NCBI GenBank assembly: GCA_025677815.1
Contig: JAIXMP010000012.1
Location: 124,001 to 188,000 of the forward strand
Direction of reading: 5' to 3'
DNA length: 64,000 bases
DNA from: Phascolomyces articulosus
Lineage: Eukaryota; Mucoromycota; Mucoromycetes; Mucorales; Lichtheimiaceae
The notes under the pieces were generated by a model. It ran no database searches and was not told the DNA's origin. It worked only from the letters and a program-made list of their open reading frames with translations. Made by a program: the position numbers and the translations under genes. Shown one piece after another: positions 1 through 64,000 of the stretch. Each line of letters begins with the position of its first letter. Within the stretch, counting starts at the first letter, position 1.

Positions 1-1203
1 CCGATAGTGTCCTGTAATATTTGGTTGATATATGAAGAAGCATATCATCACAAATAGAATGCTGGGGTTGAAGCCATGTGGTTGTGGTAGTAACACGTCT
101 ATCGAGATGATACCCAGAAACACCAGTCCATGAAGGTAGATTATGATTCTTCATTGTATTGACACGAGATTCCTTACCATAGTAAACGAGGTTCGATGCA
201 AAACAAAGAATGGATAGACCAATTGTTGCAATGGTCCGATAAAAGTGATGGAAGGTAGCTTTAATATCGATTTCATAGTTGATTTCCATATTTTTAAACA
301 TATCGGGAAAAATGTTGGCCAAAGAAAAAATTTTGTCATGTTCCTTTGAACTCGTTCGAAAATGGGCCTGGTTTAGTGCTTGATTGACACTTCCTCCTCC
401 TTGTTGTTGATTAGCAAAATCAAGCATCATCCGTAATGAAAAAGGGTCAGATGTGGTAGGTGTGTCGCATGTATGAAAACTATGTTGCCAGAAATGAGTG
501 TCTGTCCCAATTACTAATATACGTTTTGATGACATTGTTTCTTCTAATGTCCAGCTTCGTTTCCGCCAAAGTGATTTTCCTACCATACGAATCAAAGCTA
601 CTGTGATTGCTCCTATGCGGCCAAACGCAGGGTTGATGATATCAAAATCTTTTGGGTCATGAATATGGACTTCAGGTATAATTGCCACAGTATAACCCGC
701 ATTGTTGTAGACCTTATGCATTTGTTTAATTTCTCGTAGTTTGATTTCATCGTCAGATTGATCAATGCATATTTTATCGTACCACAAATATTCAATTTCG
801 AAATCTTTGCAGATTTGTTGAAGAAGCTCTTGTATGTCACACGTTTTATAGTAGCCTTGCTCCTGGTGGATGGTAAAAACTGGACTTCATATATTCCTTC
901 CTCTGTAAGTGTCATAGTGGTAAGGTCCCCTTTGTTCATATCATATCCTTCAACAATACAATGTCCTTCATTGTCGATGCAGTCATATTCACCGTTTTCT
1001 TTTTGTACAACATCTCCGGATTGTTCCCAAACATAGGAGAGAGCACAATAACCAGTTTCTACTTGTTTGCCTGGGACTTTCTTCCAATCTGAAACACGAA
1101 TGAGGTATGTGGGTCGATATTCTCCTGCAGTGGCATCACGTCGATACCATGTAGTATCCACTACATTTAGTGATCTTTGGTTGCGGCAATAGGTAAGGTA
1201 CAT
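1..1203 (-). CDS. HET (heterokaryon incompatibility) domain protein, 3' end off the window, apparent 1-base frameshift
   Basis: HET domains occur in fungal non-self recognition proteins; in Mucorales they form expanded families of unknown role. From the ATG at 1203 the protein opens MYLTYC, then RPTYLIRVSDWKKVPG and the HET signature YCALSYVW (residues 52-59). At the T5 run (plus 875-879) the frame is lost: the HET continuation LWYDKICIDQ, an RSWTLEE motif and the rest read in the next frame, which is open without a stop from 871 to the window edge. One extra T would join the two. Alternatively an 80-nt GT-AG intron (GTATTG...GTCCAG) ending just before the T run also restores frame, but its content looks coding, so I favour an indel (pseudogene or assembly error). 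A short upstream exon is possible; the start is uncertain. Family call is firm; gene integrity is not. Confidence 0.8.
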
Positions 1204-3741
1204 ATTTCTTTTTGAAAATTTTCATGTTTTAGAGAAAAAAAAGTTTAGAATATTGCCAACAGAATAATTTGATGATGATTACCTTGTTTTCGCTGTTTAT
1301 TTAATGTTGTGTCGCGATATACAAAAAGTTTGTTTGATGGAGAATAAGAAAAAGATGTTGACGATGGAGGACAAAAATATAAAGAGAAAAGAAAGGACGA
1401 TAAAAAGAATGAGTGATGGAAATAATCAATTGCTAAGCCGAAGAAGCATTTTTGGATTGTTGTGTAATGTTTTACATGAAAAAAATAAAGGCTTCCTATT
1501 TTATAAAAAATGAGCGCCTGCGCTTCGCTTCGTGTCATTTAACAGGTTCGCATCGCAAGGGGTATTCCCCTCTTGACCCCCATTGCAACCATGTTCAGAG
1601 TAGTATAAGAGGTGTTTTGTTTAAAGCCATATATTTATCTATTTGTGTGTTCAAAGCTTAATTTTTCATTTTGAGTTGTAAGCCCAAAGCTTTACATGTT
1701 ATTATTGCTGGAAAAAAATGATGACTACTCGCTTCGCAAGTTGTCATCATTTTTTTTTCCTTTTCCTATCATGATCTAAGCCTAAACACTATAAAAAAGC
1801 TATCGAATAAAAAAAAATACACGCGAATTATTATCTACAATGACTATTAGAGCAATACTGGTAGTTAAGTTAACCTAACCTACCCCTACCTGTCTGCTTA
1901 ATTGAACTAACTCTTATTACTCATTGGCCTCAACCCCTTATTGATCTCGATCTTTAGGATAACATGAATTTTACTTGTGTTCAGATGACAAACGAAATCA
2001 TATCCGGTGAATTCAAGGTTTGTATTCTCAATATTGTCAACATATAATACATTTAAATTGATATTATCGGACTCTTATTTTATTCAGTGTTTAGGGGAGG
2101 AGTAGGTAGATGGCTACTGAGCCGATTGAGTATTGGAAACAAAACAGTAAAAATGGTTGTTTCTGCTAACTTTGAAAGCGCCTGATTGTAAATCACAATT
2201 CTTCACGATATCTGTCAAAAGAAAGAGGTAATATATTTTTTTGAAAACGATCAACATAATATGCTCACTCACGTATATGGGTAGATAATAGATATGCTAT
2301 TTTTTTAGACCTGAGGATTTGATGAAATTTAATGATGGGCTCAGATACATCATCTTGGGAACTTATATACAAAGTACAAAACTATCAACTTGGATGGGAA
2401 GTGTCATATTTTTTTAAAAAAAAAATATGGATGGCGTTGGTTTTTGTTCTTGTATAAATATGGTTTCATCTTCTGCTTCTTAATTTGGGTTTCAATAATA
2501 ATGCATTTGACATATCAGGTACTGTTGTGGATGACCCATTTGATTTTTTTTTAAAAGCCAAACAATTAAGAAGCAGGAGCTTTGTTTACGGTTTTGGGAT
2601 AGTCCTTGGGACAATAGTAATATTCTCTTCAGGTATTATATAGATGCAAAATATTGTATGACAATGGCTTGTCGGGTCTTAATGAAGATTGTTATGGTGA
2701 TGTTGACTTTTGAAACCAGTCTTTGATGAAATAATGCATAGAATCCCATATACCAAACGGGAATGGGTAATACTTTTTATTTTCTGGCTTTGATGTTATT
2801 TGGTTCAGTTTATTTTACATGTATAATGTTTGTTTGTTTATCCTATGAATCATAACAATCCATTATATGCAATTCATGCTATTATTCCAATCTTAGTGAA
2901 CAAAGATGGTATTACAACACTGGTTGTGGAAGTAAGATTACCCAACAAGTAAAGCGAACGAGCAAAGATCCATATTAAACTCACCATTGAAACGAAGATC
3001 AGGATGAAAAGATGAATCTCTGGTATGTGATGCATTAGTTGAAGGTTAGTATTTTTCGATATCTATGTTTGTGATATATATATATCAAGTACTCTTACAT
3101 CCATACTAATATATATATCATCGTAACTCTATATAAAAGGTCCCACAGGCCCTTCAAGAAGGATTTAGAATACAGTCGCTTTATCCACATGCATACCTAG
3201 AAGCAAGGATGACATCGACCACTTAAAAGGAACATTGAAGACATGATTCCCAATGAGAGACAAGTAGTTTTCTTTTTTCTTTTTTGTATGAAATATATCA
3301 ACTAGTGTGATTAGAAGCATTTAACTTTTATATGCCAATTACATACTCTTAAACGCCAAAAACACTATAAATCAAAAAAAAAAAAAAAAGAGAAAAAAAT
3401 TTATTATTATTTTTTTTTTCTGGTTTTATTTTGGATGAGAAAAAAAACGAAGAAAGATATAATGAAATACGTTTGTTTGTTTGCTTTAGAAGAAAAAAAA
3501 AATTGAATTTGTTATAAAATATTTGTTACTATGAAATTTCATGAGAGAAAAAAAATGTTATATTGATTGATTGGGTTGTATTTTTTTTGGCATATTATTT
3601 TTGAATTTTTTTTCTCTGATGAATTGTTTTTCTTTTATAAAGAGGAATATAAGAGAGTGAGATTGTAAGTAGAAGAAGTAAAAAGGGAAGAGAGAGAGTG
3701 GGTGTGAATATGTTGGAGTGGTTGGAGAAATTTATTTTTTT
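1204..3741. other. Intergenic, AT-rich, no gene supported
   Basis: No convincing coding frame. It holds many A/T runs, a GC-containing quasi-palindrome (1712-1758, arms around CGCTTCGC) between A and T runs, and a GC-richer patch with CpG-bearing short repeats near 1515-1600. Short ORFs at 1245-1661 overlap on both strands without domain or codon support. Confidence 0.6.
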
Positions 3742-6700
3742 TTAAACCGTTTCATCTTCATCCATCGTTGCCGGCAACTCTGATGGTTTGACCATACCAG
3801 GAATAGCTAATGCCTTTTCACGTTCAGCCTTTCGTTTGGCTTCCATTTCAGCTTCTTTTTCTTCCAAGTAAAGTTCTGCATTCTCGCCTGCAAATTCCTT
3901 CAATTGGATTAAAAAGTCGCGTACTTCTAACTTGAACTTGGAAGGAATATTATTGTATTCAAACATGGCCATAACAAACACCTTAATTTGACCACTATGT
4001 GTATTATAGATATAAAAAAATGTATAGCAGCTTATGAGTATATGTGTTATTCTGTGACAATTTGTCTATTTTTTTAATGAAAGATATTCGTCTTTACCTT
4101 TGTAAATGTGGGAAGGCATTCTGAAGTAATGCTGTCACATATTGCTCCAAGAATTGAGCATTGGTAGTATTAGGATCCGATACTTGGGATGCCTCATACA
4201 AAGGCACTTGAATTCGATTACTTGTTACCAAATTGAACAATTGTGCAAGTACTTCGGTTTGTCCCTTGAAACCTAATCATTGAAACAAATTGAATAAGAC
4301 CGGATGGGCTTACATCATTTTTTTTTAAAAAAAAAGTAAATAAGCACAACAACTTACCACTCTTGTGATCACGATCTGTAAGAACAAAAAAGATATCTTG
4401 TAATATACTACGATAATACGAACGATAGAATGCACCAGCAATGGCGGGATCTGTATTACTGATATTGGTAAGGAGTTCGGAACAGATTTGAAGACTGATG
4501 TCTGCAATATCACGCATGGTATGTTTGAAACCCCAGACAACACTATCAATAAACAGTTTGAATTGTGCTGGTGCAAGTTCCAATAAAGCTGGGAAACAAT
4601 GTTGATTGATAGCACGTAACATATTATAAAAACCAGTTCGATGGTCTGGGAATTCGGCAAAGTCTTTGGTAATCATATTCAAGGTAGGTTCGAAAGTGGC
4701 TTCGAGTATAAGTGGAATTCTTGGTGTCATCATATTCTATCATCATCATAAAAAAAAGAATATATATATATATGAATATTCATTTTCTCGCTCAATATCT
4801 CTTTCCTCTCCTCTCCCTTCCTTTCAGATATACATACCCTCAGTTTATTGACCATGGTAGCCATCACATTTAGTACTTCATGATCTCTGGCAATATCCAC
4901 ATTATTTTTATAATCAGATAATACGGCTTCAAAGAAAGGACCGACCATATTTTGTTCAATTTGGGCAAGATCTTCGGCACATTCCAAATAAGCATCGATC
5001 AATTTCAAGATTTCCTTTTTGATGGTTCTCAAACCACGAATCTTGGGTGTCTTGATGGCAATTACGCCTTGTTCTGCAACAGCTTGAGATACTAACTTGC
5101 CAACAATACCATAAAGTGACAACAAATCCATATAAATTTTACTTAATTGAATGATATAACCAGGACCGACGGATATACAGGCAGCCACATTGGTTTTTAA
5201 TACATTGCCCAACACCTTGATTTCGCTTGGATTGTTAAGAACACTGACATCTTGCTTGGCTCTTGACATGATACTGTTCCACTAATTATATCCGGAAAAA
5301 GAAAAAAAAGTTACTATACATAATCCATTGAGTATGGATAAAACTAAAAATCACTTACAGCAGCATTAGGTAATTCCATGAAATTAATCATTAAGCGTTC
5401 TTGTGCAGGCTTGTTATGACTTTGTGCCGAGATCATATAACCGACAGCTTCATAGAAAGTATGAATCTATAAATATACTTGGATGTAAGAAAAAAAAAAT
5501 ACTATAACATTCCACCACGAATTTTTTTTTGACATGTCACACCATCCCAATGCTATTTCCTTATCTATTACCTGTTGTGGTTGAAGATCAGATGTAATAC
5601 CATCAATCGACTCCAAAATCTCATCAATAAAAGGTCGCAATTCACCTTGTTTTTGGGAAATGAAATGACCTTTACATTTCTGTGAGATCTTGATAAATGT
5701 ATCACAAGCCATGTCTTGTACACCTTCATGAGACTCGTGCATAAATTCAAACAACTTGTTGACAACTGTCTTGAGGAACTTCCAATGGGCTTTCAAGAAA
5801 CGAGGGTATTGACCAACAGTATACATGATATTGGAAGCCACGACAGCCTTATTATCTTTACCACTCTTCTTTTCACATAAACTTAACAATTCCTTGATTA
5901 CTGTCACCAAGAATCGTTTTTCGGTTTCTTCATTCATAGCACCAGAAATAGAACCAATAGCCCAACAAAGTTTGTTTAAGTTTTGCCATGACCATTCAGA
6001 ACCATCCATCTATAACCAAGTATTAGTATTCACAAGTTGTCCATATTTTTTTTACATCCCCCCTTTCCTATCCTCTATTTTTCCTATTACATCCTCCTCT
6101 GCTCTTGATCGATCCTATTACCTGTCTTGCCAACTTGTTCGTCATAATTTCTTCTGTATCGGCCACATCCAAATTGGTCAAATAAACAAGAACTTCCTTC
6201 ATACTCTTGTAAAGAACAATTGTGTCACTTTCCTTGACAAATTCACGTACAATTTCACCTTCATCGTTTTCAACCACCAACACTTCTTCTGGTTTGACCA
6301 TACGTTCAATCATGACCACACGTAAACTGGAAAGTACGTCTACATAAAGTAATTTGCGAGGTCTATAACCATGAAGACCACCACTCATGGGACCTGCATT
6401 CAATTCTAACAAGTGTTCAGGTTGTGGCATCGAACGTACTTCTTCGAAAAGTTCTTGGACCTATCATACATATCCCAATTCAAAAGTTTAATTCACTTGT
6501 TCCTCTATTCTGATAATTAAACTATCTCTCCCTCCCTCCCTCCCTCCCTCCTCCTCTTTTCCAATTCATCCATCCTTATCCCCATGTATATCATTACTTA
6601 CAAGTTGTGCCCAATATTCCAAACAGATCTTGAAAATTTCACGATCTTCTACACTGGAAATTTTAATAAGATAATAATGGGCATTGATCAAAAGATCATG

Positions 6701-8671
6701 GGTGCCTGGTGCTTGCTCAATGATCTAAAAAAAGAAAGGGGTAAAATCCATCATTAAAATATGAGTTTTTAGTACCAGATAATTACATTTTTAAATAATT
6801 TGTCTTGGTTCTTATGATTATTACCTTGAGATGAGCTGTCAAGAAACTAGTCAAGAACAAGGCCAAATTTTGTACAAATTCTTGATCATCGTCACTACTA
6901 TTTTCGTATACTTCTTGAATATCTAATAATTCAATTCCAAAAAAAAAATGAGTCTATCCATCGATATAATCAAGATCGTTCAAAGAAAAAAAAAGGTTGG
7001 GAACACTTTACTGGTATTGGGTGGAATCATCACATTGACAGCACTCATAACATTGGTAAAAAGAAAAGCAAGTTTTTCATGATATTGTGCTTCCACCTTA
7101 AGACCACCAATTTCTGTCAAACATTTAAGAGTGACATTACGGAATTGAGGGACTTCAAAGAACTATGAAAAAAGAACACATACGATATGAGTTCAATCCA
7201 TTTTGGTAAACCTCCTCATTTTTTTTTGTTCTTATCCCTAAAAAAAATTGATCACTTACTCTTGTTCGTAAAGTTTCAATAAGATCGGTTTCAAAAATAT
7301 AACCCAATGGAATCCAATTCAAGAAACGTAATAAAGTTTCCAATGTAGCCTTGATTAAACTGGGTTTTTGAGCACGGTCCAATACTTCCTTACACAAATT
7401 GAAAATTTCGGAGAACTCGCCGCACATCTGATTTCGAAGGTTGGATGTTTTGATCTGGGTCATCTGTTCAGCTGAATAATCAAAGATTTCTTCACTGTTC
7501 ATGTTTGTGTTGTCCGTGTTTATGTGTCCGTGTTTATGTGTCCGTGTGTGTGATTATTATTTTTTTTGGAAAAAAGTGGTCAGTTCGGTATTTCTATATT
7601 CAGATCCATTGTATTCTCTCCATTATTCCCAACATTGGTTTTTTTTTTACCTCAACAGTTTCAAGATGGCCATGTTATTTTCACAAAGAGAAAGATTGGA
7701 TTTACTAGAAGCAACGATCTCTGGAATAAAGGAAGGCCAGTTTCGAGGCCATTCTTGTTTGAGAATCTATAGATAGATAGAGAGAGAGAATGTGTGTGAG
7801 ATAAAGAGAGATTTTGGATATCCACTACATAAATTTAAAAAAATATATCTCAAGCGTGCATGACACCCAAGAGAAAGAGAAGGAAATAATACTTTACTTG
7901 AACCAAGACCATGTTGAGTTTATTGACATATGTCTTTTCTTTTACTAAAGCTGTTTCGTCCGAAGATACCTTGACAATTACATTGACAATAAAATAACGA
8001 ATAGCTATCCAAAAAAAGAAAATAAAGGTAGTGTGAGTTGCTCTGGTTTTTTTTTTAAAAAAAAAAAGAGAGAGTTTTCCCCTTCCTTGAGAAAGAGGTT
8101 TTTTTTTCCCTGCGTTATTGAATTAGGTGCGCGTTTTTCTAATAACTTACCGTTACGACTGTCAGGAAGTAATGTGTTCCATCTTGTTTGTACAAATTTT
8201 TCAAGGATCTGAAGTGCGATAAACTAAATAAAAAAAAAAAGAACGTGTTAAGGGAGGATTCATTAATCTTTTTTTTTCCAGGCACGTATATTAACAAGAA
8301 AAATATAAAACAAAAAAAGAGAGAGAGGATTCATGGAGACATACCTTGGTTTGTGGTACGTTGGATCGTTCGAGAATGCCATCTACTCTAGTCCAAGCTT
8401 CTTCATGGTCTTGGAATTGTGTTAATAATTGTTGTGCTGCTTGTTGCTATATTGTCGCATTGTCAAAAGAGAAGTATGATAATATTTGTATTAATAAGAA
8501 AATGCAAATAAAAAAAAAATATTACAGGAATGAATTCAGGTGAAAGAAAGAAAGAAAAAAATGATTATTTTTGCTTACATCGTTACCAAAACCTCCATAA
8601 AAGGTCATTACGACTTGATCAAGGACAGCAACGTCCAATTCTTTACTAAAATCAAGAATGCCTTCTGCCAT
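3742..8671 (-). CDS. XPO1: Exportin-1 (CRM1), nuclear export receptor, 16 exons
   Basis: Karyopherin-beta that exports leucine-rich NES cargo with Ran-GTP. Exons (high to low): 8671-8579, 8446-8345, 8223-8151, 8004-7898, 7766-7651, 7494-7260, 7162-7012, 6922-6825, 6724-6602, 6460-6122, 6009-5572, 5466-5359, 5281-4838, 4736-4358, 4272-4098, 3994-3742; these total 3,234 nt, 1,077 aa, the usual CRM1 length. All junctions are GT-AG and in phase. The N terminus [20 protein letters not shown] is the CRM1 start, so the longer upstream reading is 5' leader. Diagnostic stretches are [55 protein letters not shown], the NES-groove segment [20 protein letters not shown], and the acidic-tailed C terminus [15 protein letters not shown]. 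Cys524 (codon 5877-5875, in ELLSLCEKK) is the leptomycin-B-reactive cysteine. No defects seen. Confidence 0.97.
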
Positions 8672-9082
8672 GTCGAATAATGAACGTCGTGTTAAAGAGG
8701 TTAAAAAAAAAAAAAAGTCGCGCAAAACGCAATGCTTCGTGGATTGGAAATTTTAAGCCAACTCTCTCACACACGCAAAGTTGGAATGAGTCGGTAATCC
8801 AATCCGAATATGGTTTTTTTTTATATGTTGTGATTGTTTCGAATAAATCATGTTATATACTTTCAAAAATTTTGGTTTTTATTTTACGTCTTAATTGAAT
8901 GCTTCGTCCTTGGCAGACATTTTTGTTCGAGACAGATAAAGGAAGATATAAGCATATGAAAACGCTGCGCTCGTAAGCAGAGAAAAAGTAAAGAGAGGAA
9001 TGTTAAAGGTACACATAAATAAGTGCTGATTGCAGGAGTCTATGAAGGGAAAAAGGGGTGTAGGGGAGTAGTATCATTTAAG
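8672..9082 (-). promoter_or_regulatory. XPO1 5' leader/promoter with a 9-codon upstream ORF
   Basis: Upstream of the XPO1 ATG lies a T14 run and then a minus-strand ATG at 8920 opening a 9-codon ORF that stops at 8891 (MSAKDEAFN). It does not splice in frame to exon 1, so if transcribed it would be a uORF. A GC-bearing hairpin (8965-8980, CTGC/GCAG stem) lies further out. Promoter function is inferred from position only. Confidence 0.3.
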
Positions 9083-10030
9083 TTACTCTGTATCAGAGGG
9101 AAGAGGAGGAGTAATCCATTTTACCAGAGCCTGACCGGGAAAGTCGTCGTAGAATTTTGTTGGAGGTTTGCTGCCGGGGTGTTGGTATGTATCAAGTTCC
9201 GCAAGTATTTTACACACAATTGGCCACTTGCTACCCAAGTGTTGAATTCTGCGTGGTGAGGTTAGTTTTGATTTTGGGAGCTGATTTAGGATGTGAGAGA
9301 GAGGATCTTCATGATCTGATGGCAGTTGTAGACGATGGTGCATGGGTAGGCATGATATTGCATGCTTTTTTTTTGTAAATAATTGGGATGGAATATCATC
9401 TTGAGCATGTTTTGAGGCAGCCACCAGGGAGCCATCCGAGTCTCCATCAGATACAACGATTTCTTTCCTTATTAGTCATTGGGATCCACATTATTGGGTC
9501 GACACCTAGCTTAGGAAGGCATTGAGGGAGAAGTTTAGCACGAGTAGGCGAAGAGCGAACAGATTCAAAAGTATCAGTTTAGTATTGACGTATGATTTCT
9601 TTAGGTGTTGTTGAAGAGATGTCACTATATGGTTGTTGGAGAAGTTAGACTGTGGGAGATTTGTTGCAAAGTTTGCTCCAATAACTACTTTTTTGTGCTT
9701 CAAGTCCAGGTCGTATTTTTGTGAGGAGTGCATCATCTGGTAAGAATTGAGCTCTACACTTGTAGTGCTGCTATTCGTTCCGACATGCTGGGAAATTTGG
9801 TTAGGTGACGCAGCATTATTTTGGTTTCAGATTTGAAGTAGGCGGCCATGTATCATGCGGATGCATTGGTTTTGGGCTTTTTCAACATTGACCAGTTGAG
9901 GTTTGGTGAAAGATAAAATAGCTAGAATATACTTGAGTTTGGTCTTATGAATTGTGCGTACAGTTGACTAGATAAGAAGTGTGAAAAGCCAGAAGGGCTA
10001 AGGATAATGTTATATATAGGATGATTATTC
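9083..10030 (-). pseudogene. Decayed LINE (non-LTR retrotransposon) 3' part
   Basis: Broken frames on the minus strand give, in order, the end of a Mucoralean-type LINE reverse transcriptase ORF: LSPSGFSHFLSSQLYAQFIR (near 10010-9950), then after a 1-base loss VEKAQNQCIRMIHG, a fragment like MLRHLTKFPSMSER, then RCIRWRLGWLPGG and the Cys/His-bearing tail HAISCLPMHHRLQLP, ending in the 113-codon open stretch 9424-9083. At least four frameshifts or stops separate the pieces. The 5' part (endonuclease, RT catalytic core) is not recognisable, so this looks like a truncated, old insertion. Family call rests on my memory of the RWRLGWLPGG and KAQNQCIRM signatures. Confidence 0.65.
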
Positions 10031-10436
10031 CTATGAATTGACGCTGAGTTTATTCTCAGTTTTGCGATTGGGAGCTATCAGATTGGCGGAAGGGTGATTT
10101 TTACTTGGAGCGACGTTTTTTACATTTTGGCATTGGAAATTTTTATGACTTCGTGAAAGAACCATGATTATTAATTTAGCACATGCCGCCCATCATTTCT
10201 TTATTATTGGTTGCATCTACCTCCCGTCCACCTCCTATCCACCTATTATCGTTGGGTCGCCTTTTTTTTAGTCAGCCATTCAATTCTTTCGTTATGTAGA
10301 ATGGTTCGGAACAAAATGGTTATCTTCTTTTAGTCCATAAAGATATAACTTGAAAAAAAAAATTTGTACTAGACTGGACATAATGTTACTGTTCAATTGA
10401 ATTTCGTCCATTGGTACACGAGAGTACGTTAGTGGA
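10031..10436. other. Intergenic, possible LINE margin
   Basis: The minus strand just above 10030 still shows short fragments that could be the upstream continuation of the LINE, but no frame longer than about 20 codons. Nothing else seen. Confidence 0.4.
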
Positions 10437-10700
10437 CTATGTCACCCGAGGATATTGCTTGTATCGATCGGGGGAGCTTTTAATCCGAATTTTAGCAACC
10501 AAAAATGGCTCAGAAGATGTGTCTTCTAGATAGCAATGTCGATATCTACAAGGTCGTCGAGCCGCTTCTCGCATTTTCTTTGGTTTCTGGTATTGATACT
10601 TTAATTTTCCATAAAACATGCACGTTGCTTGTGCACGCGTGATCATTGCTATTGTTGTTTCCATTGTACTGATGTATGAGTTGGTCTTGTTTGAAAACAA
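10437..10700 (-). other. Unassigned 87-codon reading frame resembling part of the gene at 11.1-11.7 kb
   Basis: An open frame containing REAARRPCRYRHCYLEDTS then EPFLVAKIRIKSSPDRYK. The block EPFLVA(K/R)..RIK..P.R recurs in the minus-strand reading at about 11590-11530, preceded in both by a (A/S)QA.C.F block. This suggests two diverged copies of one exon, perhaps an old tandem duplication. No known domain recognised and no second exon identified here. Confidence 0.3.
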
Positions 10701-11075
10701 TCAAGGACTGTTATTTTTGTTGATAATAGTTAAAAAACGGTGTATAAAGAAACGATATGAGCAAACTTACTACTAAAGCTAAAGGTTTAGAACTAATAAA
10801 CAAAACGACGAAACAAATTCGCTGTGATGGAAGAGGGATAACGGAAAAAAAATAACACTTTTTTTGTATAAATTACCTGGTTGAGGTTAAATTTCAAAAG
10901 ATTAAAACAAAGGGATGTACCACTGAGAGAACAAATAATAACAGAGTGGAGCTAGTAAAACAATAGGATGAAAATAACCAACATGGGAAGAGAAACAAAA
11001 TGGATAGAAGCAATTTATAGTAGTTAATAATATTTTTAGCTAAAAACACTATAAACATAATATCAACAAAGAGGA

Positions 11076-11724
11076 TTAGGTTAGTTTCATTTCTTTTTTG
11101 TCAGTCAGTCTATGTTTACAGTAGTATATACCTCGATCTTCAGCTTTCATGATATATACAATCTTTCGTTCAACTCGATGACCTGAGGCTTCATGTTTCC
11201 TTAGCTTCTGAACCATTAAAAAATGTGCACCGTTTTTTGTTGCAAAGTGTGTCAAGGCTACAGGTTTCTATTTTTTGTATAAAGTCGTATATTGGATTGT
11301 TATGTTGAATATTTCCTCCGAAGACACTTCTTTTCGCCCATAGACTGCCTCGCCCCACATGGTTCAGTAATAAGAAATACACTGTTGACAAATTCGATGA
11401 GTTGGGTTTCACAATCTAATTGCGATGTTAGTTAATAAATGTAAACAGTCAGAATAAGTAAAGAATTCAACAGTACTAACGTATAGATTGGTTTCTTTTG
11501 ATACTGATGCTGAATTTACTTCCTTACAAACATCACGGTTTCGGGATGGAAAAAATTTGATGCGGTACCTGGCCACTAGAAAAGGTTCTGTTAATATAGC
11601 AAAGTTCGAGACCACGCACTGCGTCGATTTCCTGTTCGCACATGAATTCATTTTTTGGATCCAAAAAAAAAAAAGCACAAGCTGCCTGAGAATGGGTAAT
11701 AGTTATTTGTGAAACTGAGGACAT
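11076..11724 (-). CDS. Possible small spliced gene, weakly FAR1-like, perhaps partial
   Basis: Three pieces join by plausible introns. Exon A ends at 11528 (EPFLVARYRIKFFPSRNRDV), donor GTAAGG. Exon B is 11415-11381, after an acceptor with a textbook CTAAC branch site and CAATTAG. Exon C is 11267-11076 (63 codons plus stop), entered at AATAG, and reads ALTHFATKNGAHFLMVQKLR then RKIVYIMKAEDRGIYYC. Phases match. The exon C pattern (helix, then basic beta-strands with a cysteine) reminds me of FAR1/MULE-type DNA-binding domains, but the match is weak. Exon A needs a 1-base shift relative to an upstream open frame (11724-11533), so the 5' end is unresolved and the gene may be broken. Alternative: remnant of a Mutator-like element. 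Confidence 0.35.
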
Positions 11725-14700
11725 TATGGGCTAGAAGGATGGGAGGTTATTTAAAAGTAACAACAGTAGTAAATATTTATGTATAAATGTTTGAAGGGGA
11801 TGATTGTGATGATGACTGATAAGGTAACTAATCAATGGATGCAACGATATTAATACTAAAAATTCAAGTCGCGGTTAAAAAGAAAAAGACAAGATGATAT
11901 GATTATTCTTAAGGAAGAAGTTGTTGTTGATGTATTTCCCATAGGTTCAGATAACAATTATAATAATTATATTAAAAAGAGCAAAGTAACTTTGTTTACT
12001 GAATTAAGTTTTTTCTTTACTTTTAATTTATCAGACCAATATACAAAACATCAAAGGGTTTTTGTTATACTTTTAGCAACGCCTTTTTTTCCTTTTTACT
12101 TTTAAAAAATGAGAAACGAAACCTCGTGTTTTCATTTTGCTTGTAAGTCAAAGCAACAACAACAACACACACACACACCAGCAATGCAAAACTGAAAAAA
12201 CTCAAGTGCTAAATCATAGAAAAAATCCTGTCGCTTTGTGATTGTAGTCGTTTTTTAACTTGCTTATAAATATGAAATTTCTCCACTCTTCTTATTAAGT
12301 TTATTTCGGTGGAAATAATACTTGACGACAAAGACAATTATTCAAAAAAAAAAAAAAAAAGAATAGTCGAACCCATTCACTTGTCATCCATATTTATATA
12401 TATACGTTATTTGCTATCTTTAAACTTAAGGGTAACATCCGAGGTACCCGTGAGAAGAATGATGTTATTTTTTGTATTTTTTTTCATCAACTCACTAGGT
12501 TTTTTGATGGTATCAAATGATGATAACACGTATGTACATGCACTGTGTCGAGTAATGTGATAATTTTTCATTGTGCATAGAGTCGCGAAAAAAAAATAAC
12601 AATGAATTACCATAGATGGCATTCTTGTGTTATTTAGAAGAATAAATGATACTTGTCGTCATTCACGATCTTGGAAAAAAAAGAACTTGTTAACTAATAC
12701 CATCTTATGAAATTTCTATTTATATATACTACTACTATCGTCATTGTACATTGGTATATATATAAAAACAAGATGATGTAATGATGTTACAAAACTAGAT
12801 TGAAACATTGCATGAATTTATAATATTAATGGTAATAAAGTTGTACAAATAATTATGCGTGTTGTTTTACAATAATATAATTGTAAGCTTTACTTGTTGG
12901 TGTAATCAATTAATTTTTATAAGTTTTAGAAAATATGGAATAAGTTTCATCTGTTGTTCCTTTTTTTTTTCTTTTTTTACACTTGAAAGGCACTTTTTTA
13001 TAAAAGTGTAGTAATGATTGACTGGGAGGTTATCTAATTTCTAATATAGCAAAGGTCATAATCATCCCAACATAATAATAGTTTATAATCAGAACCTACT
13101 TTATCTCTTTATGACTCATCATTCTCAAGTTGGATATTCGAGAAAGGATCTTTTATTCTGACCAATTAGAAAAGAATTCTATTTTTTTATTCCTTTTGTG
13201 TGGCACTATTCAACGTCATAACATATCAATGATCGGATAGAACTCAATCTGTTTATTTCCCATATATATTTGTATCATTGGTTTCTATTACGCTTGCATG
13301 ATCATCATGCAAAACGGGCAAGTATCTAATTATATATGTATCTGTTTATTATTATACAATGTCCATATTACCGAAGATTGATTTTTTACTTTGCTAGATA
13401 ATGGTTCAGTGAATGATGATCGTTAGTGACAATAGGATGCAACTATATCCTTCTTTTCATGATTTATCATCATATCTTTGGTAAAATAGGTGAAGTGAAT
13501 TTGCTCTATTTTTCTTAGGACTTGCTCTACACCATAAGGTGCTAATATGAATTTCGTATATTTGTGATATATACCATTATCTTTTGTGTGTGTGTATGTG
13601 TGATTAACAATGATCTGAATGTCCCTCAGAAAAAAAAAGTTGACTTGTATTGATCATTCTATATATTTGATATGGTTATTTTTTCTCTGATAAAAAAGAC
13701 GAAATTCGTTGCGAAAATAAACTTGAATAATGATGAATGTTAAAAATGAAAAACTCGAGATTCATCATATCATGGAAACTCTCTATCCATACTAAATTGT
13801 ATAGGTATACAGCCCAGGATAAAATTGACGGCATAGCCCTGTTAGAAACAAATTCTTCCTTTATCTTTTCAAAGGTGAAGGAGTAAATTTTGGTAACCCC
13901 CCCCTCTGCAACCTTTGGGTTCAGTGGCTCTGCAAAGACAAAATTTCCAGTCATCGCCAAGTCATTTCACATACTAATTTCATTACCCTCATAACTATGA
14001 TGTGGCTATATTATTCCTATAGAAGATCAGGAATAACATTTTCTATATCACAATTTGTCCGATCAAAGTGGAAAGGTCTGGCTTGATGTTAATCGCTGGA
14101 CCGATTTATGAGATGACAAATACAAACTTTTCCAACCGTTCTTTGACGAAGAGTATACTCTCAAGGATGAAAAAAAAAACCAGAATGTTACTCTTACAAG
14201 AAAGAAATGTGTCTTATTCTTAGAATGATGATAACTCCTTGTTATAACTAATACATGGTTATAATATATTTAACTATGAATGGTTCAATTTTTTCTATAT
14301 AAATACTTGCTATATGAATAACAAAGATTTTTTTCTCGAATATAAACAATTAGCAAACAACAGTTTTTTTTTTTTTTTTTTGGTAAATAGCAAAAAAAGA
14401 AAAATTAAAAAATAGGTCCAGCGAAAAAATATATAAAATTAAAAAACTTTTTTACGTTGCAAATTGTCATTAAATCATTGTACAATGATGACCATTCATC
14501 AATATTACCACAATGATCACCATGCCAACAACTCACACATGAGTTCTATGTTTTTTTATTATTATTGTATGCATTATAAAGCTCAATACTTATATCATAT
14601 GAATGTTACTATTTAAAAAGCAGTTGTTAGATACAATTTTATAGGGTGATAAATCCTGGTAATGATGTATATGTCTTATTTATGAAAAAAAAAAAAAAGT

Positions 14701-16800
14701 ATTTTTATAATATAAGAATGGTGATGTTGTTTTTATTCGTATCACGTGCATACGGGGAAAATGGGACTATTCTTGTCAGACTTTATCAGTGAAAAAACAT
14801 AGTTTATAATATCATACTTTATACATTACTATGATGGTATTAATAGCATTTGATTTTATTCGTTAGAGTCATATAATTTATTTATTTATTTTGTTCAATT
14901 CTGAAAATCACAGACAACTATATAGAGTATATTCAATTCAATAGTTACTATTATTGAAAAATGAATTAGGATTCATTGTTGACATATCCTTATATGTCGT
15001 CACTGATCAAAACGCTCAAAATAGATCCAATTGTTGCATATAACAGAGTTGTGGATGAAAATCTCCTCATGGTAGAGAGTAGTTCCATCTCAAGTGAAAG
15101 TGATACCTCTTGCCATTATTTTTTTTTCTCTGTCCTTGTATATACTTTTGACTTTCCTCCTTTATAAACACCAGATATTTGTCAGATTTAGAATATGGAT
15201 ATTGCTGAAGCCCTATGGTTGGATATTGTGTTGGCAGTACAACAATCTATCAAAACAAAGGTTGATATCACCATCTTGAATATAAAACTTTATTCTTGAA
15301 TTTCCAGAAACAGATTAGACATGTAGTAAGTAGTTGATCTTTGATGAGGAACTATTAATTAATAATAAATGCAAGAATGACTCATTTGTTCTGACTCGCG
15401 CCACATTCCATTATATATCCATAGAGTAAGATGATCGATAATAGATAAACCTAACTATTACCTGTCAATATGCATGAAAGATTCATATTATTACTCACTA
15501 AACTACCTATTTTTCTAAACAACGTTTCCCTGAATAAACAATAAACGTAGTAGTTTGATCTAACAATAACAATAGAAACAAGAAGTAACTTTTAAAAAAA
15601 AGGTGTTGTACAAATTGACATTATTATAATTAATTAATTATTATTATTTTTATCTATCAAACCAACCATGAAATCATTGCAAAAAAAAAAACCGGATTGA
15701 TTTACAAATATAGCATCTTTTTATTGTTAGAAAAAAAAGCCCTCATCCTTTTTTTTTTTCTCCACCTTTTTTTTTTAAAAAAAAAGCCCTTCTTGACGAT
15801 GACCTCCTTTTTAAATTATTATTATCCTTGGTAAAACTTGTTTTTTTTAAAAGATGAGTTCGCTCAGCTCTTCTTTTTTTTTCACATGAAAAAATTCATT
15901 CTTTTATAATATATATACATATCTTTTTGCCCCATCCTATTCATATAATCATGCTGTAAATGCGACATTCTTATTACGATTATCAAGATATATAATACCT
16001 AGTAAATGCATGTAAATAAATAATCACTATACATACATCATTAATGACGTTTGTAAAATTTATTATTTGTGCGTAGTAAGTAAAAAAAAAAAAAAAAAAA
16101 AAGGAGTAAAAAATGAACACCATGGCGGCACAGATCATTATAAATAAGAAAGTTTATTTATTTTTGGATAAATGCTGCGGTTGTTGGTTTTTTTTTTCTA
16201 TCATAAAACCTGTTATTGATAATAATAAGAGTTTATGACGTATTTGTTCATAAATTATCGGTTGTCATGGTAATGGTAGTTGTCATGACAATCCATCAAA
16301 CAATGGATAATGATAGTTTTACTACGGCAAAATTGATAGAGTTGGTCCGGGCGTTCTCTATACATCCTATTCACACATGGGATAATAATAAAAAAAAAAG
16401 GCGCACAGCCCTTTTGTTTACTATTTATTTCGACGATCCACTATAAACAGTAAAAGAAACGTGATAAATATCCTCATGAAGGTTTTAGGGGGATTGCTCT
16501 CAGACTTTTAAAAAAATTAGTACCAAAAAAAAAAAATTAAAAATAGTACAATGAGTTTTTTTTGAATGACACTTTTTTTAAAAAAAAAAAAAAAGGGTTA
16601 TATATTTCCTGGATTTATTTTATACTCTTAAGAAAAAGGATGATGAAATGCAGGAGTGTTCCTTTCTATGTCTCATACAATGAGGGTTTGTAAGATGTCA
16701 TGTTTTTTGCCTAAATAAGCACAGCTCCGCTACTGCAGGTTTTTTTTTGTTTTTTCTGTAGAGCAGAAGGATCGATATAAAACTTTCAAAGGTATAAGGA

Positions 16801-16831
<31 letters not shown>

Positions 16832-17126
16832 TGCCAAGCACGTTCTTTTATGGTAACACGAAAATTGGATTACACACCAAAAGAAATTTATTGGTTTACC
16901 GCTTTTTTTTTATATAAAAAGCAAACTTTGCCCTGGTTTTCCTTTTTTTTCTTTTTTCTTTGCGAATTTTTTAGCCACTTTTTTTTTATAACTATTATAT
17001 TAATTTATCACGACCAACAACAACTTAACTTCTTTTTTTAAATAACTATCACGATCTTCTTTATTTCATATTATACAAATAGAATAAAAAAGAGAGATAT
17101 TTTTTTTTAAAAAAAAAAAGAAAACT
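11725..17126. other. Large AT-rich intergenic stretch without supportable genes
   Basis: 5.4 kb with homopolymer runs up to 30 nt, (TA)n patches and only short frames. The 94-codon minus frame at 13960-13676 has an oddly protein-like start (NFVFAEPLNPKVAEGG), and neighbouring pieces (14030-14100, 15000-15100) also look faintly like old coding sequence, but no family is recognised. A quasi-palindrome with a GC centre lies at about 15849-15877. The last about 100 bp carry T/A runs right up to the ATG at 17127, as at other promoters here. Confidence 0.5.
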
Positions 17127-20029
17127 ATGGCAACAACAACAACAAAAGAACCCTCGGTCATTGGATCACTTACCGAGGATATGATCAATCCAACTTCAAC
17201 ATTCGATAACAATAACAACGACGACGATATGAATCCTGACCCAGATATGATTCGAAAACGTTATGAAAGTATGTCATTTGATGAAATGCAACAACAAATG
17301 GCTGAGAGTTATCGACAATTATCTCAAGTCCTCGGTCATCGTGTCAGTACTCCTTCCACTGACAATCAAACCACAACTACGAGTTCTTCTTCTTCTACGT
17401 TTGACATGTCGGACGACAATGATGAACACACCATCATGGAACGTCATGATGTCGACGATGCTACAAAACGTACCAAGATGAATAAAGTGTTCTCACGCGC
17501 AGCCTCGGGTGGTAACGTAGACAAAGTGACACAATTATTAAAAGACCCACAATATCGTTCGTTTATCGATATAGACGCAAAAGATGAAGATGGAGCTACA
17601 CCGTTGATTTATGCAGCATGTTTTGGCAAAGTAGAAATTGCTCAACTTTTATTAGAAGCAGGTGCAAAAACTGATATTCAAGATTCTTGTAAGTTTTTTT
17701 TTTTTTTTTTTCTATCTTTTTTTTACAAAAGGGCAATAAAATAGAAGATCACACACAAAATAAAAATGGGGTCACTTTGTTGATACACAAGAATATGAAA
17801 GAGCGGGGAGCGGAAAAGAAAAAAAAAAAGACGCAAACTTCTTTTTTTTTTACTGTTACTAATATCAGAAAATATATATATATCATTTCAATAGCTGGAT
17901 GGTCTGCACTTATGTGGGCAACTACCAATAATCATGATAATTTAGTCAAAGTATTACTCGATCATGGTGCTTCATCCAATACAAGATCAGCAAAAGGTCG
18001 AACCGTATATGATTTCGTCAATACAGAAAATCAAAAAATTGTTGAAATCTTGGCTACCAATCCTAATCCACGCGATAGTATGTCTTCTACTTCAAGTATT
18101 TTTGGTCGTGTTGCTCCTTCCAGTACTATGTCCTCTGCTTCTTCCAATGCAGGTGATCTGGATTTTTATTATCAATCAACGGTAGAAGGTTATGATCATT
18201 TTATGGCCGAAGATGCTGAACGTCGTCAAAAATTGTTGGAAACGGCGATGGCGTTGGTCGGCAACGATAGTAGTCTTTTACTCGATAGCGATAATGAATT
18301 AGAGGATGATAACAACAATGACGATGATAACGAAGATGATGACGACGACTATGACGATGATATGGAAAACGAGTTTTATTGGGACAAATGTTTACCAGAT
18401 CAAATGTTTGTCTTTAGCGGAGATAACCTCTCGCATATTCTTGATACCATGATCACCAATGTCAAGTTACCTATGGAAACACGTCAGGAGATCTGCGTCC
18501 CTGCGAACGTTGTATTTTTAAGTGCTCGTTTTGCTCATTACTTTTCCAGTGCCGAGTTGCTGCAAGAGGTACTTGATGGCGCATTGTCTCGCATGAGTCA
18601 AGCTACCAAGGTAAGATAAAACATCCTCTTTTTTTTTTCTATATTACTTTTCCAAAATAATAATAATAATAATAACGAATGACTTATTTAAAAAATGAAA
18701 TAGGAAAATGCAAATAACGTGCAAGCATTATCCTTCTGGATGTCCAATTTGGCACAATTACTTTACTATCTGAAAAAAGACACGGGACTTGTTGTGGCTA
18801 CGGCCGAATACCAGCTCCGTTTGTCCGAGATGATTTCCGAAACCTATACAATGCTTATTCTCGATACCGAACGTCGTATTCTCAAAGTCTTGGGTCCTGC
18901 CATGTTAGAATCAGAACAAATCCCTGGTATGGAAGATGTTGATTTTGTAGATGATTGGCAACGATTTTTCCGTCGTAGTGCAGCCAGTCGTCGTTCAGCG
19001 ATCTTGACCCAAGATCATTCGATTCAAATGCGTCGTCACGCCAGCACACCTGTTCAAGGTGCCAACAATAATAAGGGTACACCCTCTCCACAATCCGTGA
19101 CCAGTGTACTATCCACCACCTTTTATGTATTACAATCTTATGAAGTCCATCCTACGATTATTATTCAAGTATTAGCCCAACTTTTCCATTTCATGTCTTG
19201 CGAATTATTCAATCGTATCTTGACCAACAAGAAACTATTATCTCGTTCCAAGGCTTTACAAATCCGTATGAATTTATCCTATGTGGAGGACTGGATCCGC
19301 CACAATCGTTTACCTTCCAGTTTATTAAGCTATTTAAGCCCTTCGGTGCAACTCCTCCAACTCTTGCAATGTTTATCCCAGTTGACCGATTTTGAAAGCT
19401 TTGTACATACTGTCAAGAAATTCGATACATTGAATAATTTACAAATGAAACGATGTATAGTGAATTATCGTTATGAAGTCAATGAAAAACGATTACCGGA
19501 TGATATCAAGGAATATGTCATTCAATTGGCCAATGATACTGTACGATATAGACAAAAACGTTCCTCATTGAGACGAAGCAGAACTTGTTATAGTGCACGA
19601 CCTTTGTCAAGAGTGAATTCTATGCAACGATCACTTTCTAGACCAGAAAGTATGTCAAGTCTAGTAGGTTCGCTTATTTCTAGTGTCGGTATTTCTTCTT
19701 CCAATTCACTTCCTCCATCGATGCCTGCAACACCTACCACAGAAGAATTGCCGGCGATTCCGACTCCTTTAACAAAGACGGAAAAACCACAAGCAGCTCC
19801 TGTGTTTGAATCAGACGATGATGACGATGATGACGACAATGATGAAATCAACGAAATCAGAGACACAAAGTTCATGTTACCTTTCTCTGTACCTACTACG
19901 ACACGTATGGTCAGTACCAATGGTTGGGCTCCTGATAATTCAAAGGAACGTCTCAGTGTCCCAGTAATTCCTGAAAAATGGATGGAAAAGTTAGACACAA
20001 CCAACTATGCCTCTGCTACTGATATGTAG
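17127..20029 (+). CDS. Ankyrin-repeat and DIL (dilute) domain protein, 3 exons
   Basis: Exons 17127-17688, 17895-18610, 18704-20029 (2,604 nt, 867 aa), GT-AG and in phase. N terminus is polar and acidic (residues 1-115). Ankyrin repeats span about 120-250, with DEDGATPLIYAACFGKVEIA and GWSALMWATTNNHDNLVKVL across the first splice. An acidic D/N-rich spacer (about residues 315-345) precedes a DIL-type region (about 380-690) with SFWMSNLAQLLYYLKKDTG, FFRRSAASRRSAIL, HFMSCELFNRIL and YVEDWIRHNRLPS. The tail is Ser/Pro/Asp-rich and looks disordered. The same order (ANK then DIL) is found in fungal proteins of unknown function. DIL is the cargo-binding fold of class V myosins, so a trafficking or adaptor role is inferred. 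No myosin motor is present. Confidence 0.88.
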
Positions 20030-21517
20030 TCTTTCTTTATTTTTTTTATACCCTCCCCCTCTTTCTCTATTCTCTCTCCACTCTCTTTACCATTTTATAC
20101 ACATATACAAAAATTTTTTGTTCTGTACCATGTTTTTTTTCTTATCCCCCAACCAAAAAAAAAATCTTAACCTATATCAAAAAAAAAAAAAAAACAAAAA
20201 AAAAAACATACTTTGTTTTTTTTTTTCACTTGCTGGTGCTAAGTGATTTATAAGTCACCTTTTTTGTTATACTATCTTATATTTCCCATCCATCTCATAT
20301 TCCATCTTATGTACATTTTGTTTCCTCATCCCTTTCCTTTATGCCCTTATTTTTTTTCATTAAAACCCGAAATTTATATAGCACACTACTACTGCATGTA
20401 AAAAAAAAAAAAAAAAAGAATCAAGTTCTTATTTTATGTATGTTTTTTTTAAAAAAAAAAAGAATATAATGATCAAATATTTTTTTTATCAAAATTGTTG
20501 GATTATCGGGATCAACCCGTCTTTGTTTTAATATTATCTAAACGAACGAAACAAGATACTTTTTTTTTGTGTGTCTGGTGCGTATCACTTGTCAATTCAT
20601 GATGTGTAACCCTGTCATTCGTTGTGATGTTAACAATTAGAAATAATAATGGAAATTCTTCTCTTCTCTTTATTATTTTGCCACATGGTTGATTAGCATA
20701 AACCTGCACAGACAGCAGCTGATCAAATACAAAATCCAACTTTTTTTCATGCATTATTTTTGTTATGACTATGTATGAATGCACAGTACTTATTGGTGGA
20801 TGATTTTTGGAGTCATGAACTCTTCTATGGCACTTTTTTTTTTGGGATAGTAGTAGTATTTGTTCCACCAGATCCAGACCCATCAGATCGGATCCAATAT
20901 TAAATAATATTATTATTCGTACTAAACCTTTTAAGCAGATTATATTAGTATGTCACAGAAGAGAAGGAGATAAGGCAACTCCAAATAAAACGTTTTTATA
21001 ATAATCCCTTTTAATAAAAGATAATGAAACACAGATACTCTCTAAAAATAAATGAATGGTTTATTATCTTAAGAAAAGTCTGTTCCACTATCAGCCTAAA
21101 ATTGCTTTTAATATAAAATTATTACAACGTTGGAAATTGAATTTGGCCACACAAAATAAAAATTAAGCCATACCAAGGATATTTAAGCTATGCTTACCAA
21201 AAAAAAATTGGGACAGCTATAATTTTGAGCCAAACATGGGTTTTAAAAGGCTTTTGTTGTGTTATCATGATGAGCGTAATACACAAAAAAAATTAGTTAT
21301 GACAGTAGATGTTCTCCGTCATATAAAATTTAGCGTTGTCAAAAGTATTACAAATACTGATGGAACAATAAATACTATTTCCCTACAAAAAAAAAATCCC
21401 TTCCTCTGCTGAACTGTTAAACTTGCTGGACATTGTCCTTTCAGTCATATACTCAACACCTTGTACAAGCAAAAAACACATACACACATACACACATCAA
21501 AATATCTACATTGATAC
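20030..21517. other. 3' flank and intergenic
   Basis: Pyrimidine-rich 3' region of the ANK-DIL gene with several A/T runs. A 123-codon minus frame (20883-20512) has no recognisable motif and I do not count it as a gene. Nothing else seen. Confidence 0.5.
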
Positions 21518-21529
21518 TCATTTAGTTGG

Positions 21530-23320
21530 CCTACCTTTCATCACTACTGGCTCCAGAACCCCACCCAACTGCAAAATTATTTGAACAACTTGCACCACCA
21601 CCAAATATAACAATGCAGTGGACGACCATATACTCATTGTGAAAATATTGACAAACTTCAAACCTTCATCCAAAAAGATGAGACTAAATACCAAGTGTGT
21701 ACATCTGAACGAAGGCATTATAAAGTTTGTTTCTTTATTCAAGAATTTGGTCTCAATCCTTGCTAATCATATACCCTATATCACCGATATTATGCTCGAT
21801 AGTACGACTACTTGTATTGTTTCTTCTCTCAAACAACATCCTCGAACCTTGCATCCAGCTGCAAATGGAAGAGTATCATTGTTTCGAAACCAAGGATATA
21901 GACAACACCTACCAAGATTGTATATATATATATATATATATAGCTATCAATGTTAAGAGGGACAAACCATCAAGATTATCATTGGAGGCATTAGTAAAGA
22001 TTTTACCTAATCTCATATCATTTACTTGTTAACTTGGTGCTCTTACAATCAGCTTTCATTATTTGTTCTTACCACTACTGCAATGAAGATCATTGGCGTC
22101 GGTAACATTTCATGGCTTCGATATTCAAAATCTATGATTTCTCAATATTCCCAATGAACCAAACTGTCGTGTCCGCAGGAAAAGAATACGCCAAATAGGT
22201 GTATCTAAATTTAAATGAGGAAGAAAATAATAAATAATAAATAAAATAGAATAACGCCATTGTTATGAAATGGGATGAATTAGAACGGCATACCAAATAA
22301 GGTATAATGTTCAACAATAAGAAAATAAGAAATGAATAAACGCCCTCTTAGCAAAAGGCATAAATTAACAATAACAAATATCAATCCTCATCTCTATGGA
22401 CTCATATAAACACGTACCCGACAATAAATAAATAATTAGAAACAAACACTTCATCGAAAAGTATAAAAGGACCTCAATTTTATTAGATAGTTTGATCATC
22501 ACTATTGTTATAAAATAAATCTGTGTGACGGTCTCGACGTATTCTTATATCGTTCTTATTTTTCTATTTTAATACCTTTTATATTTTTCACACAAACAAC
22601 ATCATATTATTTGCACCAAATCTTCATTTTTTCTTACAAGATATCCAAATTCAGCTTCAAAATAAGGATATACTCTTTAACATTTTTACACAACAGAATT
22701 ATGGGATAAAACAATTATCCAGAAATCTGCACTAACTAACAATAATGACGAAAGAGATTCAACGGCCCTTGCTACCTCCCAGAAAAATTGGATAGTTTAA
22801 CTTGTATCAGAATGTAAAATTTTCATTCTTCCCAACCATAGTTTTGTCAGTGGAAACTTGTTCAAATTTATCCTTTGTTGAAAGAATTACAATTTCAAGG
22901 CAACATTGCTATTCTCAAGATGATAATGATGACGTGGATGTGGATGTGGAGAAAGAACCGACTTTGGATGATGGTGTATTGCACAAGCGCAAACATTTTC
23001 TACTGCCAAATTCTTGAACGTGAATCTATCTGCTTCAGGCATTCGGTAACTGATTGGGTATTATGGAGGTGTAAAATCAAAAGGCATAAATCTTACTTCA
23101 CTTACGCTGGTAGATTGTTCTGGTACTGGATCGTCAATTATTCTTACTATTACATCTATTAAAAGCTTGCGAACATTGGAAGTAATTGTATGTCAAAGAT
23201 TAATTGCGAATGTGAACATGATGAACGAGTTTACAAAAAGGGTTTTAACTTTGGAGGATTTGGAAAGACTTTATTTGGAGGAATGTGGGTATATGAACGA
23301 TAACTCAAATCAAAAATATC
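21530..23320 (+). pseudogene. Decayed F-box/LRR-like gene, split by a repeat
   Basis: Plus-strand fragments in shifting frames have leucine-rich-repeat spacing typical of Mucoralean F-box proteins: HIPYITDIMLDSTTTC near 21770-21815, SLEALVKILPNLISF near 21981-22025, LTSLTLVDCSGTG near 23095-23130, and a clean 54-codon run from about 23162 with SLRTLEVIVCQRLIANV and LEDLERLYLEECGYMND ending in a stop near 23322. Multiple frameshifts and stops lie between them. A roughly 420-bp repeat (22180-22600) sits between the two halves. The F-box itself is not seen. I infer an old gene broken by drift and insertion. Confidence 0.5.
22180..22600 (+). repeat. Dispersed repeat F, copy 1 (LTR-like)
   Basis: Shares with 24345-24770 an extended, diverged alignment, best over its last about 140 bp (GGACCTCAATTTTATTAGAT..., then ...TTTTATATTTTTCACA). 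Both copies end at TTTTTCACA, consistent with an LTR ending in CA. The 5' end is not resolved. Confidence 0.5.
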
Positions 23321-24344
23321 AGTAATAGTAGCTTTTTAAAATCGATTCAGTTCAGAAAAACACAAGGATATTCGCCCATGGCAATCAAACTATTTCGAAG
23401 CCGAACGAAACCCATAATGTGGTTGTCCGAAAACAGTATAAAAACTATGAAAAATCAAGCTAGTTATTCAATTATTAATATATGCTTTTTTATATGACTT
23501 TTGAGTTTTTCCTCATGTACATACTTTGGAGGGGTCAATGTGGTTTTACGAGTGAAGAATGAAAAGGAAGAGATAATAGTATATGAAATATGACTAAAAA
23601 CTACTCTCTGTTGACTGCTCTTCAACTTGATAAATTTTGAAAAAAAAAATAATTTCATATCACCCATTAAATTTGTAGCATCAAAGTAACAGTACTTGTT
23701 GAGCTAATTAGTAGCAGAGGTAGTATAAAAAAATATTCCAGTGTTAATTAGCTGAAGTAGTAGTATAAGAAAGTCTCGTAAGATTTCATGAATAAAAAGA
23801 ATAGTAATTGTTGAAAAGAGCAAACATATTATATAATACTCTATAAGTTCATTTTTTTTTCTTCAATATGCCACTGATAGTCCGCCGACCAGGAAACCTT
23901 TTGCAATTTGAACTTGTCTTTGGCCTATTTTACAAGTTCGGATTGAGTAATCTTTGGCTCTTTTTCTTTCTTAATATAAATAGCAAGCTTTTGATGATTT
24001 ATCAATGTACTTTTTTTGCCCATTTTGATGAAAATAAAAGATAATGAATTAAAATAAGAATATCATTATTTACAATAAGCATTTTGGATCCTTTTATATT
24101 ATGTTACCTAGTTCAATCCTCCAGTATATTCTACTGTCAAAGGGGGGTTTTCAAAAGTTAACTGGTATTCGCTAAACTGGTATTTCGCTAAACTGGTACA
24201 GTTCCTCACATAATTTGAGCACTGGTTTAGTGAGCAGGTACTGTACTTATAGATATCCATAGTCTTTCATAATCTACAAATTCATAACCATGCAGAATCA
24301 AGTAAATTCATATTTTTCTTACTATGATGTGTTGTGCTATAAGA

Positions 24345-24770
24345 TTGGATGTAACAAAGAAGTAAAATCTGCGATACACCCAAAATAGGATGGTGTAAAT
24401 ATAAGAATAAAGAATAAGATTAATGCCATGACCAGGTACATTGGAATAGGTGTACCAAATAAGACATGTGAATAAAATAATAAGAATAAAGGATTCATAA
24501 ATGCCTTATGTAATAAACAGGCATAATACAATAAGAGCAGTTCCCATTATCGAGAACATCTCTAATGCAACTACAAACACAACAATAATACATATAAAAA
24601 ATAATCATAAATATATATCTCACTGAAAAAATAAAGGACCTCAATTTTATTAGATAGTTTGGGCATCATTACTTTTATTGAAATAAATCTTTGAACAGTC
24701 TCAATATATTCTTATATCATCTTTATTATTCTACATTTTGATACCTTTTATATTTTTCACATGGTGGTTG
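24345..24770 (+). repeat. Dispersed repeat F, copy 2 (LTR-like)
   Basis: Direct-orientation partner of 22180-22600, about 2.2 kb downstream, same 3' terminus. Just upstream, at 24139, a sequence resembling the terminal repeat of the 34311-34430 foldback element occurs alone (AGGGGGGTTTTCAAAAGTTAA). Confidence 0.5.
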
Positions 24771-24821
24771 TTCCTTCATGGCCATGCTAGTTCGTCCTTT
24801 TATATGTTCAAAGGTCATTTT

Positions 24822-25250
24822 TGAGATAAAATGGTAATAAAATCGAATGTAAAAATAAAGAGATAGATAAGAATATAGTTGAGAATCTTTTTATTATTCA
24901 AATTTGCTCATATTTATATGTTTTGTCTATCTAATGTAATGATGTTGTTCACTAGATCCTTCTAGTACTATGGTTCACTGACTTTGATTAAAGGACGATT
25001 GATATCCAATTATTCAAGTGTATACGCGTACTTGATTCTAGATATTTCTTTATGTACCTAGCAATAGGTGTATTATCCTGTTTAGTAATCATTCTTCATC
25101 TTTCTTCTGTATTCCAGATTATTAGTAATGAGGACCGAATCAAGAGTGATATAGTATGTTATTGGTTATATCATGTTTTATTATAGAATGATGTTTAACT
25201 GTTTATTTATGAATGAGTAAATCTATCATGTATTAGTGTGGTTCACCACA
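24822..25250 (+). mobile_element. Solo LTR, family C copy 1 (429 bp)
   Basis: Nearly identical to 37472-37900. Begins TGAGATAAAATGG, ends GGTTCACCACA, and is bounded by perfect 5-bp target duplications ATTTT (24817-24821 and 25251-25255). No internal region follows, so it is a solo LTR. The short plus-strand frame inside it is LTR sequence, not a gene. Confidence 0.85.
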
Positions 25251-25480
25251 ATTTTGGCGACCAAAACGTCGCCATATATATCCTGACATATTCTTTGAAT
25301 GGAAACAGACTTCCATTTTAATACTTGATGATGTTCATCTGCACCGGCAGGAATGACCAAGGATCTAGGTCCCATGCCCCTGTAGAAAGGTATCAATACA
25401 GGCAACATCGCTACCAAAACTTGTCCTCTTGATCTTCTCTCTTGCTTCAAGATTCCTTTGGCGTGATTAGTTTTGGCGGT
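25251..25480. other. Target-side sequence, no gene
   Basis: GC-richer than its surroundings. An 89-codon minus frame (25495-25226) overlaps the edge of the solo LTR and so cannot be a real gene as drawn. No motif seen. Confidence 0.4.
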
Positions 25481-26370
25481 TAATACCATAGCCAATAGAA
25501 ATAATAAAGATAGTAAGATAAAGAGAACATAAAAGATGCTGTTTTACTGTTTAATGATGAGGGGATACTTATATGCTTTCTAACTATGTTGGATAATAAT
25601 AATAATACTTTGCTTCTTAGCAACGACGTTAATATTAAAAATAGTGATAGCAGAAGGTACACGTCTTGGCAATGATGATGATAATAGTTATGATGTAATT
25701 GTGGTATGGATAAGAATTAACGATAGAATTAATGACAAAGAGAGATGGAGACAGAAGAAGTCTTGTGAGAATCGATATAAATTTATTATAATGATAAAGA
25801 TGATAATAAAGATAATTATATTCTAGTTTTATAAGTACAGTATTTATATATTTTCTTTCCATGCTACTTAATCATTGATCATGGTAGTTTGTTAATATTG
25901 CATTTGTTTGATATAACGGATATATATTATAGGTAGTGTTCATGGTGATATAACACAACATGAGGAGATATAATTATATTTGTTGTACATATATATATTT
26001 GTTGACCATTAGTCATTGGATGATTATTATTACTTTTATGCTCTTACTCGTACAATGAGAAGGTATGATAGTATTTATGTGTTATTTGATAATTATTGTG
26101 TATAGGATATTATACCAGGATCATTATTATTGTATTATTATTGGAATGAGGATTATGTGAGGCAACCGATATTATTTATTTATATTATTATTTATTATTT
26201 GTGATAACACAATGTAGTAGAATCGGTGATAATATATATGAGAAGAAGTGTGGATATGTAAATATGCCACAGTAATAATGTGCTAGTAAGAAGTATACAG
26301 AAAAATTATTAAGGAACATTATTTTTGAAATGAAATAATCGTATAAGAAGTATCCAAAAAGGAAAGAGGT
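25480..26370. repeat. Dispersed repeat E, copy 1, split by LTR D1
   Basis: Left part (about 25480-25699) and right part (26272-about 26370) match the continuous copy at about 28985-29325. Shared features are an (A/G)GGGATA.TTATATG.TTTCTAA block and, at the right, AGAAGTATACA.AAA. The 572-bp LTR D1 lies exactly between the parts with a GTAAT duplication. Outer ends are approximate. Confidence 0.5.
25700..26271 (+). mobile_element. Solo LTR, family D copy 1 (572 bp)
   Basis: Starts TGTGGTATGGATAAGAATT and ends ATATGCCACA (terminal TGTGG/CCACA inverted repeat), flanked by perfect 5-bp GTAAT duplications (25695-25699, 26272-26276). The copy at 40057-40638 is inverted; a third partial copy starts at 41058. 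Contains a TATA-like stretch and A/T-rich body; no ORF. Confidence 0.85.
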
Positions 26371-26424
26371 AACATAAGGATAGTTTACTATGATACCTTC
26401 TTAAATTATACATAATACCTCCTA

Positions 26425-27075
26425 GGTGTTGATGGTAAACTTGGTACGACTTTCATTTGCAGTATACTCTTCATCCAAGAGGTGTTTAAGACAGCCAACA
26501 ATAGTATTATGTATATCTTCATTAATATTCCAATTTTTATTTATTTTTTCTTCGCCTAATATATACCAACATATATGTAAAATAAGTTACTTTGTTATTA
26601 TATAACGATGACAATGATATGTTTTTGAAATTACCTGCATGAAAATACAGTAAAGCTCCCTTTCTAATGTTGATTATTATAGTTTGCCATCTTTATTCAC
26701 ACAATCATATATTTGTTCAGTTCTAAGAATGTATTTGACTATGTTCTCTTATTTTTAGAAACAGTAGTAAGACTTTATTTACAGAAGATATAACTTCTTG
26801 ACAAAAATATAGATATACCTCTTATAAATCTGTTTTCATCCTAAGCATACTGGAACACATGCTCATTAGACAAATAATGGACCTCAGGATTAGTAACAAA
26901 TACAGCTGTTCAAATACTTAATGTTGATCCATAAGTAGCTTGAAGTTACTTGTAAGGTTGATCCTACTTCGTCAATTGATGTGAGTAAATCTGAAATTCT
27001 TGAATTAAGGTTTGTTGTGTCAGTTAAAGCCATATGCCATAATGCTTCAGGTAGAGCATTGTTGTATAATTGTTT
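26425..27075 (-). pseudogene. Fragments of an unrecognised multi-exon protein gene
   Basis: Three minus-strand pieces have protein-like composition. The first is a 56-codon stretch at about 27055-26885 (NALPEALWHMALTDTTNLNS...). The second is at about 26740-26635 (EQIYDCVNKDGK, two stops, then ERELYCIFMQ with a GT donor). The third is at about 26555-26425 (GEEKINKNWNINEDIHNTIV...), entered at a TTAG acceptor and ending in TAG. The in-frame stops argue for decay. No family recognised. A MITE lies directly upstream and may have hit this gene. Confidence 0.35.
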
Positions 27076-27089
27076 TTACCTTTTATATA

Positions 27090-27420
27090 CAGATTTTTTC
27101 ACAAGAAGTTGACCATAGCATTCTTATAATCGCAAATGTGGTTTTTGAAATCGTGATGGTGGTTTTTTTTTTTTTTTTATGTTCATGGTCAACATTTTTA
27201 ATTTTAGTGCCAACATTACATTGACCACAAACATAAAAAAAATTGGTGTGAAAATTAAAAAACATTGGTGCAAAAATAAAAAACATTCAGTGTGGAAATT
27301 TAAAATGTTTGGCATGAAAATTAAAAGCATTTTATATGAAAAAAAAAACCACCAGCACGATTTCAAAAAACACATTTACAATTATAAAAATGCTACATTC
27401 AACTTCTTATGAAAAACCTG
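27090..27420. mobile_element. Foldback MITE, Tc1/mariner type (331 bp)
   Basis: Long inverted repeats of about 85-90 bp (27090-27180 and 27335-27420) start CAGATTTTTTCACAAGAAG and end with its complement, flanked by TA on both sides, as for Tc1/mariner-type elements. The loop holds about four imperfect tandem units of 21-23 bp (each like AAAAACATTGGTGYAAAAAT). Non-autonomous: no transposase. The short ORFs on either strand are by-products of the palindrome. Confidence 0.75.
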
Positions 27421-27423
27421 TAT

Positions 27424-27560
27424 TTTTAGTATTATTATCCCCTTATATTATTATCTATAATAGAATTAGAAAACATATAAATATCCCTTTATTATCAAAC
27501 AATAAAAAGATATCTTTATGTTCTCTTTAAATCTCTTTATAATAACGCAAGTCTAATTTG
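27424..27560. repeat. Dispersed repeat E, copy 2, inverted
   Basis: Contains GAAAACATATAAATATCCC and ATCTTTATGTTCTCTTTA, the reverse complement of blocks at 25500-25600 and 29040-29110. It directly abuts the MITE. Limits approximate. Confidence 0.45.
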
Positions 27561-28985
27561 TATACTTATAAACAGGTTCAATTAGACAGTGCGAGGAAGT
27601 GATAAATGAAATATAATAAGCAGTGGGGGTCAAGATATATAAGTAATAAAACAATATAGGATCTTGGTTTGCAAGATCCCTCTTTATATATGTTGAAATA
27701 TAAGGGGCTAATCTAATGTCTATGCTAATATAAATAATCTACATTTCTATAACTATACTGATCTATCTTATATTTCTATATACAACCATGTGTTTGTCTA
27801 TAATCATCCATATGGTTATTCATATTGATCTGTCTAATTATCCTTGTATATATTGTAACTACAGCCATATCCTTTTATATTATTGTACCAATTTCTTATA
27901 TTATTATTGTGGAATTTGGTTAATTTTAGATTAGAATAAAAGATAAAAACGGACGATGTAAATCCTTTGAGACTTTGTTATAGGTTTTTTAATGAAGAGA
28001 AAGATTTTTTTTAAAAAAAAAGTTGAATTACTTTTCTACAATTACGTTTACAATGGCTTATTTATACTTTTTCTATTCTATGAAAGATGTGGGCTTAGTT
28101 ACTTATTTTATACTATTCTATATTCTGGATGGATGAATCGGGACCTTTGGGATATGATAATTATTATCATTTATGAGGGTAGTTATAAGGATAGGTCTAA
28201 GGCTGCGCCTTTTATCTTTGACATCTTCTTTGACGTTTTCTTTTTAGAGAGTTATATGAAGGTAGTACATCGTTATGCGATTATACTAATTTCCTTTTTT
28301 ACACAAGGATTATTTAAGTTTCCTTATTTGTATATGTGCTCAGGCTGTGCCTTTTGTGTAATATCGGTGTTTATTATAGAGTATAGTGTCAGAATATGAC
28401 AATTATAATCTGCAGTTCATTATCATTATCTTTTGCAGTAGTTTTATAAAAGATGTAAATACTATATCATTTTACTAAAAATAAACATCACCTTCTATCT
28501 ATCTATAAAAAATATGATACTGTCATATTTTTTATAAGTTGAAACCACGAAGATAAAACCACACAGAGAGAACCACAAAGAGAGAATATAACCACACAGG
28601 TAATAACAACACAGGTAAATAACCACACAGAATAACTATGAAGGAAGAGAACCACAAAGGTATATATGAGATAATAAGATAGATAGAAGATGTCCTTTAT
28701 TTTTAATAAAATGATCTAATATATATATCTTTTCTAAAACTACTATGGATGATGATAATTATAAAATAATGATGATGATAGTGATAAATGACTAATGATA
28801 ACGATGAAGCTGCAGATGATGATGATAATATAATTATAAAAGGAAAGGGGAACTGTGACTAATAAAGAGGTATGCTGTGGTTATGACGAAGCATAAAGAA
28901 GTACAGTGTAGCCATAGTAAAAGGAGTACTATCAGTATTAAAAATACCTGACTACTAACTATGTCATGTATATATTTTGACAGAA
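27561..28985. other. AT-rich repeat ground, no supportable gene
   Basis: Includes a 135-codon plus frame (27992-28399) rich in F/I/Y, typical of chance frames in AT-rich DNA. Two short GC palindromes (28199-28211, and about 28342-28352 with one mismatch) occur inside it. Between 28540 and 28665 a degenerate direct repeat of AACCACACAG/AACCACAAAG units occurs about seven times. Confidence 0.4.
28540..28665 (+). repeat. Short degenerate direct repeats (AACCACAMAG units)
   Basis: About seven imperfect copies of a 10-bp unit with variable 5-12 bp spacers. The spacing is too irregular and the units too short for a CRISPR, and this is a eukaryote. Origin unknown; could be a decayed LTR-element interior. 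Confidence 0.5.
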
Positions 28986-29325
28986 GTCCAAGCCAACAAT
29001 ACAAATAGTAATTAATAACAAATAAATATAAAATAAAGAGTAATGGATTGATGATGTTTATTTAATAAAGACTATGGGGATATTTATATGTTTTCTAAAC
29101 TACTAAAGATATGATATATATGATGTAATAGATCATGATAATAATAGAATAATGCTAAGTGTCTTGGCACTAGTGATGATACTAATGATAACAATAATTA
29201 TGATGATGATGATGATGCCAAGCAGAGGTTGCTAAGCATCACAAGAAGTATTCAAAATAGAAATAATGACGATGGTTATTTTTAGACTAATAACCGCGCA
29301 AGAAGTATACAAAAAGGAAGATGTT
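28985..29325. repeat. Dispersed repeat E, copy 3
   Basis: Continuous copy in the same orientation as 25480-26370, with matching GGGGATATTTATATGTTTTC and AGAAGTATACAAAAAGGAAG blocks and no insertion between them. Ends near GTTACA at about 29322. Confidence 0.5.
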
Positions 29326-29433
29326 ACACCAAGGAATCTTGGCTATGACAACTATGACAATATGGAGACATAGATAAATTCTGCTATAACAAAAACAAAA
29401 GATTATTTCTTCTAATTAAGAAGATTTTAGAAG

Positions 29434-29506
29434 TGGAGAAGCTGGGCATCGATCCCAGTACCTCTCGCATGCTAAGCGAGCGCTCTACCATTTGAGCTAC
29501 ATCCCC
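29434..29506 (-). tRNA. tRNA-Ala (anticodon AGC)
   Basis: The minus strand reads GGGGATGTAGCTCAAATGGT then a complete cloverleaf: D-arm, anticodon loop TTAGCAT with AGC, T-arm CTGGG...CCCAG with loop ATCGATG, discriminator A; 73 nt without intron. The acceptor stem has one G-U and one T-T mismatch (position 6), so slight decay is possible. B-box GGATCGATGCC fits. It sits inside transposon-rich DNA with an LTR beginning 10 bp upstream. Confidence 0.93.
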
Positions 29507-29516
29507 TTCTTGTATT

Positions 29517-31120
29517 TGTCGCGTCTGAGACGAATTTTGAAAGAAATTCGTCATCAGCTGGTCACGTGACTTCAAGATGACGATTCAAACCTAAGAACCT
29601 GGGTTGACCAACCAGATTGCATCGGTGAAATGTTTCTCCCGAAGGTTTATCTATAGATGGATAGGTTGATCAACTATCTTGTTTTTGATGATCCCTATCC
29701 ATCCCTATGTTATATGTCCCCTCATTACCCTAGATGATTATAACTATATTGTCCATAGATATTTTCTTAATAATAACAGATATAGTGTTCTCTATATAAT
29801 AATAATTATATCATAATTATTATTATTTATTTTTATGTTTTTATCTAACCCTTATTTGATCATCCTCTTATATTTATTATATTATCCCTTATTATGCTCT
29901 CTCATTATTTTATGTATTGTATATTATTACCTTATATTTATTTCTATATTTACTTTTATTAATTTAGTATCACATTGTAACCCCCCAGAAAGAACTGCAG
30001 TTATTACCATTATTACTATGAAACAACTCTATATATAAATACTGTTACTGCGACAATATCAGATTATCTTACCTTTTAGTATCTTCCAATTAACAAGAGA
30101 TACATACAAACTACAGCAACATATTTATAAATATAATTATCACTTATTCAACATATTATATTATTATTGGATATTCATTTATTACCACAGTATCTCGTAG
30201 CAACTGCAGTATCTTCACATGTTGTTACTTAGGATAGAAATATTTAATTATTGGAAAACATATAAATACCTCACAATTTTGTAACTGAAATAAAATCAAT
30301 CAATTATACTTCTCTTTATCATATACATAAATTTTAAGAGTATTGATTCACTCAAGACCGAACTGGCTTGTTTTAATTTTACTATAGCTTAAAGAAAGCT
30401 TAACATTTCAATATAGGACAGACATAACATTCCTGATCCTTATTCTATTATCATTACCAGTCAGAAGTAACATACCTGACTTTGACTATTATTATTGAAT
30501 TCAAGACATTATATCAAGGATTATATCATATAGTAACATACTACACAAGTTACTCTTTTGTAATAACAAGAACTGCTAATCCAAGCTTCACTTGTTATAT
30601 AATTTTTATACTTCAAACGATAATTCAATTATATATCATATATTATTCATATTATATATTTTACTGTGGCCTAAAGAATCCACACTAATATAGCTGTATA
30701 ATCACATATAAACAGATACTTGCTTAAAACATTAGTATTGATATCTGTTGCTTTAATCAGTGTAATATATGTTAATATTACTGGTGCTCACTAAATATCA
30801 CAAACTGATATATAAAAACTTTAGTTGCTATAAGAATTGTAATTATAAGAAGCAAATCTTATTAGTAACATCGTGTTGCTCACCAAAAGCCCTGTTACTC
30901 AATATCATTAAATATATGTAACTGATTAACACATTTTGGTGTTTACACTCAATTATCATATCATAAATTATTATCTATCTTACAAGCAACATATATTGTG
31001 TTCACACTTTCATCACCACTAAATTACCACCAAACCAAATATCAGGGCAACAACGTAAATATATAAAGGCAACGAATATTGCATAAAATAAAGAGACAAT
31101 TAACTAACTAATGAATCAAT
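29517..31120 (+). mobile_element. LTR family A copy 1, interrupted by LTR B1
   Basis: Left part 29517-29975 begins TGTCGCGTCTGAGACG; the right part resumes at 31053. The same sequence occurs uninterrupted and inverted at about 36745-37237, where the joined site reads TATCATGTAAATATATAAAGG. The copies share the CACGTGAC-containing stretch and TTATCTATAGATGGATAGG. The right end is uncertain. The left end lies 10 bp from the 5' end of the tRNA-Ala gene. Confidence 0.7.
29976..31052 (+). mobile_element. Solo LTR, family B copy 1 (1,077 bp)
   Basis: Begins TGTAACCCCCCAG and ends CAGGGCAACA; about 97% like 34576-35672. It splits LTR A1; the 4-bp flanks are ACAT and ACGT, one CpG transition from a perfect duplication, and the A2 copy shows the empty site. 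It carries AACATATAAATACC (TATA-like) and AATAAAATC (poly-A-like) signals. The 68-codon frame inside it is conserved in both copies only because the LTRs are. Confidence 0.85.
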
Positions 31121-31308
31121 TATCTACTTATATACATTACCATTAATCCACTTTGGAGAATAAACTATAGTTGTAGAATATGATATAATATTTAATATAA
31201 ATAATGTATTTATATACTATTTTTAAACTATTTATTTATACTTCTATTTTTAAAAAAATTGAATTTTTATATATAATAAAATAAGTTGTCAAATATATGC
31301 ACTAAAAT

Positions 31309-31980
31309 ATGGAATCAGATGTTGAAATTATGAATGAATATGTAAATAGAGATGATGAGGATATAAAAAACTATAAAAAAAATTTAAAACATGAAATAAA
31401 TAAATTAATTTTAAGTGAATGGTCATTTTTGACTAATGATTGGCAAAAGATATTAAATGTTTATAAACATCGAACTGAATTAAAAAATATTAAATTTATT
31501 ACAGAAATAAAGAATGAATTATTACAAAAATTAGGGTTTATTCCTGTCTTCTTCTTCTTAATAGTATTATATACTAATAAAGAGTATCCTGGTCCTTATA
31601 TTGAAGTTGGAAAAGGACTACTTTTATTATATCAGTTAGTTTCTGGGTTTACTTCAAAAAATATAAAAAAATATATGCCATATACAACTTTTTATTCTGT
31701 CTATAAAGAATTCTAGATAACTAATTATAGTAATTTAGATAAATTTGTAAATTATTATTTACTAAATATGTTTAGCAATATAAAAATTAGAATATTATCT
31801 GCAATTATTAAAAATCCTAAGAATTTTAAAAACATAACTTTAATGCTAGATGGACATAATACTAGCATTGAATATAATAAACCTGATATCTCATTACAGA
31901 AAAAATGGAGTTATAAATTAAAAAGTGCAATAGAACCAATTGATGATTCAAGAATCAAAGGAATGTTCCTTGATGCTTGA
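31309..31980 (+). pseudogene. Transposase-like remnant (DDE type suspected)
   Basis: Two plus-strand frames (31309-31716, 31768-31980) follow each other in the same reading, interrupted by one TAG after FYSVYKEF. The second contains LMLDGHNTSIEYNKPD then WSYKLKS, which resembles the first catalytic block of Mucoralean DDE transposases, and is ended by TGA after MFLDA. Extremely Lys/Asn/Ile-rich (AT-driven). Family assignment is tentative; it is a fragment. Confidence 0.4.
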
Positions 31981-32087
31981 ATTGGAGCTTCAAAAACTGA
32001 AGCAACAAAACAACAACAATAATTAATAATTAATTATGAAATAAATAAACCTTTTGTCTTTTTTTTATTTTATTAATAACGATTATT

Positions 32088-34184
32088 TTAATTTTTAAAA
32101 AACATATTGCATTCAAGTACTATATCTTTGAGATGTGTTCGTTTTTCATTACCAGAAGAAAACATATTATCTTCAGCAGCTTCTTGGTTGTTTTCAGCAT
32201 TTGTATTTCCACTATCTTGATTATCATGCATCCAATCATCTAGTGGATTACCATCTTCAATTAAGAAATTATGCAAAAGAACGCATATATTAATCCAAAA
32301 AACAGCTCGAGCTTGATCCTTCTTTGGGTCTTTTCCTCTTCTAATTGATATCCTCAATCTATGAAGACTGTAACCTTTAGGTCTGTACTTATTAAAAGTG
32401 TGTATAGAGATAGGTTATGATAGGTTTCGGTTATAATTTAGTGAGCACCAACAATAATATCGTTTATTGTGAACGGTAGTTTGAGATGATTATTTATAAG
32501 GAGAAAGGTTTTAGATAATATTTGATGTTATAATGCTTTTATATGTAAGTAGATCAGGTTCAGGGATATTATGAAAACGTTATGTCTTAATATAATCAAG
32601 AATATAAAGTAGAATCGATGTCTTGGATCAATTCAATAGAGTAATAATAACAATTTTGTTATATATGTTATGATAAGACTCTTAGTTTATAAGTCTGAAA
32701 TGAATAATATGAAATTAAAACAAGCCAATTGTGTGGGCGTTGAGTGACCAAAATATAATTCAATTTAAAGATAATTGTAAGGTAAATATAAGGTAAAGAT
32801 TTATTGAATCAAAAGTTGAAGGGTATTTACATGTTTTTGAAATAGTTGCGCAGTAACTGTTATTGATTTGACAGATCAATTGATCTTGTAACCGCAGTTA
32901 CTAAAAGATGTTGCACAGTATAAGATAATATGAATATGTATAATAATAAGAATGTGTGATAATACTAAATAGGGGAATAACAAATAATTGGATGATCCAC
33001 ATGATATGGATCTACAAAATGGTAATATGAGGGATAAGAGAGAATGGTGAATATGTGGGGAAATAATAATAGAGGAAATAATAAGATATTTGGTGAAGTG
33101 GAATTTTAGTTACAAGACTTTGGAATCTTCCTTTAAGCATACCAATTGTATGTTCAATTCAGACTCAAGGCTTGGACAAAAAGTAATTAAATGCAGCATT
33201 TTTGGGAATACTTGCATGTGGTTCCTTATATGGTATAATTAATTATTTGGATATAGGATAACCTTTATTACCCAAAAGGTATTCTCCATCCTTAAAGTAT
33301 TCTTCTATATTTTGGCTAAGCTTGCTGTTGTGCCAGACATGTGTATCATGCAAACTACCAACAAATCCAACATCTATAAAACGAATTCGAAGGTTGTGAT
33401 CACCAACAACCATTGTAGCTAAGGCATACTCTGATTTCCGAGTATAATAGTCTTCTTCACAAATGATGGGTGCTTCTACTAACATAATGCCTGTTCCATC
33501 AATATATCCAATACAATTAGGAAAGCCTGATATTTCTTCATTAGCTGCCTTGATTGCTTCCTTTTCATGTGGTTTTGGCCAATATACAAGGTGTTTATAA
33601 AATCAGAGCATTGTATGAATTACTCGGAATGTGTACAAGTTGGCAGTACCATCTCCAACACTAAAACGGCCTGCAATTTGACTAGCTGACACAGTATTAC
33701 CAAACATTCCAAATCGATACAAAGCAATTAGAAGTTGATGATGAACTAGTGCTTGTGGATTATGTGAATTGTTTTTAAAGGCTAGATCAGGTAATATCAT
33801 ATCATAAATGGCTTTGAACGCTTTATATAACATTTGAGCATCTTGTTTAAACTGTTTTTCAGGAAGTAAAAACACAACTTCGATTAGATAATTAGATTTA
33901 GGAATTAAATGGCCTGCCTTTGATTCTATGTATCTAAAACTCGAAATGATTGCATTTAGAGTTTCAGGTGATGTTATAAAATCATCATATGAATCCTCGT
34001 CATCACTCTCATATTTTTTGGTATTGATTAGAGTATTAGAAACCATATCGTCATCAGAGAGCATCATAGACATACAATCATCATCATCATCAGAATCATC
34101 ATCAAACAAAATGTTGATTACAGCTTCTGTAATAATATAAGTATTGGTAGCAGTAAGAATTTTGCTTCGTTCAGATACCACCAT
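32088..34184 (-). pseudogene. Harbinger/PIF (DDE_Tnp4, HARBI1-like) transposase pseudogene, split by a solo LTR
   Basis: From 34184: an acidic N terminus (DDDSDDDDD), a helix-turn-helix-like part (HHQLLIALYRFGMFGNTVSA, SQIAGRFSVGDGTANLY), then after a TGA stop FPNCIGYIDGTGIML (first catalytic Asp), RFIDVGFVGSLHDTHVWH (second Asp), YLLGNKGYP (commonly GDxGYP here), FLSKP-V-IEHTIGMLKGRFQSL (Glu; both Arg codons before it are TGA), then a 746-bp LTR, then HRLRISIRRGKDPKKDQARA and FWINICVLLHNFLIEDGNP. Stops: three TGA, one TAA. Removing the LTR and one AGAC duplication joins FQSL to HRLRI in frame, so the LTR arrived after the transposase. Nonfunctional; terminal repeats not found with confidence. 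Confidence 0.85.
32369..33114 (-). mobile_element. Solo LTR, family G (746 bp), inside the Harbinger pseudogene
   Basis: On the minus strand it begins TGTAACTAAAATTCC and ends AAAGGTTACA, a perfect 6-bp terminal inverted repeat, with perfect 4-bp AGAC duplications (plus strand, 32365-32368 and 33115-33118). The family resembles B in layout and shares GGCTTGTTTTAATTT and GGTGCTCACTAAAT, so both probably belong to one superfamily with 4-bp duplications. Confidence 0.88.
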
Positions 34185-34310
34185 AATAGTTATTTAAAAA
34201 GATAATGTAATAAAAAAAATAGTTAAAAGATATAAAAGAGACAATGTAAAATAGTTATTTTATTAAGAACCTTTCACTAAATTTTCTTACAAAAAAACAT
34301 TTGCTAAAAA

Positions 34311-34430
34311 AGGGTTCTCAAAGTTAACATGCTGATATCTGTAGATCCTTTTTCTCATTAGTTGGTTTCAAATCCAGCTTCAGATATCTGTCTTAAGATA
34401 TTTTTGCAGATATTTAACTTTGAGACCCCT
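34311..34430. mobile_element. Small foldback element with 17-bp terminal inverted repeats
   Basis: Left end AGGGTTCTCAAAGTTAA; right end, complemented, AGGGGTCTCAAAGTTAA (one mismatch); 120 bp overall, with further internal AGATATCTG-type symmetry. No clear target duplication. It may be a MITE or the terminal repeat of a larger element. A related end lies at 24139. Confidence 0.5.
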
Positions 34431-34433
34431 ACT

Positions 34434-36463
34434 GCATTTCTTATTGATTACTATAATAAGAATGTGGATGCAGTTCTTTTTGAAGCATGAGATGTTTTGT
34501 ATGAGAATTTTACTAGGATGTCAATCACCCTCAGTGGTCTTCATAAGTATCTTGTTGACAAAGCTGGTTTGATGTTGTAACCCCCCAGAAAGAACTGCAG
34601 TTATTACCATTATTACTACGAAACAACTCTATATATAAATACTGTTACTGTGATAATATCAGATTATCTTACCTTTTGGTATCTTCTAATTAACAAGAGA
34701 TACATACAAACTGCAGCAACATATTTATAAATATAATTATCACTTATTCAATACATTATATTATTATTGGATATTCATTTATTACCACAGTATCTCGTAG
34801 CAACTGTAGTATCTTCACATGTTGTTACTTAGGATAGAAATATTTAATTATTGGAAAACATATAAATACCTCACAATTTTGTAACTGAAATAAAATCAAT
34901 CAATTATACTTCTCTTTATCATATACATAAATTTTAAGAGTATTGATTCACTCAAGACTAAACTGGCTTATTTTAATTTTACTGTAGCTTAAAGAAAGCT
35001 TAACATTCCAATATAGGACAGACATAACATTCCAATATAGGACAGACATAACATTCCTGATCCTTATTCTATTATCATTACCAGTCGGAAGTAACATACC
35101 TGACTTTGACTATTATCATTGAATTCAAGACATTATATCAAGGATTATATCATATAGTAACATACTACACAAGTTACTCTTTTGTAATAATAAGAACTGC
35201 TAATCCAAGCTTCACTTGTTATACAATTTTTATACTTCAAACGATAATTCAATTATATATCATATATTATTCATATTATATATTTTACTGTGGCCTAAAG
35301 AATCCATGCTAATATAGCTGTATAATCACATATAAACAGATACTTACTTAAAACATTAGTATTGATATCTGTTGCTTTAATCAGTGTATTATATGTTAAT
35401 ATTACTGGTGCTTACTAAATATCACGAATTGATATATAAAAACTTTAGTTGCTATAAGAATTGTAATTATAAGAAGCAAATCTTATTAGTAACATCATGT
35501 TGCTCACCAAAAGCCCTGTTACTCAATATCATTAAATATAACTGATTAACACATTTTGGTGTTTACACTCAATTATCATATCATAAATTATTATCTATCT
35601 TACAAGCAACACATATTGTGTTTACACTTTCATCACCACTAAATTACCACCAAACCAAATATCAGGGCAATAATATTAAAGAAGCTGGATAAGCTACCAG
35701 CTGCAAGAGTAGATGATAAAACGCTGGATAAACGAGCAGCATTGATTAAAGAATGGATCAATGATTCTGAATTTGACTTTGAAAATCGTTGCATATTCAT
35801 TGATGAAGCTGGATTCAATCTCCATATCCATCATAATTTTGGTCAATCTAAGAGAGGAAGCCCTGCTTGAGGTATAGTCCCTACTCAACGCGGTGTATCT
35901 ATCACTATCCTTAGTGCCATCTGTGAGCTTGGTGTTATTAATGTGTCAATTAGAAAGCCACAAGCTGTGCAAAGCAGCAAAAAATGAAAGTGAAACAATG
36001 GTGCTAAAATAGTGCTGAATGCTTGAATTGGAACATGTACTGAACATTTTATCGAGTTTCTGCACAAAATCATAGATATTCTCGATGAGAATGATATGAA
36101 AGGATGCTATTTGGTAATAGATAATGCGCCCATTCATACAAATGAGTCAATTGAGCATCTTATAGAGCAGCGTGGCTACAAGTGTGCTTATCTTGCCCCA
36201 TACTCTCCTTTTCTCAACCCAATCAAAGAGTTCTGGTCTAAAGTGAAACTAAGTATGTATGAAATATGTTCAGTATTATTATTGTTCTTAAAGCTAATAT
36301 TATTATATTTATAGGTGTTTGAAGAGATAGGTTGAGTGAAAAGGATCAATTAACCCTAAGAATAACTGAAGCAGTTAAGCAAGTATCAAAGGCTAATTGT
36401 ATTGGATGGATTAAGCATGCGCATTCATTTTTTGATGCTTGCCTAAAAAAAGAAGTCTTATAA
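34434..36463 (+). pseudogene. Tc1/IS630-type DDE transposase pseudogene, split by solo LTR B2
   Basis: 5' part 34434-34575 (AFLIDYYNKNVDAVLFEA..., then MSITLSGLHKYLVDKAGLM), then LTR B2, then from about 35677 KKLDKLPAARVDDKTLDKRA, FIDEAGFNLHIHHNFGQSKR (first Asp), GCYLVIDNAPIHTN (second Asp), APYSPFLNPIKEFWSKVK (Glu). A short intron follows (donor GTATGT at about 36252, acceptor TATAG near 36314), then a C-terminal exon to a TAA at 36463. The catalytic triad is intact in sequence, but the frame is broken by six TGA codons and no other stop or frameshift, apart from the LTR. Recently decayed compared with its surroundings. N-terminal DNA-binding part not found upstream. Confidence 0.85.
34576..35672 (+). 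mobile_element. Solo LTR, family B copy 2 (1,097 bp)
   Basis: Same ends as copy 1 except the last CA is TA. Length differs by an internal tandem duplication of a 24-bp unit (AACATTCCAATATAGGACAG..., about 35005-35052) and a 4-bp loss. Flanks ATGT/ATAT are a one-transition variant of a 4-bp duplication. Inserted in the Tc1-type transposase frame between GLM and KKLDK. Confidence 0.85.
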
Positions 36464-36744
36464 TAATTTGCTGTACTTTTTTTTTTGTTTTAGAAATATT
36501 TTTTTTAATAAAGTAAAAGTGATATAGATAACAATGCAAATACTTAGATGCAAATACTTAGATACAAAAATTTTGGTGCAAAATTACTAATGGAAATTGA
36601 TTCCCTAGACAATGCAAAATTATTTCAGCAAAGCATAAATAATTTGGAAAAAACCTGTAGAATTAAGGATAAAACATAAGAGAAATGATTTAAAGATAAA
36701 AGTAGATCAATAGTAATATATATAAGTATGTAGTTTTTTTTCTT

Positions 36745-37237
36745 TATTTTATGCAACATTTATTGCCTTTATATATTTACATGATAATAAATTAATAAAA
36801 TTAAATATAGAAATAAATATAAGGTAATGATATATGATATATAAAATAATGAGAGAGCATAATGAGGGACAATATAATAAATATAAAAGGATGATCAAAT
36901 AAGGGTTAGATAAAAATATAAAAATAAATAATAATAATTATGATATAATTATTATTTTATAGAGAATACTACATCCATTATTTTTAAAAAATATCTATAG
37001 GTAATATAACCTTGATCATCTAGGATGATAAGGGGATAACATTTGGTAGGGATAGATAGGGATTATCAAAAATAGGATAGTTGATCAACCTATCCATCTA
37101 TAGATAAACCTTTAGAGTAAACATTTTACTAGCATAATTTGGTTAGTCAACCCAGATTCTTGGGTTTAAACTGTTGCCATGAAGTCACGTGACCAGCTGA
37201 AGACGAATTTCTTTCAAAATTCACCTCAGATGTGACA
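36745..37237 (-). mobile_element. LTR family A copy 2, inverted, uninterrupted
   Basis: Reverse complement starts TGTCACATCTGAGG and follows copy 1 (29517-29975) through the LTR B insertion point into GTAAATATATAAAGGCAA and GCATAAAATAAAG. It gives the empty-site allele for B1. The 3' limit and target duplication are not resolved. Confidence 0.7.
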
Positions 37238-37427
37238 ATATTTAGATTCTTAGAATAATAGACATTCAATTTATTCAAATTCCTAAAAGTATTAATAGTA
37301 TTTATCACTTAAAGTCTTATTTTAAGCTATTAATAATTTTAGACTTTTATTTTTTTTTACTCTTTTTCTTTAAAAAATATATTAATTTTTTTCTATTATC
37401 TTATTATTACTATATAATTTTAATAAT

Positions 37428-37461
<34 letters not shown>

Positions 37462-37471
37462 CATTTATATT

Positions 37472-37900
37472 TGAGATGAAATGGTAATAAAATCGAATGT
37501 AAAAATAAAGAGACGGATAAGAATATAGTTGAGAATCTTTTTATTGTTCAAATTTGCTCATATTTATATGTTTTGTCTATCTAATGTAATGATGTTGTTC
37601 ACTAGATCATTCTAGTACTATGTTTCACTGACTTTGATTAAAGGATGATTGATATCCAATTATTCAAGTGTATACACATACTTGGTTCTAGATATTTCTT
37701 TATGTACCTAGCAATAGGTGTATTATCCTGTTTAGTAATCATTCTTCATCTTTCTTCTGTATTCCAGATTATTAGTAATGAGGAACGAATCAAGAGTGAT
37801 ATAGTGTGTTATTGGTTATATCATGTTTTATTATGGAATGATGTTTAACCAGTTATTTATGAATGAGTGAATCTATCATGTATTAGTGTGGTTCACCACA
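37472..37900 (+). mobile_element. Solo LTR, family C copy 2 (429 bp)
   Basis: Same length and ends as 24822-25250, with its own perfect 5-bp duplication ATATT (37467-37471, 37901-37905). Preceded by an (AAT)n tract. The distinct duplications show two independent insertions. Confidence 0.85.
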
Positions 37901-37905
37901 ATATT

Positions 37906-38439
37906 ATTTTATTTAAATATTTCTTTTTATTAAAAATAACCTATAAAAAAGTCTTAAAGGATTTATATCATTGTTGTATCAATAAGATCAAAAAATAAAA
38001 GAAATAAGCAGGAGACAATATAAGTCAATGAGACCCAAAATAATTCAGTGTGGTTTTATTATGATTCAAAAATAATCTTACTATTTATACTAATTTGCTC
38101 ATTATGGATGGACTGCCACTACGTGTGTATTACAGTATCATATTTCTTATAGACCACATCATTTAAATTACATATGCTATAAGACTGTGTGAATAATAGA
38201 AGTTATAGAACATGTGAACAATGATAGTGGGAATCAAGAAGTGAATTATGCGTTTGCATAATGAACGATATGCCTAGGAGAAAAGCATAATCCATGTCAC
38301 AGTAGCTGTGCTTCAAATATAATTACCACATAAGTGAGGCAAAGGGTGAATAGCATTTTCTATTATGAATAATAATAATAATTAAGAAGCTATTGTATTT
38401 TGGATATAACAACCATCTATTTTTATCTTTTATTTTTAT
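37906..38439. other. AT-rich, nothing recognised
   Basis: No frame or repeat match seen beyond general similarity to LTR-like AT-rich sequence. Confidence 0.4.
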
Positions 38440-41057
38440 TTCAAATTAACCAAATTCTATATAAGCCACTAAAATTGTATTTCTATATTAGTATAATGAT
38501 AATAGCTTCTGTTACTTTATCTTATATTAGTTTCCTTATTACTATTAGAATTAGTCTCTATAGTAAGTATTGATATAATCCCTTACTTAGCTATAGTTAA
38601 TAGAATGCATCTACTACTACTGTCTAAGGATTCTAGGTCTTGCTCTAAAATATTAGTAATTAGGTATTATATACTACTACAAAGGCATCTACCTATAAAG
38701 GTACTTTTGGCTATCTCTTCTTAATTTATTTAAATAATTCCTATAGTAGAGTTCTCTTATATATTAGTATTTTCATATGACTTAATATATTTGCTCTAGT
38801 ATTCATTATTCCTTAAATATAGTAATATGTGACTATTACTCCTTATTCTTAATAAAGGTCTTATATTTTTAATATTAATATTTGAAGTTCTTAAGATGCT
38901 ATTCCTCTTGCCTTAAATGCATACTTAATAACTATAACATTATCTAATTAAACTAGGATATGAGAGTTTTTATACTTTAGTAGGTAAATCTTCAATATAT
39001 ATATAACTGCTGTCAGCTCTTATATATTGATTAACTGAGTCTGTTGTTACTAGGTCTAGAACCTATAATTCTCTATATACTTGCTTATTACTCTCTATCT
39101 GATATTAGAGGCATTGACCTAAATTATCATACTTAGTTCTTATTGTATTAGTTATTAAATTAGTAATTCCTTGGTTATTATAGGGCTCTGCATCTACTAC
39201 TTCAATTCCTTCTAGCTCTCTTATAATAATAGGCAAGGACTCTCCTATTAGTAATGTTTCCCTTATAATGCTCTTACCAGATCTCATTGAAGGAACTATA
39301 CTCTTAATAATGCTTTGCCTTCTACTGGGATTAGCAGTCATCTTTCCCAGCATTACTGCTATCTATTGATAGGTATATACTTGTTTAAAAGCTTAATAAA
39401 TCCTAAGATACTACAATTTATTTAGTTTCTTCTTAGGAACTTAAAGAGTTGTCTTTTATATATTAAATATAAACCCTAGAAAATCCTATTTAAACTCCAG
39501 GGTAGTATTACTCTTTATGTGATTGATAATGAATTCTAGATCCTATAGGTACTAGATTACTATTAATGTGTATTATTTTGATTGTTACTGAGATTTCACT
39601 AATATATAGATGTCATTGAGATAATATACTAAGTAAATTCATTTTTACCTCATTAGTTCTAATATATATTGCATCAGTTTACTAAGTACCCTTAGAGCTA
39701 CACTCATTCTAAAAGGTAATAAATGATATTAGTAAATAATACTATAATATCTGAAAGTAAGGTATATATGAGATTCCTTTATTATTAGTACTACTATATA
39801 AGTATCCTTTAAGTTGATTTTTGCTATATAATTACCTAGTTTGATCAACTCTCTTAATGCAGGTATCCCCTCTATCTTGAAATGATATATTTAAATAAAC
39901 TGATTAATCCCTATGCAGTCTAATATTAGGCATACCTTTATTTGTTCCTATATTAAAAACAATTAGGATAAGAACTTGGTTGATTATATTAGTATTACCT
40001 TGATAATTTTGCTCTTTAACAATTGGTCTACTACTAGATCTAAGGTTTATAGTATTTGTGGTATATATACATATCCACACTTCTTCTCATATATATTATC
40101 ACTGATTCTACTACATCATATTATCACAAATAATAAATAATAATATAAATAAATAATATTGGTTGCCTCAAATAATCCTCATTCCAATAATAATACAATA
40201 ATAATGATCCTGGTATAATAATATCCTATATATAATAATTATCAAATAATACACAAATACTACTATACCTTCTTATTGTATAAGTAAGAGTGTAAAAGTA
40301 ATAATAATCATCCAATGGCTAATGGTCAACAAATATATATATATGTACAACAAATATAATTATATCTCCTCATGTCATATTATATCACCATGAATACTAC
40401 CTATAATATATATCCATTATATCAAACAAATGTAATATTAACAAACTACTATGATCAATGATTAAGTGGTATAGATAAGAAAATATATAAATACTGTACT
40501 TATAAAACTAGAATATAATTATCTTTATTATCATCTTTATCATTATAATAAATCTATATTGATTCTTATAAGACTTCTTCTGTCTCTATCTCTCTTTGTT
40601 ATTTATCTATCTTGCTCTCTAATTCTTATCTATACTACAGTGTTTCCTGGTTTGATGACTCTAGTCCTGACCACCAATGCTGAGGGTGTTGTATCTATTA
40701 GATCTAAAACCCTTGATTTATTACTGATGTTGCCTATAGTTATCTAATTCTTTTGTTCTAAGTCTGTAAGAAATAATGCAGCCCTCCTCCCAGTGCTATC
40801 CTATCTACTAGTAATACATATACTTTTATCTGACTCTTGTCTGATATATAATTAGTGGCTGGTACAATTATTGATTTATGGTAGGGCTGTAATTATTGTT
40901 TGACTGACTGTTGTTTCTATAGTTATTTCCCCTACCTCAGTTATTAGAGCAATGTGTGAAGGACCTGAAACCTCTACCTCAACTATATCTATATCCTCCC
41001 CTATTCCCATTTCCTAACTAATTTCAAGCAGCCATACTAGTGATTCTTTGCTCATAT
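38440..41057 (-). pseudogene. DIRS-like retrotransposon pseudogene (RT and RNase H parts), split by LTR D2
   Basis: The minus strand from 41057 down gives a Gly/Arg/Asn-rich stretch, then RAALFLTDLEQKN and DLIDTTPSALVVRTRVIKPG, the D2 insertion, then RT blocks HFKIEGIPALRELIKLGNYI, AKINLKDTYIVV, YHLLPFRMSVALRVLSKLMQ, the catalytic box as YYLNDIYILVKSQ (YLDD changed to YLND), LGKMTA, and RNase H-like HILV-LDNVIVIKYAF and ANILSHMKI. Stops and frameshifts are frequent. The RT/RH order and wording match DIRS elements; a tyrosine recombinase was not recognised, so the 3' half may be missing. Nonfunctional. Ty3-type is the alternative. Confidence 0.65.
40057..40638 (-). mobile_element. Solo LTR, family D copy 2 (582 bp), inverted
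   Basis: Reverse complement of the D1 type (TGTAGTATAGATAAGAATT ... ATATACCACA). The plus-strand flanks GTATT (40052-40056) and GTGTT (40639-40643) differ by one transition. Inserted in the DIRS-like pseudogene. The plus frame at 40559-40747 crosses its edge and is not a gene. Confidence 0.8.
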
Positions 41058-41250
41058 TGTGGTATAGATAAGAAGTAAAATAGAGACAAGAGAAAGAGAC
41101 CAAGGAGTCTTATAAGGATCAATGTAATTTATTATAATAATAAAGATGATAATTATTTCTAGTTTTATAAGTACAGTATTTATATGTTTTCTTATCTATG
41201 CCACTTTATAGTTGATTATGGTAGTTTGTTATTATTAGAGTTTGTTTGGA
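41058..41250 (+). repeat. LTR family D, partial copy 3
   Basis: Starts TGTGGTATAGATAAG and follows D1 through TAGTTTTATAAGTACAGTAT to about 41250, then diverges; no CCACA end or duplication found. Truncated or old. It marks the right edge of the DIRS-like fragment. Confidence 0.55.
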
Positions 41251-43867
41251 ATATCAATATAATACAAGTATTCATAGAGAGAGTGTTAAAGTCTTATATT
41301 TTTATTTACACCATACAGTTCAGTTATCTGTTCATCCATAACATCATATATTTATCATATCTATAGATATATTGATCCTTGACCATATGGGTTACATCAT
41401 CATAATGGTATACACCATTATAGCTATAGTCAACTTATAAAAAAACTTATAGTTTGTCTTTAGAAAAGTTTTAGTCTTTTAATAGAGGATGCATCTTATG
41501 GAATTTCTTTATTCTTATATATAAAAAATGCTGCTTATATTGTATTTAGTCTAATGCTACACACTTCAGCTATAAGCCCATAGTGGTTTAGGCTTATATT
41601 GTTCTTTAATAACTTGCTATGCTTTTTGATAAATTAAATTACTTTTAAAATGATACAATATTTTTTTATTATCTGAAATTGCAGCGCAATTATGCTTAAG
41701 AGGGTAGGAATTCATTGTAGACAGATGAGGTTTTAAGTAAAAAGACATAAAGAGTAAAGGAACAGGTTTTATTTGTCGTATCCAACCATATAAGCATATA
41801 GTAAAACGCCTTATTTCACAGACTATGAAATAATAATATTTATTTATTTATTTTATGTTGTATGGATATTTCTCAATCAGTATTCCTTGTGTTGGTTACA
41901 CCTGAAGACAGCTTATACATGAATAGACAGCACTTCATTTTTTCAAGTTATTCATCATAACTTATTATTAGTATACCTAACACCTTCATCACCACTATAG
42001 TATCCATTCTAATAATACCATCATCCGTCATTACAATTATTATCATTGAAAAATACATAGGCGTGTTGGCTGAAAGCTAACACAATACTAAACGGTCTGG
42101 GTAACCATAACTATGGATTAGTGATTAATATAAATAGGACGTAGTTTTACAATTCAATAAACTGGATCGATCTTTTGAGCCTCGTTGACTTCTTATTGTC
42201 TCTTTATTGTCTTTGATTGATTGAATATTTCAACCACCATATACATCTATTTGAAGTAGAAGGATGGGAGGTCTATGATGAAATTCATCGGTGACAACGA
42301 GCCAAGATACCTGTGAACATAAATCAACAGATTGACGAAACATATCTCCAAGAGGAGAACCTGTTTGTCTTGGTCACCAATAGAGTTTTCTACATAAAAA
42401 TAAAGTGAAAACGTTTTAATGGCTTTGTAGTTTGCTTCAAAAAATATTGATATAGGAAGACTAAAAAAATAGTACTTTGGCGGTAACACCTTGTTTTGTC
42501 ACCATAAAAATAAATGGGCGCTCTACTAAGTTCTATATAAAGGTCGCATGTTTTTAATTTTCGCAGTAAAGCGAAATTGCTTTTACCTGACTTCTCTTCT
42601 TTGCTGTAAAAAAAGCTTTCTTTTCCTTCTAAAAATATTTCTTCTTTACCTATTAACTTCGTCAGTTCGCTGCTATTCATCGTTTTTATCCGTCATTTCA
42701 ATTGATGGTCCAACATTAGTTGCTTTATTGATATACCCTTTTTTTTTTAGTTTATCTCATTGAATTACTACTTGGTATATCAGTATTCATTGATATACAC
42801 AGCTTTTTTCGGTTGCTCCACTGAATCACTTTCTTGTATCGCAAGTTTTTTCATTGCTTCAGTAGACCATCTATGCACTCAGACATCCAACTCAAACTAC
42901 TTGACTCTGTTTTAATCAGTGTAGAGACTAAGATCCGGTCGAGAGTTATTCAGGCTCCATGAATGTTACAAATATAAAAACGATAAAAATGATTGCTTTA
43001 GCTACATTGAAAGTTTCTATCTGCCATGTACTACTCTATATTCATCATTCAAAAAATAAAAAAGGATCACTTTGAGTTTACACACTATTCAATAAAAGAT
43101 AGAAATAGTGTATATTTTAAAAATATATGTAATATGATGTGACATGATAGTTGCTCACAATACGTATACCTGAGAAGATCTATGTTTAACATTTTAAATC
43201 AAGTATCCAGGATAGATTGAATAGACCATCCGCTATTTTTGATCCACAAAAAATGTTCATTAGTAGTGATCTCATGTTTAGCATTTTGTATTATTTTTTT
43301 TTTTGACTTACTTCCATCAATAAAATTTTGTCGCTTCAAAGCTATATTTCCAATATATAATTAACCAACCGGTAACTGCTGGGTTCCAGTGCTTCGCAAG
43401 TAACTATATAATTGTCTATAGTATCTGATTTTTTCTCTGAAAATTATCCATCTATATATCTAATGAGTTTGTGAATAGAAAATGAGTTCATATATTGTAT
43501 TATGGAAACGATGCAGGCTTACTCTCTTTTACCAGAAATTGTTTCATTATAGATTGTCCAGAAAGGTTTTTTTTTATTTCATTAAGTAAAATACGTCTCA
43601 AAAGTACACGTATAATACATATAAGGGTCTTCAACATCAATCAGCTGTAAACTCATATAACATGATGAAATATTGGATCATGTAAAGATAATGGAAAAAT
43701 TTCTAATGTATAATATTTATTTATTACATGGAATAGAGTGGGCATAGAGCAAGGTAGTGGATTACTTTTTTTTTTCTTTCAATATTAAACCTATATCTGT
43801 GATAAATTTAAAGAGACAGAATAGGGTATATATATAGAATGTATATACAAATAGGTTGAACTTTTTT
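41251..43867. other. AT-rich intergenic, possible further LTR near 42067-42240, no gene supported
   Basis: A stretch with TGTTGGCTGAAAGC (42068), TATAAATAGG, AATAAACTGG and TTTCAACCACCA has LTR-like order, but no second copy or duplication was found. Two overlapping minus frames (42680-42390 from an ATG, and 42489-42247) could be exons of one small protein, but I see no domain and no convincing splice, so they stay unassigned. Confidence 0.35.
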
Positions 43868-46023
43868 TTATAGCACACGGACGGTTTGCAGTACTTTAAC
43901 AGCAATTTCAAACTATAGATATTTCCCATAGATTAGCATTTTGTTATGTCTGATTCAATCTCTCCTTTTCCTTCTTTCAACTAAAAAAAAAAAAAAAAAC
44001 TTACACAAGCAACGATAACGGCAATAATAATAAGATAGATAATAATCAAGGTTTGATATTCAACACCAAAATTTGTAAGATGATCTCTCAACATGGATAA
44101 TAAATCGGATATCACCTTTAATCTATCATTCAAAATTTTTACACGCTGAGGAATTTCAAGGTAATCTATAGGAACAAGAGTGTAGGTGTTATGATCCATC
44201 GTATAATCACCCGTTCCTTTTCTTTCTTTTTTTTTTTTTTTTTTTTTTTTACATCTATGTAATTCATTGTTTTTATTATTATTACCTTTAATAGCATTGT
44301 ACATTGGTTGTAGTGCTGGTTCAGACCAAAAGATTTCAGGCGTATCTAATATTTCAATGGATATTAGAATGGATGATCCTATTCATCAAAGAGTGAATAA
44401 ACAAGATATATAATTCATGCTTACCAAGAACATTGGAAACCAAATTTACATTCATACGTAAATTAAATAGGTTACCATTGATTTTTGTAATTTCCACTCG
44501 ATTTTTTACCAATCGTCCTGTTTGTGCCATTTCTTTTGGAAGATGTTTTGTATCCTATTTTGTCCCATAATCAGAACAACAACGCACTAGTAACTATCTA
44601 AAAAAAACATGATGCTTTTTCTAGCTCTTAACCTTACCTCAATTGTTTTATCCATAATATCCTCGTACCGCGCAAGCACAGCACTTTGAGATAATCCATG
44701 AGAAAGCGTCAACTTGATCATATGGTTCCCACTTTTAAGGGTAATCATATCATTAAAAATACGAGGTTTCACTTGAGACACATCATATTGAAAATGCATT
44801 TCTTCAATTTGCATATCTTCATCTGGGTTATCTCGAAACGGACGAATAGAAAATTGAGCAAAATCCTCCAACATTAAAAGTTCTTGCGCTCGATTAAAAT
44901 TCCAAAAGACAACGACACCATAATCAAAAAGAAATACTTCACCACCTGTAAAAATACTGTTTCGTCGTGGCATTGTTGTGGTAGGGGCATCGGGTGCTGT
45001 AGCAGAAGCGGAAGCATCTCCACCCGTCGTGAGACCTGCTGTACTTAATGTCTTTGCTGTTAATGGGGAGGTAGGCATGTCTTCTTTGACAGGACTGGCT
45101 GGTGCTGAAATGGAAGAGCGAAGTACTTCATTATTATCATTCATGCTGTATCGATGGATGGTGATGCTTCTGCGATCATCGTCTTCTTCTTGACCATCTT
45201 CATCGGCGTCGGGTACATGTAAATGAGATCCAATGGTATCGATGCCATTGCGTTCATAGGTATCTTCATCGTAATCCATTTCGCTATCGTCCGAAATACT
45301 TCCTATACGTGTATAAGCACTTCGTACACGAACATTGAGTAAATTATCCTTCCCCGGTCGCATTGTTAACAATGGAAAATGATACGCTGCATATAAACAT
45401 TCATCATAGAGCCGAGGAGTGACGCGATGATGCTGTCTTAAAAATTGACGAAGAGGACCTATCGAATAGCCTTCACCTGTGCAATAAGCAGCGACACGAG
45501 AAAGATTGGCAAATTCTCGTTCATCTTGAGTCATAAATTCTGCTTCTGTTCTATATCCATACGTCGATCCCAATATTTCTGCTGTTTCTCGTTCTTCATT
45601 GGTAGCATTCCATGCTTCTTCCTCTTGGTTCCACGCCACTTGGTCTTCTCTTTGTTTTTGTCGTTCTTTGTTTAGTCGTTGTTGCTCTTCATTCTGTTCT
45701 CGTTGTTGTTGATTGAATTCAGGTTTCGATGGCGATGGAAGAACATTGTCCATTTCCCCAGAAGATGCTTCTACTGATTTAGATGGAAAAACAACGAGCT
45801 TTTGAGAGATTTTACTGCTTCGTAATGGTTGGGTTGCTGGTTTGGGTCTTGGTGGCACTGTGGCAAAATCAGATTCGGTTCTTCTGAGTTGTGCAACATT
45901 CTTCCTACTATTGCTACTACTACTTTCTGCTTGTGGAGGAGAAGGATGAGTGCTTGGTTTTAGTACTTCGCGTGAAATGGCAGAAGGTTTTGGTTGTTTA
46001 TTACTGTCGGCTGTTTTTTTCAT
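43868..46023 (-). CDS. RMD1/Sif2-Sif3 family protein (DUF155), C-terminal membrane anchor, 5 exons
   Basis: Exons 46023-44638, 44554-44425, 44345-44286, 44165-44005, 43912-43868 (1,782 nt, 593 aa), GT-AG and in phase. The upstream in-frame codon at 46083 is TTG, so the first ATG is 46023. The N-terminal about 150 residues are Ser/Pro/Gln-rich and disordered. Then come YCTGEGYSIGPLRQFLRQHH, an acidic insert, and the DUF155 core EVFLFDYGVVVFWNF... to DTPEIFWSEPALQPMY and LEIPQRVKILNDRLKVISDL. A single hydrophobic helix lies at about 563-579, and the last mini-exon gives KVLQTVRVL. Yeast Rmd1 and fission-yeast Sif2/Sif3 belong here; the exact role is poorly known (sporulation, Sad1 interaction, mitochondrial in human RMND1). 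The last intron starts with GTAAG and a T17 run; if it is retained the protein ends in VSFFFFF. Confidence 0.9.
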
Positions 46024-47027
46024 TAGATTTCGTAATGTAAAAAAGAAGTAGGAGTAATAAAAATTAGAGAATGTTTTATGCAACTTTTTTTTTTTGGCTG
46101 GGTTTTTTTATGCATTTTTTTTTTCTTCCATCACGATCCAGATGTCAAATTATCATCGATTTCACAGTTATTTATTGGTATCTTATTTTAATAATGTATT
46201 ACCATTACTTTCTAGTGTCTAGTAGAGTATTATAATTATTTATAAAATCCAGAAAAAGAAAAAGTGCATACTTATTTGAATAATCACACCTGTATCACAT
46301 TATTTTTACTTTGAGACAAGAAAGGAGGGAGGGTTTAGCGATATATCATAAAAGGAACATTGAATTTCACTTTGAAAAGTTTTATGGTAATTGACAAAAA
46401 GAGATACATTTAGATGATAGTTATTGCTTAACCTCAACCATCGTTGATATGAATGTGGGTGTGGGAACTTAAAAAGGACCAAAAAACAATCTCAGCAGCA
46501 AAAGAATAATGCCGATGCATATCAAATTTAGTTTCGATCACAGGATTACGTATTAACAACAATCACGATTCATCATTAATTCTTATTATTAGAACATAAA
46601 CAAAAGCCTCTCGTTTTATTATAACATCCTGATTCTTTGTTCAATACAAGCTTTCAACCGGATTCTTTCTGATTTCGTGACATGTCAAACTTCTACAATG
46701 AAAAAAAAAACCAAGTGTGTTACACCAATCCTAGATCATGTCAAAAATCCAAAGGTTGAAATTCAATAAAAACAATGCCTTCCTATATAAAAAAAATCAA
46801 GGGGGTTATTTAGGCCATAATAATGTCTATATAAACAAGATACAAATCTCCGTAAGTGCAAAGATGCGTTTGCAGACCAAAGCAGGCAAGCAGGGAAAAA
46901 AAAATAAAGGCAGGGAGGGTTTCTGTTTATATTTTTTTTTGTTTTTGTTATTTTTTCCTTTCCCTTTTCTCTTCACTTTTTTTTGTTCACTTCTTTCCCT
47001 CCCAACTCTTTAATTATATAATTGACT
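46024..47027. promoter_or_regulatory. Shared upstream region of the RMD1-like (minus) and COX (plus) genes
   Basis: 1.0 kb between divergent starts. A/T runs flank each gene; the COX side has a long pyrimidine-rich stretch (about 46931-47015) just before the ATG. No specific factor site claimed. Confidence 0.4.
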
Positions 47028-47671
47028 ATGCTTCGATCGACTTTATTCCGTCATTCACGTGGATTAGCACCTCGCATCTGTCAACGTAACAATTCTACTG
47101 TTGCTTTGAGAGATTTGGAAACGCGTTGGACCACATTGTCTTCTTCTGAACAAAACGCCATTGCTAAACAACTTGAAGAAGCTCAAAAGGGTGATTGGAA
47201 AGTCCTTTCCACTGAGGATAAAAAGGCTGCTTGTAAGTTTTTTATATCTCTTTTTTCTTATTATATCTATTGTATTGTTTTCTTATTGAATAACGCTCTA
47301 TCCGCTATTTTTTTTTTTTTAGATTATATCGCGTTTGGTCCTCATGGTCCACGTCAGCCAATTACTCAACCTGGTCATGGTTCAAAAGTACTTGGTGGTG
47401 TAGCTGCTGTATTGGGCGTATCTAGTGTATTATTCTGGACTATTCGTGTCAATGGTAAATCAAAAGAAAGAGAGTGAGGATATGATAGGATAACAATGAT
47501 AGATAATAACTAACCATGAAAAAATACTTTTTTATAGGTCAAGAAACGCCTATTACCACTACCAGAGAATGGGAAGAAGCTACTAATGAGTACCTCAGAA
47601 AACAAAAATCTGATCCTATCTCTGGTATTTCATCTGAAGGGTACAAGGGTAAAGGTTATGTTACCCATTAA
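47028..47671 (+). CDS. Cytochrome c oxidase subunit IV (yeast Cox5a/b type)
   Basis: Nuclear-encoded subunit of mitochondrial complex IV. Exons 47028-47232, 47323-47454, 47538-47671 (471 nt, 156 aa), in phase. Start chosen at ATG 47028; the earlier in-frame codon at 47022 is TTG. The N-terminal about 24 residues (MLRSTLFRHSRGLAPRICQR) are basic and Ser/Leu-rich, a mitochondrial presequence. The matrix domain has LETRWTTLSSSEQNAIAKQL and GDWKVLSTEDKKAAYYIAFG, then GPHGPRQPI, then one transmembrane helix (about residues 93-110, VLGGVAAVLGVSSVLFW) and a C-terminal intermembrane-space tail ending EGYKGKGYVTH. Length is typical. It converges on the UBP3 gene with 271 bp between stop codons. Confidence 0.95.
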
Positions 47672-47942
47672 AAAGAGTCTATTTTTTTTTCACTTATAAA
47701 AATATAAACTGTATCTCTTCTTTGTCTTTTATATATTTATGTTATATGTATATATATACTTGTTTTTGTGAATTGATTTTGGTTTTTTGAAAGGTGTGGG
47801 GATAGGAGTGTGAAAAAAATGAAATAAATGACGTGAAATAAAAAAGTGTAACGTAAATAAGTTGAGTGAGAGAATGGTTAGGTAATGTACGTGTTTTGAG
47901 TATGTGGATTGTTGTTATTGTATAATAATGTTCCTCTATTTA
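47672..47942. terminator. Convergent 3' region of the COX and UBP3-type genes
   Basis: 271 bp of AT-rich sequence with T8, AT-rich (TATATGTATATATAT) and AATAAAT/AATAAAAAAG motifs that could serve polyadenylation on either strand. No gene. Confidence 0.4.
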
Positions 47943-50254
47943 CTATATTGATCGCATGTAGAAAAGAATATAAGCTGTTTGATCAGCGTGAATAGTTTCA
48001 GATGTTCGGGTATTTTCCTCTGCCATCAACACGTCTCTTTCGGAGACTGGTGTGATGTTTGTATCGTTGATATGCAGCCACATTCCATTCTGTCTCCGAA
48101 TCTCACAAGTATAGTGTCCGCCACCTGCGGATACGCCATGATGATATACGACTAAACAATTTTTATATTTATATAAGCTTTTCCTGTTCATGTTCTTCTT
48201 TTCCTTTCCTTTTTTAAATCCTTCTTTTTTCGAATAAACAAACAAAAAAATAAACTTACTGCCAAAGAGTTTATAAGTCACGGGTTTTGTGGATCGATGC
48301 ACTGGGGTTAACCATTCTTGATGGATCGTCAGCTCAGCGCCATATTGCACGGGTTTTTGAAGCTTTTGTACACCTCCTACATTATCAAAAACAAATCGCT
48401 TCATATGTAAAATCAACACTGGTGGTAATGTTTCCAAATACACTTGTTTGGTGGCTTCGACCCGTTGTCCTTTAGGGGACATGTAATCATGCATGATTTC
48501 TGGTACGGTCATATTACGAATAGCATCTTCGATGGTGGTGACATTGTCTGGTTGAATATCCAATGGTAATGATTGGAAAGGTTCCAAATTGGCTGAATCT
48601 TTGGCGCCAGGACATCTTAATGTTGATCGTACTTTACCACCAAAAACTTTGCTAATAGGGGAATCCTCAAAACCAGTCTATAGAGGTGAAATTGATCTCA
48701 TAAGTATCCCCAACGCTATTCAAACCTTCTTCCTTCGTATATCAAAAATATCAAATCATACCAATTGAAGATTGCTTGTTTTGTTACCAGGACCAACTTC
48801 AAGCCAGCCATTACCATGGGAAGCGGTGGCTGCTGCAGCTTCTTCGGATTTCTTCTTTTCTTTTAAAACTATAGTGACGTCCCTTATTAACCAATTCTCA
48901 TCCATTTGAATTATATCCATTTAATCAACTTACCAGAAACCATTTCTTCGTGCAAACCATCCAGTAAGAAACACAAGAATTCTTCTGCATCTTCTTGTCG
49001 TCCCTGTATACATCAATTTGAAATGAGTAACGATCTCTCTCTTATTCACCTTTGAAACAACCGTTTCCTCTCTTCTTTGCTCCTCCATTTCCATTTCCTC
49101 CTACCTTCAAAGAATCAAATCGTTTTTGTCCACGTAAAGCATCATACACATATTCGGGAACAAAAGGTTCCCCATAAGGTTCTGTTTTCACTTGTTCGTT
49201 TTGAGCAGGTTCTGGTTTAAACTCATTCATAAATTCAATCATGGAATCCAACAAAGGAGTCTTGCTTCTAAACGAATGAACCACATGTTGTCCAATGGTC
49301 TTTAAAAGATTATAAAATGGAGGACAATGGGAAAGAGGTTGTAAGATCACATTCATAAAGCACGTGTTGACATTGTTGATAAGACCACGCGGTTCAAGCA
49401 AAGGACTATTGAATCGGGGTTCATACCGATGAATAATATCAGCAATACCCATAAATTTGGTAGGAACAGTGGCTGTTGGTTGAACCAACATAGCATTGGC
49501 ACCTCCATTCACGGACAATTTACCCACTGGGGAAGAAGATCCACTGATAGGTGATTTAGATGCACCCTGAGCTGCTGCTGCTGCCGCATTGGTAGTCTTT
49601 GCTTTAGATGATACGTCTTCTGATTTTAATAATGCTGCCCAAGTCGTAGGTTTTGCCTTGGGTGTTTCTGCAGAAGAAACAGCTGGCGATTTGGATGGTT
49701 GTTGTTGTTGCTGCAGTGAAGGGGATGGGGCAGATGATTCCGCAGTAATGGTAGGTTTTGTTGCTGTGGTAGTACCATTCACCAATGGTTTTTCTTTTGA
49801 TGTTCCATTGGTGCTAATCGTTGTTGTTGCTGTTACCGTAGATTCCACTATTGATTGTTTTTGCTCGTTATTAGTGTTACGTGGCGTTCGTTTTCCTTGA
49901 ACACCCGTTGCAAATGGGGTCTACAATACATATTAAATTAATTATCCAGCTTGTCAAAAAAAAAAGTAACACCAATCCAAACCATCTATCCTTCCCCCCT
50001 TTTTTTTTCCACTCCTCGAGAAAAAAATAATACCTTTTTTGGTGGAAATAACGAAACACCTGCTTGATTAAGAACAGAATTGATCTCTTCACGACTGAGA
50101 TCGCCAAACCCAAAGGTTGGCGGCGTAAGTGCCTGTTCAGATTTCTAATCAATTAAAAAAATAGGGTTAGTTTTTCTTAATCCAATCCATCATTGACATT
50201 ATTTTTTTTTACACGTTCAATCATTCTTTTCCATTATACCTTCCCCGATGGCAT
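47943..50254 (-). CDS. Ubiquitin-specific protease of the Ubp3/USP10 type, 7 exons
   Basis: Exons 50254-50240, 50144-50034, 49920-49105, 49003-48934, 48868-48762, 48677-48260, 48151-47943 (1,746 nt, 581 aa), all GT-AG and in phase. The first coding exon is only 15 nt. Residues 18-22 (FGDLS) match the FGDF element by which USP10 docks on G3BP; yeast Ubp3 partners Bre5, also NTF2-like. A low-complexity linker carries WAALL. Catalytic core: Cys229 in [16 protein letters not shown], then [38 protein letters not shown], His525 in GGGHYTCEI and Asp542 in HINDTN. The Gly normally two residues before Thr-Cys is Val here; yeast Ubp3 also varies at this site. Predicted roles are COPII/ribophagy/stress-granule deubiquitination with a Bre5-like cofactor, by homology. 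Confidence 0.93.
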
Positions 50255-51545
50255 TACTGTTCCGGGAAGAGGTGTATGAATCGAAACTGAGGGTGAAATG
50301 GTGAATAAGAGTTTTTTTTTTGGTGCTTGTACTTTTTTTTTTTTAGGACAAAAAAGTTCTAAATTATTTGAATGCTGTTATATATTGGTGTCAAATATAT
50401 AAAATGTGTGCGTAAAGTGCTGTAAATAATTAAATGGTGTGCTTTTTTTTACTGTGTTTTAACGTCCTTTAAGGTATATTAATTCTCGAGTTCCAAATGC
50501 GTATAAAAGTTTTCGAGTAAAGTGAATTAAAGGGAATTATTAAAATAAAACAAGGAGGAGGAAAGGATGTTGGGTTTGTTGTTCGAAAGAGGAGGGGGTT
50601 AGAGGATGTTTATATATGTTGCTTGCTTGTTGTTGTATATAAAATGGTGTGGGGGAGAGAGTCCTGAATGCTGACAAAGAAAAATAAAAACAAGAAAAAA
50701 ATGTAAATGTACAAAGAGAAAAAAAAGAAAGGAATCAGAAAGAACCTGCACGTAGCATAATAATATGTAAAGAAAAAAATAGAATGAAAATAATACAAAT
50801 GATCTTTTTTAATCGAACAGAAAAAAAAAGAAAAAAAGATTCAATTGCGAAAAAAAAGAAGAGGATTCACAAAAAAACAAGATCAGCTTTTTTTTTTCTT
50901 TCCAAAAAAAAAAGGCTGGGTTATTATTGATTAACGTCCCCTCCTCGTCCGTACATTGGCTGCCAATACTACTTATAAAATTCTCCAAATCATAGCTCCC
51001 TTAATAGCTATAGTAATTCAGTGATTTGTAATCAAGGATTTAGCTTCATATCAGTTATCAAAATATGTCACCACGAACCAATTGTCTCGAATACTATTTT
51101 TTCTTTGACTATCTAATTGACAAAAGATCAACAATATTTGGATGCTGGGTGTCAAGAAAGGTGTTTCAGTAGGATCACACATGGTTACTGATTTTATACT
51201 TAGAGTATGATTCTTTCCCTGCTCTTTGTCATCATCATCACACCAGTAATAAATAGATCCTATTAAACAATATCTATCAATTAAAACCCATATAAAGATA
51301 TAAAACCATTATTTACATAGCTGGATATATATCAAAAAAGAGAGAAAAAGCAATAGAGTTACTTATGAGTTACACTAACCCCGTTTTTCTTTTCGGGAAC
51401 CTATTGAAGAACTCGAACATACTCTAAAACAAAATATACATATATCCATTCACACACCCACCTTAATACTCACACTTCTTCCTCTTCTTCTTCTCACTTT
51501 TTCACTTTTTTTTTTCTTTGTACATGTACCTGGCTGGTTTCCAGC
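50255..51545. promoter_or_regulatory. Divergent promoter region of the UBP3-type and SZT2 genes
   Basis: 1.29 kb, AT-rich with many A/T runs. Small frames on either strand (50798-50610, 51680-51450) lack motifs; the second overlaps SZT2 exons 1-2 and is a shadow. No specific sites claimed. Confidence 0.4.
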
Positions 51546-54500
51546 ATGTCCAATGCAGACGAGTAAGTTATCTCTTCTTTTTATATTTCGGTCACAGTTT
51601 TGTCTAACATAAGATATTAGCAACACCACCATTGTCACCACGTCGTCCGATAATAATAAAAACAACAATCCCCATGCCACCCATTTAACCAGTCAAAATT
51701 TAAAGGTGCGTACGTTTAAAATAACTATATCGAATGGAACGACAAGGTGAAACAAAAATAACTAATAAATAAGGGGTGATAATAGAGTGCTCGTAGCGCG
51801 ATCCTCTTTACCAAAAATGCAGCTTTTCATTCGAGAACAACACTTACATTATGGCTTTTCAATCGCATGTTTGAACCTATTGATCCAAGTTATGAACATG
51901 AGGTATATATATAAGAATAATAAGAAGAACAAGAAACATGAGTTTATTTAAGATAACCTTTCTATTCCAAATAGGGTATGAGTTTCTTGGAAATATCCAA
52001 TAACACACTATCATCGGTTCCAAGTACACCTACAGCCACCGTAGCGACTCAACAACAACAACAAGAGGGAGAAGAGACAAAAATAAAACAGGAGGAAGAA
52101 ATTATGATATTGACACCTCGAACACGTATCCTTTCCATTGCCAATGAATATTGTATGGTGATCATGATGGATTTAAGTTCTAGTCTTGCAACGACCGATG
52201 TCAATCGAGGCAATATTATGATTGATAACATTCATGCTACGTACGTATTTCTCTCTCTCTCTCGTATTTTATATCAAGTGCAGCAGAGAGAATAGTCTTA
52301 TCATCTAAAACAAAAAACACCATCTTTGTTTCTTTTAGACTTCGTAATATTATGGTGGGTCTCGCTCAGCCACTTCCCATGCCAACGACCACATCCAATT
52401 TTGCATCAGTATGTGTTTTTTTTAATAATAGCTGATTCATTAAAAGAAAAAAAAACACATTATCTCACTCTATTATTATTATTAGTTTGAACCAATCATT
52501 CGCTTAACCGTGATTGCCGAATGTTCACAATTTGGATCCAATATCAATGTAATTCCTATTTTGGCCGAATTCCCTACCATGCGTGTATTTTTACAAAATG
52601 TACGAGTGACACCTTCAAACGTATCCTCCATCTTGAAAATTCTTCATGATAATGTTGCTATTTTCTTACGTGATCTTGCTACGTTTCGACAAAAGTTGAC
52701 CAAACGACGGTCGAAACTTGGATATGAATTGGATGTACGAAGAAACCATTCGTCGGTCATGATGGATCATGAAGGAGAAGAAGGGACACATGAAGGAAGG
52801 GATGAATTTTTTGATGGAACCACAACGTATATGGAACCTCTACAAGATACCACATTGACAGCAACCACAACCACAACAACGACTACAACTACAGGCAAAT
52901 CCACCAAGAAAAAAGGACAAAAGGATGGAAAAACTAGTGCACCGAAAAAAACAAAGAATACAAAATCACAAACCAGCAATACACAAAAATCCACAACAAC
53001 ATCTTCTACCACGACCACCACTACAAATACACGATCACGTCAACAGAATCGATCCAATGAACATCATAGCAAAAAAGATATTTGGGGTGTGGGTAAAACA
53101 GGGAGTAATCTCTCATATATTCTTCATGCAGGTGTTTTTGCACTTGATCTATTACCGCCTACCGGCCAACGTTCCTTGATTTTGTTGACTGATGGTGTTG
53201 TCAAATCCAACATTCAAGATGAAATGATCATTCGTCAATTATCTAGTGATGGTATTACTTGTAACGTGGTTCAAATCAGTGCTGGACCTTTTATGGATTG
53301 TAATTTTGGTTTTATACCCGATACCGATATTTTGAAATTTGTTGCTAGTGCCACCGGAGGTCAATACATTCATATTGAAGAATTATTATGGGCTTCACCT
53401 TCCTTGAATCACAAAAATAATTATGGTTCGACGGCAACAACACCATCCACAACAGGTTCGCTGGATATTCTGGATCGTATGATGGGAGAATTGACATTGC
53501 CTCAACAAAAATTTTTGATGCATGAAATATTTTTGGATAAGTCGGTTTTAAGAAGAGGAGCAGGATCGGGAACAACAGGTACAGCAGCAACGTCTCCCGA
53601 AAAATCACAGCAAAACAATTATCTCGCAATGGGAACAGCGGGAGGGACAACAGTTGGAAGAGGAGCACGGAATAGATTTTCATGGATTCCACATGCTGAA
53701 CCGGAATCTGTTGAATCAAAATTATTACGATACCAAGAATACGTATTGCCAACACCACTTTCTCATGTCATTGCTGCACGTACACGACAGGGCTTTTCTT
53801 TAATTTCAATTACACTGGATCGACGACGTGTTACACCTTTGAATAGTTCTTCATCACGAGGTATAGGAGGAGGAGGTCATGGTGGAAAAAAAGTGCAAGT
53901 GGTCATTACACTTTCACTTCAGTGGCAGCCTCAAATCACCATTGAGTATCGTATTCGCGCCGTTCTTTCGCCCAACAACGATTGGATCCTTTCGAGCTAT
54001 TTTGGTACAGGTACTATTTTCGAAGATGCAACCTACCTATCCTCATCAGCAGGAAGTATCAACCCGAATTTTAGTCGATTACTTGCAGCATTGATCAATC
54101 CAAAAACAGAAATCTTGATTCGCGCCAACAATACGTTCTCTCATCTCCTTGGTAATTGGGATCAATTCCAACGTCGATTCCAAGTCATGGGTATTTTTAC
54201 AGGTGGTGGGACTCAAGGACATTCTTCCAACAACAGTATAGGCAATTTACCCGGTTCTGCTGCCATTCTGAAAATAAGCAAACTGAAACAATTATTGACC
54301 ACCATTTCTGAAGCAGACAAACAACTCAATACCTTCCTCACTGTCGTAGAAAGCAACACAATGAATCGTCGAATGATGGCTTCCTCTTATATTTCTCATT
54401 TCCAAGAAGTATGGCAAAAAATGGACGACAGTAGTGACGTGCGACATTATACATCGTGTTGGTACGATACCCATCATCATTTTGATCTTATTTTACATTT

Positions 54501-57500
54501 TACTCCTTATTATTGTTATACCTACCGAAACCATTCGTCATCCACAACGAATTATATTGCTTCCGCAGAAGAAGCCGTCATTTCGACCGTACTCGACATA
54601 CTGACGGAGCTACTTCGTCAAATGACGGATTTTATCAGTAATCGAGGCACGTTTATCAAGATATCTCCTCCAGTAATCGCCAGTCATAGTGCTCGTATGC
54701 ATGAAATTCAAATCACGCATGAGAATTTGCGCACGATTCATATTGATGTACGATTCTTTAATACCCCATTAACCACACGGTTACAAATCATGGAAGAATT
54801 GATGCATATCTTGGGTACACGTATTGAATTGAACGAGGGACAAATATTGGCAGATCTTGATATTGGTCATCCTTCTGATTCGGCAACGGTAAATCATACA
54901 ACCACAACAATGGCGACGACACGTAATAATTATCGATCTTCGACCGCTAAAATTGAAATTGCCAAACGACCACTCTTTGGTTTATTGATGCGTGATACAG
55001 AACATTATTTTGGTATTGCCAAGGGACGTGAAGAAGGATATTATCGTCGAAGACCTACCACTGCTGCTTTACTAGCAGGTGAATACATTGTCCGTAATTA
55101 TTTACGAAGACAACGTTGGAGTTGGGATACCAAGGTGGCAGTACCGGTTGAAGGGATTGCAGATGATTTTTATGGGTTGCATTCACTCCATGATCTCGCA
55201 TTTGAAAGATTATGTCAAGCAAGATTAAAGGAGGTAAATTCTAACTTTTTTTTTACTGTTTTGTTTTGGATGAACCAGGACCCACTGTTATATTAACGAT
55301 TAAAAATTCCATCCTTCTAGGGTTATGTATTGATTTCATTCAATGAGAACACTTGCCATTTTTACAAGGAATTTCAAGATCGTAACACAACCGAACGATC
55401 AGCTCAATATTTTATATGGCGCGATCCAGCTAAACATATTTTAACAACAGAATTCTGGCTAGAACCTGTGACACGCGATGCACATCGAATTGAACGCGAT
55501 ATAGTACAGACGGAACAACGACGTTTATTTCAACAAGACAGAAAAATCATATCCAGACTTGTCACATTTGATTGGACATTTGTTACTGGTCATCAACAAC
55601 AACGTGGTCTTTCTCCTCCGTCCAGTGGTAAAACAATAGACGAGAGTCATCTGGATAATGATTTATTAGGTATTCATCATATTAGAAAATCCATGGTCAT
55701 TGATATATCCTCTGTATTACGGCCAAGCATCTTTTCCATCGCAGTTTACCCTTGTCCACAGCAACAACAATCTGTTGGTGATTATCATTTGAATCCATCT
55801 TTACCACCGAACGGTATGGATTCTACTACAGTGGCAGTGACTACAACTGATCCATCACAAATACACGGTGTTGTTTGGTTACAAACGGAACGTTATTTAC
55901 CTCTGACAGCTCCTGTGGCGTCCATCACTTCACCCAGCAAGACAGATGATAGTTACAATACAAGAAGTTGGCACGGAGGAAGTAATAATGCAATGGCATC
56001 TCCTTCCATTAGTCTTATTCGCGGTGGTAACAGTAGTCACTACGTAGGATCAGCATGCCAATGTCCACGACCGGATCATGAATTTCTTTCTCATAGAGAA
56101 GCATTATCCGATCTGCCTTCTTCATATCGCGATGTCGTGTTAACACATTATTATTTTCAACAATATCTTTGCGTTCTTGCTGATTGTAAGTTGGATACCA
56201 AGTCACCTTTACCCAATGATAGCTTCTGGTCTTCATTTTTCCGAGAAATTATCCATGGAAGTAGTAGTCCTGAAACACATGCCTCCAAGAGCACCTTACG
56301 ATTCGTGCGACGGATTACCGATATGGAGTGCTTTATCAAGACGTTTAATCCAAGTACATTTATTGTTGCATTGATACCTTCCCTGACCACGTTGGTGCAA
56401 GGTGCATCCGATACATCTTCCTCTCCAGGAGATGGCCATTTGGGCTTTTTATTGTTTGAATGTCATCGACAAACAGCAACAAGTCGAATGGGTGAAGCCT
56501 ATCATGATGAAGAGGACGAGAGCAACAATAACAATCATAGTGAACATGTGTCGAGTGGGAAAGGATATACATTTAAAGAAATTGATTTTTCATCGATCAA
56601 AGAATCTATTCTATCACCACGCCTCACTCATGGGTTTAATCACGGAGGAAAGACAAGCAATGAAGAAGAAGATGCACAACAACATCATAAAGTACTTTCT
56701 GATTATAAATCTCGATTATTACAAGACATGACGGATATTTATTCCAGTTGTTATGCAAAATCAATCTATTCATCCCTTTTGTTTGGTAGTATGGTGGCAG
56801 ATCAAGATTTCGACAAGGTGTTGGATATTTGTGAAGAAACGGTTTTGGATATTGATCTTACTGGATATCTCAATGTACAAACATTATTAAAACGGCACGG
56901 CAGAACTAGGTATAAAAAGTGAAATAGATAGATAATGTAAATCAGGGAAAGGATCGTGTTTTACTCACGAATAAAATGTTTCTCAATAATTCTTAGTGTC
57001 GATGAATGGAACTCAGCACAACAACGATTCAATTCTGTTCTTGAACATTATTTCGAACCCATCATGTATTCCAAAAAGAGAAGCCAATTCATTTATTGTT
57101 ATCGACCTGCTCATGTCAAAATTGGACAGCATCACAAATCAGAAACAACAGGTGCCAAGTTGACCAAATTGGCGGATATTGTTGTGTCAGCTCAGTGTCC
57201 CCTCTTTATTCGACTTGAATATACGTTGAAGAATTCAAAACAATCGACGACAATGACACTTCCATTGGAATTCCTTCCGACTTCTTATGAAGGGCAGGAT
57301 GCACTCGGACAATTGTTTAATTATGAACCTGTAGATATTGGATCGCTTGAATCTCCTGTGGCATCTGTGGATGAGTCGTCAGCTACGGTCCGTCTCGTGT
57401 GTATGACTATTCCGCAAACGAAATATGCACCTGTGGTTCATTCACGCCATTCTCACGGATGTCCAGCGGAAAATCCTGTTCACCATCAATCGTAAAGTAT

Positions 57501-60500
57501 CCACTAGATAAGATGTGAACGATACATTTTATGTATATTGATCCATTAATTATTTATGTTTTTGTTTTCCAGGTCGTTATTTGACAATGAAAATGAATAC
57601 CGTGAAGCACTTTCTGGATTAAGTACTGAAAAGCAAGACGCACTGATTGAAACAAAAGCTCGTTTAGCTTGGTTATTGACAGAAGAAGTCATGCATGGAT
57701 TATTACGTGCAGGTCCAGTCACGGATGTCGTTGTACGATATATACAAAGTCATTTAATGAAAAAGAATCCATTTGTTGATTTCCCAACGACGATGGTGAT
57801 TCCACTTGTCTTTGTCAAGGATCAACAAATGAGTCGACGTGTATTCCTTGAACAACTGGAACGTAATGCCATGACACCCTACAAATTAGTACGTGTAGGT
57901 GATTGTTTTTATGCAACAGATCAAAAGGAGTACACAGATATATTTGATGCAGGCGATAGCTATTTCTATCGATCATCAGAAACAACGAGCCAACATCAAC
58001 ATCAACCCCAAGAAGGAGCAGACTTTTTTATGGATTTGGGTATTGAAGTCTATTCCGATAAACCATCCCACCCCCAACAACAAACGTTACAACAGCAGCA
58101 GCAATCATCTCAGCAGCAAGAAAATGTGGCTGGTTCACCGAATGATGAGTTTTGTGAAGGTTTGGGCATTAGTATTATGGAACCAGATATATTTTCAGAT
58201 GAGGAGAATCCAACAAGTACGAACAATATGGTAGACCATCAGCAAGTTTATCAACAACTCTATTGGCTATTAATTATTCCTCGTTCACAAACGGTTCAAA
58301 TATACTTTTATTCAAAAATGCCTCAATCTGTCAATCGATCAGAAATTGTGCGTATGACCAAGGTCATGATCAATGATGCTATTGAACGAACAAACAAGTT
58401 GGTTCTTTTACAGCATTTGAATGCTACTCGTGTTTGCAGGTAGAAATCCATAGTTTCAAAGGAAATAGCCACTCTATCCTAAAATAAGATATATCTAACG
58501 AGATGATATTTTCTATTAGCAAATATTTATTGGCCAATACCGATGCAGCATCGAACAATGCCAATGACATGTCCAGCGATGAATCATCCGATGATAGCAA
58601 TGACAATGGTAAATCCAATTATATGGATACAACGACAGCTACAGGAGGAAATTTGGTTGAAATGCTTTCCACCTCAGGTGAAGAAGCTTCTTTTACTCCA
58701 CCCAAGAAATTCCGCCCTGGTCAATTTGCATGCGATGTGATATTTACATGGCGATTCCCTCTTCATTGGCGATTACAGCCTAATATTGCACTAAACGCTC
58801 TTTCTTCGGATGTCTTGCGCCATTTCACTGTCAGGAACAGACCCAATATATTTGTTTGTATGCGTGATGATACAGTGATTTATTGCACACTTCATGAATC
58901 GACTGTCGTGAATCATTATACGGATGGTAGTATTATTGATTATCCTATGAATGATGATACTCAACAACACCAACAATCCATGCGAGCTACTTCACCTCAC
59001 AATTCATTGTTAGCCATGGGTATCAATGATTCAATGGCTTTCTCTCATCATTCGCGGGCTCAATCAGCGCAACCAACAGCTACATCGTATTCACTGTCGC
59101 AGCAAACCCAACAAGATAGTCATCATGGTGGTGGTAACAATGGAACTAATAATAGTAGTCGTCGAACAAGCCCAAGATCAAGTCCAGGTGGTAAAGTGCA
59201 TAGTACGAATAGTATTCAATTATCTCCAGAACCGCGCAAGTCGACACGTACAGTCGAATCACGGGAGTTGGTACTTGAAGTATATGGCGTCGATTTACCT
59301 AATTGGATTTCTGATGAATTGGTTGATTTGTTGGAGAATCGATTAATGTCGCATGTAACACTTAAAGAAGTTCAGCAATTTTTGCTCCGAAATCCTGGAT
59401 CAAAATTATCGCGTGCTGTAAGTGTACTTTTCTCTTTTGCTTTCTTTTCAGTAAATAGTGGAAGGCTGGGAAAAAAGCACAGGGTTGTTATATATGATAT
59501 AGACTGATTGTTCTCTTTCCCTTTCTTTTTGACAATAGGACATTGATTTTATACTTCCAGTGGATAAAACACCTGCAGTGCATGAAAATATGCAATTACC
59601 CACGGATATTTGTGATAGGGTTCAATTTGCACGACTCTTACGTGAAAGTGTCTTGACGAATTCCATTCGAGTTTTAACGGGCAATGGACTTGCTACTTCA
59701 CTCAAGAATTATCGACTTCGTCAACAGTATAATAACTTCAATCTTGGCAGCAGAGGATCTTATTTTACACAGTAAGTTCAGGAAATGAGAAAAAATTAAT
59801 AGTTTACACGACCAAAAAAATATACAAGTGATTCACTAACACTTACGCTCTATTCCATTTATTAGTAAGGACAATCTCAATCCAGAAAATGCTGCAGTAG
59901 AAGAATTATGTTTTTATTACAGCTGTATTAACCGTACACCAGGTGTCTGTACGGATCTCGAGTTAAACATTGGACAAGGTGTAGCTGGCGTTATCCTTTC
60001 GTTTAACGATTTCCTGATAGAAAATGACATGCAATCCACTACGACAGACACAGAGAAACAACCTCCTGATGCCATGCCACGCAGTTTATTATCTGCCTTT
60101 GCGTCTAAATCAGCTTACAATAGTAATATGGGCGATCAACAACATCATCAACTACACTTTGGAAGGTCACTCTCAGTAGATATTTGGACTGTTGGACAAG
60201 TCGATGGCCGTGCTTTATATGATCATATTTACAAATGTTTTAGACAAAGTATTTGTGATTATATCATTGAACAATCTATAGCAAGTACATTACCACTATT
60301 CGAAGATGGAGTTGGAGCAACAGAAGAAACACCTTTGGAGGATATAAGTGATGTTCAATTTAGTGCATTGCTGTCATCTTTGGTTCATGTACTTGAAGGA
60401 TCCTATCTTTGGAATAACCCAAGTGTCAATATGGTTTCTTATCCTGTCCACTTGCAACCATGGAGTTTGAATCAAGTAGTCCAACGACTCAATGCTGATT

Positions 60501-63500
60501 TTATTGCGTTAAATTCAAACATCAAATCGGCTGTCGGAATACAACGGTTTATTCATGAGCACCGACAACAACAGCAGGAATCTTACAATAACACAAGGAA
60601 GGCATTACATTACAAAATATGCTATTCATGTACAGATCTAAAGCATGAAGCGCAGGCCTTGATGCAACCCCAAAAGAATATTCGATATTCAATGATCAGT
60701 GGTCTGAACGAGTTTTCTACCTATCGACATTTCCATGGACCCACGCGACCAGAACTTACCGTTGCTTCCAATACTACAGTCATCGAAGAGAGTGCAGGGG
60801 GATTGAATCGTAGTGATGTCGCTTCCATTTTACGAACAGACCAACATAGCGCCCATAGTCGCCATGAATCTATTGCATCCTCCAACGTACCTAATAACAA
60901 CAACAATAATAACAATACCAAAAGTATTATTCCCAACAAGTTATTACAAAAACCTATGCCATCATCGCACAAAGACGCTGCGCATCGTCGTGCTTTCCAC
61001 CTTGTCGTACTTGATGCTGAATCTTTTACGCTCTATACCTACAATTATACGAAGCCATTTGTTGATCAATTGACGCAATCCATTGAACAAACACTTACGC
61101 TTCAAAACAATCGGGCACGTATGCTTCAAAACATTATGCATCAAAAGCTGGGTTTGTTTCGACATTCAGAAGCCTTTTCTACGATATGTAATGACTCTGC
61201 TCATACCATGGCCATAACTGCTGAGGATGAATCCACACGTGGTGTCGAGATTTTGAAAAATTTGGTGAATAACAACATGTTTTCTACTTCAAGTCATCAC
61301 CATCATGGTATGGAACCTGGATCTGCAACGACAACAACAGCTGTGAGTCGACCCTCATTATCAGCTGCATCAAGTGCTACACGTCTTTCCAATACTAAAA
61401 TGGGTTCGACGGCTACACTCCCTACCACCGTCTCCACATCTATTTCTTTACATTCATCTTCAAGCCAATTATTGACTGATTGCAATACAGCTTTGCAGAG
61501 TGCTTATACCTCACCAGTCCATACAGTCACCACTACCCTCTCTGACGCAGATCAAATTCCTGATTACTTGACACAACATGGTACACCTTTCCTGAACACC
61601 TTTTTGCAACACTCACAACTTCGTGCAGCCCATGACAAGGCATTCAATGTGTATATTAAATGGGCAAGTCGTTATTCCTCTGCTTGGATGCAAAAGGCGG
61701 GACTGGAATCTAAAAGAGATCGTAATGACAACAACAATGCTTCTGAAATGATGTCCGTTACTGAGCTTCGTCTCATTTTGAAATCATCACGTTTATTACA
61801 TTTTTGTCGTACACCATTGGTGTTCTCAGATATTGATCCAAAACGATCGGGCATTTTCACTAACACGAATGCCAACGTTGAGACTATTCAACAATATCAT
61901 ATTCGAGAAGAAACTATGATTTGGTATGAAGGGCTGGCCCATACATTTATGGAAGAATACGCATCCTATCTGCAAAGTGTTGGTATGCATGTGATTGTAC
62001 ATGGTGTTTCAGGTAATAATAATCCTAGCAAGGAAGATCAAGGAGTGTACCTCTCCCATTACAAGGTAGCAGATGATTTCCTCGTTCGGTCTCCAGTCAT
62101 TTATTTACTTCAAGTCTATCCTGGTGGTACTATTATGTGTGAAGCTAGATTAACAGATGTCTTTGTATCTGTGACCTTATATACATTACATCGTCGTTAT
62201 GGTCGATTAGCAGCCATGAGTCATTCTCCTTATCAACACGAAAGTAGTGAAAAACGCCGTGCTGATTTCAAGGATTTTACAGAAGAATGTGATCGTTTCA
62301 AACAAAAAATCCATGTGAATTCATTTGTCTACGATTTCAACCTCAAGTTTATCCAACAGTCTTTGGACAATGCAGCCTCATTGCCTTCCTCTGTGGATTT
62401 GTTAGGTATTATCAAGAATACATTTTCGTTGTACTACAAGCCTGCCAATTATTCTCGGAATCGTATTATCAGTGGAATTTATGAATTGACACCCAACGAG
62501 GATCAACACCATGAAGAGGAAAACAGTATGAAAAACTTGTTTTCGATGGTAATTCGAAACGCTTCAAAGTATGGATTTGAATCATTATATACCAATGGTG
62601 TCCCAACTGCTTGCTTCATCTCTTCAAACGATACATCCTTCGGGAAAGAAAAAGGTCATCATCATCGCCAAGGTAGTAATAATAGTTGCTATCGTTATAC
62701 ACTACTGATCACAGATGAGCATCATGGTGGTGGTCGTATGGGTCAAGAAAATCACAACAGCCTGGGTATCGATCATTATGATTACGCTGAATCACCTAGA
62801 CAACAAGAGATGGCTACGACACCAACAACAATTACAGCCAATAGTACCAAAGTCATCGTTCAATATTTCATTATTATTACATACCAAGAGCCAAAAAGAT
62901 TTGCTGCAAAGAAAGATAGGACATGGTATCACTCGCCTGGATATAAACCAAGAGCATTATCAGGATCCCCAGAAGAAATATTGGAACCTGAAAAGCATAC
63001 ATTAGGAGATGTGACTCAAAAAGCAAGACAACGGATTGATGATTTAATGCAACAGGTAAACATAATTTTTAAAAGAATGAAGACCAACACTGTTAGGTGC
63101 TCACTGCCTCCGTGACTTTTTATATAGGCTGTACGTTCGTATCATCAAGATGTTATGTGGAATCAACTTTATCAGTCCATAGGCAACAAGAAAACCATTG
63201 AACAGGCTGAAGTCCAAGTTCTTTTGAAACTTGTGGACGAGTTTTATGCACTGGATGCCATTTCTGCGGAAGATTCATTGCAAAGATTTATGCAACTTAA
63301 TCTATCTTGGGAACGTCTATTGGATACAATCCATCAATTTTATCCCAAAACATCCAAGATTTTATTACAACAAGATGATTCCTCATCCATTATTTGCCGT
63401 CACCTTGTATTATTTAATCCAAGTGCTATACAGGAATATTTTGTTCATATCATTGTCACTTCATCACCATCCACATCTTCATCAACGACACAGAAACAAC

Positions 63501-63634
63501 CATCGGTGCAAATATTTTCAAAAAGTAAACAACCTAGAACAATTACAGATGCCTTGGATCGAACAGAAGAGTTATTTATTGGTGAATTGGCTGTCATTCT
63601 TGGCTATTGTCTCTGGAAATATACCAAAAATTAA
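51546..63634 (+). CDS. SZT2: SZT2 homologue (KICSTOR complex scaffold), 13 exons, about 3,693 aa
   Basis: In animals SZT2 links GATOR1 to the lysosome with KPTN, ITFG2 and C12orf66 to make mTORC1 amino-acid sensitive. Exons: 51546-51562, 51621-51705, 51786-51902, 51975-52240, 52339-52408, 52486-55233, 55321-56909, 56997-57491, 57573-58439, 58520-59417, 59539-59771, 59866-63055, 63128-63634 (11,082 nt), all GT-AG and in phase; human SZT2 has about 3,430 residues. The N terminus matches SZT2 order: SARSAILFTKNAAFHSR, TPRTRILSIANEYCMVIMMD, then DLSSS (139-143), LAQPLPMP, and GVFALDLLPPTGQRSLILLT with LTDG (Asp420), the DxSxS and D positions of a vWA-like fold. Thr-, Gln- and Asn-rich inserts punctuate the conserved blocks. 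No frameshift seen. The start is the first ATG giving a phased 17-nt exon 1; a different first exon is possible. Confidence 0.88.
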
Positions 63635-64000
63635 GTATATATATAGCGTAGAGTTTATATACCGATCCTTTTCTTTAATATTTTTATAATTTCATCATTC
63701 TATTTGTCAAAAAAAAAATAATCCATGTAATTTTTCCTCTTATGTATAAATAACTCTTTAGTATAATAGCCAATATATAAATGCATACCATTCAATTATG
63801 TTAATTTGGTTTAAAATTAAGACCAGTTCATTAATGTGTACAATAATTTCTAAGAAAATCTTGCTATTTTCCATATTGTTTCTTCCTATTTTCCGTTTAT
63901 TTTTATTATGCATGTGAGAGGGTTTGTAAATATGGTTATTTTTATGGTGCAAATCATTTTAAACAGACATTTTTTCCCTACTTTTTTCAATTGATATGTT
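63635..64000. other. SZT2 3' flank
   Basis: AT-rich 3' region with T/A runs and an A9 run near 63710; no gene evident to the window edge. The 64-codon minus frame at 63952-63758 has no motif. Confidence 0.4.

What the first reader, a model, noticed from the sequence alone, without database searches (positions are those of the whole stretch)
51546..63634. Full-length SZT2 (KICSTOR scaffold) homologue in a fungus
SZT2/KICSTOR is known from animals and is reported absent from S. cerevisiae and S. pombe. Here an uninterrupted 13-exon gene of about 3,693 codons keeps the SZT2 N-terminal block order, including the DxSxS (139-143) and LTDG (Asp420) positions. It suggests that nutrient signalling through GATOR1 in this lineage kept an ancestral KICSTOR-like arm that yeasts lost.
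Basis: partly seen in the sequence, partly recalled or inferred. Interest (0 to 1): 0.75.

Follow-up and report, generated by a model that had tools for sequence, protein, structure and literature searches.

The report
Fungal SZT2, one of two copies
The gene is a real, full-length fungal version of SZT2, the scaffold of an animal nutrient-signalling complex; that such fungi keep this complex was already reported, but here the genome carries two ancient copies whose best-conserved parts differ, which hints at a division of labour.

Summary
Bases 51546-63634 (+) hold one 13-exon gene of 3,693 codons, identical to a deposited but unnamed protein of Phascolomyces articulosus (Mucorales). It is an SZT2 homologue: human SZT2 is the only solved-structure family it matches by sequence, the matching blocks keep their order to near the C terminus, and a predicted model of exon 6 matches SZT2 chains of KICSTOR-GATOR1 structures. 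The same genome has candidate genes for KPTN, ITFG2, KICS2, all three GATOR1 subunits, a SAMTOR-type methyltransferase, sestrin and TSC2. What I add: the genome has a second full-length SZT2 (B). A and B form two clades that separated before Mucorales and Umbelopsis split, and they show reciprocal constraint: relative to the middle part, the N-terminal part evolves faster in A and slower in B than in single-copy lineages (7 of 8 pairs each lie outside the single-copy range). This suggests that the scaffold's tasks were shared out between two genes. Complex formation, function and the division of labour are inferred, not tested.

The parts
51546..63634 (+). SZT2-A gene, 13 exons, 3,693 codons (exons 51546-51562, 51621-51705, 51786-51902, 51975-52240, 52339-52408, 52486-55233, 55321-56909, 56997-57491, 57573-58439, 58520-59417, 59539-59771, 59866-63055, 63128-63634)
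   Evidence: 100% identical to a deposited P. articulosus protein
52170..52184 (+). DLSSS, residues 139-143, MIDAS-like motif of the vWA-type domain
53185..53196 (+). LTDG, residues 419-422; Asp421 is the same in 62 of 63 retrieved rows (the exception, P0095, is a 1,851-aa record that apparently lacks this part)
52486..55233 (+). exon 6, residues 186-1101; predicted model matches SZT2 of KICSTOR-GATOR1 structures; about the first 304 residues of this exon match vWA-type folds
56062..56355 (+). residues about 1349-1446, aligned with mammalian SZT2 1026-1132, the stretch reported as needed for GATOR1 binding; only weakly conserved
59866..63055 (+). exon 12, holding the strongest C-terminal block shared with human SZT2 (protein 3020-3338 against human 2780-3102)

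Best explanation
The gene encodes SZT2-A, a fungal SZT2. SZT2 is the scaffold of KICSTOR, the complex that in mammals holds the Rag-GAP GATOR1 on the lysosome so that TORC1 is shut off when nutrients are scarce. The fungus has candidate genes for the other KICSTOR subunits and for GATOR1, so SZT2-A most likely builds a KICSTOR-like complex that holds GATOR1 at the vacuole. It shares this work with a second, anciently duplicated SZT2-B. Shown: gene model, family membership, partner genes by sequence, the paralogue, and the unequal constraint. Inferred: complex formation, vacuolar site, GATOR1 binding and any division of labour.
For: Sequence: human SZT2 in PDB at E 6e-19 for residues 1-1188 and 2.9e-19 for residues 1189-3693, six blocks in the same order. 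Fold: the best Foldseek and VIA-align matches of exon 6 are 9o5e_E, 9o5d_E, 9v0j_D and 9o5a_D, all from KICSTOR-GATOR1 entries. Motif: Asp139, Ser143 and Asp421 kept in fungi, animals, chytrid and oomycete. Partners in the genome: ITFG2 (human ITFG2 in PDB at E 5e-23), KICS2, KPTN, DEPDC5/IML1, NPRL2, NPRL3, Bmt2/SAMTOR family, sestrin, TSC2. Paralogue B full length on C58. Two clades each holding Mucorales and Umbelopsis rows; one Umbelopsis clade rejected, p-AU 0.0005.
Against: Overall identity to a mammalian SZT2 is only about 23%. Of the six C-terminal blocks only one is significant alone (the others have i-Evalues 0.7 to 24). The stretch reported as needed for GATOR1 binding is poorly conserved. 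KICS2 and KPTN rest on one and two exon-sized matches; another stretch of the KICS2 locus matched nothing relevant in PDB. The Bmt2 family also holds yeast rRNA methyltransferases (recalled), so it is not proof of SAMTOR. A Pfam scan found no family in the protein. The exon 6 model is of modest confidence (mean pLDDT 56.7). No expression or interaction data for this species.
Confidence: 0.88

Rival explanations
1. It is an SZT2 homologue, but A has drifted to another task and only paralogue B carries out KICSTOR work in this lineage.
For: In A the N-terminal part, which in mammals is the part solved with GATOR1 and SAMTOR, changes faster than the middle (N/M 1.12-1.91 in 8 A pairs, against 0.91-1.16 in 7 single-copy pairs and 0.50-0.95 in 8 B pairs).
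Against: A keeps the MIDAS-like motif, full length and the same order of blocks, and its middle part is more conserved than that of B, so it is under constraint and not simply decaying.
Confidence: 0.15
2. It is a generic vWA-domain giant protein whose likeness to SZT2 is limited to the N-terminal domain.
For: The deposited name is 'VWFA domain-containing protein', and single-domain fold matches include integrin I domains and TFIIH p34.
Against: Blocks of human SZT2 match in order to near the C terminus, and five Mortierellales relatives, 26-28% identical, are deposited as KICSTOR complex protein szt2.
Confidence: 0.02
3. The 13 exons are two or more separate genes joined by the model.
For: No RNA-seq was available; the gene finder was trained on the same frames.
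Against: Identical deposited model; 12 of the other 30 hits align over 90% or more of the query, 5 of them over 99-100%.
Confidence: 0.02

Closest known systems
SZT2 of animals (KICSTOR scaffold; PDB 9o5a, 9o5d, 9o5e, 9v0j, 25ge)
   Same: Length, order of conserved blocks, MIDAS-like residues, predicted fold of exon 6, partner genes in the same genome.
   Different: About 23% identity; long low-complexity inserts (seen in the translation); two ancient copies in the genome; different distribution of constraint.
KICSTOR of non-Dikarya fungi (Barua et al. 2025, PMC11836306; abstract, Results part 1 of 2, Methods and searched passages seen)
   Same: Reports KICSTOR homologues in Mucoromycota and says SZT2 has more than two copies in all its members.
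   Different: I find two loci, not more, in this genome by two exon searches.
Mortierellales and Umbelopsis SZT2 proteins
   Same: Same family.
   Different: Mortierellales, Gigaspora and Jimgerdemannia rows fall outside the A/B split; Umbelopsis rows fall in both clades.

Membership tests
SZT2 | Significant sequence match to human SZT2 | tested here: met
   PDB SZT2 chains, E 6e-19 (N-terminal part) and 2.9e-19 (rest)
SZT2 | Conserved blocks in the same order along about 3,400 residues | tested here: met
SZT2 | N-terminal vWA-type fold with MIDAS-like residues | tested here: met
SZT2 | One transcript | not testable with these tools
   Identical deposited model, no RNA-seq
KICSTOR complex | KPTN, ITFG2 and KICS2 encoded in the same genome | tested here: met
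   ITFG2; KICS2 (85 of 439 profile positions, E 1e-13); KPTN (two collinear stretches, 47-48% identity). Partial matches, not whole gene models
KICSTOR complex | GATOR1 encoded in the same genome | tested here: met
   IML1/DEPDC5, NPRL2, NPRL3
KICSTOR complex | SZT2 binds GATOR1 | tested here: inconclusive
   The stretch that aligns with mammalian 1026-1132 is weakly conserved; binding itself cannot be tested
KICSTOR complex | Assembly and location at lysosome or vacuole | not testable with these tools
   Needs cell biology

The most novel reading that the evidence does not exclude
Mucorales and Umbelopsis run two SZT2 scaffolds that have shared the ancestral protein between them: B keeps the N-terminal part under strict constraint (in mammals the part solved with GATOR1 and SAMTOR), A keeps the middle part. 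They would then form either two different KICSTORs, or one obligate A-B heterodimer in place of the dimeric KICSTOR-GATOR1 assembly whose structure is in PDB (9o5e).
Probability: 0.35. Interest if true: 0.6.

Novelty: new member of a known kind. Interest (0 to 1): 0.4.

Why it matters
A 2021 review still calls KICSTOR mammalian-specific and says that yeasts and Drosophila lack it and that C. elegans has only SZT2 (PMC8534245, passages seen), so the usual genetic models cannot be used to study the whole complex. A mould with candidate genes for all four subunits and GATOR1, and with two SZT2 genes under different constraint, would let one ask which part of this 3,400-residue scaffold does what, by deleting A and B singly and together.

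Tried and rejected
KPTN at L016: the second ITFG2-family hit (C45:1370718) looked like a KPTN candidate. Profile search found ITFG2 and BBS chains, not KPTN; comparison with human KPTN was negative (probability 2.7); a better KPTN candidate is on C22. L016 is left as an unexplained BBS/ITFG2-type propeller.

N/C contrast: with borders taken from solved fragments, A and B do not differ in N against C (p 0.34), and both lie below the single-copy pairs (p 0.02 and 0.01); only N against M separates A from B. The first region borders were chosen; one search used borders inferred from chain lengths, but still after the pattern was known. A first test of one block (A 901-1500) by circular shifts was not striking (11% of shifts as high).

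Rows dropped or invalid: the tree used 49 of the 63 SZT2 rows; one search used 21. In one search row P0095 appears to lack the N-terminal part and P0096 is truncated at the DxSxS motif, so their letters there are not real. The vertebrate sums printed are invalid (wrong clade after rooting). In one search Apophysomyces is a composite of two species, and three close pairs were left out. In one search the A pair Benj-Tham shares branches with Rstol-Rmicro, several single-copy pairs share a row, and some B rows are partial. The two Umbelopsis pairs (A 1.12, B 0.95) lie within the single-copy range, so Umbelopsis does not show the contrast clearly. Long branches (oomycete, chytrid, Gigaspora) are placed without confidence. 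In one search one weak out-of-order match (E 0.10) was set aside.

Full report
What is in the sequence. A gene finder written for this task, with GT-AG introns and codon scores trained on the long frames of this region, joined 13 exons from 51546 to 63634 into 3,693 codons without an internal stop. Because the training used the same frames, the independent support comes from elsewhere: a deposited protein of Phascolomyces articulosus (BDA99DRAFT_463016, called VWFA domain-containing) is identical over its whole length, on a contig of 1,243,284 bases, the size of the window's contig. The organism is therefore P. articulosus, order Mucorales, family Lichtheimiaceae.

Partners. In the window's own genome, Pfam profiles found ITFG2, KICS2, IML1/DEPDC5, NPRL2, NPRL3, the Bmt2/SAMTOR family, sestrin and tuberin/TSC2. 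The ITFG2 locus L015 matches human ITFG2 at E 5e-23. So all four KICSTOR subunits and all three GATOR1 subunits have a candidate gene; KICS2 and KPTN rest on exon-sized matches.

A second SZT2. Exon 6 found one further locus, C58:194519-196987, and exon 12 found the same locus at C58:187924-190674. tblastn blocks of the whole protein are collinear there from residue 115 to 3693, with an unmatched gap at 2389-3027 and one weak out-of-order match. The deposited protein P0068 (BDA99DRAFT_490295, 3,386 aa, on a contig of 219,516 bases, the length of C58) confirms a full-length paralogue B, 31% identical to A. By summed scores against one A and one B anchor, 10 species have rows of both types among the 63: Phascolomyces, Circinella minor, Fennellomyces, Radiomyces, Chlamydoabsidia, Rhizopus stolonifer, R. 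delemar, Thamnidium, Benjaminiella and Spinellus (names). In trees of 49 rows (FastTree) and 21 rows (IQ-TREE with a mixture model, quick search), A and B each contain Mucorales and Umbelopsis rows, and Jimgerdemannia, Gigaspora and Mortierellales fall outside. Support for Umbelopsis with A is 99 and 94, with B 100 and 99. Holding all four Umbelopsis rows as one clade costs 63 log-likelihood units (p-AU 0.0005). The duplication is thus older than the split of Mucorales and Umbelopsis. The published survey says more than two copies in all Mucoromycota; in this genome I see two.

Reciprocal constraint. Over 25 pairs of eight taxa that have both copies (Apophysomyces being a composite of two species), identity along the protein alternates: B is more conserved in all eight bins of residues 1-1200 (78% against 39% at 1051-1200) and at 2401-2850, A is more conserved over 1501-2400 and 3001-3450. 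As a control I compared the distance of the N part with that of the middle part (M), also in single-copy lineages. With borders chosen: A 0.94-1.72 (8 pairs), B 0.35-0.69 (8 pairs), single copy 0.73-1.05 (7 pairs). With borders taken from the extents of solved SZT2 fragments (N = mammalian 1-1330, M = 1331-2187): A 1.12-1.91, B 0.50-0.95, single copy 0.91-1.16; 7 of 8 A pairs lie above and 7 of 8 B pairs below the single-copy range. Rank tests give A against B p 0.00016, A against single copy 0.002, B against single copy 0.001. Pairs are not all independent, and the pattern was known before the second test. N against C does not separate A from B (p 0.34). Branch-length sums on a fixed tree agree: N 5.5 (A, 13 rows) and 3.2 (B, 12 rows); M 3.2 and 5.8; C 4.2 and 6.1. 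The N border is motivated by PDB: a 1,349-residue SZT2 chain is in the KICSTOR-GATOR1-SAMTOR entry 9o5d, and a 1,245-residue SZT2 chain is in 25ge together with KPTN and ITFG2. That these are the N- and C-terminal parts, and their extents in human numbering, is inferred from alignment offsets.

How it most likely works. By homology, SZT2-A with KICS2, KPTN and ITFG2 holds GATOR1 at the vacuole and so allows TORC1 to be shut off in starvation. The stretch reported as necessary for GATOR1 binding in mammals (1026-1132; passage in PMC8534408) aligns with A 1349-1446 but is poorly conserved, so binding is the least secure step. The unequal constraint suggests that A and B split the ancestral tasks.

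Known and new. Barua et al. 2025 (PMC11836306) report KICSTOR in non-Dikarya fungi, including Mucoromycota, with expression data from other species; I saw the abstract, the first of two parts of Results, Methods and searched passages. Three library searches (KICSTOR with Mucor, SZT2 with paralog and fungal, SZT2 with Mucorales) return only that paper, and what I saw of it does not describe the A/B division; its supplements were not readable. The core finding is therefore a new, unnamed member of a known kind in a lineage where it is already reported; the divided paralogues are the part worth following.

Noticed in passing
L016 (G000:C45:1367500-1374500), gene on the minus strand at about 3273-4927: A protein of about 360 residues whose relatives (36 hits) are Mucorales and one Umbelopsis, three hits being unnamed. 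A Circinella relative is predicted to fold as a propeller (pLDDT 89.8) closest to BBS1/2/7/9 and ITFG2. Moulds without cilia should have no BBSome (recalled), so its role is unexplained; the known distribution resembles that of the SZT2 duplication.
   Followed up: partly
G000:C58:186934-197765: Second full-length SZT2 (B), next to a gene whose predicted product looks like a 1,3-beta-glucan synthase (read by eye from the translation, not searched).
   Followed up: yes
P0019 and P0026 (Mortierellales SZT2 proteins): Deposited SZT2 proteins of 4,288 and 4,355 aa carry a DnaJ domain (for P0019, at 414-478); either a fusion or a model that joins two genes.
   Followed up: no
P0072 (Mucor velutinosus): An SZT2-B protein is deposited under the name glycerophosphoinositol permease, apparently a wrong label.
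   Followed up: no
window 47943-48677, minus strand: A neighbouring frame encodes part of a ubiquitin-specific protease: UCH domain, E 5.8e-26. The adjoining frame at 49042-49920 was not searched.
   Followed up: partly
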